This document shows, piece after piece, positions 1-64,000 of a stretch of DNA of 64,000 nt; positions within the stretch are counted from its first letter, which is position 1; every line of letters begins with the position of its first letter. The notes beneath the pieces are model-generated. The model saw only the letters and a list, made by a program, of their open reading frames with translations. It ran no database searches and was not told the DNA's origin. A program made the translations under genes and the position numbers. The stretch covers positions 1 through 64,000 of the forward strand of contig NZ_VUNM01000002.1 in the NCBI RefSeq assembly GCF_009695655.1. The letters are read 5' to 3'. The stretch is from Sharpea porci (GTDB lineage: Bacteria; Bacillota_I; Bacilli_A; Erysipelotrichales; Coprobacillaceae).

Positions 1-2
1 CC

Positions 3-54
3 CATGTAAGATCACCTCTTCAAATATTTTACTACCAGGGATGCCGGATGGAAA
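3..54 (-). promoter_or_regulatory. Promoter and ribosome binding site of a leftward gene leaving the window
   Basis: Read on the minus strand there is a start codon at 5-3, an AGAGGTGAT Shine-Dalgarno sequence at 19-11, a TAAAAT -10 box at 31-26 and a weak TTTCCA -35 box at 54-49 with a 17-base spacer. Only the first codon of the gene is inside the window, so its product cannot be told. Confidence 0.6.
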
Positions 55-87
55 GAAAAAGGAGAGGCCATTGAAAATGGGCTCTCC
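51..87 (-). terminator. Terminator hairpin facing left
   Basis: GGAGAG (61-66) pairs with CTCTCC (82-87) and CCATT (68-72) with AATGG (76-80), with one G-G mismatch between the two stems. On the minus strand the hairpin is followed by a T-rich run (complement of 51-60). It would end transcripts coming leftward from the Sel1 pseudogene and insulate the gene that starts at 5. Confidence 0.65.
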
Positions 88-92
88 TGAGT

Positions 93-125
93 GGACATGA
101 TTACTTGTAATCATGTCCTTTTTTT
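93..125 (+). terminator. Strong hairpin with T-tract facing right
   Basis: A perfect 11-bp stem (93-103 with 108-118), a CTTG loop and seven T residues at 119-125 make a textbook intrinsic terminator on the plus strand. No plus-strand gene is seen upstream of it in the window, so what it terminates is unclear. It lies immediately beyond the end of the decayed minus-strand gene. Confidence 0.6.
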
Positions 126-147
126 ATGGTAACAACCCTAAAAGTGC

Positions 148-878
148 TCAATGATTGATTTGTTTTTGGACTTTTACATCATCTGCTTTAACACCTACTC
201 CATTGTCATTGATGTAGTAAAGATCTTTGAATTTAGTGAGATAGATTCTCATCTCTTCTATGATTTTTATAGGCTTTTCAAGAATATTGAGGGCTTCTTT
301 GATATTTTAATGAGCTTGATCATGAAGATCAATATGCGCAAGTTCGTAGCCTATCTCAATGTATTTTGTGCTTAGCCCTTTCTTGAAAAATGTATCGCGA
401 AATCCATGTCCTGCCCGACAAATGCCCCATGCTCATACATCCGACCTATAAATAACAAGCAGACTTATTGCCTTGTTGAGCTTTTTTAAAAGATTGTTGA
501 AAGGATCTTGTGGATCTACATTACGAGAGAGTTTTCGATGGCTTTGTGGATATCTGGCTTTGTACCAATTCCAAACATATAAAAATCACCTAATAATTGG
601 TGATAAAGCCAATGATGAATATCTAGTGATTATTGCAAGCTCTAAACATCATTATCACTGATATCCATTTTGATATAAGTAATGGCATAGCGATAGAAGA
701 GTTTCTTTTAAGGTTTCTAATCCAATTGTATTATCTTGGTGATCTACAGGATGATTGAAACAATATTCCCAGGCAGGAAAAGCAGCTTCTTGATATCCTG
801 GTTCCAATGTTGAAGTAGTATTATTTTGTAAGTGTGTTTTTAGGGCTTCCCATTCTTTTTTTTTGACATCTTATACAT
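148..878 (-). pseudogene. Decayed Sel1-like repeat protein gene
   Basis: No intact frame covers this stretch, but minus-strand translation in shifting frames gives recognisable pieces. A start at 878 leads into a run of nine A residues, where one missing A breaks the frame. A segment with EWEALKTHLQ and LETLKETLLSLCHYLYQNGYQ follows and stops at 655. Next come LLGDFYMFGIGTKPD (about 545-600) and GRMYEHGAFVGQDMDFAIHF (about 390-449), both good matches to the Sel1 consensus (LGxxYxxGxGVxxDxxKAxxxx). In-frame stops and frameshifts separate them, and the last piece ends at 148. Sel1 repeats are TPR-like protein-binding modules. The short plus-strand frames here are shadows. I infer a recently inactivated gene of unknown partner specificity. 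Confidence 0.7.
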
Positions 879-928
879 TGTTTTATGATTATTTCTTGTT
901 TCTATGTTAGTAAATAGAGAAGAATTTT

Positions 929-967
929 AAAAATAATGAAATTTAGGTGAGAAATTTCATTATTTTT
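929..967. terminator. AT-rich perfect inverted repeat, probable bidirectional terminator
   Basis: Sixteen bases at 929-944 are perfectly complementary to 952-967 around the loop AGGTGAG, with T-rich flanks on both strands. It lies just past the stop codon of the leftward radical SAM gene, so a terminator for that gene is the simplest reading. The loop side also carries a sequence shared with 52217-52232. Confidence 0.6.
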
Positions 968-990
968 GACAAATATATATATAGGGGGAA

Positions 991-1929
991 TTAAAGTAAA
1001 TCACCTTGAATAATATTATGAGCACGCATTAGTTTATCAATATCATTAAGAATAGTTGTCTTATTACGTGACCATTGTGGTTCGACAAGATCATCTCCAG
1101 GAGCATCGCCAGTGAGACGCTCAATGACAATTTTAGGTGGGATATATTCGAGCTGTCTCACAACCAAGCGAATATAGGCTTCTCTTTGCATGATGGGAAA
1201 AGGGTCTTTTTGATAAAGATAGTAGAGAGGGGCGTGCTTCATAATATAGAGACTATGAATCTTGAGTGCCTGGATATCCAATTGGCCAACCACTTGTGCT
1301 GTTTCAAGCATCATGGCTTCACTTTCGTAAGGTAAGCCATTGATGATATGGACACAAACTTCAAGATTGTGCTTGCGTAATATCGCCAATCCTTTCTTGA
1401 AAGAAGCGAAGTCCTCACCACGGTTCACAAGTTTTGATGTTTTGTCATGGATGCTTTGTAAGCCAAGTTCAACATAGATGTCAGTACGTCTGTTGAGATC
1501 TTCTAAATAGCTCGCAATTTCTTCAGTTATACAATCTGCTCTTGTAGCAATCGCAATACCAACGACATTCTCTTTATTCACAAAGGGTTCAAAACGACTC
1601 TTTAAGACTTCAAGTGGCGCATAAGTATTGGTGAAAGCTTGAAAATAAGCAATAAAGCTTGCCTCAGGCCATTTACGTTGCATCATGAGAGCCTGCTTAT
1701 CAAACTGTTCCATCAACGAATCATTAACATCACCTGCAAAATCACCTGAGCCACTTTCACTGCAAAAGATACATCCACCTACACCAACCTTGCCATCACG
1801 ATTAGGACAGGTGAAATCAGCATTCAAGGCGACTTTCGCTATCTTCTTATGATATCTCTTTTTTAGAAAGTAATTATATGTATGATAACGCTTGTTATCA
1901 AATGAATAGGGAAAAGGATTATTTATCAT
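991..1929 (-). CDS. Radical SAM protein, YhcC/TIGR01212 family
   Basis: The 312-residue product belongs to the uncharacterised radical SAM family of YhcC. Near residue 40 it has CPNRDGK followed by GGCIFC, the spaced cysteine cluster that holds the 4Fe-4S centre cleaving S-adenosylmethionine in this family. An EVCVHIINGLPYES stretch in the middle also matches the family. The real substrate of YhcC-type enzymes is not established; a role in RNA or protein modification is only guessed. The start at 1929 is preceded by GAGGT at a good distance. It diverges from the ABC gene at 1976 and is transcribed alone, ending before the AT-rich hairpin at 929-967. Confidence 0.85.
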   Translation of the reverse strand: MINNPFPYSFDNKRYHTYNYFLKKRYHKKIAKVALNADFTCPNRDGKVGVGGCIFCSESGSGDFAGDVNDSLMEQFDKQALMMQRKWPEASFIAYFQAFTNTYAPLEVLKSRFEPFVNKENVVGIAIATRADCITEEIASYLEDLNRRTDIYVELGLQSIHDKTSKLVNRGEDFASFKKGLAILRKHNLEVCVHIINGLPYESEAMMLETAQVVGQLDIQALKIHSLYIMKHAPLYYLYQKDPFPIMQREAYIRLVVRQLEYIPPKIVIERLTGDAPGDDLVEPQWSRNKTTILNDIDKLMRAHNIIQGDLL

Positions 1930-1933
1930 TTCA

Positions 1934-1955
1934 ATACCTCACGGGCAACATTATA
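1934..1955 (-). promoter_or_regulatory. Extended -10 promoter and ribosome binding site of the radical SAM gene
   Basis: On the minus strand TGTTATAAT (a TGN-extended TATAAT, -10 hexamer at 1955-1950) lies just upstream of GAGGT (1938-1934) and the start codon at 1929. No clear -35 hexamer is visible, as is usual for extended -10 promoters. The divergent ABC start is only 46 bases away. Confidence 0.5.
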
Positions 1956-1975
1956 ACATGGAAAGGGGAGTTATT

Positions 1976-3697
1976 ATGCTTGAAATGCGTCATGTTTCGC
2001 ATCGTTATGAAAAAGATATTCTCGTCGATCAGTCCTTTCAATTTCCTGCTACGGGCTTTATTGGCATCAGTGGGGAAAGTGGCTGTGGGAAGACAACGTT
2101 GCTTTATATTCTAGCTGGATTGTTAAAGCCGGACGAGGGGGAAATCTTTTTCCAACATCAGCCTCTTACACATGACTTTCTTGGAACGCATGTGACAATG
2201 ATTAGACAAAACAATGATATGATTCCCTCTTTGAATGTCGAAGATAATATTGAGGTGGGATGTAAAATTGCCCAGTTAAGCGGCATAGAAAAATTGCCAG
2301 GTATCATCCATCAGCTTGATATCAAGCATTGCTTAAAAAAATATCCTCATGAATTATCCGTAGGACAAAGAAAACGTGTCAGCATTGCTCGTTCGTTGCT
2401 TAAAGATTCGGATATAATTCTTGCTGATGAACCAACTGGTGCCCTTCATCAAGAGGCTGGACATGAAGTTATGCGATTATTAAAGAAAGCTAGTAAGCAA
2501 GCTTTGGTTTTAATTGTCTCACATGATGAAAGTTTACTTGAAATGTATTGTGATGAAATTGTGACTTTAGAAGCAGGTCAGCTGAAGGGTGAGATTTCTG
2601 AGCCATGTCATGAAAATATAAAAGAGAGAAAAAAGAAGCATTATTCGTTATGGCCTTATGCAGTGAAGGAGGTATTCTTTAGGATACGGAGACTTTGTGC
2701 ACTGATATGTTTTCAGGTCATTCTCTTGTCATCACTGCTTTTTATGGTGGAAGGCTTGAATGGACTTCGCTTGGCAATGCATAAAAGTGTTGCCCATGCA
2801 CCTTTAAAGGATATTTATCTTGTATCAAGAAAGGACCAGGAGGACTTTTCACTATCGGGGCAAAATATACGCCCTCATTTCTTAGGAGAAAGTGGCTCAA
2901 TCAAAGAATTACCATCCGCCATGGTGGCGATTCTCCCTCAAAAGACAATGCATATAGTTCTTAAAAGCGGACGTATGCCAGAAAAAGAAAATGAATGTCT
3001 CATCAGTGCCTCTATTGCCTCTAAAGTTAAAGATCAAAAACTTACTTATCTCCTTGATGAGAAAGAATCTTTAAAGGTTGTTGGGGTGGTGCAGGAGTAT
3101 TTCTTCGTTCATCCATATGTCTATTTACCTGAACATTTTGTAAGTGCGCACCCGGAATATCTCACCCATAGTATCTATGAAGTTGAAGGAAAAAGTCACC
3201 TGCCTTCTAGCCAACAATATGTCATCTCTAATGATGTCTTAGAAGAACGTGAGAATTATGAGGAACTTATTAAAATTGGAAAAATGGCAGGAGGGATATT
3301 TGTGGCTATTAGTCTATTGAGTTCATTATCATTAATGAAAATTGTCTTTCAGTCAATCGCACTGCAAAGACGGCTGGACAATGCGATTATGATGACGCTA
3401 GGCATGAAGATGAGACAGCTCTTCCTCCGCTTCTTTGAAGAAGGCATGATTATTGGTATTTCCATCATAACAATGAGTTATTTGCTGACTTATTTTCTTA
3501 GAGAATACCTCAATACTATGACAGCTTTCACTAAGACCTATCATTTTAGCTTTACACCCCTAGTATTTTACTATCAAGCTGATTTCTATTTATTATTAGC
3601 GCTATTTTATATTCTCTTAGTGGGAATGATGGATGCTAAGGGTATTCGTTATGTGAAGAAAAAAGATATTGTGGATATATTGCGGGAGGAAGACTGA
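1976..3697 (+). CDS. ABC transporter, fused ATPase and FtsX/MacB-type permease (first of two)
   Basis: The 573-residue protein has an N-terminal ATP-binding domain (residues 1-220) with Walker A GESGCGKTT, signature LSVGQRKRVS and Walker B IILADEPTG, then a permease part with one membrane span near 240, an extracytoplasmic segment and three spans near the C terminus. This is the MacB/FtsX layout of exporters or mechanotransmission pumps for peptides, lipoproteins or antibiotics. The ATG at 1976 is preferred to the one at 1958 because GGGGAG precedes it at the right distance. Its stop overlaps the start of the next gene by one base (TGATG), so the two are coupled and probably act as a heterodimer. 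The substrate is unknown. Confidence 0.85.
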   Translation: MLEMRHVSHRYEKDILVDQSFQFPATGFIGISGESGCGKTTLLYILAGLLKPDEGEIFFQHQPLTHDFLGTHVTMIRQNNDMIPSLNVEDNIEVGCKIAQLSGIEKLPGIIHQLDIKHCLKKYPHELSVGQRKRVSIARSLLKDSDIILADEPTGALHQEAGHEVMRLLKKASKQALVLIVSHDESLLEMYCDEIVTLEAGQLKGEISEPCHENIKERKKKHYSLWPYAVKEVFFRIRRLCALICFQVILLSSLLFMVEGLNGLRLAMHKSVAHAPLKDIYLVSRKDQEDFSLSGQNIRPHFLGESGSIKELPSAMVAILPQKTMHIVLKSGRMPEKENECLISASIASKVKDQKLTYLLDEKESLKVVGVVQEYFFVHPYVYLPEHFVSAHPEYLTHSIYEVEGKSHLPSSQQYVISNDVLEERENYEELIKIGKMAGGIFVAISLLSSLSLMKIVFQSIALQRRLDNAIMMTLGMKMRQLFLRFFEEGMIIGISIITMSYLLTYFLREYLNTMTAFTKTYHFSFTPLVFYYQADFYLLLALFYILLVGMMDAKGIRYVKKKDIVDILREED

Positions 3698-5499
3698 TGA
3701 TTACGTTAAAACATATCAATAAACGTTATTTACATCAACGCGTTCTTATTGATGTCAATATGTCTTTCCCATCCAAGGGTTTTGTCAGTATTGTGGGGCC
3801 ATCAGGATGTGGTAAAAGCACATTGTTGAATGTCATTGGGGGTATTGATCGTGAGTATCATGGGCAAGTATGCTTACATGGTCAAGTCGTAAAAGATTTA
3901 TCAAAGAAGCTACGTGTAACGATGATATTCCAAAGTTATCATTTAATTCATTATCTCAGCAATAGGCATAATATCCATCTCTATGATGATTTTCATCCAA
4001 CACGCTTTACTGACTATCATCAAAATCTCATCCAACAGTTTTATAAATTACCAGTTTCCAAGCTCTCCCTCGGACAGCGCCAGCGTGTTGCAATATTAAG
4101 GGCTTTATATCCTGAACCTGATGTTATTCTATGTGACGAGCCCACGGCATCCTTGGATGAGGCAAATAAAGTTATGGTAATGCGCTTTCTAAAAGAGCTA
4201 TCTCAAAACGCTTTAGTAATCTTTGTCTCCCATGATCATAAGCTTGTTGAAGAATATAGTGATTATATTTATACAATGGAAGATGGTGAAATAACAAATA
4301 CTATACAATATGACAAAGTCGACAAGGCTATCGTCAAATTAGACCATCATTTTCATCCCTTTGCCATCTTCAAGTTGGCTTTGCTGGGATTTAAATGTCA
4401 GAAAAAACGCTTCTTACAAATGTGTTTCTATCTCAGTTTAGCTCTTGTCTCCATTATGCTTGTCTTCACATTATCATTTTCTCTCAGGCATGCCATTATT
4501 GATTATATTGAAAGTGTACTACCTAAGAGTACTATCAGCTTTCAAAACATCAATGACATAAAAATGACCAAGAATTCTTCAATACAACATGTCTTTCATT
4601 ATGTTGATGGCGTGGAGTTATTAGGACTTTCAGAAAATCGTGAACGCTATATGAAAAATGAAGCGCTCTTTATTAATGATGAAACAGGTTATACCAATAA
4701 AATTCACTATGGGCGATTGATTAAAGAGAATCATGAAATCATTCTCCCTTATAATACGGCAAGGAAGCTTGCAGGAAATCAGCATGTAGAAAAACTGCTA
4801 GGAAAACATTTCTATGCCTATTATAAATATCGTAATCTTGTCAAAGGTGTTGAAATGAAGGTGGTTGGTATTAGTCAAGAACGTTTAAGCTATGATGCGT
4901 TCTACCAGGCCAAAGATGCCAATCTGATGCATATGAAAGCACTTTTTGGGGACCAGCTTCAAACAAAACTAGGTATCCTTTACTATAAGGGAGATGGCAA
5001 GAAGGTTTTGAAGACTCTTCAAAAACAAAACCCACGCATACAGTTTAAATTGGTGGGGGAAAAGACCAAACAGAATATGAATAAGACCATTGATCGTATT
5101 GAGTTCATTCTTTTCCTGTTTGCCTTGATTGCGATTATGTCCTCATGTTTTATTATTGGTGAGATGATGTATTTGTTTGTAGAAAGTCATATGAAAGATT
5201 ATGCCATTGAATATGCCTATGGAGCTAGGCGTATTCAGCTTTTTAAACAACTCTTTTACAGCATTATGCTTGTCATAGGGGTAAGCAGTTTGTTAAGTAT
5301 TGGTGCATTGCAGGGATTACTTGTGAGTATGAACCACATTGTGTTGCCAAAGCTCTTTGAATCCTCCTTTCACGTTACCATCCCTATTTCGTTGTTAGTG
5401 ATGACTCTATTGGGCGCTATTATACTTGTTTTGATTTCAGCTTTGGCATCATTTATTCGGATGAGTCGCTTCAATGTCGCTGAAGTTATGAAGCAATAG
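3697..5499 (+). CDS. ABC transporter, fused ATPase and FtsX/MacB-type permease (second of two)
   Basis: The 600-residue product repeats the architecture of its upstream partner. The ATPase domain has Walker A GPSGCGKST, signature LSLGQRQRVA and Walker B VILCDEPTAS. One membrane span follows near residue 245, then about 200 extracytoplasmic residues and three C-terminal spans. It is preceded by GGGAGGA and starts on the last base of the preceding stop codon. Paired half-transporters of this kind often export or sense antimicrobial peptides in Bacillota, but no two-component system, peptide gene or modification enzyme lies beside them, so the role stays open. No separate adaptor protein (MacA-like) is seen. 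Confidence 0.85.
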   Translation: MITLKHINKRYLHQRVLIDVNMSFPSKGFVSIVGPSGCGKSTLLNVIGGIDREYHGQVCLHGQVVKDLSKKLRVTMIFQSYHLIHYLSNRHNIHLYDDFHPTRFTDYHQNLIQQFYKLPVSKLSLGQRQRVAILRALYPEPDVILCDEPTASLDEANKVMVMRFLKELSQNALVIFVSHDHKLVEEYSDYIYTMEDGEITNTIQYDKVDKAIVKLDHHFHPFAIFKLALLGFKCQKKRFLQMCFYLSLALVSIMLVFTLSFSLRHAIIDYIESVLPKSTISFQNINDIKMTKNSSIQHVFHYVDGVELLGLSENRERYMKNEALFINDETGYTNKIHYGRLIKENHEIILPYNTARKLAGNQHVEKLLGKHFYAYYKYRNLVKGVEMKVVGISQERLSYDAFYQAKDANLMHMKALFGDQLQTKLGILYYKGDGKKVLKTLQKQNPRIQFKLVGEKTKQNMNKTIDRIEFILFLFALIAIMSSCFIIGEMMYLFVESHMKDYAIEYAYGARRIQLFKQLFYSIMLVIGVSSLLSIGALQGLLVSMNHIVLPKLFESSFHVTIPISLLVMTLLGAIILVLISALASFIRMSRFNVAEVMKQ

Positions 5500-5519
5500 G
5501 GATGGAAGATTTAAAGTGT

Positions 5520-5548
5520 TTGCGTTAGCAGTCTTTCTGTGCTAAGAT
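5520..5548 (+). promoter_or_regulatory. Promoter of the leuS T-box transcript
   Basis: TTGCGT (5520-5525), a 17-base spacer and TGC-extended TAAGAT (5543-5548) form a good sigma-A promoter directly ahead of the T-box leader. Confidence 0.7.
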
Positions 5549-5555
5549 ACGTGTA

Positions 5556-5769
5556 TAAATCGATGATCAGGAATAGTAATAGGGAATGCTGCCAAGAGAG
5601 AGCTCATGGCTGGTGGAAATGAGCGACAGGAAACTATGAACTCACCTGTAAGATGCTTAGGTGATAAGCTTAAGTCGTAACTCGCGTTAAGAGGCTAAGA
5701 GCATGAATATTGTCTTCATGAACTAAGGTGGTACCGCGCTAGTCGTCCTTAGGTTATGAGGACTTTTTT
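5556..5769 (+). promoter_or_regulatory. T-box leader controlling leuS
   Basis: The untranslated leader has the invariant T-box sequence AAGGTGGTACCGCG at 5725-5738, which pairs with the uncharged tRNA acceptor end. A specifier region reads GAACTCAC, giving the leucine codon CTC at 5641-5643. A terminator stem, GTCCTT (5745-5750) with GAGGAC (5758-5763), is followed by a T-run and competes with the antiterminator. Uncharged tRNA-Leu with anticodon GAG would therefore allow read-through into leuS. The CTC specifier agrees with the downstream gene, which supports the assignment. Confidence 0.92.
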
Positions 5770-5789
5770 ATTTAGGAGGAAATGAAATT

Positions 5790-8189
5790 ATGTCTTTTGA
5801 TCACAAACAGATTGAACCAAAATGGCAAAAGTATTGGGAAGACAACAAAACATTCAAAACAGATACAAGTGACTTCTCAAAACCAAAATACTATACCCTT
5901 GATATGTTCCCTTATCCAAGTGGACAGGGCCTTCATGTAGGACATCCTGAAGGTTATACAGCGACGGATATTGTCAGCCGTTATAAACGTATGCAGGGAT
6001 TTAATGTTCTTCATCCAATGGGATTTGATGCTTTTGGTTTACCTGCTGAACAGTTCGCTATTAAAACAGGTCATCATCCTGCTGAATTCACTTATAAGAA
6101 TATTGATAATTTTAGACGTCAGATTAAAAGCTTAGGATTCTCATATGACTGGGATCGTGAAATTCGTACATGTGATCCTGATTACTATAAGTGGACACAG
6201 TGGATCTTCAAGAAAATGTATGATGCTGGACTTGCTTATATTTCTGAAATGCCTGTTAACTGGTGTCCGGGTTTAGGTACTGTCTTGGCGAATGAAGAAG
6301 TCATTGATGGTAAGAGTGAACGTGGCGGTTTCCCTGTTTATCGTAAGATGATGAAGCAGTGGGTCTTAAAGATTACGGATTATGCGGAAAAGTTATTGGA
6401 AGGCTTGGATGATATTGACTGGCCTGAATCGACAAAAGAAATGCAGCGTAACTGGATTGGTAAGTCTGTTGGGGCAGATGTTGTCTTCAAGATTGCTGAC
6501 ACAAATAAAGAATTTACCGTATTTACAACAAGAGCTGATACATTGTTCGGGGCAACATATTGTGTCATGGCTCCAGAACATCCATTTGTAGATGAAATCA
6601 CAACACCAGAACAAAAAGAAGCTGTTGCTGCTTACAAGAAAGAAATTGCGACAAAAAGTGATTTACAGCGTACAGACCTCAATAAAGATAAAACAGGTGT
6701 CTTTACGGGTGCTTATGCGATTAATCCAATTAATGGGAAAAAGATTCCTATCTGGATTTCTGACTATGTATTGATTACTTATGGAACAGGTGCAATCATG
6801 GCCGTTCCAGCACATGATACAAGAGACTATGAATTTGCGAAGAAATTTGATTTACCAATCATTCCTGTCTTAGAAGGTGGTGATATTGAAAAAGAAGCCT
6901 TTACTGGAGATGGCAAGCATATTAATTCTGGATTCTTAGATGGCATGGGTAAGCAGGAAGCTATTGATACTATGATCAAATGGCTTGAAGAACATCATTG
7001 TGGTGAAAAGAAAGTCACTTACAAACTAAGAGACTGGTTATTCTCTCGTCAGAGATACTGGGGTGAACCTATTCCTATCATTCATATGAGTGATGGTACA
7101 TTACGTGCTGTTAACGAACAGGATTTACCACTTGAATTACCAGCTACAGATAACTACATGCCTTCAGAAGAAGGAGAGTCACCATTATCACGTGTAAAAG
7201 ATTGGTTAAATGTAGAAATTGATGGTGTCAAAGGTGTCCGTGAGACAAATACAATGCCACAATGGGCAGGCAGCTGCTGGTATTATATTCGTTATATTGA
7301 TCCTCATAACAATGATGAAATTGGTGAAAAGCGACTTCTCGATCACTGGTTACCAGTTGATTTATATATTGGCGGTGCTGAACATGCCGTATTACACTTA
7401 TTATATGCAAGATTCTGGCATAAGTTCTTATATGATATTGGGGTTGTAAGTTCACCAGAACCATTCCAGAAGCTATTCCATCAGGGCATGATTCTTGGAC
7501 CAAATGGTGTCAAGATGTCAAAGTCTCGTGGTAATGTCATTAATCCGGATGAAATTGTTGAAGCATATGGTGCTGATACATTGAGACTCTATGAAATGTT
7601 TATGGGTCCTCTTGATGCAAGCAAGCCTTGGAGTGAAACAGGTGTTGAAGGTAGCCGTCGCTGGTTGGATCGTGTCTATCGTTTAGTTGTTGAAAGTGAT
7701 AAGCTTGTGGATGAAAATGATGGTTCACTTGACTATATCTACAATGCGACAGTGAAGAAAGTCACAGAAGATTATGAAGCACTGGCTTTCAATACTGCTA
7801 TTTCCCAGATGATGATTTTTGTCAATGAAGCTTATAAAGCTAAAACTTTATATAAAGGTTATGCCGAAGGTCTTGTTCAGATGTTGAGCTGTATTGCCCC
7901 TCATGTTGGTGAAGAAATGTGGCAGAAGCTTGGTCATGATGAAGGTATTTCTTATACAAAGTGGCCTACATTTGATCCAAGCAAGCTTGTTGTTGCTGAA
8001 GTTGAAATGGCTGTTCAGGTTAATGGTAAACTAAGAGCAAAGATTACTGTCGCTAAAGATGAAGACCAAGAAAAAGTGAAAGAAATAGCTTTAGCAGAAG
8101 ATAATGTCAAGAAGTTTACGGAAGGTAAAGAAATTAAGAAAATCATTGTTGTCCCTAACAAGATTGTGAATATCGTAGTACCTAAATAA
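5790..8189 (+). CDS. leuS: Leucyl-tRNA synthetase
   Basis: This cytosolic class I synthetase (799 aa, a normal bacterial length) charges tRNA-Leu. The HIGH-type motif is HVGH in [15 protein letters not shown] near residue 50, and KMSKS is present in [11 protein letters not shown] near 578. The CP1 editing domain that hydrolyses mischarged tRNA shows [12 protein letters not shown] and the [16 protein letters not shown] loop with its conserved aspartate. The ATG at 5790 follows AGGAGG. Expression is governed by the T-box leader with a CTC specifier, and a terminator follows at 8197-8224, so leuS is transcribed alone. Confidence 0.98.
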
Positions 8190-8196
8190 TGAGCAA

Positions 8197-8224
8197 GGGA
8201 GTACTCTTTGAGTGCTCTCTTTTT
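8197..8224 (+). terminator. Terminator of leuS
   Basis: GAGTACTC (8199-8206) pairs with GAGTGCTC (8210-8217) around a TTT loop, followed by a T-rich run. Its presence argues against starting the next gene at 8189. Confidence 0.8.
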
Positions 8225-8245
8225 GCAAAGAAATCTTTTTTAGGA

Positions 8246-8274
8246 TTGCTTGTCATCTATGTGATGGATAAAAT
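8246..8274 (+). promoter_or_regulatory. Possible promoter of the LacA-like isomerase gene
   Basis: TTGCTT (8246-8251), a 17-base spacer and TAAAAT (8269-8274) lie just upstream of the ribosome binding site GAAGGAG (8281-8287). The leader would be very short. Confidence 0.5.
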
Positions 8275-8296
8275 GAATATGAAGGAGTTGAGATCT

Positions 8297-8758
8297 ATGA
8301 AAATAGCAATGGCTAATGATCATGCAGGAACACGCATGAAAAATGAAATTAAAGCTTATTTAGAATCACAGGGATATGAGGTTGTGGATTTTGGAACCTA
8401 TGATGATACATCTTGTGATCTTTCAGATTATGTCTATCCTGCTAGCTTAGCAGTCGCTAAAGGTGAATGTGATCGCGGTATTTTCGTTGATGGTGTGGGA
8501 TATGGCAGTGCTTTAATTGCGAATAAGATAAATGGTATTTATGCAGCTGTTTGTCAGGATCCATTTTGTGCCAAACTAGCAAGAGAGCATACTGATTCTA
8601 ATGTTCTTTGTATTGGCGCAAAGATTATTGGTGATATGATGGCAAGTGAGATTGTGAAGACTTGGCTGACAACAGAACCACTGATGGAGGAAAAATATCG
8701 CCGTCGTGTCAATAAAGTTAAAGAAATCAATGATCGACATTGTATCCCTGTAAAATAA
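8297..8758 (+). CDS. RpiB/LacA/LacB family sugar-phosphate isomerase, LacA-like pocket
   Basis: The 153-residue protein has the RpiB/LacAB fold: MKIAMANDHAG at the N terminus and REHTDSNVLCIGAKIIG with the conserved histidine. Family members interconvert ribose-5-P and ribulose-5-P (RpiB) or galactose-6-P and tagatose-6-P (LacA with LacB). The catalytic cysteine found in RpiB (CGTGIG) is replaced by Asp65 in VDGVGYGSA, which resembles the LacA subunit (IDAFGAGS) instead. No lacB, lacC or lacD lies nearby, so the substrate is uncertain and rpiB is not assigned. The start at 8297 is chosen over 8189 because GAAGGAG precedes it and a terminator lies in between. Confidence 0.85.
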   Translation: MKIAMANDHAGTRMKNEIKAYLESQGYEVVDFGTYDDTSCDLSDYVYPASLAVAKGECDRGIFVDGVGYGSALIANKINGIYAAVCQDPFCAKLAREHTDSNVLCIGAKIIGDMMASEIVKTWLTTEPLMEEKYRRRVNKVKEINDRHCIPVK

Positions 8759-8849
8759 CCTTGTATTCAGCAAAATTTTGTTATTCGATGATACAATAGA
8801 AGAAAAGTATGATATAATGAAAGCGGATACAAGAGGAGGGGATCAATCT

Positions 8850-9113
8850 ATGGAAAAGTATTCTTTTACAGTCAATAACCCTAATGGTCTTTATGCAAAA
8901 CCAATCAATACAATTGTCAATAACGTATCTAGCTTTATAAGTGATCTCTCTTTGACTTACGGTAATCGCACTGTCAATCTTAAATCGATGATGGGTGTGA
9001 TGTCATTGGGAATTCCTAACAAAGCATTTCTTGAAATTACGGCAGAAGGTCCGGATGAAGAAAAGGCCATGAAAGAAATCAAACGTATTTTAGTTGATGA
9101 AGATATTGCATAA
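8850..9113 (+). CDS. HPr-like protein lacking the catalytic histidine (Crh-like)
   Basis: The 87-residue protein aligns end to end with the PTS phosphocarrier HPr, including TVNLKSMMGVMSLGI around Ser46, the site phosphorylated by HPr kinase. The HPr active site GIHARP reads GLYAKP here, so the phosphate-accepting His15 is Tyr15 and Arg17 is Lys17. It therefore should not carry phosphate from enzyme I to sugar permeases. In Bacillus the paralogue Crh also lacks His15 (Gln) and, phosphorylated on Ser46, acts as CcpA corepressor. A Crh-like regulatory role is inferred. A TATAAT box lies at 8813-8818, AGGAGG precedes the ATG at 8850, and a terminator follows, so it is a single-gene unit. Confidence 0.85.
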   Translation: MEKYSFTVNNPNGLYAKPINTIVNNVSSFISDLSLTYGNRTVNLKSMMGVMSLGIPNKAFLEITAEGPDEEKAMKEIKRILVDEDIA

Positions 9114-9124
9114 CAACTTCATCT

Positions 9125-9152
9125 AGGCAGCTTATGTAGGCTGCCTTTTTTT
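9125..9152 (+). terminator. Terminator of the Crh-like gene
   Basis: GGCAGC (9126-9131) pairs with GCTGCC (9140-9145), followed by seven T residues. Confidence 0.88.
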
Positions 9153-9154
9153 GA

Positions 9155-9182
9155 ACAAAAAATAGGTCCGAAGACCTATTTA
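9155..9182 (-). terminator. Terminator of glnS
   Basis: On the minus strand AATAGGTC and GACCTATT form an 8-bp stem closed by a TTCG tetraloop, followed by a T-run. The glnS stop codon (9178-9176) lies inside the stem. Confidence 0.85.
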
Positions 9183-10840
9183 GGAAGTTTGAATGATGAT
9201 TTCATGGCACAGATTCTATTGAAGACTGGATGATCTTCTGTGGAATCTTTTGTATCAATGTTGAAATAGCCCTTTCTTACAAACTGGAAGGCATCACCAG
9301 GTTTATAATTCTTAATATTTTCTTCAATATAGCCATCAACAACAGTGAGTGAATGAGGATTAATATTCATTGTACCATCTTCATTGTAGACACCTTTTTC
9401 TTCATCAACAAGCTGTTCATAAAGACGAACAGGTGCTTTTACACAATGATGAGCAGCAACCCAATGAATAGTTCCTTTGACTTTACGTCCATTGAAGCCT
9501 GAGCCAGATTTTGTTTCTGGGTCATAAGTGACATGAACGACAGTAACATCCCCATTAGCGTCTGTTTCATAGCCTACACATTTCACAAAGTAAGCATTCA
9601 TAAGTCTAACTTCATTGCCAGGGAAGAGACGATAATACTTCTTTGGTGGTTCAATCATAAAGTCTTCTCTTTCAATATAAAGCTCTCTTTCAAATGGAAG
9701 CTTTCTTGAGCCAAGTTCCTCATTTTCAACATTATTAGGGGCATCAAGATATTCGACCTGTCCTTCAGGATAATTATCAATAATAACCTTAATAGGCTGA
9801 TCGAGAACAGCCTGCAAGCGTGGGGCCTTAGGCTTAAGATCATCTCTGATAAAATATTCAAGCTGCGCATAGTCTACTGAAGAGTTGGCTTTAGTGACCG
9901 AAGTGCTCTTCATGAAGTTCTTGAGCGATTCTGGCGTAAAGCCTCTTCTTCTCAAGGCTGCAATTGTGACAAGACGTGGATCATCCCAGCCATCAACAAC
10001 ACCATCTTCAACAAGCTTTTTAATATAACGCTTACCAGTTACAACATTGGTAAGATATAATTTCGCAAATTCAATCTGTTTAGGTGGATGAGGGTAGTCT
10101 AAGTTTTCAACAACCCAGTTGTAAAGAGGGCGGTGATCTTCAAACTCAAGTGTACAGATAGAATGCGTAATGCCTTCAATGGCATCTTCAATTGGGTGGG
10201 CAAAATCATACATTGGATAAATACACCATTTATCTCCTGTATTATGATGTGTGACATGAGCGACACGATAGATGATAGGATCACGCATATTAATGTTTGG
10301 TGAACTCATATCGATTTTAGCACGTAATACCTTTTCTCCATCCTTGAATTCATCATTCTTCATTCTTTCAAACAAATCCAAGTTTTCTTCGATAGAACGA
10401 TCACGATATGGTGAATTCTTGCCAGGCTCTGTCAAAGTACCACGGTAAGCTCTGATTTCATCTGCGTTTAAGTCATCAACATAGGCTAAACCTTTACGGA
10501 TGAGAGTCTTAGCGGCTTCATACATCTGATCAAAATAATTGCTGGCATATCTTACGCCACCAACCCATTTGGCCCCCAGCCATTCAACATCCTTGACAAT
10601 ACTATCCACGAATTCTGTATTTTCTTTCTTCGCATTCGTATCATCAAAGCGAAGATGGAATTCTCCATTATATTCCTCAGCTAAGCCATAATTTAATAAG
10701 ATACTCTTGGCATGACCAATATGTAAGTAGCCATTAGGTTCAGGTGGGAATCTTGTAACAACTTTTGTATATGTTCCTTCAGCAAGATCTTCATCAATAA
10801 TCTTTTCAATAAAATTCTTACCGATTTCATGATTATCCAT
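9176..10840 (-). CDS. glnS: Glutaminyl-tRNA synthetase
   Basis: The 554-residue class I enzyme attaches glutamine directly to tRNA-Gln, so this organism need not depend on GatCAB for that t[19 protein letters not shown] near residue 33 holds the HIGH motif, and [19 protein letters not shown] is typical of GlnRS. The C-terminal anticodon-binding beta-barrel domains are complete. The usual second signature (VLSKRKL) is altered to [12 protein letters not shown], keeping one lysine. The start at 10840 follows AAGGGAG. A TGG-extended TAAAAT box (10877-10872) lies upstream on the minus strand. Confidence 0.95.
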
Positions 10841-10993
10841 AATTCATACTCCCTTTCTTAATTTCTTATCCATTTTACCAAATAAAAAACATTCTTTCCA
10901 TACAATAAGATGAAAATAGACTAAGTGTTGGGATTTTTCCTACTCAAGAAGATGGATATTGGTTATAATAAGGAATATGTGAGGTAACTTGAT

Positions 10994-11509
10994 ATGAATA
11001 CAAATGAAAGATCGCTTGATAATCGTCGACTTGTTGTGTTATTAGATACATTAAGGGAACATCCAAATGATGAACTTTATGAAGAGCTGTTTACATTGAT
11101 TGCTGAAAGTAGTTATTTCTACGTTGCAGCCCATTTTGATAAACAGCCTGTCCGTCAGAAAGATGGTTCCTACTTATTACAAAATGATACACATATGACA
11201 TTCCCACGTCTTTATGATGATCGAGGTGTATATTATTATCCGGCTTTTACATCACTTGATGAATTAGAAAAGTGGCAGGATGAGGAAGTGAAGAATGCAA
11301 GTATTTTAACGTTATGTATTGATGATTTTTTAGATATGCTTCATCATGATGAAGGGACTTCTGGTGTTGTCATAAATCCTTATACGCAATCATTCCTGCT
11401 TTTTAAAGGAATGATGGAACATCTCTATGAAGTAAGAGAAAAAGCACATCCATTCCATCGTCATACAATTTTAGAGCATCTTTATAAAAACAATAAAGAT
11501 GCTGCATAG
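10994..11509 (+). CDS. SseB-like N-terminal domain protein
   Basis: The 171-residue product has the SseB N-terminal domain pattern: a helical start (LEELF-like segment), then SYFYVAAHFDKQP, a strand-rich middle with FPRLYDDRGVYYYPAFTSLDELEKW and the TLCIDDFLDMLHHDEGTSGVVINPY segment. SseB in enterobacteria affects serine sensitivity, but the molecular function of the domain is unknown. It is cytosolic with no signal peptide. A TATAAT box lies at 10964-10969. The gene is followed after 33 bases by a pRiA4b-type gene, and both may share this promoter. Confidence 0.7.
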   Translation: MNTNERSLDNRRLVVLLDTLREHPNDELYEELFTLIAESSYFYVAAHFDKQPVRQKDGSYLLQNDTHMTFPRLYDDRGVYYYPAFTSLDELEKWQDEEVKNASILTLCIDDFLDMLHHDEGTSGVVINPYTQSFLLFKGMMEHLYEVREKAHPFHRHTILEHLYKNNKDAA

Positions 11510-11542
11510 ATATAATAATATAGAGAAAACGGAGGATTTATT

Positions 11543-12415
11543 ATGTTTAGGGATACTTTAGATGCCTTTATTGATCAACTTGTTTCGAATACATTAGCTT
11601 ATGATGACCAGGAGCTACAATTAAATATATCAAAGTTAAAAAAAGGTCTTGGTAATGATTTTGAATTCTTCTTTCAACACATAATTAGATTTCAGACAGC
11701 CCATGGTATTATGGCGGATCTTACGGATCAGGAATACATAAAAGGCATCATGACATTGCTTTCTCATCAAGTTCATGATTTGAAAGTACTTAATGGAATT
11801 TATACATTTAGGGTGGATCTTGTTGGCCATGAAAACAGCTGCTGGCGTGAAATCGCCATCCCAGGCAGTATGTCACTTGCTGATTTGGGATATATGATTC
11901 AGATGGCTTTTGGGGCAACTGGAGAACACTTATTTGATATAAGTTATCGTGGGGAAACTTTTATTTGTGATTCCCAGGATCAATATGAATCATTTGATGA
12001 GCCTTATGCCGCAGATGTCCAGATAGGACTATTGAAACTACGTAAAAACAGTCACTTAGATATGACATATGATTATGGTGAAAATTGGCAATTCAAAATT
12101 AAAGTCACTGGTGTCCATACTGTTAGACGCTTGACTAAGGATACAGATATGACTTTTGGTGAAGGGGCAGGTATGAATATCTGGGAAGATGATCATTATG
12201 ATTTTGATCGCTATGCTTATGAACCGAAAGCTGTATCGAAAGAGTTTGAAAAGAATGGCTGGGATATTTCTGATTTCACTGATAATGTTTATGATAAAGA
12301 TGAATGTAATAGTGATTTGTTGGAGAATTTCTATAATTTTAAAACAGGATATGAAGCATGTGAACCAAACTTCTTTGATGAAGTTGAAGAAGATGATTTT
12401 GGACCACTTAATTAG
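11543..12415 (+). CDS. Plasmid pRiA4b ORF-3-like (IS1096 TnpR-like) family protein
   Basis: The 290-residue protein contains the pRiA4b ORF-3 domain in residues 85-200: YTFRVDLVGHENSCWREIAIPGSMSLADLGYMIQMAFG, then DISYRGETF and DMTYDYGENWQFKIKVTG, the family signature. These proteins were named from a plasmid and from an insertion-sequence passenger gene, but many are chromosomal and their function is unknown. No transposase or inverted repeats flank this copy, so a mobile origin is not shown. AACGGAGGA precedes the start, and a terminator follows at once. Acidic C terminus (EVEEDDFG). Confidence 0.75.
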   Translation: MFRDTLDAFIDQLVSNTLAYDDQELQLNISKLKKGLGNDFEFFFQHIIRFQTAHGIMADLTDQEYIKGIMTLLSHQVHDLKVLNGIYTFRVDLVGHENSCWREIAIPGSMSLADLGYMIQMAFGATGEHLFDISYRGETFICDSQDQYESFDEPYAADVQIGLLKLRKNSHLDMTYDYGENWQFKIKVTGVHTVRRLTKDTDMTFGEGAGMNIWEDDHYDFDRYAYEPKAVSKEFEKNGWDISDFTDNVYDKDECNSDLLENFYNFKTGYEACEPNFFDEVEEDDFGPLN

Positions 12416-12437
12416 AACTGGGGAACCAGTTCTTTTT
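12414..12437 (+). terminator. Terminator after the pRiA4b-like gene
   Basis: AGAACTGG (12414-12421) and CCAGTTCT (12426-12433) form a perfect 8-bp stem with a GGAA loop and a short T-run. Confidence 0.8.
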
Positions 12438-12441
12438 ATAT

Positions 12442-12466
12442 AAAAAGCCCATCTTAATCGATGGAC
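12442..12466 (-). terminator. Terminator of the aminotransferase gene
   Basis: On the minus strand GTCCATC pairs with GATGGGC across the stop codon, followed by TTTTTAT. It faces the plus-strand terminator of the converging gene. Confidence 0.7.
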
Positions 12467-13629
12467 TTCAATGTTTTCATAAAGTGTTCGATTTTATCGG
12501 TTGCGCTCTTGAGTTCATCAAGGGAATAAGCATAAGAGATTCTGACAAAACCTTCGCCACCACTGCCAAATGCACTGCCCGGGGTAAGGGCAAGGCGTTC
12601 TTTTTTCACAAGCTCAACACAGAAATCATAAGAGGAAAGATGCGTTGAAGTGATATTGCTGAAGGTGTAGAAGGCACCTTCTGGCATGAAGGTTGGCAAG
12701 CCGATTTCATTTAAACGTTTCACGAGAAAATTACGGCGTTGGCGATAATCATCGCGCATGCCATTCACATCACTTTGACATGCCTTTAAACCAGCCAGGG
12801 CACCATATTGAGCGGGAGTGTTGGCACAGATAGCACCAAACTGGTGAATCTTCACCATTTCCTCAATGAGTGCTTCATGTGCACAAAGATAACCAACGCG
12901 CCAGCCGGTCATCGCAAAGGCTTTCGAGAAGCCGTTGATGGTAATCACCTGATCTTTGATTTCATCAAAGGAAGCTAGCGAACAATATACATGATCATAG
13001 CTTAATTCAGAATAGATCTCATCACTGATGACTATCAGTTCATGTTTTTTAATGATTGGGACAAGTTGGGCAAGTTCTTCTTTTGTCATCATGGCACCAG
13101 TAGGGTTGTTAGGGTAGTTGATGAGTAATACTTTTGTCTTGTTTGTGATTGTTGCTTCTAGAATATCAGGCTGAATCTTAAACTGATGTTCTTCATCAAG
13201 AGGAAGAAAGACCATTTTTCCATTAGCAGCTCTAACAGCAGATTCGTATGCAACATAACCAGGATTAGGAATGATGATTTCATCACCTGGATCAATAAGA
13301 GTTCTTATGGCAAGATCAATACCTTCACTACTACCTGTTGTCACAATGACATGCTTATTGGCATCATATGCAACATCATAGCGTGCCTGATAGTAATCGC
13401 AAATAGCTTGACGCAAGCTCAAGAGACCACGGTTGGCCGTATAATGTGTTTGACCGTCCTGAATAGCTTGAATAGCCTTATTACAAATATATTGCGGTGT
13501 ATCATAATCAGGTTCACCTACACCAAGTGAAATGACATCATCAAACTGTCTGGCATAGTCTGAAAACTTTCTGATGCCTGAGGGTTTTATGTTGATAATG
13601 CGTTGACTGACTTTATCCTTTATATTCAT
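12454..13629 (-). CDS. Class I/II pyridoxal-phosphate aminotransferase
   Basis: The 391-residue enzyme belongs to the fold-type I aspartate aminotransferase family, closest in style to PatA/AspC-like enzymes of Bacillota that act on aspartate, N-acetyl-diaminopimelate or aromatic amino acids. INGFSKAFAMTGWRVGYLC contains the lysine that binds pyridoxal phosphate, NYPNNPTGAMM is the cofactor and substrate-binding NPTG motif, and FVRISYA near the C terminus holds the carboxylate-binding arginine. The exact substrate cannot be set from sequence alone. The start at 13629 follows AAGGTGG. It is transcribed leftward behind rpsD, from which a terminator separates it. Confidence 0.9.
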   Translation of the reverse strand: MNIKDKVSQRIINIKPSGIRKFSDYARQFDDVISLGVGEPDYDTPQYICNKAIQAIQDGQTHYTANRGLLSLRQAICDYYQARYDVAYDANKHVIVTTGSSEGIDLAIRTLIDPGDEIIIPNPGYVAYESAVRAANGKMVFLPLDEEHQFKIQPDILEATITNKTKVLLINYPNNPTGAMMTKEELAQLVPIIKKHELIVISDEIYSELSYDHVYCSLASFDEIKDQVITINGFSKAFAMTGWRVGYLCAHEALIEEMVKIHQFGAICANTPAQYGALAGLKACQSDVNGMRDDYRQRRNFLVKRLNEIGLPTFMPEGAFYTFSNITSTHLSSYDFCVELVKKERLALTPGSAFGSGGEGFVRISYAYSLDELKSATDKIEHFMKTLKSID

Positions 13630-13655
13630 GTTTTATTTCCACCTTATCATCACTT

Positions 13656-13692
13656 AAAAGAAAAAGGTCCACCAATAATTGATGGAACCTTT
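13656..13692 (-). terminator. Terminator of rpsD
   Basis: On the minus strand AAAGGT then CCATCAAT pair with ATTGGTGG then ACCTTT, with one bulged T, followed by a T-rich run. Confidence 0.75.
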
Positions 13693-13697
13693 GAGAA

Positions 13698-14303
13698 TTA
13701 ACCAAGTCTGTTGTAGTATTCAACAATTAACTGTTCGTTGATTTCCTGATTTAATTCAGATCTTTCAGGAAGTCTTAAATACTTACCAGTTCTCTTGTCA
13801 GCATCAACTTCAACGAAACCTAAAGTTGCAGTCTGTGCTTCTAAAGCGTTCTTGATAACATCTAACTGTAAAGATCTTTCTTTTACAGATACTGTATCGC
13901 CTGGCTTAACAACTGTAGAAGGGATGTTGTTCTTCTTGCCGTTTAATAAGATATGACCATGGTTAACTAACTGTCTAGCCTGTCTTCTTGTAGCAGCAAA
14001 TCCCATTCTATATACAATATTGTCTAATCTTGATTCAAGTAAGAATAAGAAGTTTGCACCCTGTACGCCTTCCATCTTAGTTGCTTTGTTGTAAGTGTTG
14101 TGGAACTGTTTTTCATTTAAACCATACATATGTCTTACTTTCTGCTTTTCAGCTAACTGTAAGCCATATTCAGTCATCTTGTGTCTTCCCTGACCATGCT
14201 GACCTGGAGCATATGGTCTCTTTGCTAATTCTTTTCCATTTTCCAATACTGAGAAACCTAATCTTCTAGACTTCTTCCAAACTGGACCTGTGTAACGTGC
14301 CAT
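13698..14303 (-). CDS. rpsD: 30S ribosomal protein S4
   Basis: S4 (201 aa) is a primary 16S rRNA-binding protein that nucleates assembly of the small-subunit body. The sequence starts [19 protein letters not shown] and includes the S4 RNA-binding domain around [16 protein letters not shown]. No zinc-binding cysteines are present, so it is the C-minus type. The ATG follows AAGGAGG. S4 represses its own mRNA in Bacillus and in enterobacteria, and the long structured leader upstream suggests the same here. Confidence 0.97.
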
Positions 14304-14459
14304 TCACGTTTCCTCCTTATTGTATATTTGCAATAAGTAGAGTTCATATTCTATTTTACGAATGTTCTCATAAAGCCGTTGGTCAGCGGTTGACTACTAG
14401 ACATCCTTTATGTTGAGAACATAACTGTAAAACTCCTATGTACCGCTATTCATACTGCA
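14304..14459 (-). promoter_or_regulatory. Structured rpsD leader, probable S4 autoregulatory element
   Basis: About 155 untranslated bases separate the promoter from rpsD. On the transcribed strand TGTTCTCA (14421-14414) is perfectly complementary to TGAGAACA (14370-14363). AGCGGT (14447-14442) is complementary to ACCGCT (14390-14385), in an interleaved order that allows a pseudoknot. A local hairpin TTATGTT/AACATAA competes with the first pairing. S4 is known to bind pseudoknotted leaders, so translational or transcriptional feedback is inferred. Confidence 0.65.
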
Positions 14460-14465
14460 AGCAAA

Positions 14466-14494
14466 ACTATACTGTTTTTTTGAAGATGTGTCAA
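14466..14494 (-). promoter_or_regulatory. Promoter of rpsD
   Basis: On the minus strand a consensus TTGACA (14494-14489) and TATAGT (14471-14466) are separated by exactly 17 bases, as expected for a strong ribosomal protein promoter. Confidence 0.85.
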
Positions 14495-14550
14495 TGAATT
14501 TTCTTCAATTCATCGCATATTTTAGGTAAGATATGAACTGAGGTGAGATT

Positions 14551-14808
14551 ATGCGAACATTTAAAGCAGGCGATATCGTCCAACATTTTAAAAGAGAAAC
14601 AGTGGATCCACAAACAACAACCTATCTTTATAAGATTATCGGAATAGCGACACATTCAGAAACACGTGAAAGCATGATGGTCTATCAGGCACTCTATGGG
14701 GATCAAGGTTTGTATGTACGCCCTTTAGAGATGTTTATGAGTGAAGTGGATCATAAGAAATATCCTAATATACGACAAAAATATCGTTTTGTAAGAAAAG
14801 ATGATTGA
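14551..14808 (+). CDS. DUF1653 family small protein
   Basis: The 85-residue cytosolic protein matches the DUF1653 pattern: [13 protein letters not shown], then [27 protein letters not shown], then [14 protein letters not shown] and FVRKDD. Function is unknown for the family. The fold is thought to be a small beta barrel, which would suit ligand or nucleic-acid binding, but this is not proved. The ATG follows GAGGTGA, and a TAAGAT box lies near 14526. It diverges from rpsD and is 74 bases upstream of ezrA, which has its own promoter. Confidence 0.8.
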
Positions 14809-14818
14809 TGGTCAAGAT

Positions 14819-14848
14819 TTGCTGATGAAAATACATAACAAATATGAT
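14819..14848 (+). promoter_or_regulatory. Promoter of ezrA
   Basis: TTGCTG (14819-14824), an 18-base spacer and TATGAT (14843-14848) precede ezrA; AAGAGG is the ribosome binding site. Confidence 0.55.
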
Positions 14849-14882
14849 ATCATAATTCTATATATAGAAAGAGGTTAGATTT

Positions 14883-16646
14883 ATGGCAAGTGTTTCTTCA
14901 TATATTAATCATATTATTACAGTTGTGGGTTATCGCAATTTAATTATCATTGGCATTATCCTTGTACTTCTCATTATTGCCATTATTATTTATCGCTCAT
15001 TGCGTCTAAAAGTTTATCGACAGGAAATTGTTGAAATAGAAAATCATGTCAATGGCATTAAATCTTTGCCCATCCAATATCGCTTAGGCAGAGTGAAGTC
15101 AATTGCCAAAAATATGAGTGAGGTCGCCCAAAAATATACTCGCTTTGCGGCAGAATTTGAGCGTCTTTCAGAATTTCAGCAAAATGAGCTTGGTGTCTTA
15201 TTGAATGATGTTGATGAACAATTATTCTATGGCAAAATTGGTGGCGTTGGTCATAAATTAAATGAATTAAAAGAAATGGCTGATGAATATGATCGCGATT
15301 CTAAGGCATTACTTGCCGAAATAGAAAAAGTGACAGAAATAGAGAATGAACAGCGTATTGAAATCATTAAGGTCAAAGAGAAATATCGTACGGTGGCTAA
15401 TGCTTATGATAGTATTCGTGTCAAGGTGGAAAGTTTTGTGCCTGAATTAGCTGATATTTTTAAGAATATTGATGATGATTTTGTGAAACTTGAAGGGATG
15501 ATGAATAATCAGTTATTTGCTGATGCGAAAGTATTTACTAATGAATTAGATCAACGTATTGATATGCTTTCAGAAAATATGAAAGATCTCCCATCATATG
15601 TTTCTGTTGTTAAGCAGTTACTACCTAGTAAGATTCATGATATTGAAAAAATGATTCAGGAACTCGCTGATGATGAATATGCGCTTGAGAAATTCGATGT
15701 TGAAAATCGTTATGATACAATTGTTGAAGAATTGGAAAAGAGCACATTACTGGTGAAAGATGTTAAAATTAAGGAAGCAGGAGCAACCTTAGAAACATTA
15801 ACTGATCATATTGAATCACTTGCTGTAGATTTAAATACGGAAAGAGAATCTTTTGTGAAATTCCAGAAAGCATGGGCAAAATGTAAAAAAGTTTATGAAG
15901 ATATTTATCAACAATATAAGAAAGCTCTTGCTGATCTAGATCAATTATCAACATATTATATTATCAATGAAAACGAAGTGACTTTAAGAAAGACAAATCA
16001 TGATTTTATGGTTCTTTATGATAACTATAAACAGATTGAAGAAGAAGTCATTTCTGGTCATTTCTCCTATAGTGATGCTCTTTTAAGAGTTGAAAAACTC
16101 AATGAGGATGTCAAGGAACATGCTGATCATATTACGGACTTCAATGCCCAACGTAATGCCTACTATAAAACAGAACAAAAAGCTATTGAAGAGCTTGAAA
16201 ATATCAACATTGTTTTATTAGAGACAAAGAGTGAAATTAAGAATCGTCATCTACCAATGATCAATGATTCCTATAAAGACTACATTCAAGAATCCTATGC
16301 GAAAGCGAGTGGTATTCAGTCTTTTAGAAATAGACGTCCAATTAGTGTTGAAGAATTATCAGAAAAGGTCAAAGAAGCTAAGGATATTATCTATAAATTA
16401 TATGATAATGTTCATAATCTTGTTGTTACGGCAGAGATGGTTGAAGAGGCTATTGTTTATGGTAACCGCTATCGTTCAACTTATCTTGAAGTCAATACAG
16501 AATTGACAAAGGCGGAAGTGCTCTTTAGAAATGGCGAATATACAAAAGCTTTACAGACAGCTGTTGATATTATTGAAAAAATACAGCCGGGTTCTTATGA
16601 ACACTTAATTAAAAGACAGGAGACAGCTGCTACAGAAGGTGCTTAG
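14883..16646 (+). CDS. ezrA: Septation ring formation regulator EzrA
   Basis: EzrA is a membrane-anchored regulator that stops FtsZ rings from forming at wrong places and takes part in the division machinery of Gram-positive bacteria. The 587-residue protein has one N-terminal membrane span (residues 19-40, NLIIIGIILVLLIIAIIIY) with the rest cytoplasmic and almost wholly helical, as in the spectrin-like repeats of the family. Length matches the family (about 560-575). In Bacillus ezrA lies by rpsD and by nifZ-thiI. Here the rpsD side is kept, while a metal-chelate and sulfite-reductase operon lies between ezrA and nifZ. Confidence 0.92.
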   Translation: MASVSSYINHIITVVGYRNLIIIGIILVLLIIAIIIYRSLRLKVYRQEIVEIENHVNGIKSLPIQYRLGRVKSIAKNMSEVAQKYTRFAAEFERLSEFQQNELGVLLNDVDEQLFYGKIGGVGHKLNELKEMADEYDRDSKALLAEIEKVTEIENEQRIEIIKVKEKYRTVANAYDSIRVKVESFVPELADIFKNIDDDFVKLEGMMNNQLFADAKVFTNELDQRIDMLSENMKDLPSYVSVVKQLLPSKIHDIEKMIQELADDEYALEKFDVENRYDTIVEELEKSTLLVKDVKIKEAGATLETLTDHIESLAVDLNTERESFVKFQKAWAKCKKVYEDIYQQYKKALADLDQLSTYYIINENEVTLRKTNHDFMVLYDNYKQIEEEVISGHFSYSDALLRVEKLNEDVKEHADHITDFNAQRNAYYKTEQKAIEELENINIVLLETKSEIKNRHLPMINDSYKDYIQESYAKASGIQSFRNRRPISVEELSEKVKEAKDIIYKLYDNVHNLVVTAEMVEEAIVYGNRYRSTYLEVNTELTKAEVLFRNGEYTKALQTAVDIIEKIQPGSYEHLIKRQETAATEGA

Positions 16647-16658
16647 GCACCTTCTTAT
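16635..16658 (+). terminator. Weak terminator of ezrA
   Basis: GAAGGTGC (16635-16642) pairs with GCACCTTC (16647-16654) around the TTAG loop that contains the stop codon; the following T-run is short. Confidence 0.55.
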
Positions 16659-16686
16659 TGTGAAAGAAAGTAAGGTTTTGTATACT
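16658..16686 (+). promoter_or_regulatory. Promoter of the importer-asr-chelatase operon
   Basis: TTGTGA (16658-16663), a 17-base spacer and TATACT (16681-16686) lie only 19 bases before the first start codon. The leader is too short for a cobalamin riboswitch, so B12 control by RNA is unlikely. Confidence 0.7.
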
Positions 16687-16704
16687 TAAGGAAAAGGAGA
16701 GGTT

Positions 16705-17550
16705 ATGAGAAAAACAAGAATTTATACATTTGTCTTAATCTGTGCATTGATGCTGACTGGATGCACAAAGCCAAAGTCTACACCTAAGACAAGCTTGCAG
16801 AATGTGATTGCATGCTCTAAGTCGCTTGGTGAGATGTGGCAGCTTTCTGGTGGAAAACTGGCAGGTATTACTGATGATGGAAAAGAGCTAGGTAAGAATA
16901 TAAAGGTTGTGGGGACATTAATGCGTCCAAGTGTCGAGAAGATAATTGCTATGAAGCCTAGTCTCGTCTTAATCACCGGTGACATTCCAACCCAACAAAA
17001 AGTCAAAAAGGCACTCACTGATGCATCAATTAATGTCAAAACAGTTAATGTTGATGATTTTCAAGATTATGATCGTTATATGAAAGAATTTACAAAAATG
17101 AATAAGCGTGAAGATCTCTATCAAAAGAATGTTGTTGATGTTAAAAAACGTATTCAAGTGCTCAAAGAGAAAGTGAATTTTAAGAAACAATCTTATTTGA
17201 TGATACGTGTATCATCAATGAAAAACAAAGTCTTAAAAAATGATTATTTTGGCTGTGAGATTGTGAATGATATGAATATGGTCAATATAGCTCAGGATGA
17301 TCGTGCGCTTGATGATATTAATGTGGAAGAAATCATGAAGAAGAATCCTGACTATATCTTTGTGGTTTATCAGGGCGAAGAAAAACAAGCACAAGAAGCT
17401 TACAATAAGATTGCTTCAATGCCAGGATGGGATCAGTTGAGTGCTTTGAAGAAGAATCATGTGAAAGTGTTGCCTAAGAACTATTTCCAATTTAAGCCTA
17501 ATGCGAAATGGGATCAGGCATATCAGTACCTTTATGACTATCTCGCTTAA
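16705..17550 (+). CDS. Metal-chelate/tetrapyrrole-type ABC transporter substrate-binding lipoprotein
   Basis: The 281-residue protein has a lipoprotein signal (MRKTRIYTFVLICALMLTGC) with the lipidated Cys20, then a BtuF/FecB-type periplasmic-binding fold: IACSKSLGEMW, VGTLMRPSVEKIIAMKPSLVLI in the first lobe, a long helix, and VEEIMKKNPDYIFVVY in the second. This class III binding-protein family takes up iron-siderophores, haem or cobalamin. The ligand cannot be read from sequence. It heads a compact operon with its permease, its ATPase, asrABC and a chelatase, which points to iron or a tetrapyrrole as cargo. AAAGGAGAGG precedes the start. Confidence 0.85.
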   Translation: MRKTRIYTFVLICALMLTGCTKPKSTPKTSLQNVIACSKSLGEMWQLSGGKLAGITDDGKELGKNIKVVGTLMRPSVEKIIAMKPSLVLITGDIPTQQKVKKALTDASINVKTVNVDDFQDYDRYMKEFTKMNKREDLYQKNVVDVKKRIQVLKEKVNFKKQSYLMIRVSSMKNKVLKNDYFGCEIVNDMNMVNIAQDDRALDDINVEEIMKKNPDYIFVVYQGEEKQAQEAYNKIASMPGWDQLSALKKNHVKVLPKNYFQFKPNAKWDQAYQYLYDYLA

Positions 17551-18511
17551 AAAGATGATTTGTGTGGGTCTTATTATCAGTGTGATGGCATTGATGATTT
17601 CTTTATTTGCTGGTTTATCATTTCCAATAAGCCAGCAATTAACTTTTTCACTGAGTGAAAGCGCTAAGACAATCATACTAAAAGTGCGTATCCCACGGTT
17701 TTTAGCCGCTTATTTTGTCGGTGCAGGTCTGGCAATTGCCGGCTTAACAATGCAAAGTGCACTTAATAATGCCCTAGCTTCACCAAGTGTTATTGGCATT
17801 CATGGCGGAGCGGGTTTCTTTACGCTTCTTGCTGCCCTTATTTTTCCTTACTACCTGCATGCACGGATGTTTTTTGCTTTTATAGGAGCACTGGTGAGTG
17901 CTTTGGCAGTTTATGGCATCAGTCATCAGGCTGGTGTCAGTAAGACAACTTTACTGCTTGCTGGTTTGGCTGTAAGCAGTCTAATGAGTGGTTTTGTGAA
18001 TGCCATGATCACTTTCTTTCCTGAAACGGTAGGGGATAAGGTTGCTTTTAATCTTGGGGGCTTTTCAACAGTTATCACGAGTCAGCTCTATTTTGCGATA
18101 CCTGTCATTATTATTGCCATAGTGATCTTATTGAAACTTAGTCGTGGCATTGATTTGTTATTACTAGGAGATGAGATGGCAACAAGTCTTGGTATTAATG
18201 TTGGGCATTTACGCTTAGGGCTTATTGTTTTAGTGGCTTTATTAAGTGGGGTAAGTGTGGCCATAAGTGGTTTGATTAGTTTTGTGGGACTTATTGTTCC
18301 CCATATTGTAAGAAGAATGACTAAGGCTGATACAAAAGTTCATATTATCGCCTGTGGTTTATTTGGTGGGAGTTTCTTAGTTTATTCTGATTTGCTAGCG
18401 AAATATCTCTTTTATCCCTATGAATTACCTGTTGGGTTATTGTTAAGTATGATTGGGGCACCATTCTTTATTTATTTGTTGATTCATAAGAAAAGGAAAC
18501 TGAAATTATGA
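17534..18511 (+). CDS. FecCD-family ABC transporter permease
   Basis: This integral membrane permease of the BtuC/FhuB/FecCD family (about 325 aa) has roughly ten hydrophobic spans. Family motifs are visible: LSESAKTIILKVRIPRFLAAYFVGAGLAIAGLTMQ near the N terminus and GLIVPHIVRRM near residue 255, the cytoplasmic coupling region that touches the ATPase. The start is uncertain: ATG at 17501, 17534 and 17555 are all possible and none has a good Shine-Dalgarno sequence. The 17534 start gives a 17-base overlap with the lipoprotein gene, suggesting translational coupling. It overlaps the ATPase gene by four bases (ATGA). Confidence 0.88.
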   Translation: MTISLKKMICVGLIISVMALMISLFAGLSFPISQQLTFSLSESAKTIILKVRIPRFLAAYFVGAGLAIAGLTMQSALNNALASPSVIGIHGGAGFFTLLAALIFPYYLHARMFFAFIGALVSALAVYGISHQAGVSKTTLLLAGLAVSSLMSGFVNAMITFFPETVGDKVAFNLGGFSTVITSQLYFAIPVIIIAIVILLKLSRGIDLLLLGDEMATSLGINVGHLRLGLIVLVALLSGVSVAISGLISFVGLIVPHIVRRMTKADTKVHIIACGLFGGSFLVYSDLLAKYLFYPYELPVGLLLSMIGAPFFIYLLIHKKRKLKL

Positions 18512-19269
18512 TTGAGATGCATGATTTAGTCGTTGAATATGGTCATCGCCGAGTTCTATGTATAAATAATGTCAAATTAAAAAAGGGCGAAATAGTGACC
18601 ATAATTGGCCAAAATGGTGCTGGAAAATCTACACTTCAAAAATGTTTGACTGGTCTAACTGAATATAAAGGTGCTATCTTAGTAGATGGAAAGAGCTTGA
18701 AAGAGCTTCCATCACGCCTGCGAGCACAAAAAATTGTCTACTTGCCTCAGGCCCAAAGTTCACCTGTTATGCAAGTTGCTACATTAGTAAGTCATGGCCG
18801 TTTCCCATACCTTGGCTATAGTCATACGTTAAGAGAAGAAGATAGGCGAATTGTTGAGGAAGCAATGAAGGCTACACATGTTGATTTATTGAAGGATCGT
18901 TTTCTTGATGAATTATCTTTAGGAGAGAGACAACGCGCTTTTCTAGCAATGGTTATTGCTACTGAAAGTGACTACTTACTCTTGGATGAACCTGCGACTT
19001 ATCTTGATTTAATGAGCCAGCATGAACTGATGCAAATTCTCTTATCGCTTAAAAGGCAGGGAAAGGGAATTGTGCTTATTAATCATGATTTACCGGTAAG
19101 TTTTTCAATGAGTGATCAGCTTATATTGCTTGATCATGGGGAAGTCTTACAAAGTGGTACGCCAGAAGATTTTTTAGCCCATCAAGATCATTTACGCGAA
19201 GTTTTTCATGTCGGCATGAAAAAAATAGAAGATCCGCATTTATTATATCAATATGTCATCATTCAATAG
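18508..19269 (+). CDS. FecE/BtuD-type ABC transporter ATPase
   Basis: The 253-residue ATPase energises the FecCD-type permease encoded just upstream. Walker A is GQNGAGKST near residue 38, the signature is LSLGERQRAF, Walker B is YLLLDEPATYLD and the switch histidine is in LINHDLPVSF. The start codon overlaps the preceding stop (ATGA), and 10 bases separate its end from the asrA start, so the importer and asr genes are almost certainly on one transcript. Confidence 0.92.
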   Translation: MIEMHDLVVEYGHRRVLCINNVKLKKGEIVTIIGQNGAGKSTLQKCLTGLTEYKGAILVDGKSLKELPSRLRAQKIVYLPQAQSSPVMQVATLVSHGRFPYLGYSHTLREEDRRIVEEAMKATHVDLLKDRFLDELSLGERQRAFLAMVIATESDYLLLDEPATYLDLMSQHELMQILLSLKRQGKGIVLINHDLPVSFSMSDQLILLDHGEVLQSGTPEDFLAHQDHLREVFHVGMKKIEDPHLLYQYVIIQ

Positions 19270-19279
19270 GAGGAAGAAA

Positions 19280-20287
19280 ATGGGATTTGTGATGAATAAG
19301 GAAGACTTTTCAAAGACAATAGAAAAGCTTTCTCAAGATTATCGATTATATGCACCAGTTGTAAAAAAGGGAGAAGGGCGTTGTCTTGATGAAGATATTG
19401 TACGCTATGATTTTATTAAGGATGCTGATGAGATTGAATTAGAATTGAAGTCTGATTACTCTTTTAAAGAAATCCTTTTACCTTTGTCAGAAACTTTGTT
19501 CTATTTTACTGAAAATGAGACAAAAGTAGCTGATCGTGATTTATCAGATGTTCTCGTCTTTTTAAGAAGCTGTGATTTACATGGCTTGCAAAGACTTGAT
19601 GATATGTATTTAAGAAATGGCAGAGAGAAAGATTTTTTCTATAATCGTATTCGTGAACATGTCCATTTTGTCTTAATTGGCTGTACGCATTCCTATAAGG
19701 ATTGCTTTTGTGTATCAATGGGAGCCAATAAGATTGATGATGGTTATGTCTTTTCAATCGAACAAAGCAATGATGGCTTTAAGAGTGAAATCAAAGATGA
19801 TGCTTTTGCATCCTACTTTGTAGGCCAGGCTGAAAATGTGGCAGTTAGCTATGTGACTGAAAATGAAACAAAGGTCAATGTTCCTGATCATGTTCCACTA
19901 TCAATCTATAAGTTAGATATGTGGCGTGAGTATGACGTAAGATGTATAGGCTGTGGTCGCTGTACTTTAGTTTGTCCAACATGTACATGTTTTACAATGC
20001 AGGATACATTCTATGATGCAAAAGGTAAAGTGGGTGAACGCCGTCGTGTGAATGCAAGCTGTATGATTGATGGCTATACGAATGTTGCTGGAGGAGGTAG
20101 CTATCGTCAGCCTAAAGGTGAACGTATGCGTTTTAAAGTCTTACACAAAGTCAATGATTTTAAAGCTCGCTTTGGTTACAACATGTGTACAGGATGTGGT
20201 CGTTGTGATGCTGTTTGTCCTGAATACATTTCATTTTCAACGCTCATTAATAAGCTTGATGCAGAAATCAAGAAGGAGGCAGAATAA
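19280..20287 (+). CDS. asrA: Anaerobic sulfite reductase subunit A
   Basis: AsrA (335 aa) is the ferredoxin-like electron-transfer subunit of the dissimilatory-type anaerobic sulfite reductase, which turns sulfite into sulfide in the cytoplasm. Two 4Fe-4S motifs are visible near the C terminus: CIGCGRCTLVCPTCTC and CTGCGRCDAVCPEY. The middle matches AsrA (LRSCDLHGLQRLDDMYL, CFCVSMG). ATG at 19280 is chosen because AGGAGG (19268-19273) precedes it; the frame open from 19253 overlaps the ATPase gene without a binding site. asrB follows after two bases. Confidence 0.93.
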   Translation: MGFVMNKEDFSKTIEKLSQDYRLYAPVVKKGEGRCLDEDIVRYDFIKDADEIELELKSDYSFKEILLPLSETLFYFTENETKVADRDLSDVLVFLRSCDLHGLQRLDDMYLRNGREKDFFYNRIREHVHFVLIGCTHSYKDCFCVSMGANKIDDGYVFSIEQSNDGFKSEIKDDAFASYFVGQAENVAVSYVTENETKVNVPDHVPLSIYKLDMWREYDVRCIGCGRCTLVCPTCTCFTMQDTFYDAKGKVGERRRVNASCMIDGYTNVAGGGSYRQPKGERMRFKVLHKVNDFKARFGYNMCTGCGRCDAVCPEYISFSTLINKLDAEIKKEAE

Positions 20288-20289
20288 TC

Positions 20290-21078
20290 ATGGAAAATGC
20301 ATATATTCCTTTTCCCTCTCAAGTATTAGATGTTATCAAACATACTGATATTGAATATACTTTTCGTTTGGAATTTACTGGCGATGTTAAACCAGGTCAG
20401 TTCTTTGAAGTATCCATTCCTAAATTTGGGGAAGCACCTATCTCAGTAAGTGGTATTGGCGATCATTATGTTGATCTGACAATTAGACGTGTTGGTGTTG
20501 TCACCAATGAAGTATTTGAAAAATATGTAGGTGACTATTTGCTTCTTAGAGGTCCCTATGGTAATGGGTTTGATGTCAATCTCTATAATGATGGAGAAAC
20601 AGTTGTTGTAGCAGGGGGAACCGGTGTATCACCAGTAAGAGGGGTCATTGATGCTTTAAGCCAGAGTGATGATCCACAAAATAAATATGCGATTGTTGGT
20701 TTTAGAAGCCCCGAACATATGCTTTTTAAAGATGATTTAAAAGCATGGGATAAGAAAATGAATCTTATCTTAACAGTGGATTCTGCAAAAGAAGGCTACC
20801 AGGGGAATGTTGGCTTAGTGACAAAATATATTCCCGACTTACCTATTCAAGATGTGAATACAGCTAAGGCCGTTGTGGTAGGCCCTCCGGCAATGATGCG
20901 TTTTTCTGTCATGGGCTTACTTGAAAAAGGGTTTAAAGAAGAAAATATCTGGGTTTCGCAGGAACGTAAGATGTGCTGTGGACTAGGTAAATGTGGCCAT
21001 TGTCGTATTGGTGAAAAATATGTCTGCATTGATGGACCTGTCTTCAACTATACTGAATCAAAGGGCTTAATCGACTAG
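20290..21078 (+). CDS. asrB: Anaerobic sulfite reductase subunit B
   Basis: AsrB (262 aa) is the flavin and NAD(P)H-binding subunit that feeds electrons into the sulfite reductase. It has the ferredoxin-NADP reductase layout: a flavin barrel with LTIRRVGVVTNEVF, LRGPYGNGFDV, the nucleotide-binding AGGTGVSPVRG, and at the C terminus a 2Fe-2S-type cysteine cluster CCGLGKCGHCRIGEKYVC. AAGGAGG lies ahead of the start and 13 bases separate it from asrC. Confidence 0.93.
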   Translation: MENAYIPFPSQVLDVIKHTDIEYTFRLEFTGDVKPGQFFEVSIPKFGEAPISVSGIGDHYVDLTIRRVGVVTNEVFEKYVGDYLLLRGPYGNGFDVNLYNDGETVVVAGGTGVSPVRGVIDALSQSDDPQNKYAIVGFRSPEHMLFKDDLKAWDKKMNLILTVDSAKEGYQGNVGLVTKYIPDLPIQDVNTAKAVVVGPPAMMRFSVMGLLEKGFKEENIWVSQERKMCCGLGKCGHCRIGEKYVCIDGPVFNYTESKGLID

Positions 21079-21091
21079 GAGGATCGAAAAT

Positions 21092-22081
21092 ATGGGATTA
21101 GATATTAATGCTAAGAAAATGATGAAAAATGCCTTTCGTATCTCCAAGGTCAGAGGTGAAACTGCTTCGCGTGTGCGTATACCTGGAGGCCTTATTGATG
21201 CGAAAAGTCTTGTCAAAGTAACCGAAATTGCAGAAAAATATGGGAATGGTCAGATCTTCTTGACAAATCGTCAAGGTATCGAAATTCCTGGTATTAAATG
21301 GGAAGATGTTGATGCTGTTAAAGAAGAACTTCAGTCCATTATTGAAGCTATTGGTACAAATCAGGTTGATGATGAAACTGGCTATCCAGCTAGTGGTACA
21401 AGAAATGTAGTGGCATGTCCAGGGGCGCGTCTTTGTCCATTTGGCTGTTATGATACAACAGAACTAGCAAGAAAGATGGAAGATGTCATCTTCCCCAATA
21501 ACCGACATGTCAAGATTGCTTTTACCGGCTGTTCCAATGACTGTGCTAAGGTGAGAATGGATGATATTGGGATAATTGGTATGACTGAACCACAATATGA
21601 CCCTGATCGTTGTATTGGTTGTGAGCAGTGTGTGAAATGGTGCAAGAAGAGATCAGTTGGCGCTTTGTCAATGTTGAATGGCAAGGTTAAACGTGATGAA
21701 GATTTATGTATTGGCTGTGGTGTTTGTGTGCACTATTGTCCAACTCGTGCCTGGACAAGAAGTAAAGAACATTATTTCCGTGTTGTCTTAATGGGACGTA
21801 CTGGCAAGGTCAATCCAAGATTAGCGGAAGACTTTGCAAGATGGATTGATGAAGAGTCCATTCTTAAGATGGGACACAATCTTTATGCCTATATTGAAGA
21901 ATATATTTCTAAAGATGCTCCTAATGGCAAAGAACATGTCGGCTATATTGTTGATCGTACAGGTTTCGAGACATTCTATGAATATCTCATGAAAGATGTG
22001 ACACCAGGACCTAAGGCTGAAATTGCAACGACGATGTATTGGGGCGGCAAACGTTATGACCGTTCCAACAATCTCAAATAA
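21092..22081 (+). CDS. asrC: Anaerobic sulfite reductase subunit C (sirohaem subunit)
   Basis: AsrC (329 aa) is the catalytic subunit and carries sirohaem coupled to a 4Fe-4S cluster. The cysteines of that centre are seen in CPGARLCPFGC and TGCSNDC. Two extra 4Fe-4S ferredoxin motifs follow (CIGCEQCVKWCKK and CIGCGVCVHYCPT). The N-terminal part VRIPGGLIDAKSL and FLTNRQGIEIPGI is the nitrite/sulfite reductase ferredoxin-like half-domain. The stop codon overlaps the start of the chelatase gene by one base (TAATG), tying the enzyme to supply of its cofactor. Confidence 0.95.
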   Translation: MGLDINAKKMMKNAFRISKVRGETASRVRIPGGLIDAKSLVKVTEIAEKYGNGQIFLTNRQGIEIPGIKWEDVDAVKEELQSIIEAIGTNQVDDETGYPASGTRNVVACPGARLCPFGCYDTTELARKMEDVIFPNNRHVKIAFTGCSNDCAKVRMDDIGIIGMTEPQYDPDRCIGCEQCVKWCKKRSVGALSMLNGKVKRDEDLCIGCGVCVHYCPTRAWTRSKEHYFRVVLMGRTGKVNPRLAEDFARWIDEESILKMGHNLYAYIEEYISKDAPNGKEHVGYIVDRTGFETFYEYLMKDVTPGPKAEIATTMYWGGKRYDRSNNLK

Positions 22082-22818
22082 TGAAAGGGATATTAATTGT
22101 CAGTCATGGCACATTGGATCAAAGAGCTAAAGCGCGTTCTCTTGATCTTCTTTTTGAAGAAAACAAGCAGAGAGCAGATATTGTTCTTGCTTGCTTTGTT
22201 TCCAAGAAGACGATTGCAGGACAGAATGTATTATCTCTTGATCAAGCCATGAAGAAAATGCTGGACCTGGGTGTTGATGATCTTCATATCTATAATACAT
22301 TTGTCATCCCTGGTGATATTTATCATCAGTTTCTTACGACCATTATTCCATATGAGGCTTTCTTCAAGCGACTTGTCATTGAAAAGCCATTACTTCATGA
22401 AAACTGTGATTTCTCTTTGCTTGCCCGTATGCTTACAAGAGAATATGCTATGAAATCTAATCGGACATATCTTCTTATAGGACATGGCTCCACAATCCAA
22501 ACAAATAAGCTTTATGCCCATCTTGAAGCAGCTTTTAAGAAGCAAGCTATGACAAATGTGCATCTTGTCTTAATACATGGCCATCCTTCTATTGATGATG
22601 TGATGCCTACGCTCAATAAAAAACAAAAAATCATGCTATGTCCATTAATGATGAGCACTGGACATCATGTTGCTCATGATGTGAAGCAGTTTAAGAAATC
22701 ATCAATCGAGACAAAACTTCTTGAAAATAACTTTGATGTTGAAGTGCTTGATCAGGGATTGGCAGAATATCGAACAATACGAGATTATATCATGCATAAT
22801 GAAAAGACTTCTATTTAA
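22081..22818 (+). CDS. CbiK-type sirohydrochlorin chelatase
   Basis: The 245-residue protein has the two-lobed class II chelatase fold. The first lobe begins ILIVSHGT, the second YLLIGHGS followed by LCPLMMSTGHHVAHDV, matching the CbiK anaerobic cobalt/iron chelatase with its metal-binding histidines. In this operon the likely job is to put iron into sirohydrochlorin to make sirohaem for AsrC; cobalt insertion for B12 is the alternative. No genes for making sirohydrochlorin are seen in the window. The ATG starts within the asrC stop codon, and a terminator overlaps its own stop. Confidence 0.82.
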   Translation: MKGILIVSHGTLDQRAKARSLDLLFEENKQRADIVLACFVSKKTIAGQNVLSLDQAMKKMLDLGVDDLHIYNTFVIPGDIYHQFLTTIIPYEAFFKRLVIEKPLLHENCDFSLLARMLTREYAMKSNRTYLLIGHGSTIQTNKLYAHLEAAFKKQAMTNVHLVLIHGHPSIDDVMPTLNKKQKIMLCPLMMSTGHHVAHDVKQFKKSSIETKLLENNFDVEVLDQGLAEYRTIRDYIMHNEKTSI

Positions 22819-22834
22819 AATAGAAGCCTTTTTT
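22808..22834. terminator. Bidirectional terminator after the chelatase gene
   Basis: CTTCTAT (22808-22814) and ATAGAAG (22820-22826) form a stem around the stop codon, with a T-run on the plus strand and TCTTTT on the minus strand. It also ends the small minus-strand gene at 22835. Confidence 0.75.
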
Positions 22835-22933
22835 CTACAAATCTTTGAGCCATTGAATGATTTTCTTGAAGTTTATAATGAGTAGGATAAGTAAGAGAAT
22901 AAAAATAATTAAAGCTATCACTAACCAAAACAT
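22835..22933 (-). CDS. Small 32-residue hydrophobic membrane peptide
   Basis: On the minus strand an ATG at 22933 follows AAAGGAGGA at an ideal distance and opens a 32-codon frame: MFWLVIALIIFILLLILL, then IINFKKIIQWLKDL. The first 20 residues form one membrane span, and the tail is amphipathic and basic. A promoter is visible upstream (TTGGTA near 22984, TATATT near 22963, 16-base spacer) and the frame ends at a terminator. A complete expression unit makes a real gene likely. Similar tiny proteins include type I toxins and small regulators of membrane complexes, but there is no recognisable family, and function is unknown. Confidence 0.65.
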   Translation of the reverse strand: MFWLVIALIIFILLLILLIINFKKIIQWLKDL

Positions 22934-23000
22934 GTTTGTCCTCCTTTTCTTCTTTTGTTTTAATATACATCAATCGTTTTTGCTACCAAAGACATTTTAG

Positions 23001-23028
23001 TTGTCACAAATGAAAAATAGTGTACAAT
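23001..23028 (+). promoter_or_regulatory. Promoter of nifZ-thiI
   Basis: TTGTCA (23001-23006) and TACAAT (23023-23028) with a 16-base spacer precede the GTG start at 23054. Confidence 0.65.
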
Positions 23029-23053
23029 AAGAACGATTAAGGAAGTGTAGAAA

Positions 23054-24193
23054 GTGATATATCTTGATTATGTGGCAACAACACCACTTGCTCCTGAAAT
23101 TAAGGAGACATATATAAAACTGTTAAATCAATATTTTATTAATGCGGATTCTGCTTATGCACCTGGTTATGAAGTTAGCGGATTGATTGAAAAGAGCCGT
23201 AGCCATATTGCCAAGATGCTGCATGTAAGAAATGATGAAGTGATTTTCACATCATGTGCATCTGAAGCCAATAATCTTGCGATAAAAGGCGCTGCTTTTC
23301 AATATATGAATCGGGGCAAACATATTATTACAACTGCCATTGAACATAGCTCTGTCGCTAATAGTTTCAAAGAGCTTGCTGATGTATTTGGCTTTGAAGT
23401 TGACTATCTTCATGTCAATCATCAAGGGGCACTTGATCTTGATGAATTACGTCATCTTATTCGTGATGATACAATTCTTGTCTCAACGATGTATGTCAAT
23501 AATGAGATTGGGGTGATTAATCCTATTCATGAAATTGCCTCTATCATTCATGAAAAGAATCCGAAGACAAAATATCATGTTGATTGTGTTCAGGCTTTAG
23601 GGAAATTGCCGATTGTGCTTGATGATATTGATCTTGCCAGTTTTTCTGCACATAAGATCTTTGGCTTAAAGGGAAGTGGTTTACTTTACAAGAAGCACAA
23701 TACTTCGCTTGTCCCTCTTATTAATGGCGGACAGCAGGAATTTGGCTTAAGGGGCGGTACAAGCAATGCCGCAAGTGAAATTGTTTTTGCGAAAACAATG
23801 CGTCTCGCTTTAGAAGCAAGGGAAGAACACTATGCCTATGTATCTCAACTTAATCAATATCTAAGAAGCGAACTTGCGAAACGTCCTGCTATTGTCATTA
23901 ATTCACCAGCAGAGAACTGTTCACCATTTATTCTCAATATCAGTATTCCTCATTATAAGCCTGAAGTTCTAGTGCATGCATTAGAAGAATATGATATTTA
24001 TATTTCCACAAAAAGTGCCTGTTCCAGCAAGCATACGGATGTCTCACATACACTTGCTGCAATGTATCTTGATGATGAAATTGCTAGGAGTGCATTACGT
24101 ATTTCCTTTTCTCATTTAACGACTAAAGAAGAAATTGATACATTCTTAAAGGCTTTGGATGAAAGCCTCAAGAATGTCAAGAAACAGAGGTAG
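23054..24193 (+). CDS. nifZ: Cysteine desulfurase paired with ThiI (NifS/IscS family)
   Basis: This pyridoxal-phosphate enzyme (379 aa) takes sulfur from cysteine as a protein persulfide. Lys201 in FSAHKIFG binds the cofactor, and Cys323 in STKSACSSKHTD is the persulfide cysteine on the mobile loop. The start is GTG (23054), as the conserved IYLDYVATTPL follows at once and no ATG fits. The gene ends four bases before the thiI start, the arrangement of nifZ-thiI in Bacillus, where this desulfurase serves ThiI for 4-thiouridine in tRNA rather than general cluster assembly. The symbol is given by that context. Confidence 0.85.
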   Translation: MIYLDYVATTPLAPEIKETYIKLLNQYFINADSAYAPGYEVSGLIEKSRSHIAKMLHVRNDEVIFTSCASEANNLAIKGAAFQYMNRGKHIITTAIEHSSVANSFKELADVFGFEVDYLHVNHQGALDLDELRHLIRDDTILVSTMYVNNEIGVINPIHEIASIIHEKNPKTKYHVDCVQALGKLPIVLDDIDLASFSAHKIFGLKGSGLLYKKHNTSLVPLINGGQQEFGLRGGTSNAASEIVFAKTMRLALEAREEHYAYVSQLNQYLRSELAKRPAIVINSPAENCSPFILNISIPHYKPEVLVHALEEYDIYISTKSACSSKHTDVSHTLAAMYLDDEIARSALRISFSHLTTKEEIDTFLKALDESLKNVKKQR

Positions 24194-24197
24194 AAAG

Positions 24198-25403
24198 ATG
24201 ATTCCTAATCATATTATCGTGCGTTTTGGTGAATTGACGACCAAAGGCAAGAATAGAAAAAACTTTACAAGAAAGTTATTAAACAATACCAAAGAAATCC
24301 TAAAAGACTTTGATAAGCTCACTTATCAACTGACATATGATCATCTGTATATCATGCTGAATGGCAGTGATCCACAAAGTGTTATGGAAAAGCTGAAAAC
24401 TGTTTTTGGAATTCATTCTTTTTCATTATGTTATAAGGTGGAAGCTGATTTAGAAAAGGTTAAAGAAGTGGCAGCCTATATTATTAATCATGATGAAGGC
24501 ATGAGCTTCAAGATTGATACAAAACGTAATGATAAAAACTTCCCGATGACATCATTAGAGATGAACAAGGCGATAGCCGGCTATGTTTTCCACAATACAA
24601 CCAAAGAAGAATTACGTGTTGATGTTCATCATCCCGATATTCTTGTTAAAGTAGAATATCGTAAGGATTATGCCTATGTCATGGATAATGTTGTGTTGGG
24701 AGCAGGGGGATATCCTGTAGGCATTGGTGGGAAGGCTTTATTGATGCTTTCGGGTGGCATTGATTCACCAGTGGCTGGATACTTGATGATGAAACGTGGC
24801 ATTGATATTGAATGCATTCATTATGCGTCTCCACCTTATACTAATGAGAAAGCTCGCGAAAAAGTGCTTGATCTTGTCGATGTCATGAAAAACTATGGTC
24901 ATGGTAAGATTACCGTCCATATTATTCCTTTCACGCAAATTCAGCTTTCTATTTATGATCATGCCGATGAATCATATGCCATTACAATTATGCGCCGGAT
25001 GATGTATCGTATTGCTCAGCAGGTTGCCAGGGAAAGAAACTGCAAGGCTATTGTCAATGGTGAATCTGTTGGTCAGGTGGCCAGTCAGACACTTGATTCT
25101 ATGCAAGTCATTAATGAAGTCATCAATACTCCCGTTATTCGTCCTGTTGCTTGTGCGGATAAGCTTGAAATTATCAAGCTTGCTGAGGATATTGGAACAT
25201 ATGATATTTCCATTCGTCCATTTGAAGACTGTTGTACCATCTTTACACCACACAACCCGGCGACTAAACCAAAGAGTTATCGTTGTGAAGCCTATGAAAA
25301 AGAGTGGGATCATCAAGCTCAGATTGATGAGGCGATTGCTAATAAGGAAACAATTGTTATTGATTCAACCTATAAGAATGATGAAGAGGACGACTTATTC
25401 TAG
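24198..25403 (+). CDS. thiI: tRNA 4-thiouridine synthase ThiI
   Basis: ThiI (401 aa) adenylates uridine 8 of tRNA and transfers sulfur to it; it can also serve thiamine thiazole formation. It has an N-terminal ferredoxin-like and THUMP region (IIVRFGELTTKGKNRKNF at the start) and a PP-loop ATPase domain with LMLSGGIDSPVAGYLMMKRG near residue 180. The C-terminal rhodanese domain of the enterobacterial enzyme is absent, as is normal in Bacillota, so sulfur must come directly from the desulfurase encoded upstream. The ATG at 24198 (IPNHIIVRFGEL) is preferred over 24159. Confidence 0.94.
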   Translation: MIPNHIIVRFGELTTKGKNRKNFTRKLLNNTKEILKDFDKLTYQLTYDHLYIMLNGSDPQSVMEKLKTVFGIHSFSLCYKVEADLEKVKEVAAYIINHDEGMSFKIDTKRNDKNFPMTSLEMNKAIAGYVFHNTTKEELRVDVHHPDILVKVEYRKDYAYVMDNVVLGAGGYPVGIGGKALLMLSGGIDSPVAGYLMMKRGIDIECIHYASPPYTNEKAREKVLDLVDVMKNYGHGKITVHIIPFTQIQLSIYDHADESYAITIMRRMMYRIAQQVARERNCKAIVNGESVGQVASQTLDSMQVINEVINTPVIRPVACADKLEIIKLAEDIGTYDISIRPFEDCCTIFTPHNPATKPKSYRCEAYEKEWDHQAQIDEAIANKETIVIDSTYKNDEEDDLF

Positions 25404-25416
25404 TCGTTCTTTTTTG
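25387..25416 (+). terminator. Terminator of thiI
   Basis: Nine bases at 25387-25395 pair with 25402-25410 (one G-T), followed by TTTTTT. The stop codon lies in the loop. Confidence 0.8.
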
Positions 25417-25456
25417 TATAGAACGTGCTATAATATTGCATTAGGAGGAATTTGAT

Positions 25457-26212
25457 ATGAATAGAAATCTATTGGTCGATTTCACACATATCTATCAGCC
25501 TACAAAACCTATTCAACAGGATTTTGCCCACTTAGATATGAGTGATATGCATTCTGTCAAAATGTATTTAAGCGATGAAAGCAAACGAGAATTAAGAAAA
25601 CGTCTTGCCCGTTATCCTATTTCCGGCATACACTTTATTGATTCAGGAGATTATCATTATGTCACAGAATTCTTTGTTGAAAGAATTCATCAACCTTTTT
25701 CTTTAATTCTTTTTGATCATCATAATGACATGCAGCCATCCTCATTAGCTAATATCACAACATGTGGCAGCTGGGCGCTAGAAGTCCTTCTAAAGAATCA
25801 ATTCCTTGTTCAGCTTATATTGATTGGTACAAGTCAGCATCATATTGATGAAATACCCGTTCATTCTTCCAAACTGATTACGCTTTCGGAAGAAGAAATT
25901 TGTGATGGAAAGCTATCAGAAAAACTCAAAAAGATCTGTCATCAGGTTCCTTTCTATATTTCCATCGATAAAGATGTCTTAAGTCAGCGTTATGCTTTGA
26001 CCAATTGGTCACAGGGGCATATGCGTATCACAACACTATATCATTTCCTGGATCTTATTTTTCAAAAGGAGAAGGTTATCGGCGTTGATATTGCTGGTGA
26101 AATGGATGAAGATGATGGCGGTTCTGATTATTTTAAAGCCAAAGCCCTCAATGATCGGACAAATGTTGCTTTATATCGCTATCTAAAGCAGATTGGTACA
26201 AAGAAAAGTTGA
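25457..26212 (+). CDS. Arginase/ureohydrolase-fold protein
   Basis: The 251-residue protein keeps the two metal-ligand motifs of the arginase family: LFDHHNDMQ (pattern DxHxD) near residue 93 and SIDKDVL (pattern DxDxxD) near 174. These enzymes hold a dinuclear manganese site and hydrolyse guanidino or related C-N bonds. The N-terminal half is divergent and the protein is shorter than arginase (about 300), so the substrate is unknown; it could be a formiminoglutamase-like or deacetylase-like member. GGAGGA precedes the ATG. It stands between thiI and ackA with an AT-rich gap after it. Confidence 0.7.
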   Translation: MNRNLLVDFTHIYQPTKPIQQDFAHLDMSDMHSVKMYLSDESKRELRKRLARYPISGIHFIDSGDYHYVTEFFVERIHQPFSLILFDHHNDMQPSSLANITTCGSWALEVLLKNQFLVQLILIGTSQHHIDEIPVHSSKLITLSEEEICDGKLSEKLKKICHQVPFYISIDKDVLSQRYALTNWSQGHMRITTLYHFLDLIFQKEKVIGVDIAGEMDEDDGGSDYFKAKALNDRTNVALYRYLKQIGTKKS

Positions 26213-26247
26213 AAACAAAGCAAAAAATGAAAATTATTATAGAAAAG

Positions 26248-26261
26248 TGTAAGCGCTTCTA
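26248..26261 (+). promoter_or_regulatory. Catabolite-response (cre)-like site before ackA
   Basis: TGTAAGCGCTTCTA matches 12 of 14 positions of the CcpA-binding consensus TGWAANCGNTNWCA and has the palindromic AAGCGCTT core. Candidate -10 boxes flank it (TATTAT 26235-26240 upstream and TAGAAT 26263-26268 downstream), so whether CcpA would activate or repress cannot be decided. Confidence 0.6.
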
Positions 26262-26297
26262 GTAGAATAAAGATTAAGTTGTTAGGAGGATTCATAC

Positions 26298-27521
26298 ATG
26301 TCTAAAATAATGTCAGTAAATGCTGGAAGCTCATCATTAAAATTCCAGTTGTTTAAAATGCCTGAAGAAGAAGTGATTTGTTCAGGTGTTGTTGAGAGAA
26401 TTGGTCAAGCAATGGGAAGCTTTACAATGAAACATAATGGTGAAAAGAAAGTGATCGAAGAACCTATTCCTGATCATGGTAAAGCCGTTGATATGCTTTT
26501 AAAAGCGTTGATAGATGATGGTATTGTTGAGAAGCTTGAAGAAATTGATGCAGTAGGCCATCGTATTGTCCAGGGGGGTCCATACTTTAGTGATTCAGCT
26601 ATTGTAGATGACGACGTAATCGCAAAAGTAGAAGAACTTGCAGAATTGGCACCTTTGCATAATCCTGCTCACTTAGTTGGCTATCGAGCTATTGCGAAAA
26701 AGCTACCAAATGTGAAACATGTCTTTACATTTGATACAGCTTTCCATCAAACAATGGATGCCGAAAGATATTTATATCCATTACCATATGAATACTATAC
26801 AGATTTAAAAGTGCGTAAATATGGTGCCCATGGGACAAGCCATAAATATGTCAGTGAACAGGTTATTGATATGCTTGGTAATCCAAAGCATTCAAGAGTG
26901 ATCGTATGTCACCTTGGCAATGGTGCAAGCTTAAGTGCTGTTCAAGATGGTAAGTGCATTGATACATCAATGGGCTTTACTCCTTTAGCTGGCGTTATGA
27001 TGGGGGGAAGATGTGGTTCAGTAGATCCATCTATTATGCCTTATTTATGCAAGAAGCTGAATAAAACACCTGATGAAATCTTATATATTTATAATCATGA
27101 ATCAGGCATGAAGGGTGTTTCAGGTATTTCAAGTGACTCACGTGATGTCGAAAATGCTCTCTTCAATAAGGATGGTAAAGCAACACCTGAACAGAGTGAA
27201 CGTGCTTTATTAACTTCTCTTCTTTATGCCCGTATTGTTTCTAAGTATATTGGTCAGTATTATGTAGAATTAGGCGGCTGTGATGCGATTGCCTTTACGG
27301 CTGGTGTAGGTGAAAATGCGGCTTATTTGCGTCGTCTGATTATTGATGACTGTTCAAGAGCACTTTCTGTATTCCTTGATGAAGAAGCGAATAATATCCA
27401 TTCTAGTGAAAATAGAATTATCTCTAATGAATATTCTAAGATTGATGTGATGGTTATTCCTACAAATGAAGAAGTCATGATTGCGAGAGATACAGTAAGA
27501 TTATTACATTTAGATGCATAA
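26298..27521 (+). CDS. ackA: Acetate kinase
   Basis: AckA (407 aa, usual length about 395-400) converts acetyl phosphate and ADP to acetate and ATP, the final ATP-yielding step of mixed-acid fermentation. MSVNAGSSSLKFQLF at the N terminus and AFTAGVGENAAYLRR near the C terminus are the two family signatures; HLGNGASLSAV is the phosphate-binding segment. AGGAGG precedes the start. No pta gene is adjacent. A cre-like site lies upstream, consistent with control of acetate overflow by CcpA in Bacillota. Confidence 0.97.
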   Translation: MSKIMSVNAGSSSLKFQLFKMPEEEVICSGVVERIGQAMGSFTMKHNGEKKVIEEPIPDHGKAVDMLLKALIDDGIVEKLEEIDAVGHRIVQGGPYFSDSAIVDDDVIAKVEELAELAPLHNPAHLVGYRAIAKKLPNVKHVFTFDTAFHQTMDAERYLYPLPYEYYTDLKVRKYGAHGTSHKYVSEQVIDMLGNPKHSRVIVCHLGNGASLSAVQDGKCIDTSMGFTPLAGVMMGGRCGSVDPSIMPYLCKKLNKTPDEILYIYNHESGMKGVSGISSDSRDVENALFNKDGKATPEQSERALLTSLLYARIVSKYIGQYYVELGGCDAIAFTAGVGENAAYLRRLIIDDCSRALSVFLDEEANNIHSSENRIISNEYSKIDVMVIPTNEEVMIARDTVRLLHLDA

Positions 27522-27524
27522 CAT

Positions 27525-27553
27525 AAAGGGAACTGCAAGTCGTAGTTCCCTTT
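27525..27553 (+). terminator. Terminator-like hairpin after ackA
   Basis: AAAGGGAACT (27525-27534) and AGTTCCCTTT (27544-27553) form a 10-bp stem; the run after it is AT-rich rather than pure T. Confidence 0.65.
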
Positions 27554-27587
27554 ATATATTTATGCTATAATCTTATCGGAGGGGCTT

Positions 27588-28790
27588 ATGGAAAATCGTG
27601 ATAATGTTTGTACATATATAAGATTTAAAGGTGATTGTTCATTTAAAAAGATGTCTTTTAATGAAGTTGATGCGATGATTTTTGCTTTATTATCCTATGT
27701 GGATTTTAGACAAATACTCACTTCACCACAAACATTAGAAGATGCTTATAAGAAGCTTTTAATCGTTGAAGAGAAGGGAATAGACGATTCACGTCCTCAT
27801 ACTCCAACGAGTCTAGATGTCTTGGAAATGGTTAAGCTCATGGCGCATTCAACACGTTTTCATAATATTATTCTTGATCATTATGTGGATGAATATTCCT
27901 TGTCACAAAGTGAACAGTTTGCAGCCTTAACGATTACTTTCATGCCACACTTCCATGTCTTCAGTTTTAGAGGAACGGATGATTCATTAGCGGGCTGGAA
28001 GGAAAACTGGGAAATGATTTATAAAATGCCAGTTACTGGACAGACAAAAGCCTTAGCCTATATTCAAGACCATATTTCTTCAAAATGGTATCATGCTTTT
28101 GAGCACTATTGGCTTGTGGGTCATTCAAAGGGTGGTAATCTGGCTGTCTATGGTGCTTGTTGTCTAGAAGAAAAGCAGGCCAAAAAGATTGATGGTATTT
28201 ATAGCTTTGATGGGCCTGGTTTCCGTTTCCCACTGACAGAATTTCCCCATTATACAGCCCTAAAATCACGTATTCATAGCTATACGCCTAGCTTTTCGGT
28301 TATTGGCATGACTTTTGAGTATTATCATAAGGACTATACGATACAGTCATTTGAAGAAGGGCTTGCTCAACACTTAGGATTTAGCTGGGTTGTTTGTAAT
28401 GATCATTTTGTGCGCAGTATGCGTGATGAGGAAAGTATACAGGTTGAAGAGCTGTTTCATAGCTGGCTAAGCGAAATTCCTCTTGATGAACGAGAACAGT
28501 TTGTTCAATCATTATTTCAAGTGCTTGAACAAGCAAACATCACAAATCTTCAAGAATTTCTTCATATGGATATTAAAGCGATGATTGAAGTGGTTAAAGC
28601 GATGGGAGGCATTGATGGCGAAAGACGAAACTTGATCATACGTATTTTAACGCTCCTGGCAGCTAAAAGCGCCAAACCGCGGTTTGATTGGTTTAATGAA
28701 AGTGTTGAGAAAATTGGCAATGCATTAAGCTTGAATACACAAAAGATTATCGATAAATTCAGTAAGAGAGGTAACAACAACAATGAGTAA
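27588..28790 (+). CDS. DUF2974 (Mbeg1-like) alpha/beta hydrolase
   Basis: The 400-residue protein belongs to a Bacillota family annotated DUF2974 or Mbeg1-like, related to lipases. GHSKGGNLAVYGA near residue 178 is the nucleophile elbow, with Ser180 as the presumed nucleophile, and FRGTDDSLAGWKENW upstream resembles the lipase class 3 oxyanion region. There is no signal peptide, so it should act in the cytosol. Substrate unknown. A TGC-extended TATAAT box (27566-27571) and CGGAGGGG lead into the ATG. The last eight bases overlap the start of the hydroxy-acid oxidase gene. Confidence 0.8.
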   Translation: MENRDNVCTYIRFKGDCSFKKMSFNEVDAMIFALLSYVDFRQILTSPQTLEDAYKKLLIVEEKGIDDSRPHTPTSLDVLEMVKLMAHSTRFHNIILDHYVDEYSLSQSEQFAALTITFMPHFHVFSFRGTDDSLAGWKENWEMIYKMPVTGQTKALAYIQDHISSKWYHAFEHYWLVGHSKGGNLAVYGACCLEEKQAKKIDGIYSFDGPGFRFPLTEFPHYTALKSRIHSYTPSFSVIGMTFEYYHKDYTIQSFEEGLAQHLGFSWVVCNDHFVRSMRDEESIQVEELFHSWLSEIPLDEREQFVQSLFQVLEQANITNLQEFLHMDIKAMIEVVKAMGGIDGERRNLIIRILTLLAAKSAKPRFDWFNESVEKIGNALSLNTQKIIDKFSKRGNNNNE

Positions 28791-29757
28791 TATGAATTTA
28801 ACTGGTCCTTGGCCAGGCCCTGAAGGGTTGATTCCAGAACCACCAAAAAATGCTGCTGATGCGAATAGGCATACAAGAAATTACTTAGACAGTATTCTGA
28901 TTGAAGAACGCATAATTGATGCAATCGAACCAGATTTACATTTTGATTTATGGGGTAAATCATTTGCCTCACCAATCATGATGCCAGCCTTTTCTCATTT
29001 AAATAAAGTTGGAGAAAATGGCCGTACACCAATGGAAGAATATGCCCAGGCTGCAAAAGAATTACAGATTGTCAATTGGGTTGGTATGGAACCAGATGAT
29101 GAATTTGCTAGAATTGCTGCTCTTGGAGCAAAAACTGGGCGTATCATCAAACCATTCAAAGACAAAGAAGAAATCTATCGTCAAATTGATAAGGCTCAAG
29201 AATGTGGTGCGATTGCGGTAGGTATTGATATTGATCATGTTTTTGGCAAGGATGGCAAATATGATATTGTTGATGGCATAGAATTAGGAAGTGTGACATG
29301 TGAGGATCTTAAAAATTATGTCAACTATTCAAAGGTGCCATTTGTCGCCAAGGGTGTTTTAAGTGTGACAGATGCCATAAAATGTAAAGAAGCTGGGGTA
29401 GACGCTATTTTTATTTCCCACCATCATGGCCGAATGCCTTTTGCGATCCAGCCTCTTGCACTTCTGCCTCAAATCAAGAAAGCATTAGCAGGGACAGGGA
29501 TGATGATTTTTGTCGATTGTCATATTGATGATGGCTATGATGCCTATAAGGCGCTTGCTTTAGGTGCTGATGCTGTATCTGTTGGACGTGGGATTTTACC
29601 TGGCCTGTTAAAAGAAGGAACTGAAGGCGTTATGAAAAAAGTCAATAAGATGAATGAACAATTAAGAGAATTAATGGGTTATACAAATGTACATAATGTG
29701 AATGAGTTTGACCCAAGTGTTCTCTATGTTTATGGTCATCAGCTAGAAAAGGAGTAA
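28783..29757 (+). CDS. FMN-dependent alpha-hydroxy-acid oxidase/dehydrogenase
   Basis: The 324-residue TIM-barrel protein belongs to the FMN-dependent alpha-hydroxy-acid family (lactate oxidase, glycolate oxidase, lactate monooxygenase). MMPAFSHLN, VPFVAKGVLSVTDAIKCKEAGVDAIFISHHHGR and GADAVSVGRGIL match the FMN- and substrate-binding strands. The usual SNHGGRQ motif reads SHHHGRM, keeping the catalytic histidine and the arginine at their positions. Depending on the electron acceptor the enzyme would make hydrogen peroxide, which fits the next two genes. Substrate unknown; length is shorter than lactate oxidase (about 370). Confidence 0.82.
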   Translation: MSNMNLTGPWPGPEGLIPEPPKNAADANRHTRNYLDSILIEERIIDAIEPDLHFDLWGKSFASPIMMPAFSHLNKVGENGRTPMEEYAQAAKELQIVNWVGMEPDDEFARIAALGAKTGRIIKPFKDKEEIYRQIDKAQECGAIAVGIDIDHVFGKDGKYDIVDGIELGSVTCEDLKNYVNYSKVPFVAKGVLSVTDAIKCKEAGVDAIFISHHHGRMPFAIQPLALLPQIKKALAGTGMMIFVDCHIDDGYDAYKALALGADAVSVGRGILPGLLKEGTEGVMKKVNKMNEQLRELMGYTNVHNVNEFDPSVLYVYGHQLEKE

Positions 29758-29764
29758 AAGTAAT

Positions 29765-30217
29765 ATGCTTGAAGTAGGAAGTTTAGCACCAGATTTTTCC
29801 TTACCGGATGAAAATGGTGATTTACATAAATTAAGTGACTATCGTGGTCAAAAAGTTATTTTATATTTCTATCCTAAGGACAACACGGCTGGATGCACAA
29901 ATCAGGCATGTGGCTTTAAAGACCGTTACCCACTCATTCAAGAAAAGGGAGCGGTTGTCTTAGGTATTTCAAAAGATTCCGTAAGAACACATAAGAATTT
30001 TAAGACAAAATATGATTTGCCATTTACTTTGTTGTCGGATCCTGAACATCAGGTGATTGAAATGTATGATGTCTGGAAGGAAAAGAAGAACTATGGCAGA
30101 GTCTATATGGGGATTGTGAGAAGTACTTATCTCATTGATGAGAATGGTATCATCGTCAAAGCTCTCGAAAAAGTAAAACCTGATCAGAATCCTCAGGATA
30201 TGGTGGATGTTCTATGA
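29765..30217 (+). CDS. bcp: Thiol peroxidase of the Bcp/PrxQ type
   Basis: This 150-residue thioredoxin-fold peroxiredoxin reduces hydrogen peroxide and organic peroxides. YPKDNTAGCTNQACGFKDRY contains the peroxidatic cysteine and, five residues on, the resolving cysteine of the atypical two-Cys BCP/PrxQ class. The length is standard. It starts eight bases after the hydroxy-acid oxidase gene and overlaps yaaA by four bases (ATGA), so oxidase, peroxidase and YaaA are co-transcribed. Confidence 0.93.
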   Translation: MLEVGSLAPDFSLPDENGDLHKLSDYRGQKVILYFYPKDNTAGCTNQACGFKDRYPLIQEKGAVVLGISKDSVRTHKNFKTKYDLPFTLLSDPEHQVIEMYDVWKEKKNYGRVYMGIVRSTYLIDENGIIVKALEKVKPDQNPQDMVDVL

Positions 30218-30957
30218 GAATCATTTTTTCTCCGACAAAGAAAATGGTTCATGATGAATATGCCAACTTTCAACATCTGCCAGTATTCCTTGATGAGACA
30301 AGGAAGATCTTAGCTTATCTTCAGTCACTCAGCTATGAAGAACTCAAGAAGCTATGGAAATGTAATGACAAGCTTGCTAAAGAAAACTATGAGCGCATTA
30401 TGGACATGGACTTAACTCATCATTTGACACCGGCTCTTTTTGCTTATACCGGTTTAGCCTTTAGTCATCTTGCCCCCAATATATTGAGTGAAGATGCCTA
30501 TCAATATCTTGAAGACCATTTGCGTATTCTTTCAGGCTTTTATGGTGTTCTTAAACCTTTTGATGGGGTGACGCCTTATCGCTTAGAAATGCAAAGCAAG
30601 ACAAAGATTGAAGGCTATAAGGATCTTTATATGTTTTGGGATTATAAGCTGTATGAGGAAGTTATTGATGAGAGTCATCTAATCATCAATTTAGCTAGTA
30701 AAGAGTATGCCAAGTGTATTGAAAACTTTTTAAGTGATGAAGATCTCATGGTTACGATTGTTTTTGGTGAATATAAAGATGACAAGGTTATTTCCAAAGG
30801 CACAAAAGCTAAAATGGCAAGAGGTGAAATGGTGCGCTATCTGGCCATGAACCATATTGAGAATCTTGATGGAATCAAGGACTTTGATGTCATGAACTAC
30901 CAGTATGATGAAATGCTAAGTGATGATCATACATATTATTTTATTGAAAAAGGATAG
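30214..30957 (+). CDS. yaaA: Peroxide stress protein YaaA (UPF0246)
   Basis: The 247-residue product begins MRIIFSPTKKM and contains YTGLAFSHL, LRILSGFYGVLKPFDGVTPYRLEM and INLASKEYAK, the conserved blocks of the YaaA family. In E. coli YaaA lowers intracellular iron during peroxide stress and protects DNA; a DNA-binding helix-hairpin-helix-like fold is known for the family. Coupling to bcp upstream supports a peroxide role here. The ATG overlaps the preceding stop. Confidence 0.92.
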   Translation: MRIIFSPTKKMVHDEYANFQHLPVFLDETRKILAYLQSLSYEELKKLWKCNDKLAKENYERIMDMDLTHHLTPALFAYTGLAFSHLAPNILSEDAYQYLEDHLRILSGFYGVLKPFDGVTPYRLEMQSKTKIEGYKDLYMFWDYKLYEEVIDESHLIINLASKEYAKCIENFLSDEDLMVTIVFGEYKDDKVISKGTKAKMARGEMVRYLAMNHIENLDGIKDFDVMNYQYDEMLSDDHTYYFIEKG

Positions 30958-30967
30958 TGAGGAGTGC

Positions 30968-31513
30968 ATGATAAAGAAACTCTATTTTACTAGACATGGG
31001 CAGACATTCTGGAATGTTGAAAATAAAATATGTGGGGCAACGGATATTGGTTTAACTGAACTTGGTCACAAGCAAGCTATTGCGTGTGGCAAAGCCATTC
31101 TTGATGCTCAATTGCCTATTGATCTTATCCTCTATTCACCTTTAATAAGAGCGAAAGATACAGCCATGCATATAAGTGAAATCACGGGCATTAAGGCTAT
31201 TGAGGAAAGACGGCTAAAAGAACAACATTTTGGGAAGTTTGAATCAACTCCCCGGGATGGCCATGAATTCTATCTTGCCAAGAAACAATTCTGTTATGAC
31301 TTTGATGGCGGAGAAAGCATGATGCAGATGGCTTATCGTATCTATGGTTTGCTTGATGAATTAAAAGAAAGTGAAAAGACATACTTGTTGGTGGCACATA
31401 ATGGCATTGCAAGAATTGTTGCGTCTTATTTCCATAATATGACCAATGATGAATTTGCGAAAGCAGGGATAAAGAACTGTGAAGTTGTGACCTATACATT
31501 CAAGGATGCCTAA
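30968..31513 (+). CDS. Histidine phosphatase family protein (phosphoglycerate mutase-like)
   Basis: The 181-residue protein has the RHG motif in LYFTRHGQTFWN at the N terminus and the second catalytic histidine in LLVAHNGIAR, so it is an acid phosphatase-type member of the phosphoglycerate mutase superfamily. The acidic residue after the first block is in the LKEQHFGKFE stretch. Substrates of such proteins range from sugar phosphates to nucleotides and cannot be assigned. The ATG at 30968 follows GTGAGGAG and gives the conserved start IKKLYFTRHGQT; the longer frame overlaps yaaA. Confidence 0.85.
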   Translation: MIKKLYFTRHGQTFWNVENKICGATDIGLTELGHKQAIACGKAILDAQLPIDLILYSPLIRAKDTAMHISEITGIKAIEERRLKEQHFGKFESTPRDGHEFYLAKKQFCYDFDGGESMMQMAYRIYGLLDELKESEKTYLLVAHNGIARIVASYFHNMTNDEFAKAGIKNCEVVTYTFKDA

Positions 31514-31527
31514 TGAAAAGGAGTACA

Positions 31528-32481
31528 ATGATGTTGGAAATAATTAAAAAAATCAATGAATATGAAGAGATTCTCATCTATCGCCATGTCAATCCGGATT
31601 TGGATGCCTATGGTTCGCAGTTGGGCATGTATGCCTTCTTGAAGACAAATTATCCTTTTAAGAATATTGTTCTTATGGGCCAGGAGGATGAAGGGCTCAA
31701 TAAAATCTTTCTTCCTGAAGGCATGCCAGTCACCAAGCCAACTGGTCAAAAAGCATTAGCTATTGTGCTTGATACTGCGAATCGAGAACGTATTGATGGT
31801 GATTTAACACTGGCAAGTGAAGTGATTAAGATTGATCATCATTTGGTTGTTGATAGCTATGGTGATATGAATTATGAGCGTGTTGATGCTTCTAGCTGTG
31901 CTGAGATTGTGACATTGTTGATTGGTGAAGTGCTAGGCAGTTATAATTTAAGTGTGGCAGGTGCTCGTGCGCTTTATATTGGTATTGTAGGGGATTCTAA
32001 CCGTTTTCTCTATCGCAATACGACCAGACGTACTTTTGAAGCAGCCTCTGTCTTGATTGATCAGGGCATTGATATTGAAGAAATCTATGCGTCGATGTAT
32101 GTTCGTAAAGAGAAGGAACTGCAGGTAACAAAATATATCTTGAATCATTATAAGAGTGAAGGTGGCTTTGCTTATTATTATCTCAGTGATGAAACGCTTA
32201 AAACTCTTGGCATTAGTCGCAATGAAGGCTCAAATTATGTCAATGTTTTAAGCAATGTTGAAGAATTCAAGGTATGGGGTGCGATTACCGAAAATAAAGA
32301 AGCTGGCAACATACGTGTTTCCTTGCGCTCACGAGAGTATCCAGTGAATGAAGTCGCTGCTCGTTATCATGGTGGAGGCCATATGCTTGCAGCTGGAGCT
32401 ACACTTGAAACATTGGACCAATTGCCTGAACTTGTAAGAGATGTGCAGGAGGTGATTGCACATGGACGAGAAGAAGAGTGA
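31528..32481 (+). CDS. nrnA: DHH-family phosphoesterase, NrnA-like oligoribonuclease/pAp phosphatase
   Basis: The 317-residue protein has the DHH phosphoesterase domain with HVNPDLDAYGSQLGM, VLDTANRERIDG and KIDHHLVVDSYGD, then a DHHA1 domain ending in RYHGGGHMLAAGAT. This is the layout of NrnA, which degrades short RNAs down to mononucleotides and dephosphorylates pAp, a by-product of sulfur and fatty-acid metabolism. ATG at 31528 follows AAAGGAG; the frame can be extended to 31513. It overlaps the next gene by about 20 bases. Confidence 0.88.
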   Translation: MMLEIIKKINEYEEILIYRHVNPDLDAYGSQLGMYAFLKTNYPFKNIVLMGQEDEGLNKIFLPEGMPVTKPTGQKALAIVLDTANRERIDGDLTLASEVIKIDHHLVVDSYGDMNYERVDASSCAEIVTLLIGEVLGSYNLSVAGARALYIGIVGDSNRFLYRNTTRRTFEAASVLIDQGIDIEEIYASMYVRKEKELQVTKYILNHYKSEGGFAYYYLSDETLKTLGISRNEGSNYVNVLSNVEEFKVWGAITENKEAGNIRVSLRSREYPVNEVAARYHGGGHMLAAGATLETLDQLPELVRDVQEVIAHGREEE

Positions 32482-34090
32482 AGAGAAGAAACAAAAAAAT
32501 CCTTTTAAAGAGACATTGCTGGCACTGCTTATTACATTCATTCTGTTTGTTGTTAGTGAGTATTTTACGCTAACGCCTGTAACTTTTCATAGCCGGACAT
32601 TTCTTGTCACATTTGCAATCACTATCGGCGTCTTTGTCTTTCTGCGTTTGATTTTCTTGCATCGTTTTGATAAATTGCAGTGGGTTTTATGCCTGTTGAT
32701 TGTTTTGTCTCTTGGCATCAATGTGGTAGGTCCTTATTTCTCAACAGAAATGCTGAATGCGAAAAAGTATGCACGTCAAATTCAGTTAACGAAAAGCAAT
32801 GATTTCTATAAGGATAATGAGAAAGTTACAGAGAATGCGATACCGGTTGTTGATAAACAATCGGCTATTAAACTTGGTGACAAGAAGATGGGCTCAATGA
32901 GTGAATATGTGAGTCAGTTTGTGGTTGATAATACATATAATCAAATCAATTACAATGGTAAAGCTGTTCGTGTTACAACCCTGAATTATGGCAGTAATCT
33001 TAAATGGCTTACTAATCACTGGTCGGGTATTCCTGCTTATATTATGGTTGATATGGTCACTCAGGATACAAAGGTTGTGAAACTAGAAAATAAGATGAAG
33101 TTTACAATCCATGATCATTTCTTTCGTAATATTAATCGCTATATTCGATTCCGTTATCCGACATTGATATATGCTAAACCTGCTTTTGAAATAGATGAAA
33201 AAGGCAATCCTTATTATGTTGCTCCTGTCTATACTTATAAGATTGGTCTATTTGGTGGCAGGGATATTAAGGGAGCGATTGTTGTGAATGCATCAAGTGG
33301 GCATGTTCGCTACTATCGCAAGGAGAAAGTGCCTAAGTGGGTTGACCGTGTCTATCCGGCCGAGCTCATCTATAAGCAACTTGAGAATTCAGGTAAGTAT
33401 TCTGGTGGCTTTTTGAATAACTATCTGTCCCAAAAAGGTGTTCTCAAGCCAACAAAGGGTTATTCCTATTTGGCTATTGATGATGATATTTATATGTATA
33501 CGGGCTTTACATCTGTTTCTGGAGATAGCAGTAATGTTGGCTTTGCGCTTGTCAATATGCGCACTAAAAAAGCAAAATTCTATCCCATTGCTGGTGCGAC
33601 AGAAGCAAGTGCTATGAAATCAGCCAAAGGCAAAGTGGAGAACTATGGCTATGATGCAACATTCCCTATCTTGTTGAATGTGGATAATGTACCGAGCTAC
33701 TTCCTTTCACTTAAGGATGAAGAAGGGCTGGTTAAGAAATATGCCTTTGTATCAGTAGAGAATTATGAGATTGTCGGGATTGGTGATAGTGTAAAAGAAG
33801 CTCGTGAAAATTACATGAAGCTTATTAATGATTCTGGTCATGCAAAAATTAAGACTTTGACAAAAAAGGCGGAAGGTAGGATTGCTTCAATCAAGGAAGT
33901 TGTTGTTGATGGTAATACAACATACTACTTTACCTTAGAAAATGATACGAAGACATATATTGCCTCAATCAAAGTCAATCCTCAGCTTCCTTTAAGCAAA
34001 GCAGGAGATGAAGTCAAACTGACTTATATTGATGACAGTAATGAAGCGAAAACAGTCTCACAACTTACATTTCTCACAACCCAAAGCTAA
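32462..34090 (+). CDS. Unknown membrane protein with large extracytoplasmic domain
   Basis: I do not recognise a characterised family. The 542-residue protein has a charged cytoplasmic head (EKKSEEKKQK), three membrane spans at about 17-35, 47-67 and 73-95, and then about 440 residues likely outside the membrane. That part includes APVYTYKIGLFGGRDIKGAIVVNASSGHVRYY, which resembles a PepSY-type strand pattern, and two later beta-rich blocks. ATG at 32462 follows AGGAGGTGA. It overlaps nrnA, ends in its own terminator, and is followed by a two-component system, for which it might be an accessory, although the terminator and promoter between them argue for separate transcripts. Confidence 0.7.
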   Translation: MDEKKSEEKKQKNPFKETLLALLITFILFVVSEYFTLTPVTFHSRTFLVTFAITIGVFVFLRLIFLHRFDKLQWVLCLLIVLSLGINVVGPYFSTEMLNAKKYARQIQLTKSNDFYKDNEKVTENAIPVVDKQSAIKLGDKKMGSMSEYVSQFVVDNTYNQINYNGKAVRVTTLNYGSNLKWLTNHWSGIPAYIMVDMVTQDTKVVKLENKMKFTIHDHFFRNINRYIRFRYPTLIYAKPAFEIDEKGNPYYVAPVYTYKIGLFGGRDIKGAIVVNASSGHVRYYRKEKVPKWVDRVYPAELIYKQLENSGKYSGGFLNNYLSQKGVLKPTKGYSYLAIDDDIYMYTGFTSVSGDSSNVGFALVNMRTKKAKFYPIAGATEASAMKSAKGKVENYGYDATFPILLNVDNVPSYFLSLKDEEGLVKKYAFVSVENYEIVGIGDSVKEARENYMKLINDSGHAKIKTLTKKAEGRIASIKEVVVDGNTTYYFTLENDTKTYIASIKVNPQLPLSKAGDEVKLTYIDDSNEAKTVSQLTFLTTQS

Positions 34091-34110
34091 TCATTATGGT
34101 TAGCTTTTTT
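34083..34110 (+). terminator. Terminator after the membrane protein gene
   Basis: AAAGCTAA (34083-34090, containing the stop codon) pairs with TTAGCTTT (34100-34107), followed by TTT. Confidence 0.75.
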
Positions 34111-34137
34111 AGTCTATAATTCTAAGGGGTTCTATGC

Positions 34138-34143
34138 TATAAT
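34138..34143 (+). promoter_or_regulatory. Extended -10 box of the two-component system
   Basis: TGCTATAAT lies 25 bases before the response regulator ATG; a second TATAAT is at 34115-34120. No strong -35 box is seen. Confidence 0.55.
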
Positions 34144-34167
34144 GTGTGATATTGTGGGGTGAGTATC

Positions 34168-34842
34168 ATGAAATCTAAGATTATGATTGTCGATGATGAA
34201 GAACATATTAGAGAATTGGTAAGATTCTATTTAGATAAAGAAGGTTTTGAATGCATTCAGGCTGCTAATGGTGAGCAGGCGATTGAAATTATTGAAAACC
34301 AGTATATTGATTTAGCGATTGTAGATATTATGATGCCAGGTATGGATGGGTTTACGCTTGTGGAAGAAATGCGTCAGTATCGTGAATTTCCAGTTATTAT
34401 GCTGACGGCAAAGTCACAATCGAAAGATAAACTTAAAGGCTTTTCTCTTGGTGTTGATGACTATGTCACTAAGCCATTTGATCCTGAAGAACTTTTAGCT
34501 CGTGTGAAGGCTATTTTAAAGCGTTATTCCATCAATTCTTCGAATGTTGTAGAGATTGGTGATGTGATCTTTGATGGTGATAAGTATGAAGTACGATATC
34601 TTGATGAAACTATTCATTTGCCATTAAAACAATTTGAATTAGCCTTTGAGCTCGCTAAACATCCTAATCAGATCTTTACTCGTGAACAGCTTATTGAGAA
34701 GATCTGGGGAATGGATTATGATGGCTTTGATCGTACAGTTGATGTTCATGTCAAACGTATTCGTGAAAATCTTAAGGGTTTACCTGGCTTTAAGTTTGTA
34801 ACAGTTCGTGGTGTTGGCTATAAGCTTGAGGTAGAACAATGA
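34168..34842 (+). CDS. OmpR/PhoB-family response regulator
   Basis: The 224-residue regulator has a receiver domain (residues 1-118) with acidic pocket DDEE, phosphoacceptor Asp53 in IVDIMMPGMDG and the conserved Lys in VTKPFDPEEL. A winged-helix DNA-binding domain ends in VDVHVKRIRENLKGLPGFKFVTVRGVGYKLE. The target genes are unknown. ATG at 34168 is preferred over GTG at 34159 because GGGGTGAG lies at the right distance. Its last codons overlap the sensor kinase start (ATGA). Confidence 0.93.
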   Translation: MKSKIMIVDDEEHIRELVRFYLDKEGFECIQAANGEQAIEIIENQYIDLAIVDIMMPGMDGFTLVEEMRQYREFPVIMLTAKSQSKDKLKGFSLGVDDYVTKPFDPEELLARVKAILKRYSINSSNVVEIGDVIFDGDKYEVRYLDETIHLPLKQFELAFELAKHPNQIFTREQLIEKIWGMDYDGFDRTVDVHVKRIRENLKGLPGFKFVTVRGVGYKLEVEQ

Positions 34843-36260
34843 ATCTTAAATCCGTTTATTCTAAATTATTTATGGGATTTCTCATTACCCTCATCCTTTC
34901 TTTTAGTGTGACAGGTTATTATATTGTTAAACGCTCTTCAAGCAATACACAAAGCGTTGCACTTGAGGAACTTAAGGGAAGAAATGAGCATATTGCAGAT
35001 CTGGTAGAGACTGTTGATGAACAGGATATAAGGCGTATCCTTGATGATTATGCCAAGACAAGCAAGAGTGCCTTTCATATTGAAGGTGGGACGCTTCATG
35101 ACAGCTTTGGTAAAGTACAGATAGGCTTGGTGCTTGATGATGTTTCGATGAAATCGATGAAGGTCAAAGAAGGAGCAGTCAAGATAAGAAATCATGATAA
35201 TTTCTATCAGTATTCTAAAAGCTATAAAATCCATAATCAAATTTATATTATTACCGTTCAGAAAGATGTCAGTAAATCAGCATCAGCTTTCCTAGATTCC
35301 TTTATCTTATCTGGGGTGATTATGTTTCTTGTGGGAACTGTCGTATTCTTAGTGGTAAGTGATATTATTGTTAGACCAATTAGTAAGCTTACCGCGGCCA
35401 CAAAGGAATTATCAAAAGGTAATTACAAGGTTCGTGTTGGTTATGCTGGTGATGATGAGATTGGTAAGCTCTATGTTGCCTTCAATAAAATGGCTGTTGA
35501 ACTCAATAAGCAAGAAGCAAGAAGACAGCAGTTTATCTCCGATGTTTCCCATGAATTCCAGACCCCATTAACGGCTATTAGTGGTTTTGCCGGAATTTTG
35601 AAAATGGAAGATTTGCCAGCTGAGCAACGTATGAAATATGCTGATATTATAGCTTTCAATGCCAAAAGACTATCAACACTTTCGAAGAATATGTTGCAGT
35701 TAACTTTGCTTGAAGGTGAAGATGTGCAGCTCGAAAAAAGCAAGTATTCACTTATTGATCAGCTTAATCGTGTTATTGAGACGGAAGATAATAATGCGCT
35801 TGCGAAAGATATCGAAATTGAATTTAAGCATCCTCGTGGTGATATTGAGATTGTTGGTGATGAAGCAAGAATGGAGCAGGTCTGGATTAACTTGATTGGC
35901 AATGCTATTAAATATACGAATGAACATGGTGTGGTGACTGTTGATATACGTAAGACGACAAAGGATATTGAAGTGCGTGTAGAGGATACGGGTGTTGGTA
36001 TGAGCGAAGAAGCCATCAGTCATATCTTTGAGCGTTTCTATCGTGAAGACAAATCCCGCAGTGTCGAAGGAAATGGGCTTGGGTTATCGATTGTTAAGAG
36101 AATATTGGATTTACATGAATTTTCTCTTGATGTGACAAGCCAGGAAGATGTTGGTAGTGTTTTTACAGTCAAGATTCCTTATGCACCATTTGGTGATTTT
36201 GCGAAAAGATTAAATATAAAAAGAGATAAAGAACATGAAAATATTGGAAAAGAAGATTAA
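34839..36260 (+). CDS. Sensor histidine kinase (HAMP, HisKA, HATPase)
   Basis: The 473-residue membrane kinase has two spans (about 11-29 and 149-171) enclosing a 115-residue external sensor domain, a HAMP linker (IVRPISKLTAATKELSKGNYKVRV), a HisKA domain with phospho-acceptor His238 in SDVSHEFQTPLTAISGF, and an ATPase domain with N-box NLIGNAIKYT, G1 VEDTGVGMS and G2 GNGLGLSIV. The H-box has HEFQTPL rather than the usual HELRTPL. It works with the regulator encoded just upstream. The signal is unknown. Its end overlaps xpt. Confidence 0.94.
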   Translation: MNLKSVYSKLFMGFLITLILSFSVTGYYIVKRSSSNTQSVALEELKGRNEHIADLVETVDEQDIRRILDDYAKTSKSAFHIEGGTLHDSFGKVQIGLVLDDVSMKSMKVKEGAVKIRNHDNFYQYSKSYKIHNQIYIITVQKDVSKSASAFLDSFILSGVIMFLVGTVVFLVVSDIIVRPISKLTAATKELSKGNYKVRVGYAGDDEIGKLYVAFNKMAVELNKQEARRQQFISDVSHEFQTPLTAISGFAGILKMEDLPAEQRMKYADIIAFNAKRLSTLSKNMLQLTLLEGEDVQLEKSKYSLIDQLNRVIETEDNNALAKDIEIEFKHPRGDIEIVGDEARMEQVWINLIGNAIKYTNEHGVVTVDIRKTTKDIEVRVEDTGVGMSEEAISHIFERFYREDKSRSVEGNGLGLSIVKRILDLHEFSLDVTSQEDVGSVFTVKIPYAPFGDFAKRLNIKRDKEHENIGKED

Positions 36261-36813
36261 GGAAGAAGGTCAGGTTCTTGAGCCGGATATTCTTAAGGTG
36301 GATAGTTTTCTCAATCATCAGATTGATGTAAGTTTGTTTCAGGAAATAGGACAAACCTTTCAAAAGCATTTTAGTGATAAAAAGATTAATAAGATTTTAA
36401 CGATTGAAGCAAGTGGGATTGGTTTGGCAGTGATCTGTGCACAGAATTTTGATAACTGTAAAGTTGTTTTTGTGAAAAAGGCAGCTTCAAAGATTACGGA
36501 TGATCATGCCTATACAACAACGATTCATTCCTTCACTAAAAATACAGATTACATTGCGCGGGTTTCTGCTGATTATTTGAATGAGGATGATCATGTGCTT
36601 ATTCTTGATGATTTTCTTGCCAATGGAGAAGCAATATTAGGAATGTATGATCTATGTCAGCAGGCTCATGCAACAGTTGAAGGCATTGGCGTTGTTATTG
36701 CGAAGGGATTCCAGTCTGGGATGACAAGAATTAAGCAAGAAACAGGCTTGGATGTTTATGCCCTAGAAGTCATTGAAGGCTTTGAAAAGGGAAAGGTTAT
36801 ATTAAGGAAGTAG
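36235..36813 (+). CDS. xpt: Xanthine phosphoribosyltransferase
   Basis: The 192-residue enzyme salvages xanthine to XMP with phosphoribosyl pyrophosphate. VLILDDFLANGEAILG is the PRPP-binding loop in the form typical of Xpt, the N terminus LEKKIKEEGQVLEPDILKVDSFLNHQIDV is diagnostic, and the length equals the Bacillus enzyme (194). In many Bacillota xpt is under a purine riboswitch; none is seen here, since the gene starts within the 3' end of the kinase gene. It may thus be expressed with the two-component system or with smc, four bases downstream. Confidence 0.94.
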   Translation: MKILEKKIKEEGQVLEPDILKVDSFLNHQIDVSLFQEIGQTFQKHFSDKKINKILTIEASGIGLAVICAQNFDNCKVVFVKKAASKITDDHAYTTTIHSFTKNTDYIARVSADYLNEDDHVLILDDFLANGEAILGMYDLCQQAHATVEGIGVVIAKGFQSGMTRIKQETGLDVYALEVIEGFEKGKVILRK

Positions 36814-36817
36814 ATAT

Positions 36818-39757
36818 ATGTATCTAAAAAGAGTAGAACTGCAGGGGTTCAAGTCTTTTGCGGATAAGAGTGTAATAGAATTTGAACCGGGTGTAACAGG
36901 CATTGTAGGGCCCAATGGCTGTGGAAAATCGAATATTACAGATGCAATACGCTGGGTACTTGGTGAAAAGAGTGCAAAGGCCATGCGTGGGGATACGATG
37001 ACGGATGTCATTTTCTCTGGTTCAGAGGATCGTAAGCCTCTCAATATGGCGGAAGTGACTCTTGTCTTTGATAATGAAGATCATTATCTCGACAATGACA
37101 GTAATGAAGTGGAAATCACAAGACGTATTTATCGTGATGGTGGTGATGCTGAATATTATATTAATCGCCAGCAGTGCCGTTTAAAGGATATTACCGACCT
37201 TGTAATGGATACAGGGTTAGGGCGAGATTCATTATCAATTATCTCCCAGAACTCCATTAATGCCTTTGTTCAAAGTAAGCCAGAAGAGCGCCGTGGGATG
37301 TTTGAGGAGGCAGCCGGTGTTGCTCGCTATAAACAAAGAAAGAAGGAATCGGTCGCCAAGCTAGAGCGTACAACGACAAATCTTGAACGTGTAGAAGATA
37401 TTGTCAATGAACTCGAACGCCAGCTTAATCCTTTGAAGCGCCAGAAAGAAAAAGCAGAAACCTATCTGTCATTAAAAGATCAGCTTCAGGAAATTGAAGT
37501 CAGTGTTCTTGTCAAAGAGATACAGACATTTACTGAAGAACTCAAAGTTGTTGATCAGGAATTAAAAAAGCTTGATGCTGATAAAGTACAGAATGAAGCC
37601 CAAATGACTCTAAATGAAGGCAAGAAAGAAGAATTAGAAGCAAAAATGTATCAGCTTGATCAGGAAGTCAATGACTTGCAAGGTCAACTCTTAGCAGCAA
37701 TGAATAGAGTCAATGACTTGGAAATGCAGAAAGTTGAGATTGATGCTAATCGTAAACATATTCTTGAATCTACCAATAAAGAAGATCTTGCAGCAAAAAT
37801 TGCGAATATGAAAGCGATGCTTCAGGATGCCTTAAGCGAATATAATGACCGTGTTGAACGATATAATGAAACAAAGAAAGAAAAAGAAGAACTTGATGAA
37901 AAAACACGTCAAAGTGATATTGCCCAAAACAACCAACGCAATAAGATAGAAAATATCAATATATCTTTACACCAACTACGTGCTACAAGAGCGCAAATTA
38001 AAGATCAGCTTGAAAATAAATCAGGCTTGTCCTATGGTGTACGTACGATTTTAAAAGCTGCTGATACACTAGCTGGCATTAGAGGTGTTGTTAGTGATTT
38101 GGTTGTGCCTAGTGAAGGCTATGAGAAGGCTGTTGGTGTATCTCTTGGTGGCAGTGCTCAGTTCATCGTCACGCTAAGCGAACATGATGCAAAAAATGCC
38201 ATCAGTTATCTCAAACGCAATAAAGCAGGACGTGCGACATTCTTGCCTTTAGATGTCATCAAAGGGAGAACAATACGTAGCGATCTTGCCATGATTGCTA
38301 AAAACAGTGAAGGCTATTTAGGCGTTATGAGTGATTTTGTCACATATTCCCAAGATATCAAACAAATCGTTCTGAATTTGTTAGGACAGATTGTTGTAAC
38401 GGATACCCTTGATCATGCGACCATCCTCTCGAAGAATATTCAGCATCGTCTCAAGGTTGTCACTTTAGCGGGGGATGTTGTTAATGTTGGTGGTTCGTTA
38501 ACTGGTGGTAGTTTAAAAAATACCAACAATACATTTACTCATAAAGGAGAGCTAGAACGCATTGAAAAGCGAATTGGCGAGGAAGAAAATCATCTTCGCC
38601 AAGCGCGAATGGAATTGGCCCGTTTGGAAAATGAGGGACGTGAAATTCATCAAATGTTTTTACAAAAACAGGTATCATTTGCGAAACTGGAAGTTGTTGT
38701 TACGAATAAGATGAATGACTTGCAGGTAGCGAAAAGTGAATATGAAGCTCTCACCCATCAGTCTGCCAACCTAGAAGAACTTGAAGCGGATTCTGATGAT
38801 AACAAGCTCTTGGATGAACTCAATGAAGCTAAGCGTAAACGTGATACATTGAAGGAAGAAATTCAATATAAACGTGATATGCGTATGCGTTATGTCAATG
38901 AAAATGATATGCTTTCTAATGAATTGCGTGAATTAAGAGCTTCACAAAGAGTCATTGAAAAAGCTATTACAGATCATCGCATTGCGAAAACAAAATATGA
39001 AACAGATATTCAAAATGCGCTTAACCGCCTCAATGAATCCTACCAGATGACCTATGATCATGCCTTGGAATTCTTAAATGAGGAAGTTAATCTTGAGCAG
39101 GCAAAAGAAACTGTACGCTCACTTAGAATGCGTATTGCCTCACTTGGCAATGTCAATCTTGATGCCATTAAAGAATATGAAGACGTTTCGTCACGTTATG
39201 AGACACTCAATAAGAATCGCATTGAATTACGTGAAGCCCAGGATGCCTTGATGAAAGCCATCAATGATATGGACCAGATCATGGTTGAACGTTTCTCAGA
39301 AACATTTGAGAAAATCAATACGGAATTCAATCGTGTCTTTCGATACCTGTTTGGTGGGGGCTATGCTCAGCTCAAATATACGGATCCGGACAATATATTA
39401 GAGACAGGCATTGACATTGAAGCCCAGCCACCTGGAAAAGCAGCTAAGCTCCATTCCTTCTCAGGGGGCGAAAATGCATTAATTGCCTTGAGCTGTCTCT
39501 TTGCGATGATGTCTGTAAGAACAGTGCCACTTTCTATTCTTGACGAAGTAGAAGCTGCTTTGGATCCAGCCAATGTCGAAAGATTTGCGAAGTACTTACA
39601 GGAATATTCTGACAAGACACAATTTATTGTCGTGACCCATCGTGAAGGAACAATGGCACAATGTGATTTACTGTATGGAGCAACAATGCAACAAAAAGGT
39701 GTGACAAAACTTGTCAGTGTAAAGTTTGAAGATGCCACCCAGATGGCGAGTGCTTAA
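36818..39757 (+). CDS. smc: Chromosome segregation protein SMC, short-armed
   Basis: SMC is the ATPase of the bacterial condensin complex that organises and segregates the chromosome. Walker A is GPNGCGKSN near residue 32, signature FSGGENALIALSC near 880 and Walker B PLSILDEVEAALD near 910. A hinge with GIRGVVSDLVVPSEGYEKAV through NVGGSLTGGS occupies about 420-565, and the arms between are coiled coil. At 979 residues it is about 200 shorter than the usual 1150-1190, mostly from both arms. The start follows four bases after xpt, and ftsY lies 12 bases downstream, as in other Bacillota. rnc, often upstream, is absent here. Confidence 0.95.
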   Translation: MYLKRVELQGFKSFADKSVIEFEPGVTGIVGPNGCGKSNITDAIRWVLGEKSAKAMRGDTMTDVIFSGSEDRKPLNMAEVTLVFDNEDHYLDNDSNEVEITRRIYRDGGDAEYYINRQQCRLKDITDLVMDTGLGRDSLSIISQNSINAFVQSKPEERRGMFEEAAGVARYKQRKKESVAKLERTTTNLERVEDIVNELERQLNPLKRQKEKAETYLSLKDQLQEIEVSVLVKEIQTFTEELKVVDQELKKLDADKVQNEAQMTLNEGKKEELEAKMYQLDQEVNDLQGQLLAAMNRVNDLEMQKVEIDANRKHILESTNKEDLAAKIANMKAMLQDALSEYNDRVERYNETKKEKEELDEKTRQSDIAQNNQRNKIENINISLHQLRATRAQIKDQLENKSGLSYGVRTILKAADTLAGIRGVVSDLVVPSEGYEKAVGVSLGGSAQFIVTLSEHDAKNAISYLKRNKAGRATFLPLDVIKGRTIRSDLAMIAKNSEGYLGVMSDFVTYSQDIKQIVLNLLGQIVVTDTLDHATILSKNIQHRLKVVTLAGDVVNVGGSLTGGSLKNTNNTFTHKGELERIEKRIGEEENHLRQARMELARLENEGREIHQMFLQKQVSFAKLEVVVTNKMNDLQVAKSEYEALTHQSANLEELEADSDDNKLLDELNEAKRKRDTLKEEIQYKRDMRMRYVNENDMLSNELRELRASQRVIEKAITDHRIAKTKYETDIQNALNRLNESYQMTYDHALEFLNEEVNLEQAKETVRSLRMRIASLGNVNLDAIKEYEDVSSRYETLNKNRIELREAQDALMKAINDMDQIMVERFSETFEKINTEFNRVFRYLFGGGYAQLKYTDPDNILETGIDIEAQPPGKAAKLHSFSGGENALIALSCLFAMMSVRTVPLSILDEVEAALDPANVERFAKYLQEYSDKTQFIVVTHREGTMAQCDLLYGATMQQKGVTKLVSVKFEDATQMASA

Positions 39758-39769
39758 TGGAGGAGAAAT

Positions 39770-40750
39770 ATGGGATTTTTTAAGAGTATTAAAGAAGCCA
39801 TTGTCGGTAAATCGGCAAAGACAAATGAAAAATATGTAGCGGGTCTAGATAAGTCATCAGAAACCTTTTCTTCACGTATGAATGCCTTGGCTGCTCGCTA
39901 TCGTGAAATTGATGATGATTATTTTGAAGAGCTCGAAAACATCCTGATCATGAGTGATGTGGGTGTGAATATGGTGATGACGATTGTTGATGAAATTAAG
40001 AAGGAAGTGCGTCTTAATAATATCAAGGATCCTCGTGAAATTAATGAGATTATTGCGGATAAGATGTTTGTTATTTATGCCAATGATTCCATTATGACCA
40101 CAAAGCTCAATTATGCCAAAGAAGGCTTAACTGTCATTTTGATGGTGGGTGTCAATGGAGCTGGCAAGACAACAACAATTGGGAAACTCGCCCATAAGAT
40201 TATGGAAGAGGATCACAAGAAAGTCATGGTTGCTGCTGGTGATACGTTTAGAGCTGGGGCAATTGATCAGTTGGCTGTCTGGGCTGAACGATTAGGCATT
40301 GAATGTGTTACAGGTAAAGAAGGTGGTGATCCTTCATCGGTTATTTTTGATGGCCTGAAAAGAGCGAAAGAAGCTGGTGCGGATGTCTTGATTTGTGATA
40401 CGGCTGGCCGCTTACAAAATAAAGTTGGCTTGATGAAAGAACTTGAAAAAATGAATCGTATTATTAAGCGTGAAGTCCCTGATGGACCTCAGGAAACCCT
40501 TCTTGTCATCGATGCAACAACTGGCCAGAATGGTGTCAATCAGGCTGTTGAATTCAGCAAGATTACTGATATTACAGGGATTGTCCTGACAAAAATGGAT
40601 GGCACAGCTAAAGGCGGTATTGTGCTTTCCATTAAGGATATGTTGAATATTCCAGTGAAGTTTATTGGTCTAGGTGAAAAGATTGATGATTTACAGGAAT
40701 TTGATCTTGAACAATATATTTATGGCTTATGTCATGACTTGATGGGGTAG
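39770..40750 (+). CDS. ftsY: Signal recognition particle receptor FtsY
   Basis: FtsY (326 aa) is the membrane-associated SRP GTPase that receives ribosome-nascent chain complexes from Ffh. The NG domain is complete: G1 GVNGAGKTTTIGKLA near residue 127, DTFRAGAIDQL, G3 DTAGRLQNK, G4 TKMDGTAKGG. The long acidic A domain of enterobacterial FtsY is missing, as is typical in Gram-positive bacteria; the N terminus instead has an amphipathic MGFFKSIKEAI helix. AGGAGA precedes the start. It forms one operon with smc, ylxM and ffh. Confidence 0.96.
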   Translation: MGFFKSIKEAIVGKSAKTNEKYVAGLDKSSETFSSRMNALAARYREIDDDYFEELENILIMSDVGVNMVMTIVDEIKKEVRLNNIKDPREINEIIADKMFVIYANDSIMTTKLNYAKEGLTVILMVGVNGAGKTTTIGKLAHKIMEEDHKKVMVAAGDTFRAGAIDQLAVWAERLGIECVTGKEGGDPSSVIFDGLKRAKEAGADVLICDTAGRLQNKVGLMKELEKMNRIIKREVPDGPQETLLVIDATTGQNGVNQAVEFSKITDITGIVLTKMDGTAKGGIVLSIKDMLNIPVKFIGLGEKIDDLQEFDLEQYIYGLCHDLMG

Positions 40751-40752
40751 GC

Positions 40753-41082
40753 ATGGAAGATTTATTAGAGAAGAAAGAACATATTATTTTACTTCATGAT
40801 ATGTATGGAGATTTATTGACAGATAAACAGAATCAGTATATATCTTTATATTATGAAGAAGACTTGTCTTTAAGTGAGATTGCGGATGATTTACATGTCA
40901 GTAGAAATGCCGTCTATGATAATCTAAAAAGAGCAATTAAGCTAATGGAGAAGTATGAAGAAAAGCTTCATCTTTTAGAACGTCATCAAAAGCGTATGGC
41001 TTTGATTGATGAAATAGAAGAAGAAAATAAGAAGAAACATGAAGATATTGATGAATATCTTGAGATGTTGAGAAGACTATAG
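40753..41082 (+). CDS. ylxM: YlxM family SRP-associated helix-turn-helix protein (UPF0122)
   Basis: The 109-residue protein has the UPF0122/YlxM pattern: LLHDMYGDLLTDKQNQYISLYYEEDLSLSEIADDLHVSRNAVYDNLKRA, a sigma-70 region 4-like helix-turn-helix, followed by a charged helix. In streptococci YlxM modulates SRP GTPase activity and is encoded between ftsY and ffh, exactly as here. It starts three bases after ftsY and ends 10 bases before ffh. Confidence 0.94.
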   Translation: MEDLLEKKEHIILLHDMYGDLLTDKQNQYISLYYEEDLSLSEIADDLHVSRNAVYDNLKRAIKLMEKYEEKLHLLERHQKRMALIDEIEEENKKKHEDIDEYLEMLRRL

Positions 41083-41091
41083 GAGGACATT

Positions 41092-42480
41092 ATGGCTTTT
41101 GAATCATTATCGGATCGACTTCAAGAGTCTCTTAAGAAAATTAGAGGGCAATCCGTATTAACTGATGAAAATATGGAGGATATGCTAAGGGAGATTCGCT
41201 TAGCATTACTTGAAGCAGACGTTAACTTTAATGTAGTCAAAGAATTTATTGATCATACACGTGAAAAGGCTAAGGGACAAAATGTTGTTGGTTCATTAAA
41301 ACCAGGACAGCTGGTAGTTAAAATCGTGCATGATGAATTAGTAGAATTACTAGGGACAGAAGTTTCTGAAATCAATGTTGATAAGAATCCAACAATCATT
41401 ATGATGGTTGGTTTACAGGGTTCAGGTAAAACAACTTCAGCAGGTAAGATTGCGAAATATTTGCGTGATAAAAAAGGCAAGAAGCCATTAATGGTTGCAG
41501 CAGATATTTATCGTCCAGCAGCTGTTGAACAGTTAAAGACTCTAGGTGAAACATTGGATGTTCCTGTTTTTGCGAAGGGGACAGAAGTCTCAGCTGAAGA
41601 GATTGTGACGGAGGCTTTAGCATATGGTCGTGACAACAACAATGATGTCATCTTGATCGATACAGCCGGACGTTTACAAATTGATGAACGTTTGATGAAG
41701 GAGCTTGAAAATCTCAAAGCCATTGCTCATCCTGATGAAATTCTTTTAGTTGTGGATGCTTTAGCTGGTCAGGAAATTGCGAATGTTGCACAGAGCTTTA
41801 ATGATCAGCTTGGGGTAACAGGTGCAGTGCTCACTAAGCTTGATGGTGATTCTCGAGGCGGTGGAGCAATCTCTATTCGTTATATGACAGGCGTACCTAT
41901 TAAGTTTATTGGTACAGGTGAAAAGCTTGAAAATATTGATTTGTTCTATCCTGATCGTATGGCTGATCGTATCTTGGGCATGGGGGATGTTGTATCCTTG
42001 GTTGAAAAGGCTCAGGAAGTCTATGATGAGAAAGAAAGCATGAAGGCCATCACAAAAATGCAGAATGGGACTTTTGGCTTGGATGACATGCTTGTTCAGA
42101 TGCACCAGTTGCAGAAAATGGGACCACTGTCAGGAATTCTCAAAATGATTCCAGGGATGCCTAAATTACCTAATTTCAGTGATGAGGATTCAGCAGCAAA
42201 GCTTAAGATTACGGAATCCATCATCTATTCCATGACTAAAGAAGAACGCCGTCATCCTGATATTATTACCTTAAAGCGTAAAGAAAGAATCGCTAAGGGA
42301 TGTGGTATGGATGTAGCTGCTGTTAATCGTCTTTTAAAGCAGTTTGAAGAAAGCAAGAAGGTTATGAAGATGATGGGCAATATTGATCCTCGTACTGGAA
42401 TGCCTGGTCGTCCAAAACAGAATCCTTATATTGGTAATCCAAATCGTAAGAAGGTTCGTAAAAAGAAAAAGAAGAAATAG
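41092..42480 (+). CDS. ffh: Signal recognition particle protein Ffh
   Basis: Ffh (462 aa) binds signal peptides on nascent chains and the SRP RNA. The NG domain has VGLQGSGKTTSAGKIAKYL (G1), DIYRPAAVEQL, DTAGRLQID and TKLDGDSRGGGA. The methionine-rich M domain follows (MLVQMHQLQKMGPLSGILKMIPGMP, then RIAKGCGMDVAAVNRLLKQFEE, the RNA-binding helix-turn-helix). The C terminus ends in a lysine run. AGGAGG precedes the start. A terminator follows, so the expected rpsP is not on this transcript. Confidence 0.97.
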   Translation: MAFESLSDRLQESLKKIRGQSVLTDENMEDMLREIRLALLEADVNFNVVKEFIDHTREKAKGQNVVGSLKPGQLVVKIVHDELVELLGTEVSEINVDKNPTIIMMVGLQGSGKTTSAGKIAKYLRDKKGKKPLMVAADIYRPAAVEQLKTLGETLDVPVFAKGTEVSAEEIVTEALAYGRDNNNDVILIDTAGRLQIDERLMKELENLKAIAHPDEILLVVDALAGQEIANVAQSFNDQLGVTGAVLTKLDGDSRGGGAISIRYMTGVPIKFIGTGEKLENIDLFYPDRMADRILGMGDVVSLVEKAQEVYDEKESMKAITKMQNGTFGLDDMLVQMHQLQKMGPLSGILKMIPGMPKLPNFSDEDSAAKLKITESIIYSMTKEERRHPDIITLKRKERIAKGCGMDVAAVNRLLKQFEESKKVMKMMGNIDPRTGMPGRPKQNPYIGNPNRKKVRKKKKKK

Positions 42481-42486
42481 TGTATG

Positions 42487-42512
42487 GGACGTGTTGTTAC
42501 ACGTCCTTTTTT
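42487..42512 (+). terminator. Terminator of the smc-ftsY-ylxM-ffh operon
   Basis: GGACGTG (42487-42493) pairs with CACGTCC (42500-42506), followed by six T residues. Confidence 0.88.
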
Positions 42513-42540
42513 GGTATGATAGCTTAGAGGTGATAAGAAA

Positions 42541-43815
42541 ATGCTTTTAATCAAGAATGGACGTGTTATTGATCCAAAAACCAAAACAAATGCCCTGTTA
42601 GATCTATTGATTGATGATGGTAAAATCATCAAGATAGAAGAACATATTGAAGATGAAAATGCCGATATTATTGACGCCACAAATCTCATTGTCGCACCCG
42701 GTCTTATCGACAATCATGTACATTTTAGAGATCCAGGGTTTACTCATAAGGAAACCCTAGAAACAGGTGCTAATGCGGCTAAGGCAGGTGGCTTTACAAC
42801 CGTCGTTTGCATGGGAAATACAAAGCCATGTGTGGATAATGTCGAAGTCCTAGAAGACATCCAGGAACGGGCCAAATACTTGCCTATTCATGTCCTGCAA
42901 GCTGCAAATGTGACTTTGGGAATGAAGGGTAAAGAACTTACTGATATGGTTGCATTAAAAGAAGCAGGAACAATTGGCTTTACTGATGATGGTGTTCCTA
43001 TTAGAGACCCAAATGTAATGCTGGAAGCTATGCGTGTTGCAAAATCGCTTGATATGCCTATATCCCTTCATGAGGAAGATCCAGCACTTGTCGGCACGGC
43101 CGGTGTCAATGCAGGTCCTATTGCGGATAGTCTGCATATTGCCGGAGCAAGCCATTTGGCTGAAGAAACAATCACGGCAAGAGATTGTCTCTTGGCAAAA
43201 GAGACGGGTTGTCGTATCGATATCCAGCATCTTTCATCAGGAACGAGTGTGGATATTATTCGCTTTATGAAGAATTTAGGCGTTGATGTCTGGACGGAAG
43301 TCACGCCACAGCATCTTACGTTAACTGAGGAGGATGTTCTCACTTATGGTGCAAATGCGAAAATCAATCCCCCATTAAGAAGTGAAACAGATCGCATGAA
43401 ATTGATTGAAGGCTTAGTTGATGGAACAATCGATATGATTGTCACTGATCATGCCCCACATGCCAAAGAAGAAAAAGATAAAGGTATTGTTCATGGCGCT
43501 CCATCAGGAATGATTGGCCTTGAAACATCACTAGCTCTTACTTTAACAGCTTTGGTTGAACCAGGATTTATGAAAGTAGAAGATGTGATTGAGAAAATGA
43601 CTCTTAAGCCAGCTGAGTTCTACCATATGGATAAGGGAACAATCACAGTTGGTAAGGATGCGGATCTATGTATTTTTGATGAAAATGAACTGTGGACAAT
43701 CAAAGATGAAGATTTTCATTCAAAGAGTCACAATTCACCATTTATTGGTCGAAGTGTCAAGGGCCGTGTTCGCTATACAATTTGTGGTGGTAAGATTGTC
43801 TACCAGCATCATTAA
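42541..43815 (+). CDS. pyrC: Dihydroorotase
   Basis: PyrC (424 aa) closes N-carbamoyl-aspartate to dihydroorotate in pyrimidine synthesis. It is the type I amidohydrolase form used in Bacillota: LIDNHVHFRDPGFTHKE with the first metal histidines, LHEED, the histidine in DIQHLSSGTSVD and TDHAPHAKEEKDKG with the catalytic aspartate; NPPLRSETDR is also conserved. It is not next to any other pyr gene and has a terminator on each side. AGAGGTGA precedes the ATG. It lies between ffh and lacZ where rpsP usually follows ffh. Confidence 0.96.
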   Translation: MLLIKNGRVIDPKTKTNALLDLLIDDGKIIKIEEHIEDENADIIDATNLIVAPGLIDNHVHFRDPGFTHKETLETGANAAKAGGFTTVVCMGNTKPCVDNVEVLEDIQERAKYLPIHVLQAANVTLGMKGKELTDMVALKEAGTIGFTDDGVPIRDPNVMLEAMRVAKSLDMPISLHEEDPALVGTAGVNAGPIADSLHIAGASHLAEETITARDCLLAKETGCRIDIQHLSSGTSVDIIRFMKNLGVDVWTEVTPQHLTLTEEDVLTYGANAKINPPLRSETDRMKLIEGLVDGTIDMIVTDHAPHAKEEKDKGIVHGAPSGMIGLETSLALTLTALVEPGFMKVEDVIEKMTLKPAEFYHMDKGTITVGKDADLCIFDENELWTIKDEDFHSKSHNSPFIGRSVKGRVRYTICGGKIVYQHH

Positions 43816-43817
43816 GA

Positions 43818-43838
43818 AGTCGCAAGAGCGGCTTTTTT
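43818..43838 (+). terminator. Terminator of pyrC
   Basis: AGTCGC (43818-43823) pairs with GCGGCT (43828-43833) around AAGA, followed by TTTTT. Confidence 0.75.
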
Positions 43839-43845
43839 ACATTTA

Positions 43846-43882
43846 AGAAACCGTTTACAATATTTTAGTTTCCACTTATAAT
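43846..43882 (+). promoter_or_regulatory. lacZ promoter with overlapping cre site
   Basis: TTTACA (43854-43859), a 17-base spacer and consensus TATAAT (43877-43882) make a good promoter. AGAAACCGTTTACA (43846-43859) fits 13 of 14 positions of the CcpA consensus TGWAANCGNTNWCA and covers the whole -35 box, so CcpA binding should block RNA polymerase when better sugars are present. Confidence 0.8.
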
Positions 43883-43907
43883 AATTTTATCAGATGGGAG
43901 GAAGAAT

Positions 43908-46900
43908 ATGTCTGAAGAAGATTTAAGCTATTTAGAGAATCCTGAGGTCTTTGGCATTAATGTCCTTAGACCAACAAGTAGTCATAACCATTATCACAAT
44001 TATGAAGACTATAAGCATCATCAAGAGAGTTTTAAGCAGTCACTTAATGGTGAATGGCTTTTTAGCTATGCACCTAATCCAAGTGTGCGTAATAAAACTT
44101 TCTATAAGGCAGAAAATGTCGATTATCATGATTTTAAGACAATTAAGGTGCCAGGCCATATTGAGATGCAGGGCTATGGACAAATGCAGTATATTAATAC
44201 GCTCTATCCCTGGGATGGACATGAATATTTAAGACCTCCGTATGTCAGTAAGACGGATAATCCTGTAGGAAGCTATATTTGTAATTTTACGATTAAGCCT
44301 CATTTAGCCAATAAACATATTATTTTACGCTTTGAAGGCGTTGAAAGTGCGATGAATGTTTATGTAAACGGACATTTCGTAGGTTATAGCGAAGATTCCT
44401 TTACGCCTAGTTCGTTCGATATCACACCCTATATACTTTCGGGCACCAATAAACTTGCCGTTGAAGTCTTCAAGCATTGTTCAGGGAGTTGGTTAGAAGA
44501 TCAGGATATGTGGCGTTTCTTTGGTATCTTTAGAGAAGTGGCTTTATATGATCTACCAGAATGTTATGTCGAAGATGTCCGTGTGACAACACCTTTAAGT
44601 GATGAATATCGAAAGGCGAATGTCAATGTCGACCTGAAAATGATGGGAGAAGGCTATAATCTTGTAGCGAAACTTATGGACGACAACAATGTAATAGCCT
44701 CTTATGAGGGATGTGATACATCTTTCTCTTTTGATTTAGATCATCCTCGCTTATGGAGCAGTGAAGACCCTTATCTCTATAAGCTAGTTGTTGAAGTCTA
44801 TCACAATAACGAACTCCTAGAAATTGTACCCGTTAATGTGGGCGTTAGAGAGTTTGCTATGCGTGATGGCATAATGCAGCTTAATGGAAAACGGATTGTC
44901 TTGAGAGGTGTGAATCGTCATGAATTTAGCTGTGAAAATGGTCGCGTTATCTCCCATGAGGAAATGCTTTATGATATACGTTTCATGAAACAACATAATA
45001 TTAATGCTGTCCGTACATCACATTATCCTAATGTCAATGAATGGTATGACTTGTGTGATGAATATGGCATTTACTTAATTGATGAAACGAATATGGAATC
45101 CCATGGATCATGGCAGAAGCTTGGTCAGCTAGAGCCGAGCTGGAATATTCCTGGCAATCTTAAAGAATGGCAGGCTTGTGTGCTCAGTCGTGCAGAAAGC
45201 ATGCTGGAGCGTGATAAGAATCATCCATGTGTTCTTATTTATAGCTGTGGCAATGAAAGCTATGCGGGCGAGGATATTGTCAACATGGCCAACTATTTCA
45301 GAAAAACTGATCCAACACGTCTTGTTCACTATGAAGGCTGTACTTGGAATCGCAACTATAGTGCAGCAACAGATATGGAAAGTAGAATGTATGCCAAGGC
45401 TAAGGATATTGAAGACTATCTCAAGAATGATCCCAAGAAGCCTTATATTAGCTGTGAGTATATGCATGCGATGGGCAATAGCTTAGGTGGCATGGAGAAA
45501 TATATAGAATTAGAGGATCGATATGAAAAATATCAGGGTGGTTTTATCTGGGATTATATTGATCAGGCTATAAGTTATACAAATGATTTTAGTGAAAAGG
45601 TATTGGGCTATGGTGGTGACTTTGATGACCGTAATACGGACTATAACTTCTGTGGTGATGGGATTGTTTTCGCAAATCGTAAGCCATCACCTAAGGCTGA
45701 TGAAGTCAAATATCAATATCAAGATATCATCTTGAATGTTGATGAAGCAGGAGTATCTATTCGCTCTAAACGTCTCTTTAAAGACACATCCGATCTCATT
45801 TTCCAATATCAGGCAATCCAAGGCAAAGATGTTATTCGAAAAGGACAGTTTGAAGCCATCGTTCAACCACAAGAAGAAATCTATGTGCCCGTTGATTTTG
45901 GGACATTCCATCCTGGGGAAGTCATTCTCACTGTAAGCGCACATTTAAAAGAAGAATCTTTATGGGCAGAGCAAGGCTTTGAGATTGCCTTTGGTCAATG
46001 CGTCTTAGGTCATTATAGCGATATGCCATATGTTGAGGAACCGCTTGTAGTCATACCTGGTGATGGCGATTTAGGCGTGAAATGTAAAGAATTTGAAGTT
46101 CTCTTCTCACAAGAAGGCTTATCGTCACTTAAATATCGTGGGAAGGAATATATGATGCGTGGACCACGTCCTGTCTTTATGCGTGCGACTACGGATAATG
46201 AAAGAGGTTATGCGCATCACTTTACAAGTAATATCTGGGCTGGTGCATCTAGCAATCAGGCGCTAACGAACATGCATTACAATATTGCCCAGGATCTCCA
46301 TGAAGTCAGCATTACCTATGAGTATTCTGTTCTTGTCGAACCAAGAGTTCGGGTAGAACTGACTTACTATGTTCGCTCGCCAGGTATTGTACGGGTAAAA
46401 TATCATTACTATGGACAGCCTCATTTACCAGAAGTTCCACTCTTTGGGACACTCTTTACTTTAAGTCACAAGCTGGATCATTTCAGCTATCTCGGTCGAG
46501 GACCTCATGAAAACTATGTTGATCGTAAAAAGGGAAGTCGCCTTGGCTTCTTTGAATCAACCGTAAAAGACAATCTGACGCCCTATCTTAAGCCACAGGC
46601 GTGTGGAAATCGTACAGATGTCCGTGAAGTTACGCTGTTAGATCGTGACCAGGATGGCTTGCGCTTTACCATGGTTGATGCACCTTTTGAATTCACAGCT
46701 CTGCCTTATAGCTGGCAGATGATGGATGTTGCTTTACATCAATATGAGCTACCAGAAAGAAGCTATTATACATATCTGACAATCATGAATAAACAAATGG
46801 GTGTTGGTGGCGATGATAGCTGGGGTGCACCAGTACTTGAAGAATATTGTCTTAAAGCAAGTGATGATCAGGAATATATCTTTGATATTATGCCTATTCA

Positions 46901-46916
46901 TCAAGAAAAAGCTTAA
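43908..46916 (+). CDS. lacZ: Beta-galactosidase, glycoside hydrolase family 2 (LacZ type)
   Basis: The 1002-residue intracellular enzyme hydrolyses lactose and other beta-galactosides. It has the five-domain LacZ layout: sugar-binding jelly roll at the N terminus, immunoglobulin-like domains, a TIM barrel with VNRHEFSCENGRVIS, acid/base Glu450 in YSCGNESYAG and nucleophile Glu517 in SCEYMHAMGN, then a beta-galactosidase small chain domain with RATTDNERG and YLGRGPHENYVDRK. No signal peptide, so lactose must enter by a permease encoded elsewhere. GGGAGGA precedes the ATG. It is monocistronic between pyrC and rpsP, with a cre-controlled promoter. Confidence 0.96.
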   Translation: MSEEDLSYLENPEVFGINVLRPTSSHNHYHNYEDYKHHQESFKQSLNGEWLFSYAPNPSVRNKTFYKAENVDYHDFKTIKVPGHIEMQGYGQMQYINTLYPWDGHEYLRPPYVSKTDNPVGSYICNFTIKPHLANKHIILRFEGVESAMNVYVNGHFVGYSEDSFTPSSFDITPYILSGTNKLAVEVFKHCSGSWLEDQDMWRFFGIFREVALYDLPECYVEDVRVTTPLSDEYRKANVNVDLKMMGEGYNLVAKLMDDNNVIASYEGCDTSFSFDLDHPRLWSSEDPYLYKLVVEVYHNNELLEIVPVNVGVREFAMRDGIMQLNGKRIVLRGVNRHEFSCENGRVISHEEMLYDIRFMKQHNINAVRTSHYPNVNEWYDLCDEYGIYLIDETNMESHGSWQKLGQLEPSWNIPGNLKEWQACVLSRAESMLERDKNHPCVLIYSCGNESYAGEDIVNMANYFRKTDPTRLVHYEGCTWNRNYSAATDMESRMYAKAKDIEDYLKNDPKKPYISCEYMHAMGNSLGGMEKYIELEDRYEKYQGGFIWDYIDQAISYTNDFSEKVLGYGGDFDDRNTDYNFCGDGIVFANRKPSPKADEVKYQYQDIILNVDEAGVSIRSKRLFKDTSDLIFQYQAIQGKDVIRKGQFEAIVQPQEEIYVPVDFGTFHPGEVILTVSAHLKEESLWAEQGFEIAFGQCVLGHYSDMPYVEEPLVVIPGDGDLGVKCKEFEVLFSQEGLSSLKYRGKEYMMRGPRPVFMRATTDNERGYAHHFTSNIWAGASSNQALTNMHYNIAQDLHEVSITYEYSVLVEPRVRVELTYYVRSPGIVRVKYHYYGQPHLPEVPLFGTLFTLSHKLDHFSYLGRGPHENYVDRKKGSRLGFFESTVKDNLTPYLKPQACGNRTDVREVTLLDRDQDGLRFTMVDAPFEFTALPYSWQMMDVALHQYELPERSYYTYLTIMNKQMGVGGDDSWGAPVLEEYCLKASDDQEYIFDIMPIHQEKA

Positions 46917-46933
46917 GTGTTAAGTAAAAATAC

Positions 46934-46961
46934 TTGACACTTAATATTCTTATGTTATACT
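46934..46961 (+). promoter_or_regulatory. Promoter of the rpsP-khpA transcript
   Basis: Consensus TTGACA (46934-46939), a 16-base spacer and TGT-extended TATACT (46956-46961) lie just after lacZ, giving rpsP a strong promoter of its own. Confidence 0.85.
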
Positions 46962-46990
46962 TGGAATGCAACTTAAAGGAGGATATACAC

Positions 46991-47260
46991 ATGGCTGTAA
47001 AAATTAGATTAAAGAGAATGGGCGCTAAGAAAGCTCCTTTCTATAGAATTGTAGCTGCTGATTCAAGAGCACCAAGAGATGGTCGTTTCATTGCTCAGTT
47101 AGGTACATATGATCCAAGACAGAATCCTGCAAAAGTGACATTAGATAAGGAAGAAGTTTTAAACTGGTTATCAAAAGGTGCTCAGCCTTCAGATACAGTA
47201 AAGAACATCCTTTCTAAAGAAGGCGTCATGAAGGCATTCGCAGATTCAAAGAAGGCTTAG
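46991..47260 (+). CDS. rpsP: 30S ribosomal protein S16
   Basis: S16 (89 aa) binds 16S rRNA early in small-subunit assembly. The sequence [33 protein letters not shown] is the classical S16 start, and the length is normal. ATG at 46991 follows AAAGGAGGA; the frame extends upstream to 46934 but that would cover the promoter. khpA follows after three bases, as in other Bacillota, while the usual upstream neighbour ffh is displaced by pyrC and lacZ. Confidence 0.97.
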
Positions 47261-47263
47261 CCT

Positions 47264-47518
47264 ATGGATTACGCTAAGACATTACATGATATTGCTGTAG
47301 AATTAGTTCATAATAAGGATCGCTTAGAAGTGAGAGAAATGCCTTCACTTGATGAAGATACATTAACTCTTGTCGTCTATGCTGATCATGAAGATATTGC
47401 CAGACTGATTGGCAGACATGGTATTATGGCGAATTCCATTAGAAGATTAATGAGTGTGCCAAGCCGTATGAACAATAAGCATTTAGATATCAAGTTTGAA
47501 TCTTATGGTGAAGAATAA
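47264..47518 (+). CDS. khpA: KH-domain RNA-binding protein KhpA
   Basis: The 84-residue protein is a single type II KH domain with the RNA-binding GxxG loop in IARLIGRHGIMANSIRRLM. In streptococci KhpA pairs with KhpB (Jag/EloR) to regulate cell elongation and binds many transcripts. It is coupled to rpsP (three bases) and is followed by a hairpin, matching the usual rpsP-khpA-rimM order. Confidence 0.92.
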   Translation: MDYAKTLHDIAVELVHNKDRLEVREMPSLDEDTLTLVVYADHEDIARLIGRHGIMANSIRRLMSVPSRMNNKHLDIKFESYGEE

Positions 47519-47542
47519 GGGATGTCAGTGACATCCCTTTTT
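47517..47542 (+). terminator. Hairpin between khpA and rimM
   Basis: AAGGGATGTC (47517-47526) pairs with GACATCCCTT (47530-47539) around a three-base loop, followed by a short T-rich run. It may attenuate rather than fully stop read-through, as no clear promoter for rimM is seen. Confidence 0.75.
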
Positions 47543-47555
47543 ATTTGAGGTGGAT

Positions 47556-48062
47556 ATGGAAAAGGTTAGAGTAGGTAAGATTGTGAATACATTTGGCATC
47601 CGTGGAGAATTAAAGGTGGATGCTTATACAGATTTTCCTGACGAAAGATTTCAAGTGGGCAATGCCCTTTTTGTACGTTTTCACAATGAAGATGTTGAAT
47701 TAGAAATCAGTCGTCATCGTGTTCATAAAGGCTATGACTTGATGGCTTTTAAAGATTTAGAAAATATTAATTTTGTTGAAAAGTATAAGGGTTGTTTCCT
47801 TTATGCCTATCGTGATGAAAGCTTATTAGATGAAGATGAGCATTATATTTCTGATTATATTGGCTGTATGGTCTATAATTATGGCAAGGAACTTGGTAAA
47901 GTTGTACAGCTTAGAGACAATACATATCAGGATATTTTTGTCGTTGATTACAATGGTAAACAGATCCTTATTCCTAAAGTCGATGCGTTTGTCAAGAATA
48001 TAGATGTTGATCAGAAACGTATTGATGTAGAATTGATTGCGGGGTTTATTGATGAAGATTGA
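47556..48062 (+). CDS. rimM: 16S rRNA processing protein RimM
   Basis: RimM (168 aa) is an assembly factor that binds S19 and helps mature the head of the 30S subunit. Conserved blocks are RVGKIVNTFGIRGELKVDAYTDFPDERF, the SRHRVHKGYDLMAFKDLENINFVE segment of the barrel, and the PRC-barrel end YNGKQILIPKVDAFVKNIDVDQKRIDVELIAGFID. ATG at 47556 lies close (three bases) to GAGGTG; a GTG at 47550 is possible but has no binding site. It overlaps trmD by 11 bases, the usual coupling. Confidence 0.94.
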   Translation: MEKVRVGKIVNTFGIRGELKVDAYTDFPDERFQVGNALFVRFHNEDVELEISRHRVHKGYDLMAFKDLENINFVEKYKGCFLYAYRDESLLDEDEHYISDYIGCMVYNYGKELGKVVQLRDNTYQDIFVVDYNGKQILIPKVDAFVKNIDVDQKRIDVELIAGFIDED

Positions 48063-48771
48063 TATACTTTCGCTTTTTCCAGAAATGTTTGAAGGATTTC
48101 TACACACTTCAATTATCAAACGAGCGATAGATAAGGGTGTTGTTGAGATTGAAATCCATAACTTTCGTGATTTTGCCTTAGATAAGCATAAAAGCGTGGA
48201 TGATACTCCCTATGGTGGTGGAGCGGGTATGGTTTTGAAGTGTCAGCCGTTACTGGATTGCTTAAAAACTGTAACTACTAAAGACTCTCTTGTCATTCTC
48301 ATGTCACCACAGGGGATGACCCATACTCAGCGTTATGCTCAAGAGCTTTCTTTAGAAAAGCATCTTGTGATTATTTGTGGGCACTATGAAGGCTTTGATG
48401 AACGTATTAGAGATTATGTGGATGTTGAGTTATCGATTGGAGATTATGTTTTAACTGGCGGTGAACTTGGTAGCATGGTTGTCGCTGATAGCGTTGTTCG
48501 CTTATTGGAAGGGGCAATTAGAGAAAGTAGTCATGAAGACGATTCTTTTTCTAATGACCTCTTAGAATATCCCCAATATACAAAGCCCGCGGAATATGAA
48601 GGAAGTCGAGTTCCTGATGTATTGCTGAGTGGTCATCATGAGAATATTCGTAAATGGCGTCTCTATCAGTCACTCTTAAAAACCAAACGCAAGCGTCCTG
48701 ATCTATTAGAAAAACATCATTTTACCGATGAAGAAATAGAAATGATGCATGAAATCAACAAAAATGATTGA
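48052..48771 (+). CDS. trmD: tRNA (guanine-37-N1) methyltransferase
   Basis: TrmD (239 aa) methylates G37 next to the anticodon of tRNAs reading CNN codons, preventing +1 frameshifts. It is a SPOUT enzyme whose trefoil knot is visible in VILMSPQGMTHTQRYAQEL, LVIICGHYEGFDERIRDYVDVELSIGDYVLTGGE with the AdoMet-binding glycine loop, and the C-terminal LLSGHHENIRKWRLYQSL. MKIDILSLFPEMFEGF fixes the start at 48052, inside the end of rimM. Confidence 0.97.
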   Translation: MKIDILSLFPEMFEGFLHTSIIKRAIDKGVVEIEIHNFRDFALDKHKSVDDTPYGGGAGMVLKCQPLLDCLKTVTTKDSLVILMSPQGMTHTQRYAQELSLEKHLVIICGHYEGFDERIRDYVDVELSIGDYVLTGGELGSMVVADSVVRLLEGAIRESSHEDDSFSNDLLEYPQYTKPAEYEGSRVPDVLLSGHHENIRKWRLYQSLLKTKRKRPDLLEKHHFTDEEIEMMHEINKND

Positions 48772-48872
48772 TTAAAGAGTGAGAAAGTGCTATTATATCA
48801 CAGTCGTAAAGACGCAGAAGCTCCGCTGGTTATATACGAATGAGCTTTGAAGACATTATTTCTATAGGAGGA
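48768..48872 (+). promoter_or_regulatory. rplS promoter and probable L19 leader
   Basis: TTGATT (48768-48773), a 17-base spacer and TGC-extended TATTAT (48791-48796) give rplS its own promoter. About 80 untranslated bases follow, ending in AGGAGGA. L19 leaders are known in Bacillota. The sequence CAGTCGTAAAGACGCAG can form a short GTC-TAAA-GAC hairpin. Autoregulation by L19 is inferred from position only. Confidence 0.55.
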
Positions 48873-48881
48873 AGCATTATT

Positions 48882-49235
48882 ATGAATATGCAGTTAGTTG
48901 ACGAAATTACAAAGAGTCAGTTAAGAAGTGACGTTCCTACTTTTAAGCCAGGTGATACTTTAAAAGTATACGTTAAGATTCAGGAAGGTAATAAGACACG
49001 TTTACAGTTATTTGAAGGTGTCTGCATTGCAAGAAAAGGTAAGGGCATTGGTGAAACTTTCACTGTTAGAAAGATTTCTTACCAGGTAGGTGTTGAAAGA
49101 GTATTCCCTGTTCATTCACCAATCATTGATCATATCGAAGTAGCTAGAGTTGGTAAAGTACGTCGTGCTAAATTACACTACTTACGTGGTTTATCTGGTA
49201 AAGCTGCTAGAATCAAAGAAATTCGTCAGGACTAA
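48882..49235 (+). CDS. rplS: 50S ribosomal protein L19
   Basis: L19 (117 aa) sits at the 30S-50S interface. [48 protein letters not shown] and [22 protein letters not shown] are strongly conserved. ATG at 48882 follows AGGAGG by nine bases; an in-frame start further upstream (48840) lies in the leader. The gene follows trmD, as in almost all Bacillota, and a strong terminator ends it. Confidence 0.97.
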
Positions 49236-49241
49236 GAAAGT

Positions 49242-49270
49242 GAATGGAGCTTGCCTCCATTCCTTTTTTT
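49242..49270 (+). terminator. Terminator of rplS
   Basis: GAATGGAG (49242-49249) pairs with CTCCATTC (49255-49262), followed by CTTTTTTT. Confidence 0.88.
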
Positions 49271-49284
49271 CTAGGAGGATATTT

Positions 49285-49773
49285 ATGAAAAAGCACAAGA
49301 AGATTGTTGTGTTTTTGGTGATTGTTTTGTTGGGAAGTGTGATGTTGCGTTTAAATGTATTGCCTGTTTTAGTTGATGGGCGTTCAATGGAGCCGACCCT
49401 ATATGATCATGATTATTATTTAAGTAATCGTAATTCTCTCAATCACTTGCAGCGTTTTGATGTTGTTGTTGCTTATAGTCGACAACTCAATGAAAATATC
49501 GTTAAGCGTGTGATCGGCATGCCAGGTGATAAAGTTACCTATAAAGAAAATAAGCTTTATATCAATGGAGACTATGTGAAAGAGCCCTTTCTTCATAACA
49601 GTATGACCAATGATTTTACAATTATATTGAAAAAGAATCAGTATTTCTTAATGGGAGATAATCGTATGAATTCTACGGATTCACGTGTTCTTGGACCTTT
49701 TCAGAAAAAAGATCTCAAAAGTAGAAATGGTGTGATTGTCTTTCCTGCTAAACATTTTAAAAAACTACAATAG
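49285..49773 (+). CDS. lepB: Signal peptidase I
   Basis: This membrane protease (162 aa) removes signal peptides from exported proteins. One N-terminal span (residues 6-24) anchors it. The catalytic dyad is Ser34 in GRSMEPTL and Lys74 in VKRVIGMPGDKV; GDNRMNSTDSR is box E. The short form with a single span is the Gram-positive type. AGGAGG precedes the ATG at 49285. It lies between rplS and rbgA with 9 bases to the latter, so lepB, rbgA and rnhB are co-transcribed. Confidence 0.94.
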   Translation: MKKHKKIVVFLVIVLLGSVMLRLNVLPVLVDGRSMEPTLYDHDYYLSNRNSLNHLQRFDVVVAYSRQLNENIVKRVIGMPGDKVTYKENKLYINGDYVKEPFLHNSMTNDFTIILKKNQYFLMGDNRMNSTDSRVLGPFQKKDLKSRNGVIVFPAKHFKKLQ

Positions 49774-49782
49774 GAGGCATGA

Positions 49783-50640
49783 ATGGCACAATTACAATGG
49801 TATCCTGGGCATATGGCAAAAGCACAGCGAGAAATAGAAGGACGTTTGAAACTTGTGGATATGGTGATTGAACTTGTGGATGCAAGAGCACCTTTTTCCT
49901 CACGCAATCATACTTTTGATCGACTTTTAAAAAATAAGCCTCGTCTTGTCATTATGACAAAAAAGGATTTAGCTGATCCTGCATGTACCCAGACGTGGAT
50001 ACAAAAATTTGAAGAACGTGGCTATAAAGCTATAGCTGTTGATTTAAAACATTTTAAAGATACGAATAAAATCATTCAGTATTGTTTAGAGATCTTAAAA
50101 GACAAGCGTGAAAATGAAGCGCGTAAAGGCCTTAAGCCAAGAGCTATCAGAGCGATGATTGTCGGTGTTCCTAATGTTGGCAAGTCAACATTGATTAACG
50201 CTCTAGCTAAGCGTAAGGCGACTGTAACGGGCAATAAGCCAGGTGTTACAAAAGCCCAGCAAATTATCCGAGTCAATAAAGATTTTGAGCTTTTTGATAC
50301 ACCGGGTGTTTTACCACCTAAATATGATGATTTAGAAATTGCGAGAAATGTAGCACTTATTGGCTCTATCAAGCGCGATATCTTACCGCTTGATGAACTC
50401 TTTATTTATGCATTAAGCTATCTTAATAAGAATTATCCTGATGCCTTAAAGAATCGTTATCAGCTTACTTTTGATGAAAATGATAATTGGGTTCTTGATG
50501 CCTATGAACAGATCGCAAAAGTACGTCATTTGCCTTTATTGAAGGGCGAAATTGATTATGAGCGTGTACAAGATCTTTTCTTTAAGGATTTAAGTGATGG
50601 TGTCTTTGGTGGGATAACGTGGGAGAAGGCCAATGTGTGA
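49783..50640 (+). CDS. rbgA: Ribosome biogenesis GTPase RbgA (YlqF)
   Basis: RbgA (285 aa) is a circularly permuted GTPase needed for late maturation of the 50S subunit. The motifs come in permuted order: G4 MTKKDLAD near residue 60, G1 GVPNVGKSTLINAL near 128, then G3 DTPGVLPPKYDD. LQWYPGHMAKAQREI is the family start. The C-terminal domain (after 200) resembles an ANTAR-like fold in the family. It overlaps rnhB by eight bases. Confidence 0.95.
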   Translation: MAQLQWYPGHMAKAQREIEGRLKLVDMVIELVDARAPFSSRNHTFDRLLKNKPRLVIMTKKDLADPACTQTWIQKFEERGYKAIAVDLKHFKDTNKIIQYCLEILKDKRENEARKGLKPRAIRAMIVGVPNVGKSTLINALAKRKATVTGNKPGVTKAQQIIRVNKDFELFDTPGVLPPKYDDLEIARNVALIGSIKRDILPLDELFIYALSYLNKNYPDALKNRYQLTFDENDNWVLDAYEQIAKVRHLPLLKGEIDYERVQDLFFKDLSDGVFGGITWEKANV

Positions 50641-51265
50641 GAGATTACAATATGAAAATGAAGCCTATCAAAAAGGATATCATTATATTATAGGCCTCGA
50701 TGAAGCAGGACGTGGTCCTATGGCGGGTCCTCTTGTGGTTGGAGGAGTGATATTTCCTAAAGGTTTCTATGATGAACGGATTAATGATAGTAAGAAACTC
50801 ACTGAAAAGAAGCGTGAAGTCCTTTACGATTTTATTATTGAAAAGGCTTTAGCGTATGATATTGAAGTAATATCGGTGGAAGAAGTTGATAAGCTCAATG
50901 TCTATGAAGCAAGTCGAACAGGTATGCGCCGAATTATTGAACGTATTGGTGTGAAGCCGGATTTTGCCCTGACGGATGCAATGCCATTAGGGGATGATGC
51001 CATTGATCATTTATCCATCATTAAAGGTGATGCAAAAAGCATGTCAATTGGTGGGGCAAGTATTCTTGCGAAAGTCACAAGAGATCGCATCATGAAGGAA
51101 TATGCGAAGATCTATCCAGAATATGGCTTTGAAAAACATAAGGGCTATGTCACAAAAGCCCATAAAGAAGCATTGGCAAAATATGGTATTTGTCCTATTC
51201 ATCGACGTTCTTTTAAGCCTGTACAGGATGTTCTTCATCAACAGCTTTCCCTCTTTGATGATTGA
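50633..51265 (+). CDS. rnhB: Ribonuclease HII
   Basis: RNase HII (210 aa) cuts RNA in RNA-DNA hybrids and single ribonucleotides in DNA. IGLDEAGRGPMAGPLVVGGVIFP has the first catalytic Asp-Glu pair, NDSKKLTEKKRE and LTDAMPLG further acidic residues, and HKGYVTKAHKEALAKYGICPIHRRSF the conserved C-terminal block. The ATG lies within the end of rbgA, and GGAGAAGG serves as binding site. The order rbgA-rnhB is shared with Bacillus. Confidence 0.95.
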   Translation: MCERLQYENEAYQKGYHYIIGLDEAGRGPMAGPLVVGGVIFPKGFYDERINDSKKLTEKKREVLYDFIIEKALAYDIEVISVEEVDKLNVYEASRTGMRRIIERIGVKPDFALTDAMPLGDDAIDHLSIIKGDAKSMSIGGASILAKVTRDRIMKEYAKIYPEYGFEKHKGYVTKAHKEALAKYGICPIHRRSFKPVQDVLHQQLSLFDD

Positions 51266-51337
51266 TAAGGTACACATTTGATATTGAAAAAGCTGCTATT
51301 TATGGTATGGTTATAGTTGTTTGAGGGAGAAAAAGAT

Positions 51338-52183
51338 ATGCTTAAATATTTAATAAGTATTTTATTTGGTATTGTTGAAGGGATTACGGAATGGCTTCCT
51401 ATCAGTTCGACAGGCCATATGATTTTATTGAATCAATTGATTCCACTTGAAAAACTGACTTCACCTAAATTCTATAGTATGTATGAAGTCGTGATTCAAT
51501 TAGGAGCTATATTAGCGGTCGTAGTTATTTTCTGGAAGCAAATTTGGCCTTTTAGAAATGATCAGAAAGAAACAGGTTATAAGAGATTTGTGAACATGGA
51601 TATTATTGATCTATGGTTGAAGATTCTTGTTGCCTGTATACCGGCAGCGATTATTGGGATTTTGTTTGATGATTGGATTGATGCCCACTTCTATAATTAT
51701 TGGGTTGTCGCTATTGCTTTAATTGTCTTTGGTGTAGGTTTTATCATTATTGAAAATAAAAACAAAGACTTGAATCCAAAGATTCATTCATTAAAAACAT
51801 TAAATGGTAAGACAGCTTTATTGATAGGTATTTTCCAGGTTATTGCCGCCGTATTCCCAGGTACATCACGTTCTGGAGCAACAATTTTAGGTGGTTTGAT
51901 GCTTGGTGTTAGCCGTACAGTCGCCGCAGAATTTACCTTCTTTTTAGCGATACCTGTTATGTTTGGGGCAAGTTTATTAAAGATTGCTAAGTTTGGCCTG
52001 GCCTTTACTTCAACAGAACTCATGATCTTACTTGTTGGCTGTATTGTGGCCTTTGTGACAAGTATGATTGTTATTAAATTCTTGATGGGTTATATTAAGA
52101 AACATGATTTCAAGGTCTTTGGCTGGTATCGTATTGTTTTAGGGATCATTGTCTTAATCTATGGTCTTGTTACAACACTCTAA
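51338..52183 (+). CDS. uppP: Undecaprenyl-diphosphatase UppP (BacA)
   Basis: UppP (281 aa) recycles undecaprenyl pyrophosphate, the lipid carrier of cell wall precursors, at the outer face of the membrane; it also gives bacitracin tolerance. It is polytopic with about eight spans. GIVEGITEWLPISSTGHMILL and VFPGTSRSGATILGGLMLG contain the catalytic glutamate, serine, histidine and arginine regions. ATG at 51338 follows GAGGGAG. A terminator follows directly. Confidence 0.95.
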   Translation: MLKYLISILFGIVEGITEWLPISSTGHMILLNQLIPLEKLTSPKFYSMYEVVIQLGAILAVVVIFWKQIWPFRNDQKETGYKRFVNMDIIDLWLKILVACIPAAIIGILFDDWIDAHFYNYWVVAIALIVFGVGFIIIENKNKDLNPKIHSLKTLNGKTALLIGIFQVIAAVFPGTSRSGATILGGLMLGVSRTVAAEFTFFLAIPVMFGASLLKIAKFGLAFTSTELMILLVGCIVAFVTSMIVIKFLMGYIKKHDFKVFGWYRIVLGIIVLIYGLVTTL

Positions 52184-52206
52184 ACATCTCTTTTGAGATG
52201 TTTTTT
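52182..52206 (+). terminator. Terminator of uppP
   Basis: AACATCTC (52183-52190) pairs with GAGATGTT (52195-52202) around TTTT, followed by T residues. Confidence 0.85.
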
Positions 52207-52216
52207 AATTATTTTA

Positions 52217-52268
52217 AAATTTAGGTGAGAAAAATGCCTTTTATTTGCATATATATAAGTAGGAGGTG
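52217..52268 (+). promoter_or_regulatory. Promoter-like element before the unknown gene pair and dprA
   Basis: AAATTTAGGTGAGAAA (52217-52232) is identical to a stretch at 939-954, and both copies are followed by a TTG-CA-ATATATA-AGG pattern. Here TATATA/TATAAG (52250-52259) could be a -10 box, but no sigma-A -35 hexamer lies at the right place. AGGAGGTG (52261-52268) is the ribosome binding site. Confidence 0.45.
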
Positions 52269-52276
52269 TTTTTTTA

Positions 52277-52756
52277 ATGGAGACAGAACTTTGCCACATT
52301 CACATTGATGATGATGGAACAATCACAATCAACCAAATGCAATCCCTCTTTTTGTCAGAAGGATATATTTTTCTTGCGAATGCCATGCTGGATATTATTC
52401 TACATGATGCATCTTTCAACATGAAAGAGCGTGCGCCTTCTATTAAACGCTTTATTGTATTTTATGATATATCTACCAGGGCTAATGTTCTACGTATTAC
52501 ACATCAATTAAGAGGGGATATCCTTAAAGATGTCGCTATTCATGATTTTGGCATTTTCACAAACGGCAGTATGCTTCAGTTCCCTTCATTTTTTCATGAC
52601 TTAACTTGCCAACAACAAGCTCTCATACTCAGTATTTTATTAGGAACTTGTATGAGCGAGAAAGAAGCGCGCTGTATTGAGCTTGTTGCCAATGAACTGT
52701 ATTTTGATGTTGTGAGAAGAGCCGATGCGCTCATATCGAGGGGGCTGAATTCATGA
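52277..52756 (+). CDS. Unknown protein, first of a pair coupled to dprA
   Basis: I do not recognise a family. The 159-residue product is predicted cytosolic with no signal peptide or membrane span. It starts METELCHIHIDDDGTITINQMQ, has a central IKRFIVFYDISTRANVLRITHQLRGDILKDVAIHDFGIF strand-helix region and a helical C terminus with MSEKEARCIELVANELYFDVVRRADALI. The stop overlaps the next ATG by four bases (ATGA). The frame is certain because of AGGAGGTG upstream and the tight coupling. Confidence 0.75.
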   Translation: METELCHIHIDDDGTITINQMQSLFLSEGYIFLANAMLDIILHDASFNMKERAPSIKRFIVFYDISTRANVLRITHQLRGDILKDVAIHDFGIFTNGSMLQFPSFFHDLTCQQQALILSILLGTCMSEKEARCIELVANELYFDVVRRADALISRGLNS

Positions 52757-53205
52757 GGGTTGTTACGACGATTGAATTTAGTATGAAAATGGCATTAGAT
52801 CATCAGGATGATGTTGATAAGAAGCGTCTCTATGATGACCTATATCATGAAGTTTTTCAGTTGTTTTGTGTTGAGGAGAACTATCATGTGGATACTTTTC
52901 TCAAGGGCTTTGAAGATGTGATGGAGGTGATGAAATTCACTGGTTTGATGGCGGAGTTTGGCCATAACTTTGGCATGTTTCCTTTACCGCCAAAAGTAGA
53001 GCTTGTTGAAGATGATGCCAAGACATATCGTTTTGTTTATGAAGAAGATCCTAAATTGACAGAACATATCGTTGTCTTAGCAATTATTCTTCATACCTAT
53101 TTCACCCATCGGGAAATTGCCGAATTCTTTGGCTCTCTCATGTATCGGATTATTAGTATTATCGATCAAATGGATCAGGACTTGTTTCTTATGGGAGGTG
53201 TCTAA
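52753..53205 (+). CDS. Unknown protein, second of a pair coupled to dprA
   Basis: The 150-residue product has no recognised domain. It is acidic and mostly helical, without membrane spans; KLTEHIVVLAIILHTYFTHREIAEFFGSLMYRIISIIDQMDQ near the C terminus looks like a packed helical pair, with a possible helix-turn-helix (THREIAEFFGSLMYRI) that I cannot confirm. It overlaps its upstream partner by four bases, and its last base is shared with the dprA ATG (TAATG), so the three genes are translated together. A link to DNA uptake or processing is a guess from context. Confidence 0.75.
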   Translation: MRVVTTIEFSMKMALDHQDDVDKKRLYDDLYHEVFQLFCVEENYHVDTFLKGFEDVMEVMKFTGLMAEFGHNFGMFPLPPKVELVEDDAKTYRFVYEEDPKLTEHIVVLAIILHTYFTHREIAEFFGSLMYRIISIIDQMDQDLFLMGGV

Positions 53206-53963
53206 TGGAGGAAATCTTGCTTTATTTTGCTCTGAAATACCAAGGCGATTTTCATGCCATCATGACAGCAATAGAGAATAAGGAACAAGTTGATAAAGAT
53301 GAAGCGAAGGCACTAAAAGCAAGGCTTAAAGCACACTATCTGACCATCTTATCTCCACTCTATCCAACATCGCTTAAAAATATCCAATGTCCGCCCTTTG
53401 TTCTCTTCTACCATGGGCATATTGAATTTCTTAAAGAACCATCCATTGGTGTCATTGGCATGCGTCATCCTTCTGATTATGGTCTTTATGCAACAAATCA
53501 TCTTGTCAAAGGACTTGTTGAACACAATCTGACAATTGTATCAGGAATGGCTATTGGTATTGATGGGGCAAGCCATCGAGCTGCGATACGTCATCATGGA
53601 CATACGATTGCTGTATTGGGAGGAGGTATTGATTATATTTATCCAAAGAGTAATACAGATATCTATGAAATAATGAAAGATGAACATTTGATTATTTCTG
53701 AAATTCCTTATGATATTTTGCCCAAACGTACTGATTTTCCAAAACGCAATCGCATTATTGCTGGACTGTCTGACAATCTTTTGGTTGTCGAAGCCCAAGA
53801 AAAAAGTGGGACAATGATTACTGTAGGCTGTGCTCTTGAACAAGGTAAGGATGTGTTTGCTATACCGGGTAGAATCTATGATCATGGTGGCTGTAATATG
53901 TTGATTGGTCAAGGGGCAAAGCTTGTCAACAAGGTTGAAGATATCATTGAGGACATATATTAA
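53205..53963 (+). CDS. dprA: DNA processing protein DprA
   Basis: DprA (252 aa) loads RecA on incoming single-stranded DNA during natural transformation. The Rossmann-like core is present: GVIGMRHPSDYG, VSGMAIGIDGASHRAA, TIAVLGGGIDYIYPKSN, FPKRNRIIAGLSDNLLVVEAQEKSGTM and DVFAIPGRI. The N-terminal SAM part is short and the C-terminal winged-helix domain is missing, so it is a minimal version. It sits upstream of topA as in Bacillus and lactic acid bacteria. comEA and comEC at the window end suggest the system is more complete in the genome. Confidence 0.93.
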   Translation: MEEILLYFALKYQGDFHAIMTAIENKEQVDKDEAKALKARLKAHYLTILSPLYPTSLKNIQCPPFVLFYHGHIEFLKEPSIGVIGMRHPSDYGLYATNHLVKGLVEHNLTIVSGMAIGIDGASHRAAIRHHGHTIAVLGGGIDYIYPKSNTDIYEIMKDEHLIISEIPYDILPKRTDFPKRNRIIAGLSDNLLVVEAQEKSGTMITVGCALEQGKDVFAIPGRIYDHGGCNMLIGQGAKLVNKVEDIIEDIY

Positions 53964-54020
53964 TGTTGACAATTTCAAGAATTATGATTAATAATAGAAA
54001 AACGTAAGGAGGTTTGGTGT

Positions 54021-56126
54021 ATGAGCTCTCTTGTAATAGTCGAATCACCATCAAAATCGAAGACTATTGGAAAATATCTTGGTAAGGATTATGTGGTGAC
54101 ATCATCAAAAGGTCATATTCGCGATCTAGCCACTACTGGTAAAGGTGGCTTAGGCGTTGACGCTGAGAATGGATATGAGCCAAGTTATACAATAAATAAA
54201 GATAAGAAGAATGTTGTGAAGGAATTAAAACAATATGTTAAAGATGCGGATAAAGTCTATCTAGCGACCGACCCCGATCGTGAAGGAGAAGCCATCAGCT
54301 GGCATTTAGCACAAGTTCTTGGCATTCCAATGGATGAGGATAATCGTGTTGTCTTTCATGAAGTAACTAAGCGTGCGGTCACTGAGGCCTTAGAACATCC
54401 TCGTCAGATTGATCAGGATTTGGTGAAATCACAGGAAACAAGACGTGTGCTTGATCGTATCATTGGTTTTAAATTATCAAAGCTTTTACAGCGTAAGATC
54501 AAGAGTAAGTCAGCAGGACGTGTGCAATCAGTGGCACTAAGACTTATTTGCGAACGTGAAGAAGAAATCAATAAGTTTGTACCTGAAGAATATTGGAGTG
54601 TGCAGGCCCATTTTACTAAGGATGGGATGGACTTTACAGCTGATCTTTCGAAATATAAGAATAAGAAAATCAAGCTCTCTTCAGCGGAAGAAACAGATGC
54701 TGTCTACAAGGCATTAAATAAAGAATTTGTGATTGAAACGCTCAAGAAGACAGTTAAACGTAAAAATTCTAAAGCACCTTTTATCACATCAACCCTGCAG
54801 CAGGAAGCAAGTACAAAACTTGGCTTTAAGGCTAAACGTACAATGCAGGTTGCACAGTCACTTTATGAAGGGGTGGATATTGGTAGTGAAACTGTCGGTC
54901 TTATTACCTATATGCGTACTGATTCCATCCGTTTAGCACCTGAATTCATCAGTGCTGCTCATGACTATATTGAAGAAAAGTATGGTAAGCAATATCTTGG
55001 ACGTGTTAAAGTTTCCAATAAGACAGAAAATGTTCAAGATGCGCATGAAGCAATTCGACCTACAGATATTACCCGTACGCCAGAATCAATCAAGAGTCAT
55101 TTAAATACGGATCAGTTTAAATTATATTCTCTGATTTATGCGCGTGCCCTTGCCTCATTGATGTGTGCTGCTAAGGTTGATGCAACGAGTGTTGTACTTG
55201 ATAATAATGACTATAAATTTAATGCATCAGGTTCACGTATTCAATTTGATGGCTATCTGAAAGTCTATGCTCCCTATGAAAAAAATAAAGACACATACTT
55301 GCCAGAGCTTGCCGAGGGAGAACTTCTTGAAAGCAAGAAGGTTGATAAAGAACAGCACTTTACAAATCCTCCAGCACGTTATTCGGAAGCTAAACTCATC
55401 AAGGAGCTTGAAGAATTAGGGATTGGTCGTCCATCGACTTATGCGACAATTATTGATACCATTGTAGCAAGAGAATATGTGGAAATGGTCGATAAGACTT
55501 TTAAACCTACAGAAAGCGGTATGTTGACAAATGAGAAGCTGGTGGAATACTTTGATCCTATTATCAATGTAGAATATACAGCACAGATGGAAAATGAACT
55601 TGATGAAATTGCGAATGGTGAAGATACATATCTGCATGCCATCACAACATTCGAAGATAAATTTGAACCATTGCTTGATAAAGCCAACAAGGAAATGGAA
55701 AAAGTCGAACCTAAGAAAACAGGTGAAAAATGTCCTGAATGTGGTGGCGATTTAGTTATTCGTAAAGGGCGTTATGGTGAGTTTGTCGCTTGTTCAAACT
55801 ATCCTGAATGTAAATACATCAAAAAGGATCCAAATGACAGAACGGGCCAGCCAACAGGTGAAACATGTCCAAAGTGTGGTTCACCAATGATTTATAAACG
55901 TGGACGTTTTGGTGAATTTGAAGCTTGTTCCAATTATCCAACATGTAAGTATATCAAGAAAAAGCCACGCGAGGGTGATGAGCTGATTGGCAAGCCAACG
56001 GGTGATAAATGCCCTAATTGTGGTGCGGATGTTATTTGGAAAAGAGGACGTTTTGGCATGTTTAAGGCATGTTCAAACTATCCTGAATGTAAGACAATTA
56101 TAAAGACACCAAAAGAGAAGAAATAA
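54021..56126 (+). CDS. topA: DNA topoisomerase I
   Basis: TopA (701 aa) relaxes negative supercoils by a type IA mechanism. [17 protein letters not shown] starts the Toprim domain, with acidic [12 protein letters not shown]. Tyr297 in [10 protein letters not shown] is the catalytic tyrosine. Three C-terminal four-cysteine zinc ribbons are visible (CPEC-CSNYPEC, CPKC-CSNYPTC, CPNC-CSNYPEC). AGGAGG precedes the ATG. A terminator follows, and trmFO has its own promoter. Confidence 0.98.
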
Positions 56127-56152
56127 GGGGTATGCCAATCCATACCTCTTTT
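56126..56152 (+). terminator. Terminator of topA
   Basis: Nine bases, AGGGGTATG (56126-56134), pair with CATACCTCT (56141-56149), followed by TTTTG. Confidence 0.75.
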
Positions 56153-56162
56153 GTATTTCTTT

Positions 56163-56190
56163 TTGCGATTAAAGAAAAACATGTTATGAT
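56163..56190 (+). promoter_or_regulatory. Promoter of trmFO-xerC
   Basis: TTGCGA (56163-56168), a 16-base spacer and TGT-extended TATGAT (56185-56190) lie just before AGGTGG and the trmFO ATG at 56207. Confidence 0.6.
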
Positions 56191-56206
56191 ACAGGTGGTG
56201 ATGAAA

Positions 56207-57505
56207 ATGAAAAAAGTAAATGTTGTGGGAGGGGGACTTGCCGGTGTTGAAGCTGTACATCAGCTTGTAAGCGCAGGTATTGCTGTTGACCTCTATGAAA
56301 TGCGACCTGTTAAAACAACTGGTGCACATAAAACAGATCAATTTGCGGAACTAGTTTGTTCTAACTCATTAAGAGCAGACGGTTTGAAGAATGCAGTGGG
56401 TGTTCTTAAGGAAGAAATGATGATGAATGATTCTATTATTATTCGTCAGGCTCGCTTGCATGCAGTTCCTGCTGGGGGATCATTGGCAGTCGATCGAGAA
56501 GGATTTTCAAAGGCTGTAACAAAGGAGATTTCTGAAAATCCTTTAGTTCATGTCATTCATGAAGAAGTGACAGATATACCTGAAGGTCCTACTATTATTG
56601 CTTCTGGTCCATTGACAAGTGCCACTTTATCGAAGAAAATTGGAAAATTGCTTGGACAAGAGGAATATTTTTATTTTTATGATGCGGCTGCACCGATTAT
56701 TGAATTGGATTCAATTGATTTAAATAAAGCTTATTTTAAGAGTCGCTATGATAAAGGAGAGGCGGAATATATCAATTGTCCAATGACAAAAGAAGAGTTT
56801 GAGGCATTCTATGATGCTTTGATTCATGCTGAAGTCGTTAAGCCACATGATGGGGAAGAAAAATTCTTTGAAGGCTGTATGCCTTTTGAGGAGATTGCAC
56901 GTCGTGGCGAACAGACATTGCTTTTTGGCCCAATGAAGCCTGTTGGTTTAGAACATGATGGCCAGCGTCCTTATGCGGTTGTTCAGTTGCGTCAGGATAA
57001 TGCTGTTGGGACGCTTTATAATATAGTTGGCTTCCAGACACATTTAAAATGGGGTGAACAGGAACGTATTATTCATATGATTCCAGGATTAGAAAATGCG
57101 AAGATTGTACGATATGGTGTCATGCATCGTAATTCCTTTCTCAATTCACCACTTTACCTTAAACAGACTTATCAATATAAAGATCGTGATGATTTATTTT
57201 TTGCGGGACAGATGACAGGTGTTGAAGGGTATGTGGAAAGTGCGCAGAGTGGTCTTGTTGCAGGAAAGAATATGGTAAGATTGCTCAAAGGGCAGGAACC
57301 TGTTGTCTTTCCAAGAGAAACGGTGATGGGGGCATTAAGTTACTATATCACCCATGCCTCAGCGACAAACTTTCAGCCTATGAAAGCTAATTTTGGCATA
57401 TTACCGGACCTAGTTCCACAAGTGAAAAAGAAGGAAAAGAAAGAAGCCTATGCCTCTAGAGCTATTCAAACGATGCAATCTTTCCTAGCTGAAATCAATG
57501 GATAA
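56207..57505 (+). CDS. trmFO: Methylenetetrahydrofolate-tRNA (uracil-54-C5) methyltransferase
   Basis: TrmFO (432 aa) makes ribothymidine at position 54 of tRNA with methylenetetrahydrofolate and FAD, the Gram-positive alternative to Trm[19 protein letters not shown] is the FAD dinucleotide fold at the N terminus, [11 protein letters not shown] and [11 protein letters not shown] hold the cysteines conserved in the family, and [22 protein letters not shown] closes the FAD site. ATG at 56207 is eight bases after AGGTGG, better spaced than 56201. It overlaps xerC by eight bases, as in the Bacillus topA-trmFO-xerC cluster. Confidence 0.96.
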
Positions 57506-58430
57506 ACAACGGGATGCATTTCTTGATTATTTGACTTATCAGAAACACTATTCCCTTTTAACAGTTGCCTCTTATCAACGAGAGATTAATGACTTTATCA
57601 TCTATTTAAGACAAGAATCTTATCAGAGCTTTCAGGAATGTGATTATGCCTTGATTAGAAGTTATCTTGTCACGTTAAATAAAAGGCATTTATCGCATAA
57701 TTCTATTAATCATAAGCTTTCTAGCTTACGTTCATTTTATAAATTTCTTGTGCGACAGGGATATGTAGATGATAATCCGTTCCTACTCGTTAATGCTTTA
57801 AAGACAGGTTTGCGAAACCCTGATTTTCTCTTTATTGATGATATGTTAGGGTTGTTGGATTCTATTCATATAGATAGTGATTTGGGGATGCGCAATAAAG
57901 CTATGCTTGAATTGATGTATGCAAGCGGACTGCGTGTAAGTGAGGTAGTTCATCTCACTTTGGATCATATTGATTTTTCCCATCAAATGCTTTTTATTCA
58001 TGGTAAAGGAAATAAAGATCGTTATGTGCCTTTTCATGATGAGGCTAAAAAATGGCTTGTAGAATATATTAATCATGCCCGTATTGAACTCATGAGTACG
58101 ACGCATCAGGATCATGACTTTGTTTTTGTCAATAAGCGGGGAGGCCAGCTGACCAATCGAGGGGTAGAAGATATAGTGAATCGCTGTATGCGTGATTATG
58201 ATCCAACACGTAAGATCCATCCCCATACAATTCGTCATTCTTTTGCGACACATCTTCTTGATGCAGGGATGGATATTCGCGTAGTGCAGGAGCTTTTAGG
58301 CCATGCATCATTATCAACAACGCAGATTTATACCCACGTTACCCAGGAGAAACTCATTGAAGTCTACAATAAATCCTGTCCTCGACAAGCGATGGAAAGA
58401 CTTGAAGAAAAGAAAAAAAGTGTTGACTGA
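57498..58430 (+). CDS. xerC: Tyrosine recombinase XerC/XerD type
   Basis: This 310-residue recombinase probably resolves chromosome dimers at dif sites. The N-terminal SAM-like domain starts [26 protein letters not shown]. Catalytic residues are seen in [18 protein letters not shown] (Arg), [32 protein letters not shown] (His, Arg, His) and Tyr278 in TTQIYTHV. It is taken as a chromosomal recombinase, not an integrase, because of its length and its place after topA-trmFO. Confidence 0.92.
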
Positions 58431-58557
58431 AACAAGGCAAAATGATATATTCAACAGTGTTGTAGACCTCTAGCTACAACCGCACATAAAAGGTATTAAA
58501 TGTACGAATGTACTGCCTCGGTTGGCGAGTCTAAGAATACAAAAAGGAGGTACTTGA
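58423..58557 (+). promoter_or_regulatory. rplU promoter and L21 leader
   Basis: TTGACT (58423-58428), a 17-base spacer and TATATT (58446-58451) form the promoter. About 100 untranslated bases follow, with a GTTGTAG/CTACAAC hairpin (58459-58465 with 58474-58480) and AAGGAGG just before the ATG. L21 leaders at this place are known in Bacillota; feedback by L21 is inferred. Confidence 0.75.
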
Positions 58558-58866
58558 ATGTACGCAGTTATTGAAACAGGTGGAAAACAGTTAAAAGTTG
58601 AAGCCGGTGACACTATTTTCGTTGAAAAGTTAGATGTTGAAGAAGGTACTGAATATACTTTCGATAAGGTTTTATTTGTAGGTGGCGAAAGCACTAAGAT
58701 TGGTGCTCCTTATGTTGAAGGTGCTACAGTTACAGCTGATGTTGTAGCTCAGGGTAAGGAAAAGAAAGTTACTGTTTACAAGTATGAACCAAAGAAACAT
58801 TATCACAAGAAACAGGGTCATAGACAGCCTTTCACAAAGTTAACAGTTAAAGCTATTAACGCTTAA
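58558..58866 (+). CDS. rplU: 50S ribosomal protein L21
   Basis: L21 (102 aa) binds 23S r[38 protein letters not shown] and [21 protein letters not shown] are highly conserved. The gene leads the rplU-prp-rpmA cluster found in nearly all Bacillota and has its own promoter and leader. Confidence 0.97.
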
Positions 58867-58868
58867 TT

Positions 58869-59186
58869 ATGATTAAAGTAAAACTTGCTTATCACGATGG
58901 GGCACTGACTTATATAAAAGTGAGTGGTCATGCGAATAGTGATGAGTATGGAAAAGATCTTGTTTGCGCAGGTGTATCCACAATTATTGTGGGGGTTTAT
59001 AATACGCTTGAGAAGCTTGGAATGTTGGAAATAGGCACATTCAAAGTTAAAGAAGGTCTTGCAGAGTTTACCATTCATAAGATTACAAGAGAGTCGCAAT
59101 TGATACTAGAGACTTTAGTGACAACTCTTGAAACAATCGAAATGTCCTATGGAGATTTCATTCAAATTCAAAAGATGGAGGAATAA
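58869..59186 (+). CDS. prp: Ribosomal-processing cysteine protease Prp
   Basis: Prp (105 aa) removes the N-terminal extension of ribosomal protein L27, an essential step in Bacillota that carry it. The catalytic pair is His21 in [11 protein letters not shown] and Cys33 in DLVCAGVST. The substrate is encoded five bases downstream, and rplU ends two bases upstream. The L27 extension (LNLQLFA) is present, so enzyme and target are matched. Confidence 0.95.
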
Positions 59187-59191
59187 TCATC

Positions 59192-59473
59192 ATGTTAAAG
59201 TTAAATTTACAGTTATTCGCTTCTAAAAAAGGTGTAGGTTCTACAAAGAACGGTCGTGATTCTGAATCTAAACGTTTAGGAGCTAAATTATCTGACGGAC
59301 AGACTTGTACTGCAGGTTCTATTATCTACAGACAGAGAGGTACTAAGATTTTACCTGGTAATAATGTAGGTAGAGGCGGAGATGACACATTATTCGCAAA
59401 GGTTGATGGTGTCGTTAAGTACGAAAGAGTCGGCAAGAAAAAGAAACAGGTTTCTGTTTATCCAGTAGCTTAA
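59192..59473 (+). CDS. rpmA: 50S ribosomal protein L27 with cleavable N-terminal extension
   Basis: L27 (93 aa) reaches into the peptidyl transferase centre with its N-terminal tail. The precursor starts [10 protein letters not shown] before [23 protein letters not shown], the extension that Prp cleaves in Bacillota, probably after the phenylalanine. Cleavage exposes the functional tail. [29 protein letters not shown] is conserved. A terminator follows. Confidence 0.97.
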
Positions 59474-59482
59474 GACTTTAGG

Positions 59483-59509
59483 AAGGAATCCCAATGGGAT
59501 TCCTTTTTT
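59483..59509 (+). terminator. Terminator of the rplU-prp-rpmA operon
   Basis: AAGGAATCCC (59483-59492) pairs with GGGATTCCTT (59496-59505) around AAT, followed by TTTT. Confidence 0.88.
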
Positions 59510-59529
59510 CGAGAAATAGAGGTGAAGAT

Positions 59530-60819
59530 ATGAATTTTATTGATAAAGCAGTCATAGATGTCACGTCTGGTAAGGGCGGTGACGGTGTTGTTGCTTTTAG
59601 ACGAGAAGCGCATGTTCCAAAAGGTGGCCCTTCTGGGGGCGATGGTGGCCGTGGCGGCAGTATTGTCTTTGAAGCAACAAACAGTTTATCCACATTGCTG
59701 GACTTAAGATATAATAAACATTATGCAGCCAAAGCTGGACAAAATGGCATGGCGAAGAAAATGCATGGCGCTAATGCACAGGATCTTATTATCAAGGTTC
59801 CTGTTGGCACATGTATTTATAACAATGTCAATGGCAAGCTGATGGCCGATTTAACAGAAGATCATCAGCAGGTTGTGATTGCGAAAGGTGGACGTGGTGG
59901 ACGTGGTAATACACGTTTTGCCTCAAGTAAAAACCCAGCCCCTACAATTTGTGAGAAGGGTGAACCGGGCTTATCCTATGAATTACGCGTGGAATTAAAG
60001 CTCTTAGCAGATGTTGGTCTTGTGGGATTCCCAAGTGTAGGTAAATCGACATTCTTATCGGTTGTCTCACGTGCACGTCCTGAAATAGCTGATTACCATT
60101 TCACAACTATCATTCCTAATTTAGGCGTTGTACAGGTTCCTGATGGACGTTCCTTTGTCATGGCGGATTTACCGGGCTTGATTGAAGGTGCATCACAAGG
60201 TAAGGGATTAGGTCATCAGTTCTTAAGACATATTGAAAGATGTCGTGTTATCGTTCATATCATCGATATGGCTGGTAGTGAAGGACGCGATCCTTATGAA
60301 GATTATTGTACAATTAACAAGGAACTATCTGAATATCAGTATCATCTTTTAGATCGTCCTCAGATTGTTGTTGCGAATAAGATGGATTTAGATGGTGCCG
60401 AGGAAAATCTAGAAGCATTTAAAGAGAAGGTTGGCGAGGATGTGAAAGTCTTCCCTATGATAGCTCCTATTCATGAAGGTATTGATCAGGCGCTCTATGC
60501 GATTGCAGATGCATTAGATAAAGCTCCAATTACATCACTTTACGATGAAGAAGGCGAAGAAGATAGCGTTCTTTATACATATGAACCTGGCGATGAGAAT
60601 GCTTTCGAAATTGCCAATTTGGGGAATGGCGTATGGGAAGTGACTGGCGAACGTGTTGAAAGAGCAGTTCAGATGGCATCATTGAATACTGATGATGGCT
60701 TCAAGAACTTTGCGATTAAGATGCGTAATTATGGTGTCGATGAAGCATTAAGAGCTGCTGGATGCCAGGATGGCGATCTAGTACGTATTCTTGATTTTGA
60801 ATTCCAGTTTATGAATTAA
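59530..60819 (+). CDS. obg: Obg GTPase
   Basis: Obg (429 aa) is an essential GTPase in 50S assembly and stress signalling. The glycine-rich N-terminal Obg fold is clear (GGDGVVAFRREAHVPKGGPSGGDGGRGG). The G domain has VGFPSVGKSTFLSVVSRARP (G1), FTTIIPNLGVV (G2), DLPGLIEGASQGKGLGHQFLRHIERC (G3) and NKMDLDGAE (G4). A C-terminal OCT domain follows (after 340). ATG at 59530 follows GAGGTGA; the upstream frame from 59494 overlaps the rpmA terminator. Confidence 0.96.
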   Translation: MNFIDKAVIDVTSGKGGDGVVAFRREAHVPKGGPSGGDGGRGGSIVFEATNSLSTLLDLRYNKHYAAKAGQNGMAKKMHGANAQDLIIKVPVGTCIYNNVNGKLMADLTEDHQQVVIAKGGRGGRGNTRFASSKNPAPTICEKGEPGLSYELRVELKLLADVGLVGFPSVGKSTFLSVVSRARPEIADYHFTTIIPNLGVVQVPDGRSFVMADLPGLIEGASQGKGLGHQFLRHIERCRVIVHIIDMAGSEGRDPYEDYCTINKELSEYQYHLLDRPQIVVANKMDLDGAEENLEAFKEKVGEDVKVFPMIAPIHEGIDQALYAIADALDKAPITSLYDEEGEEDSVLYTYEPGDENAFEIANLGNGVWEVTGERVERAVQMASLNTDDGFKNFAIKMRNYGVDEALRAAGCQDGDLVRILDFEFQFMN

Positions 60820-60846
60820 AAGTATGGCTAAATGTCATACTTTTTC
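60819..60846 (+). terminator. Terminator of obg
   Basis: AAAGTATG (60819-60826) pairs with CATACTTT (60836-60843), followed by a T-rich run. Confidence 0.7.
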
Positions 60847-60892
60847 TCTATTTTATGGTACAATACTTCTTGTTTGTTAGAGGAGTTCATAT

Positions 60893-61468
60893 ATGTATAG
60901 CTATATTAAAGGTATCATTGTTGAAATGCATACGGATCATATTATTATAGAAAATAATGGAATAGGTTATCTTGTTTACGTTCCTAATCCGTATACATTC
61001 AGCAAAGGTGAGAATACGACTGTCTATATTTATCAATCTATTAGTGAAAATGATGTGCGTCTTTATGGCTTTAAAGAAGCAAAACAAAAAGATTTATTCT
61101 TGATGCTTATTAAAGTCAAAGGTATTGGTCCTAAGAGTGCAACAGCTATTTTAGCGAGTGGTGATGTCAATGAGATTATTGATGCAATCGAAAATAATAA
61201 TTTGAAATACTTAAAATCATTCCCTGGTATAGGACCTAAGGCAGCTAGTCAGATGGTTCTTGATCTTAAAGGGAAGTTTGATGGTGAGACACGCTTGGAA
61301 GCGATGCGTGAAGATGTTTCACAGGATTATGAAGATGCAATTGAAGTATTGATTGCGTTAGGCTATAAAGACAGTGATGTGAATAAGGCCATGAAGGCAT
61401 TAGTCAAACAAAAGCTTGATACAAATGGATATGTCAAGGAAGCATTAAAAATATTGAGTTTTAAATAA
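60893..61468 (+). CDS. ruvA: Holliday junction protein RuvA
   Basis: RuvA (191 aa) binds four-way junctions as a tetramer and recruits RuvB. The OB-fold domain (residues 1-63, MYSYIKGIIVEMHTDHIIIENNGIGYLVYVP), the tandem helix-hairpin-helix (LLIKVKGIGPKSATAIL and LKSFPGIGPKAASQMVLDLKGK) and the C-terminal RuvB-binding domain (EDAIEVLIALGYKDSDVNKAMKAL) are all there. GAGGAG precedes the ATG, and a TACAAT box lies near 60860. ruvB follows after 12 bases. Confidence 0.96.
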   Translation: MYSYIKGIIVEMHTDHIIIENNGIGYLVYVPNPYTFSKGENTTVYIYQSISENDVRLYGFKEAKQKDLFLMLIKVKGIGPKSATAILASGDVNEIIDAIENNNLKYLKSFPGIGPKAASQMVLDLKGKFDGETRLEAMREDVSQDYEDAIEVLIALGYKDSDVNKAMKALVKQKLDTNGYVKEALKILSFK

Positions 61469-61480
61469 AGGGGGAGTTAC

Positions 61481-62473
61481 ATGGATCGTGATATATTAGA
61501 TGTTGAAGAACATGATGAAGATGAAGAAAGCCAGTTAAGACCACATTCCTTTGAACAGTATATTGGTCAGGAAGACTTGAAGAAGAATCTTAAAGTCTTT
61601 GTGACAGCGGCAAAAATGCGTGATGAGTCACTAGATCATGTCTTGCTTTATGGCCCACCTGGTTTAGGGAAAACGACAATGAGTATGATCATTGCGAATG
61701 AAATGGGCACCCATATCCGTGTCACTTCCGGCCCTTCAATTGATAAAACGGGGGATTTAGTAGCCATACTGACAGCTCTTGAACCTGGTGATGTCCTCTT
61801 CATCGATGAAATTCATCGTTTAAACAAGGTTGTTGAGGAAGTGCTTTATCCAGCAATGGAAGATTATTGTGTTGATGTCATTATTGGAAAAGATCAATCA
61901 GCTCGATCCATCCGTATAGATTTACCACCATTTACCTTGGTTGGTGCAACAACAAGAATGGGGGATATTTCTGCTCCCCTTAGAGATCGTTTTGGCATTA
62001 TTGGCAAGCTTGATTATTATAAGGATGATGAGCTTCAAGAAATCATCAGTCGTACTTCGAAAGTCTATGGTATGGATATTGCTGATGATGCAAGAAGTGA
62101 ACTTGCGAAAAGAAGTCGTGGGACACCGCGTATTGCCAATAGGCTTTTTAGACGTGTAAGAGATTTTTCTATGTTTTATGGGGAGAAAGTGATTTCCTTA
62201 GAACGTACGAAAGAAGCATTGGATAATTTGAAGGTTGATGATTTGGGTCTGGATCATGTTGACCATAAATACTTGCTTGGCATTATCGAACGCTATCGTG
62301 GGGGACCAGTTGGATTGAACGCTTTAGCAGCGAGTATTGGAGAGGAACCTAATACATTAGAAGATGTCTGTGAGCCTTATTTACTACAAAAAGGCTTAAT
62401 CAGACGAACAGCGAAAGGACGTGTCGCAACAGATCTTGCTTATCGTCATTTCCATATTGAGAGGGAGTTTTAA
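61481..62473 (+). CDS. ruvB: Holliday junction helicase motor RuvB
   Basis: RuvB (330 aa) is the AAA+ ring motor for branch migration. Walker A is [18 protein letters not shown], Walker [13 protein letters not shown], sensor 1 [10 protein letters not shown] and the arginine finger is in APLRDRFGI; the C-terminal winged helix has [36 protein letters not shown] is the conserved start. AAGGGGGAG precedes the ATG. Its 3' end forms a terminator hairpin. Confidence 0.97.
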
Positions 62474-62487
62474 CTCTCTTTTTTTAT
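62462..62487 (+). terminator. Terminator overlapping the ruvB stop codon
   Basis: GGGAGT pairs with ACTCTC around TTTA (62463-62478), followed by seven T residues. The T-run ends at the comEA ATG (62486). Confidence 0.7.
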
Positions 62488-62956
62488 GCGTAAATGGAAG
62501 ATTTTAGGGTTCCTCCTCCTCGCCATCATGTCAGCTATTTATAGTTTTTCTCAGCCACAAGTCGTCAAACAAAAACAAGAAACAGCCCTCTATGTCACAT
62601 TGGAAGGAGCATTTAAGAAGACTGGGGAAGTCAAGATAAAAGAAGGTATGCGGATGAAGGAGCTAGTTGACCAGGTAGGAGTTAAAGAAAATGCCTCGCT
62701 GGCAGCTCTTGATCTTGAAAGAGTGCTTAAGGCGGAATCACGTTACTATCTACCTGTTATAAGAAGTGATGCCATCAGTTTAAATAAAGGATCGATTGAA
62801 GATTTTATGAAATTAAAGGGTGTTGGCAGAAAAACAGCTGAAAAGATTGTGAATTATCGCAATACACATGTTTATACCTGTCTAGAAGATATTATGAATG
62901 TGGAAGGAATAGGCGAAAAGCGTTATCTTGCCTATCGGGATCAATTATGCCTTTAG
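62486..62956 (+). CDS. comEA: Competence protein ComEA (helix-hairpin-helix, DNA receptor)
   Basis: ComEA (156 aa) is the membrane-tethered receptor that hands double-stranded DNA to ComEC in natural transformation. It has an N-terminal membrane span (residues 5-21), a SLBB-like segment (YVTLEGAFKKTGEVKIKEGMRMKELVDQVG) and a C-terminal helix-hairpin-helix DNA-binding domain (DFMKLKGVGRKTAEKIVNYRNT and IMNVEGIGEKRYLAYRD). No Shine-Dalgarno sequence precedes the ATG, which lies right behind the ruvB terminator T-run. It overlaps comEC by ten bases. Confidence 0.88.
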   Translation: MRKWKILGFLLLAIMSAIYSFSQPQVVKQKQETALYVTLEGAFKKTGEVKIKEGMRMKELVDQVGVKENASLAALDLERVLKAESRYYLPVIRSDAISLNKGSIEDFMKLKGVGRKTAEKIVNYRNTHVYTCLEDIMNVEGIGEKRYLAYRDQLCL

Positions 62957-64000
62957 CTTATCATTGCATTTATTATGCCATTCTTGCCCTCTTGGTTGTA
63001 GCAGTACGTCTTGTCCATGCTGTCTTTATTATTCCCCTTGTCCTTTACTGCTTCTTTCTCTTAAAAAGACAATGCATTCTGGTCATTATTGTGGTGTTGT
63101 CTCTTACCCCGCTATTGATTCGACCCTATAAAGCCTACCAGCCTTCCTCTATTATCCAGGGACGTGTTGTTGATAGGAATGACTCATCTCTTATTCTTAA
63201 GACGAAACAAGGAAAAATAAAGGTTCTGACGCAACAGAACTTTGATTATCAAGATCAGCTTGTTCTTAAAGTCTCGCCTTTAGAAATCAACAGGAAAAAA
63301 GATCCTGGAGATTTTGATGAATCTCTTTATTTAAAGTCACGTCATATTATCGCTAAGGTCAAATTGGTAAAGGTTATTGAATGCCATTCACATTTCTCTT
63401 TAACTCATCTTTTAGTTCAACGCTTTTCACAAAATCAACAGGTACGTTCTTATCAGAATATGTTTTTATTAGGAATGAAGGATGATGAAATAAAGAATGA
63501 TTATAAGGTGATGACATCGCTTTCTATTGTCCATCTATTTGCCTTAAGTGGGATGCATATTACTATCTTGTATCAAATTCTCTTTAAGATATTTTCTCTT
63601 TTCCTAAAAAAACATCATGCTGATATCTTATCGAAAATAGTCATGGGTGTTTATGTTTTTTCCATTCCTTTCAATATCTCTTTACAGCGTGCTTATCTTA
63701 TGCTTATAGGCAAGAGTCTCTTTCATAGGCAACTCAATGAATTAGATCTTCTTGCCTTGCTTGTTTGTGGGCATCTACTTTACAACCCTTATGTTATTTT
63801 TCATATGTCCTTTGTATTTTCCTATTTTATCTATTTCATGGTCATCCTGACCAAACGTCTTAAAGGACGCTCACTGCTTGTTTATTTGTCTTCAATGCCT
63901 CTTGTGTTAAGTATGAATGCTTCACTTAATCTTTTCTCTTTCTTCCTGGGTACAGTTCTTGAGCCATTTATTTCTTTTTTCTATACACTCTTTGTTCTGT
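62947..64000 (+). CDS. comEC: DNA channel protein ComEC/Rec2, cut by window end
   Basis: The frame opens with ATG at 62947, inside the end of comEA, and runs to the window edge (351 codons so far). The N terminus has three membrane spans (MPLAYHCIYYAILALLVVAV and on), then an OB-fold-like segment (SSIIQGRVVDRNDSSLILKT) and the competence domain with SIVHLFALSGMHITILYQILF, the hallmark HLxAxSGxHI motif, followed by further spans. ComEC forms the channel that brings single-stranded DNA into the cytosol; its C-terminal nuclease-like domain would lie outside the window. Confidence 0.92.
   Translation, partial: MPLAYHCIYYAILALLVVAVRLVHAVFIIPLVLYCFFLLKRQCILVIIVVLSLTPLLIRPYKAYQPSSIIQGRVVDRNDSSLILKTKQGKIKVLTQQNFDYQDQLVLKVSPLEINRKKDPGDFDESLYLKSRHIIAKVKLVKVIECHSHFSLTHLLVQRFSQNQQVRSYQNMFLLGMKDDEIKNDYKVMTSLSIVHLFALSGMHITILYQILFKIFSLFLKKHHADILSKIVMGVYVFSIPFNISLQRAYLMLIGKSLFHRQLNELDLLALLVCGHLLYNPYVIFHMSFVFSYFIYFMVILTKRLKGRSLLVYLSSMPLVLSMNASLNLFSFFLGTVLEPFISFFYTLFVL

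Follow-up and report, generated by a model that had tools for sequence, protein, structure and literature searches.

A putative siroheme salvage operon in Sharpea: a FecCD-type importer encoded with anaerobic sulfite reductase and a CbiK-type chelatase

Results

Organization of the operon

The window, the whole stretch of DNA that was analyzed, is 64,000 nucleotides long. Its source is a relative of Sharpea azabuensis from the rumen or gut. Between 16705 and 22818 the + strand carries seven genes that encode, in order, a lipoprotein, a FecCD permease, an ATPase, AsrA, AsrB, AsrC and a CbiK-type chelatase; the first-pass annotation gave this same order and span. The genes and flanking signals are as follows.

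16634..16655, + strand: hairpin across the end of ezrA, a probable terminator that splits ezrA from the operon (fold -15.1 kcal/mol, z -3.04)
16658-16686, + strand: promoter-like site TTGTGA-17-TATACT within the 58-bp gap (consensus match only)
16705..17550, + strand: substrate-binding lipoprotein, 281 aa, lipobox Cys20 (LTGC); Peripla_BP_2, 96 bits
17501..18511, + strand: FecCD-type permease, 336 aa; PF01032, 268 bits
18508..19269, + strand: ABC ATPase, 253 aa; PF00005, 97 bits; Walker A GQNGAGKST and signature LSLGE read in the sequence
19280..20287, + strand: AsrA, 335 aa, start ATG 19280; TIGR02910, 460 bits (cut-off 323)
20290..21078, + strand: AsrB, 262 aa; TIGR02911, 414 bits (cut-off 289)
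21092..22081, + strand: AsrC, 329 aa, predicted siroheme subunit; TIGR02912, 467 bits (cut-off 324)
22081..22818, + strand: CbiK-type class II chelatase, 245 aa; PF06180, 113.7 bits (cut-off 26.2)
22801..22833, + strand: terminator-like hairpin with T tract that closes the operon (fold -10.5 kcal/mol, z -5.12)

The genes are closely packed, every junction being an overlap or a gap of at most 13 bases, as had been claimed. The lipoprotein (SBP) and permease genes overlap by 50 bp and the permease and ATPase genes by 4 bp. Gaps of 10, 2 and 13 bp separate ATPase from AsrA, AsrA from AsrB and AsrB from AsrC, and the AsrC and chelatase genes overlap by 1 bp. The start of AsrA was set by comparison with the S. 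azabuensis orthologue. Of the single promoter proposed in the first-pass annotation, what remains is one promoter-like site upstream, but sites of this type are not enriched in the region over shuffled sequence, so that transcription of the whole operon from one promoter is plausible and not shown. An Rfam search of the window gave no cobalamin riboswitch, in agreement with its reported absence. The identical seven-gene order is observed in S. azabuensis DSM 18934 (G031) and in a third genome (G020), whose lipoproteins are 84% and 65% identical, respectively, to the one described here. The arrangement is therefore not a matter of chance.

Sulfite reductase and chelatase

All three Asr subunits score above their NCBIfam equivalog cut-offs, and cysteines 109, 115, 147 and 151 of AsrC form the C-X5-C and C-X3-C siroheme motif. 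These features meet the criteria for AsrABC. The proteins are identified by profiles and motif as a predicted anaerobic sulfite reductase, and NADH-dependent activity is inferred.

The chelatase meets some of the criteria for its class. It matches the Pfam CbiK family, and alignment to Salmonella CbiK (1qgo) and FetB (9b86) places its His135 and His196 on the catalytic His145 and His207 of the Salmonella enzyme. The position of Salmonella Glu89 is occupied by Ile80, and the NCBIfam CbiK cobaltochelatase equivalog is not met (83.8 vs 400 bits). Direction and metal of the reaction are inferred. No close relatives of the chelatase were found among the viral contigs searched, and a PHROGs search assigned it to no family. 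Its nearest solved relative is Porphyromonas gingivalis FetB (9b86), to which a 2026 review (PMC13402209) ascribes the insertion of Mn into PPIX and, possibly, the removal of Fe from haem.

The importer

A Peripla_BP_2 lipoprotein, a FecCD permease and an ABC ATPase in one operon satisfy the criteria for a FecCD-type (type II) ABC importer. The lipoprotein resembles IsdE weakly (77.6 bits, equivalog cut-off 298.65) and also falls short of the BtuF equivalog (28.2 bits, cut-off 234). When it is searched against PDB sequences, the best matches are siderophore-binding proteins such as FeuA. Its AlphaFold model (pLDDT 88) has many structural matches among proteins that bind siderophores, haem or B12; the TM-scores are 0.79/0.85 for IsdE with haem (2q8p), the highest among the matches listed, and 0.74/0.80 for BtuF (5ysc). 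The modelled similarity to haem-bound IsdE would be compatible with a flat tetrapyrrole cargo and is not proof of one. Across the clade of related lipoproteins described below, no His, Met or non-lipobox Cys is conserved (none in at least 70%), and conserved residues are Trp45, Tyr122 (invariant), Arg168, Lys264 and Trp269. The ligand is predicted to be a late siroheme-branch tetrapyrrole; there are no binding or uptake data.

Ring-synthesis genes in the genome

The genome (G000) is 99.4% complete. Porphobilinogen synthase (HemB, PF00490), hydroxymethylbilane synthase (HemC, PF01379) and uroporphyrinogen-III methyltransferase (SUMT, TIGR01469) are absent from all of it, and the same three are missing from its genus-mate S. 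azabuensis; these searches gave the expected matches in control genomes. The only gene with the tetrapyrrole-methylase fold (PF00590) is RsmI. The test covered HemB, HemC, SUMT and PF00590, and did not extend to HemA, HemL, HemD and SirC. That the genes are missing only through assembly gaps was considered and rejected, the isolate S. azabuensis and 82 of 88 importer genomes being in agreement. Given the absence of HemB, HemC and SUMT, the organism appears unable to build the ring by known enzymes. By the first-pass annotation, salvage would be refuted if the genome encoded the whole sirohydrochlorin pathway at some other locus, and the genome-wide absence of these three enzymes leaves the idea standing.

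Comparison within the family and order

In the family, asrC exceeds the cut-off in 16 of 43 genomes. SUMT does so only in asrC genomes, 13 of the 16; precisely G000, G031 and G030 among the 16 lack it. A comparison of asrC neighbourhoods, as the first-pass annotation had advised, shows the importer adjoining asrABC in all three, and ring-synthesis genes instead in G036, G028 and G254. There hemA, hemC, cobA/hemD, hemB and hemL adjoin asrABC downstream, together with sirC in G036 and G028. By their gene content, asrABC-bearing relatives in the family would usually produce their own siroheme.

The order-level sample comprises 316 genomes, 28 of them with asrC. SUMT is found in 2 of the 9 asrC genomes with the importer vs 18 of the 19 without it (p=2.2e-4), and HemB in 1 of 9 vs 16 of 19 (p=4.1e-4). 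These Fisher tests overstate independence because the genomes are related, and the p-values are weaker for it. The chelatase beside the importer and asr genes is CbiK in G000, G031, G020 and G091, CbiX-like in G030 and SirC in G069. The three are interchangeable and all end the siroheme branch; a metal-free ring is therefore indicated as the cargo.

There are exceptions. G020 has the operon together with SUMT and HemB, and G218, a single contig, has asrABC with no SUMT, HemB or importer match. Six importer genomes are HemB-positive, namely G020 and five of the Lacrimispora/Hungatella group. A NirJ2 radical-SAM gene lies upstream of the importer at L166 and L160, and the combination of HemB with a NirJ2 neighbour, at the locus examined (L166), in the Lacrimispora/Hungatella type means that the ligand may differ by subclade. 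At L214, L221 and L224, whose genomes lack HemB, the importer has SUMT-HemD and SirC close by, and an earlier ring is suggested as the cargo there. Some loci with asr genes and the importer have no chelatase nearby (G085, Butyrivibrio). The cargo may thus vary among subclades.

The importer clade in other bacteria

A homologue search with seven lipoproteins as queries gave 312 relatives, of which 80 were kept. They occur in Lachnospiraceae, Butyrivibrio, Treponema, other Spirochaetia, Clostridia, Defluviitalea and Slackia, many from rumen or gut. In the tree, these and the order-level loci form a group of 96, separate from 13 outgroup importers. Within 9 kb, a NIR_SIR protein (counted at a score of at least 150 bits) is present at 55 of the 96 loci, and a chelatase or SirC at 35; one or the other is linked at 68 of 96 vs 0 of 13 outgroup importers. 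CbiK, CbiX and SirC all occur among the linked chelatases.

The linked reductases are likewise varied. asrABC is present at 21 loci, with AsrC of two divergent groups. Other NIR_SIR proteins are Pyr_redox fusions of 852-861 aa (with a rhodanese domain in one scanned example), stand-alone forms of 317-325 aa and assimilatory forms of 287-291 aa. Weak matches to the AsrC profile were rejected as siroheme proteins; a scan of two of them showed TPP-dependent oxidoreductases that carry a ferredoxin domain. The L119 locus also carries cysD, cysN and an O-acetylhomoserine sulfhydrylase-like gene, and L147 a sulfate transporter.

HemB is absent from 82 of the 88 importer genomes tested, and SUMT exceeds its cut-off in none of 36 importer genomes from several phyla. 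The importer recurs with siroheme enzymes and chelatases in genomes deficient in the front of the pathway. Linkage of one importer clade to varied siroheme reductases and to three chelatase types, without HemB, favors a tetrapyrrole cargo.

A rumen spirochaete (G329) has the importer, asrABC, a short chelatase and the corrin genes CbiL, CbiC, CbiD, CbiF, CbiH and a CbiJ-E-T fusion. SUMT is absent, and HemB is represented only by a 46-residue fragment. As far as its genes indicate, the corrin pathway would start at the point where the importer would deliver a ring. Importer genomes with SUMT-like matches of 140-168 bits were not counted as having SUMT; in the fully scanned L176 the match is CbiF, with CbiL present. 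Two scanned genes of the L173 cluster are CbiH and CbiD. The remaining clusters with such matches are taken, from a reading of their ORFs only, to resemble the corrin cluster of L176, which is not proven.

Discussion

A proposed role for the operon

We consider it likely that the operon is a module for the salvage and use of siroheme, in which an imported late, metal-free ring is finished for AsrC; no binding or uptake data are at hand. The lipoprotein would capture a late metal-free ring of the siroheme branch that other microbes have shed, most likely sirohydrochlorin and possibly precorrin-2, and the permease and ATPase would bring it into the cell. The chelatase would then put iron into the ring. 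The resulting siroheme would go to AsrC, to which AsrAB would feed electrons for the reduction of sulfite to sulfide. Import of a tetrapyrrole precursor had been raised in the first-pass annotation, and it gains support from the missing pathway and the recurrent linkage. Binding and transport of the ligand are inferred, the ligand itself from gene context and the missing pathway. The exceptions set out above count against this reading, as does the replacement of the Glu89 equivalent in the chelatase.

The cargo might instead be siroheme or another metallated isobacteriochlorin, in which case the chelatase would swap or strip the metal and not fill an empty ring. The possible removal of Fe from haem by FetB (PMC13402209) and the several importer loci without a close chelatase are in keeping with this. 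We nevertheless think it unlikely. CbiK, CbiX and SirC replace one another beside the importer, and the function they have in common is the one that completes siroheme; importer genomes with corrin genes but without SUMT require a free ring for cobalt; and the binding protein has no conserved axial His, Met or Cys, though Tyr122 is invariant.

Fe-siderophores are frequent cargo of FecCD transporters, and the best PDB sequence matches of the lipoprotein are siderophore binders such as FeuA. The importer could then supply iron for siroheme and Fe-S assembly, the ring being made by unknown non-homologous enzymes. This seems very improbable for a genome 99.4% complete in which HemB, HemC and SUMT are jointly missing. 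It also leaves unexplained why SUMT and HemB tend to be absent where the importer is present, and the top TM-score among the matches listed belongs to IsdE with haem. The first-pass annotation had allowed for iron import, which does not hold up as a sufficient explanation, because iron alone is no source of siroheme where HemB, HemC and SUMT are absent. Hardly any weight can be given to import of haem or cobalamin by a system whose place next to asrABC is accidental or serves metal homeostasis in general. Weak profile similarity and the fold match to IsdE and BtuF speak for it, but both equivalog cut-offs are missed, and linkage to siroheme reductases or chelatases recurs in many subclades and in 0 of 13 related outgroup importers.

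Salvage of a metal-free ring may extend beyond Sharpea. On balance we lean, with some reservation, towards an importer clade of Bacillota, Spirochaetota and others, from guts, rumen and digesters, that is dedicated to late siroheme-branch rings and finishes siroheme, and sometimes B12, from the rings of neighbours. The cargo would be sirohydrochlorin or precorrin-2, and perhaps uroporphyrinogen in one subclade. If this is true, microbes in the rumen would depend on shared rings to reduce sulfite, form sulfide and make some of the B12. Sharpea has been linked with low-methane sheep (PMC6776011).

Comparison with known systems

The importer is like the BtuCDF and IsdE-type systems in architecture (Peripla_BP_2 lipoprotein, FecCD permease, ATPase) and in fold. 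FecCD importers of these types carry tetrapyrroles, namely cobalamin and haem. The SBP of the operon differs from theirs in that it belongs to a separate clade, linked to siroheme enzymes and not to haem or cobalamin genes. We found no transporter of siroheme, sirohydrochlorin or the ring in the open literature searched; most subscription papers and bioRxiv preprints were outside the scope of the search. If the proposed role is correct, the importer may be the system, missing until now, by which late tetrapyrrole precursors are taken up, and with its clade named the question of ring uptake can be put to the test in S. azabuensis DSM 18934, a species in culture.

Tetrapyrrole precursor salvagers, in which upstream genes are gone and downstream enzymes are kept, were proposed in five types, and the ALA type was confirmed experimentally, according to the passages of Shelton et al. 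2018 considered here (PMC6461909). Those passages name no transporter for the ring. As defined there, salvagers concern cobamides, whereas the Sharpea operon would end in siroheme and offers a candidate transporter. The criterion that upstream genes be absent is met in G000 and G031 for HemB, HemC and SUMT. A complete pathway for the corrin ring and nucleotide loop is not met in G000, because RsmI is its only PF00590 gene; the corrin part is met in G329. The same passages state that P. gingivalis lacks precorrin-2 synthesis, and its corrin "enigma", corrins made from precorrin-2 on with the front genes absent, goes back to Roper et al. 2000 (cited in PMC6461909 and PMC4410737), since when corrin-making bacteria of this kind have been on record. 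The P. gingivalis FetB/IhtB system is from Bacteroidota and FetB is described for protoporphyrin and haem; among solved structures, FetB is also the one nearest to the chelatase of the operon.

Further parallels are the operons of G036, G028 and G254, which like that of Sharpea have cofactor genes directly after asrABC. In those relatives the ring is predicted to be made in the cell (hemA, C, D, B, L, cobA, sirC); Sharpea has the importer instead.

Corrin-ring genes in importer genomes

At locus L176 (G329:C66, 4558-11387) a corrin-ring cluster extends from CbiL through CbiJ-E-T in an importer genome without a uroporphyrinogen-III methyltransferase (SUMT) over the cut-off, which suggests that B12 is finished there from an imported ring. 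At L214, L221 and L224 the ring imported may be an earlier one; SUMT-HemD and SirC are close to the importer at these loci, and the genomes are without HemB.

Corrin-ring genes, identified mostly by ORF reading, are also present at L173-L175, L178 and L179, in importer genomes without a SUMT over the cut-off. The SUMT at G043:C9:123365-124011 lies in two separate frames, indicating a frameshift or decay.

Genomic context and distribution

Rfam leaders in the window are:
5554-5753, T-box leader
58468-58542, L21 leader

The single-contig genome G218 (C1), whose asrABC is L089, lacks both SUMT and HemB and gave no match to the importer. The importer's binding lipoprotein is identical in four Butyrivibrio genomes (L106, L108, L109, L110), perhaps reflecting recent transfer or near-clonal assemblies. 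Importer-asr cassettes also occur in MAG bins labeled Aeriscardovia and Chloroflexi (L095, L107), possibly through misbinning.

Genes adjoining the importer

A NirJ2-type radical-SAM gene is immediately 5' of the importer at L166 (8940-9974) and L160 (8522-9520); HemB was found in the group of L166. At L212, L215, L216, L219, L220, L222 and L223 the importer is adjoined by an 852-861 aa Pyr_redox and NIR_SIR fusion, with a rhodanese domain in that of L212, which looks like an uncharacterized siroheme reductase.
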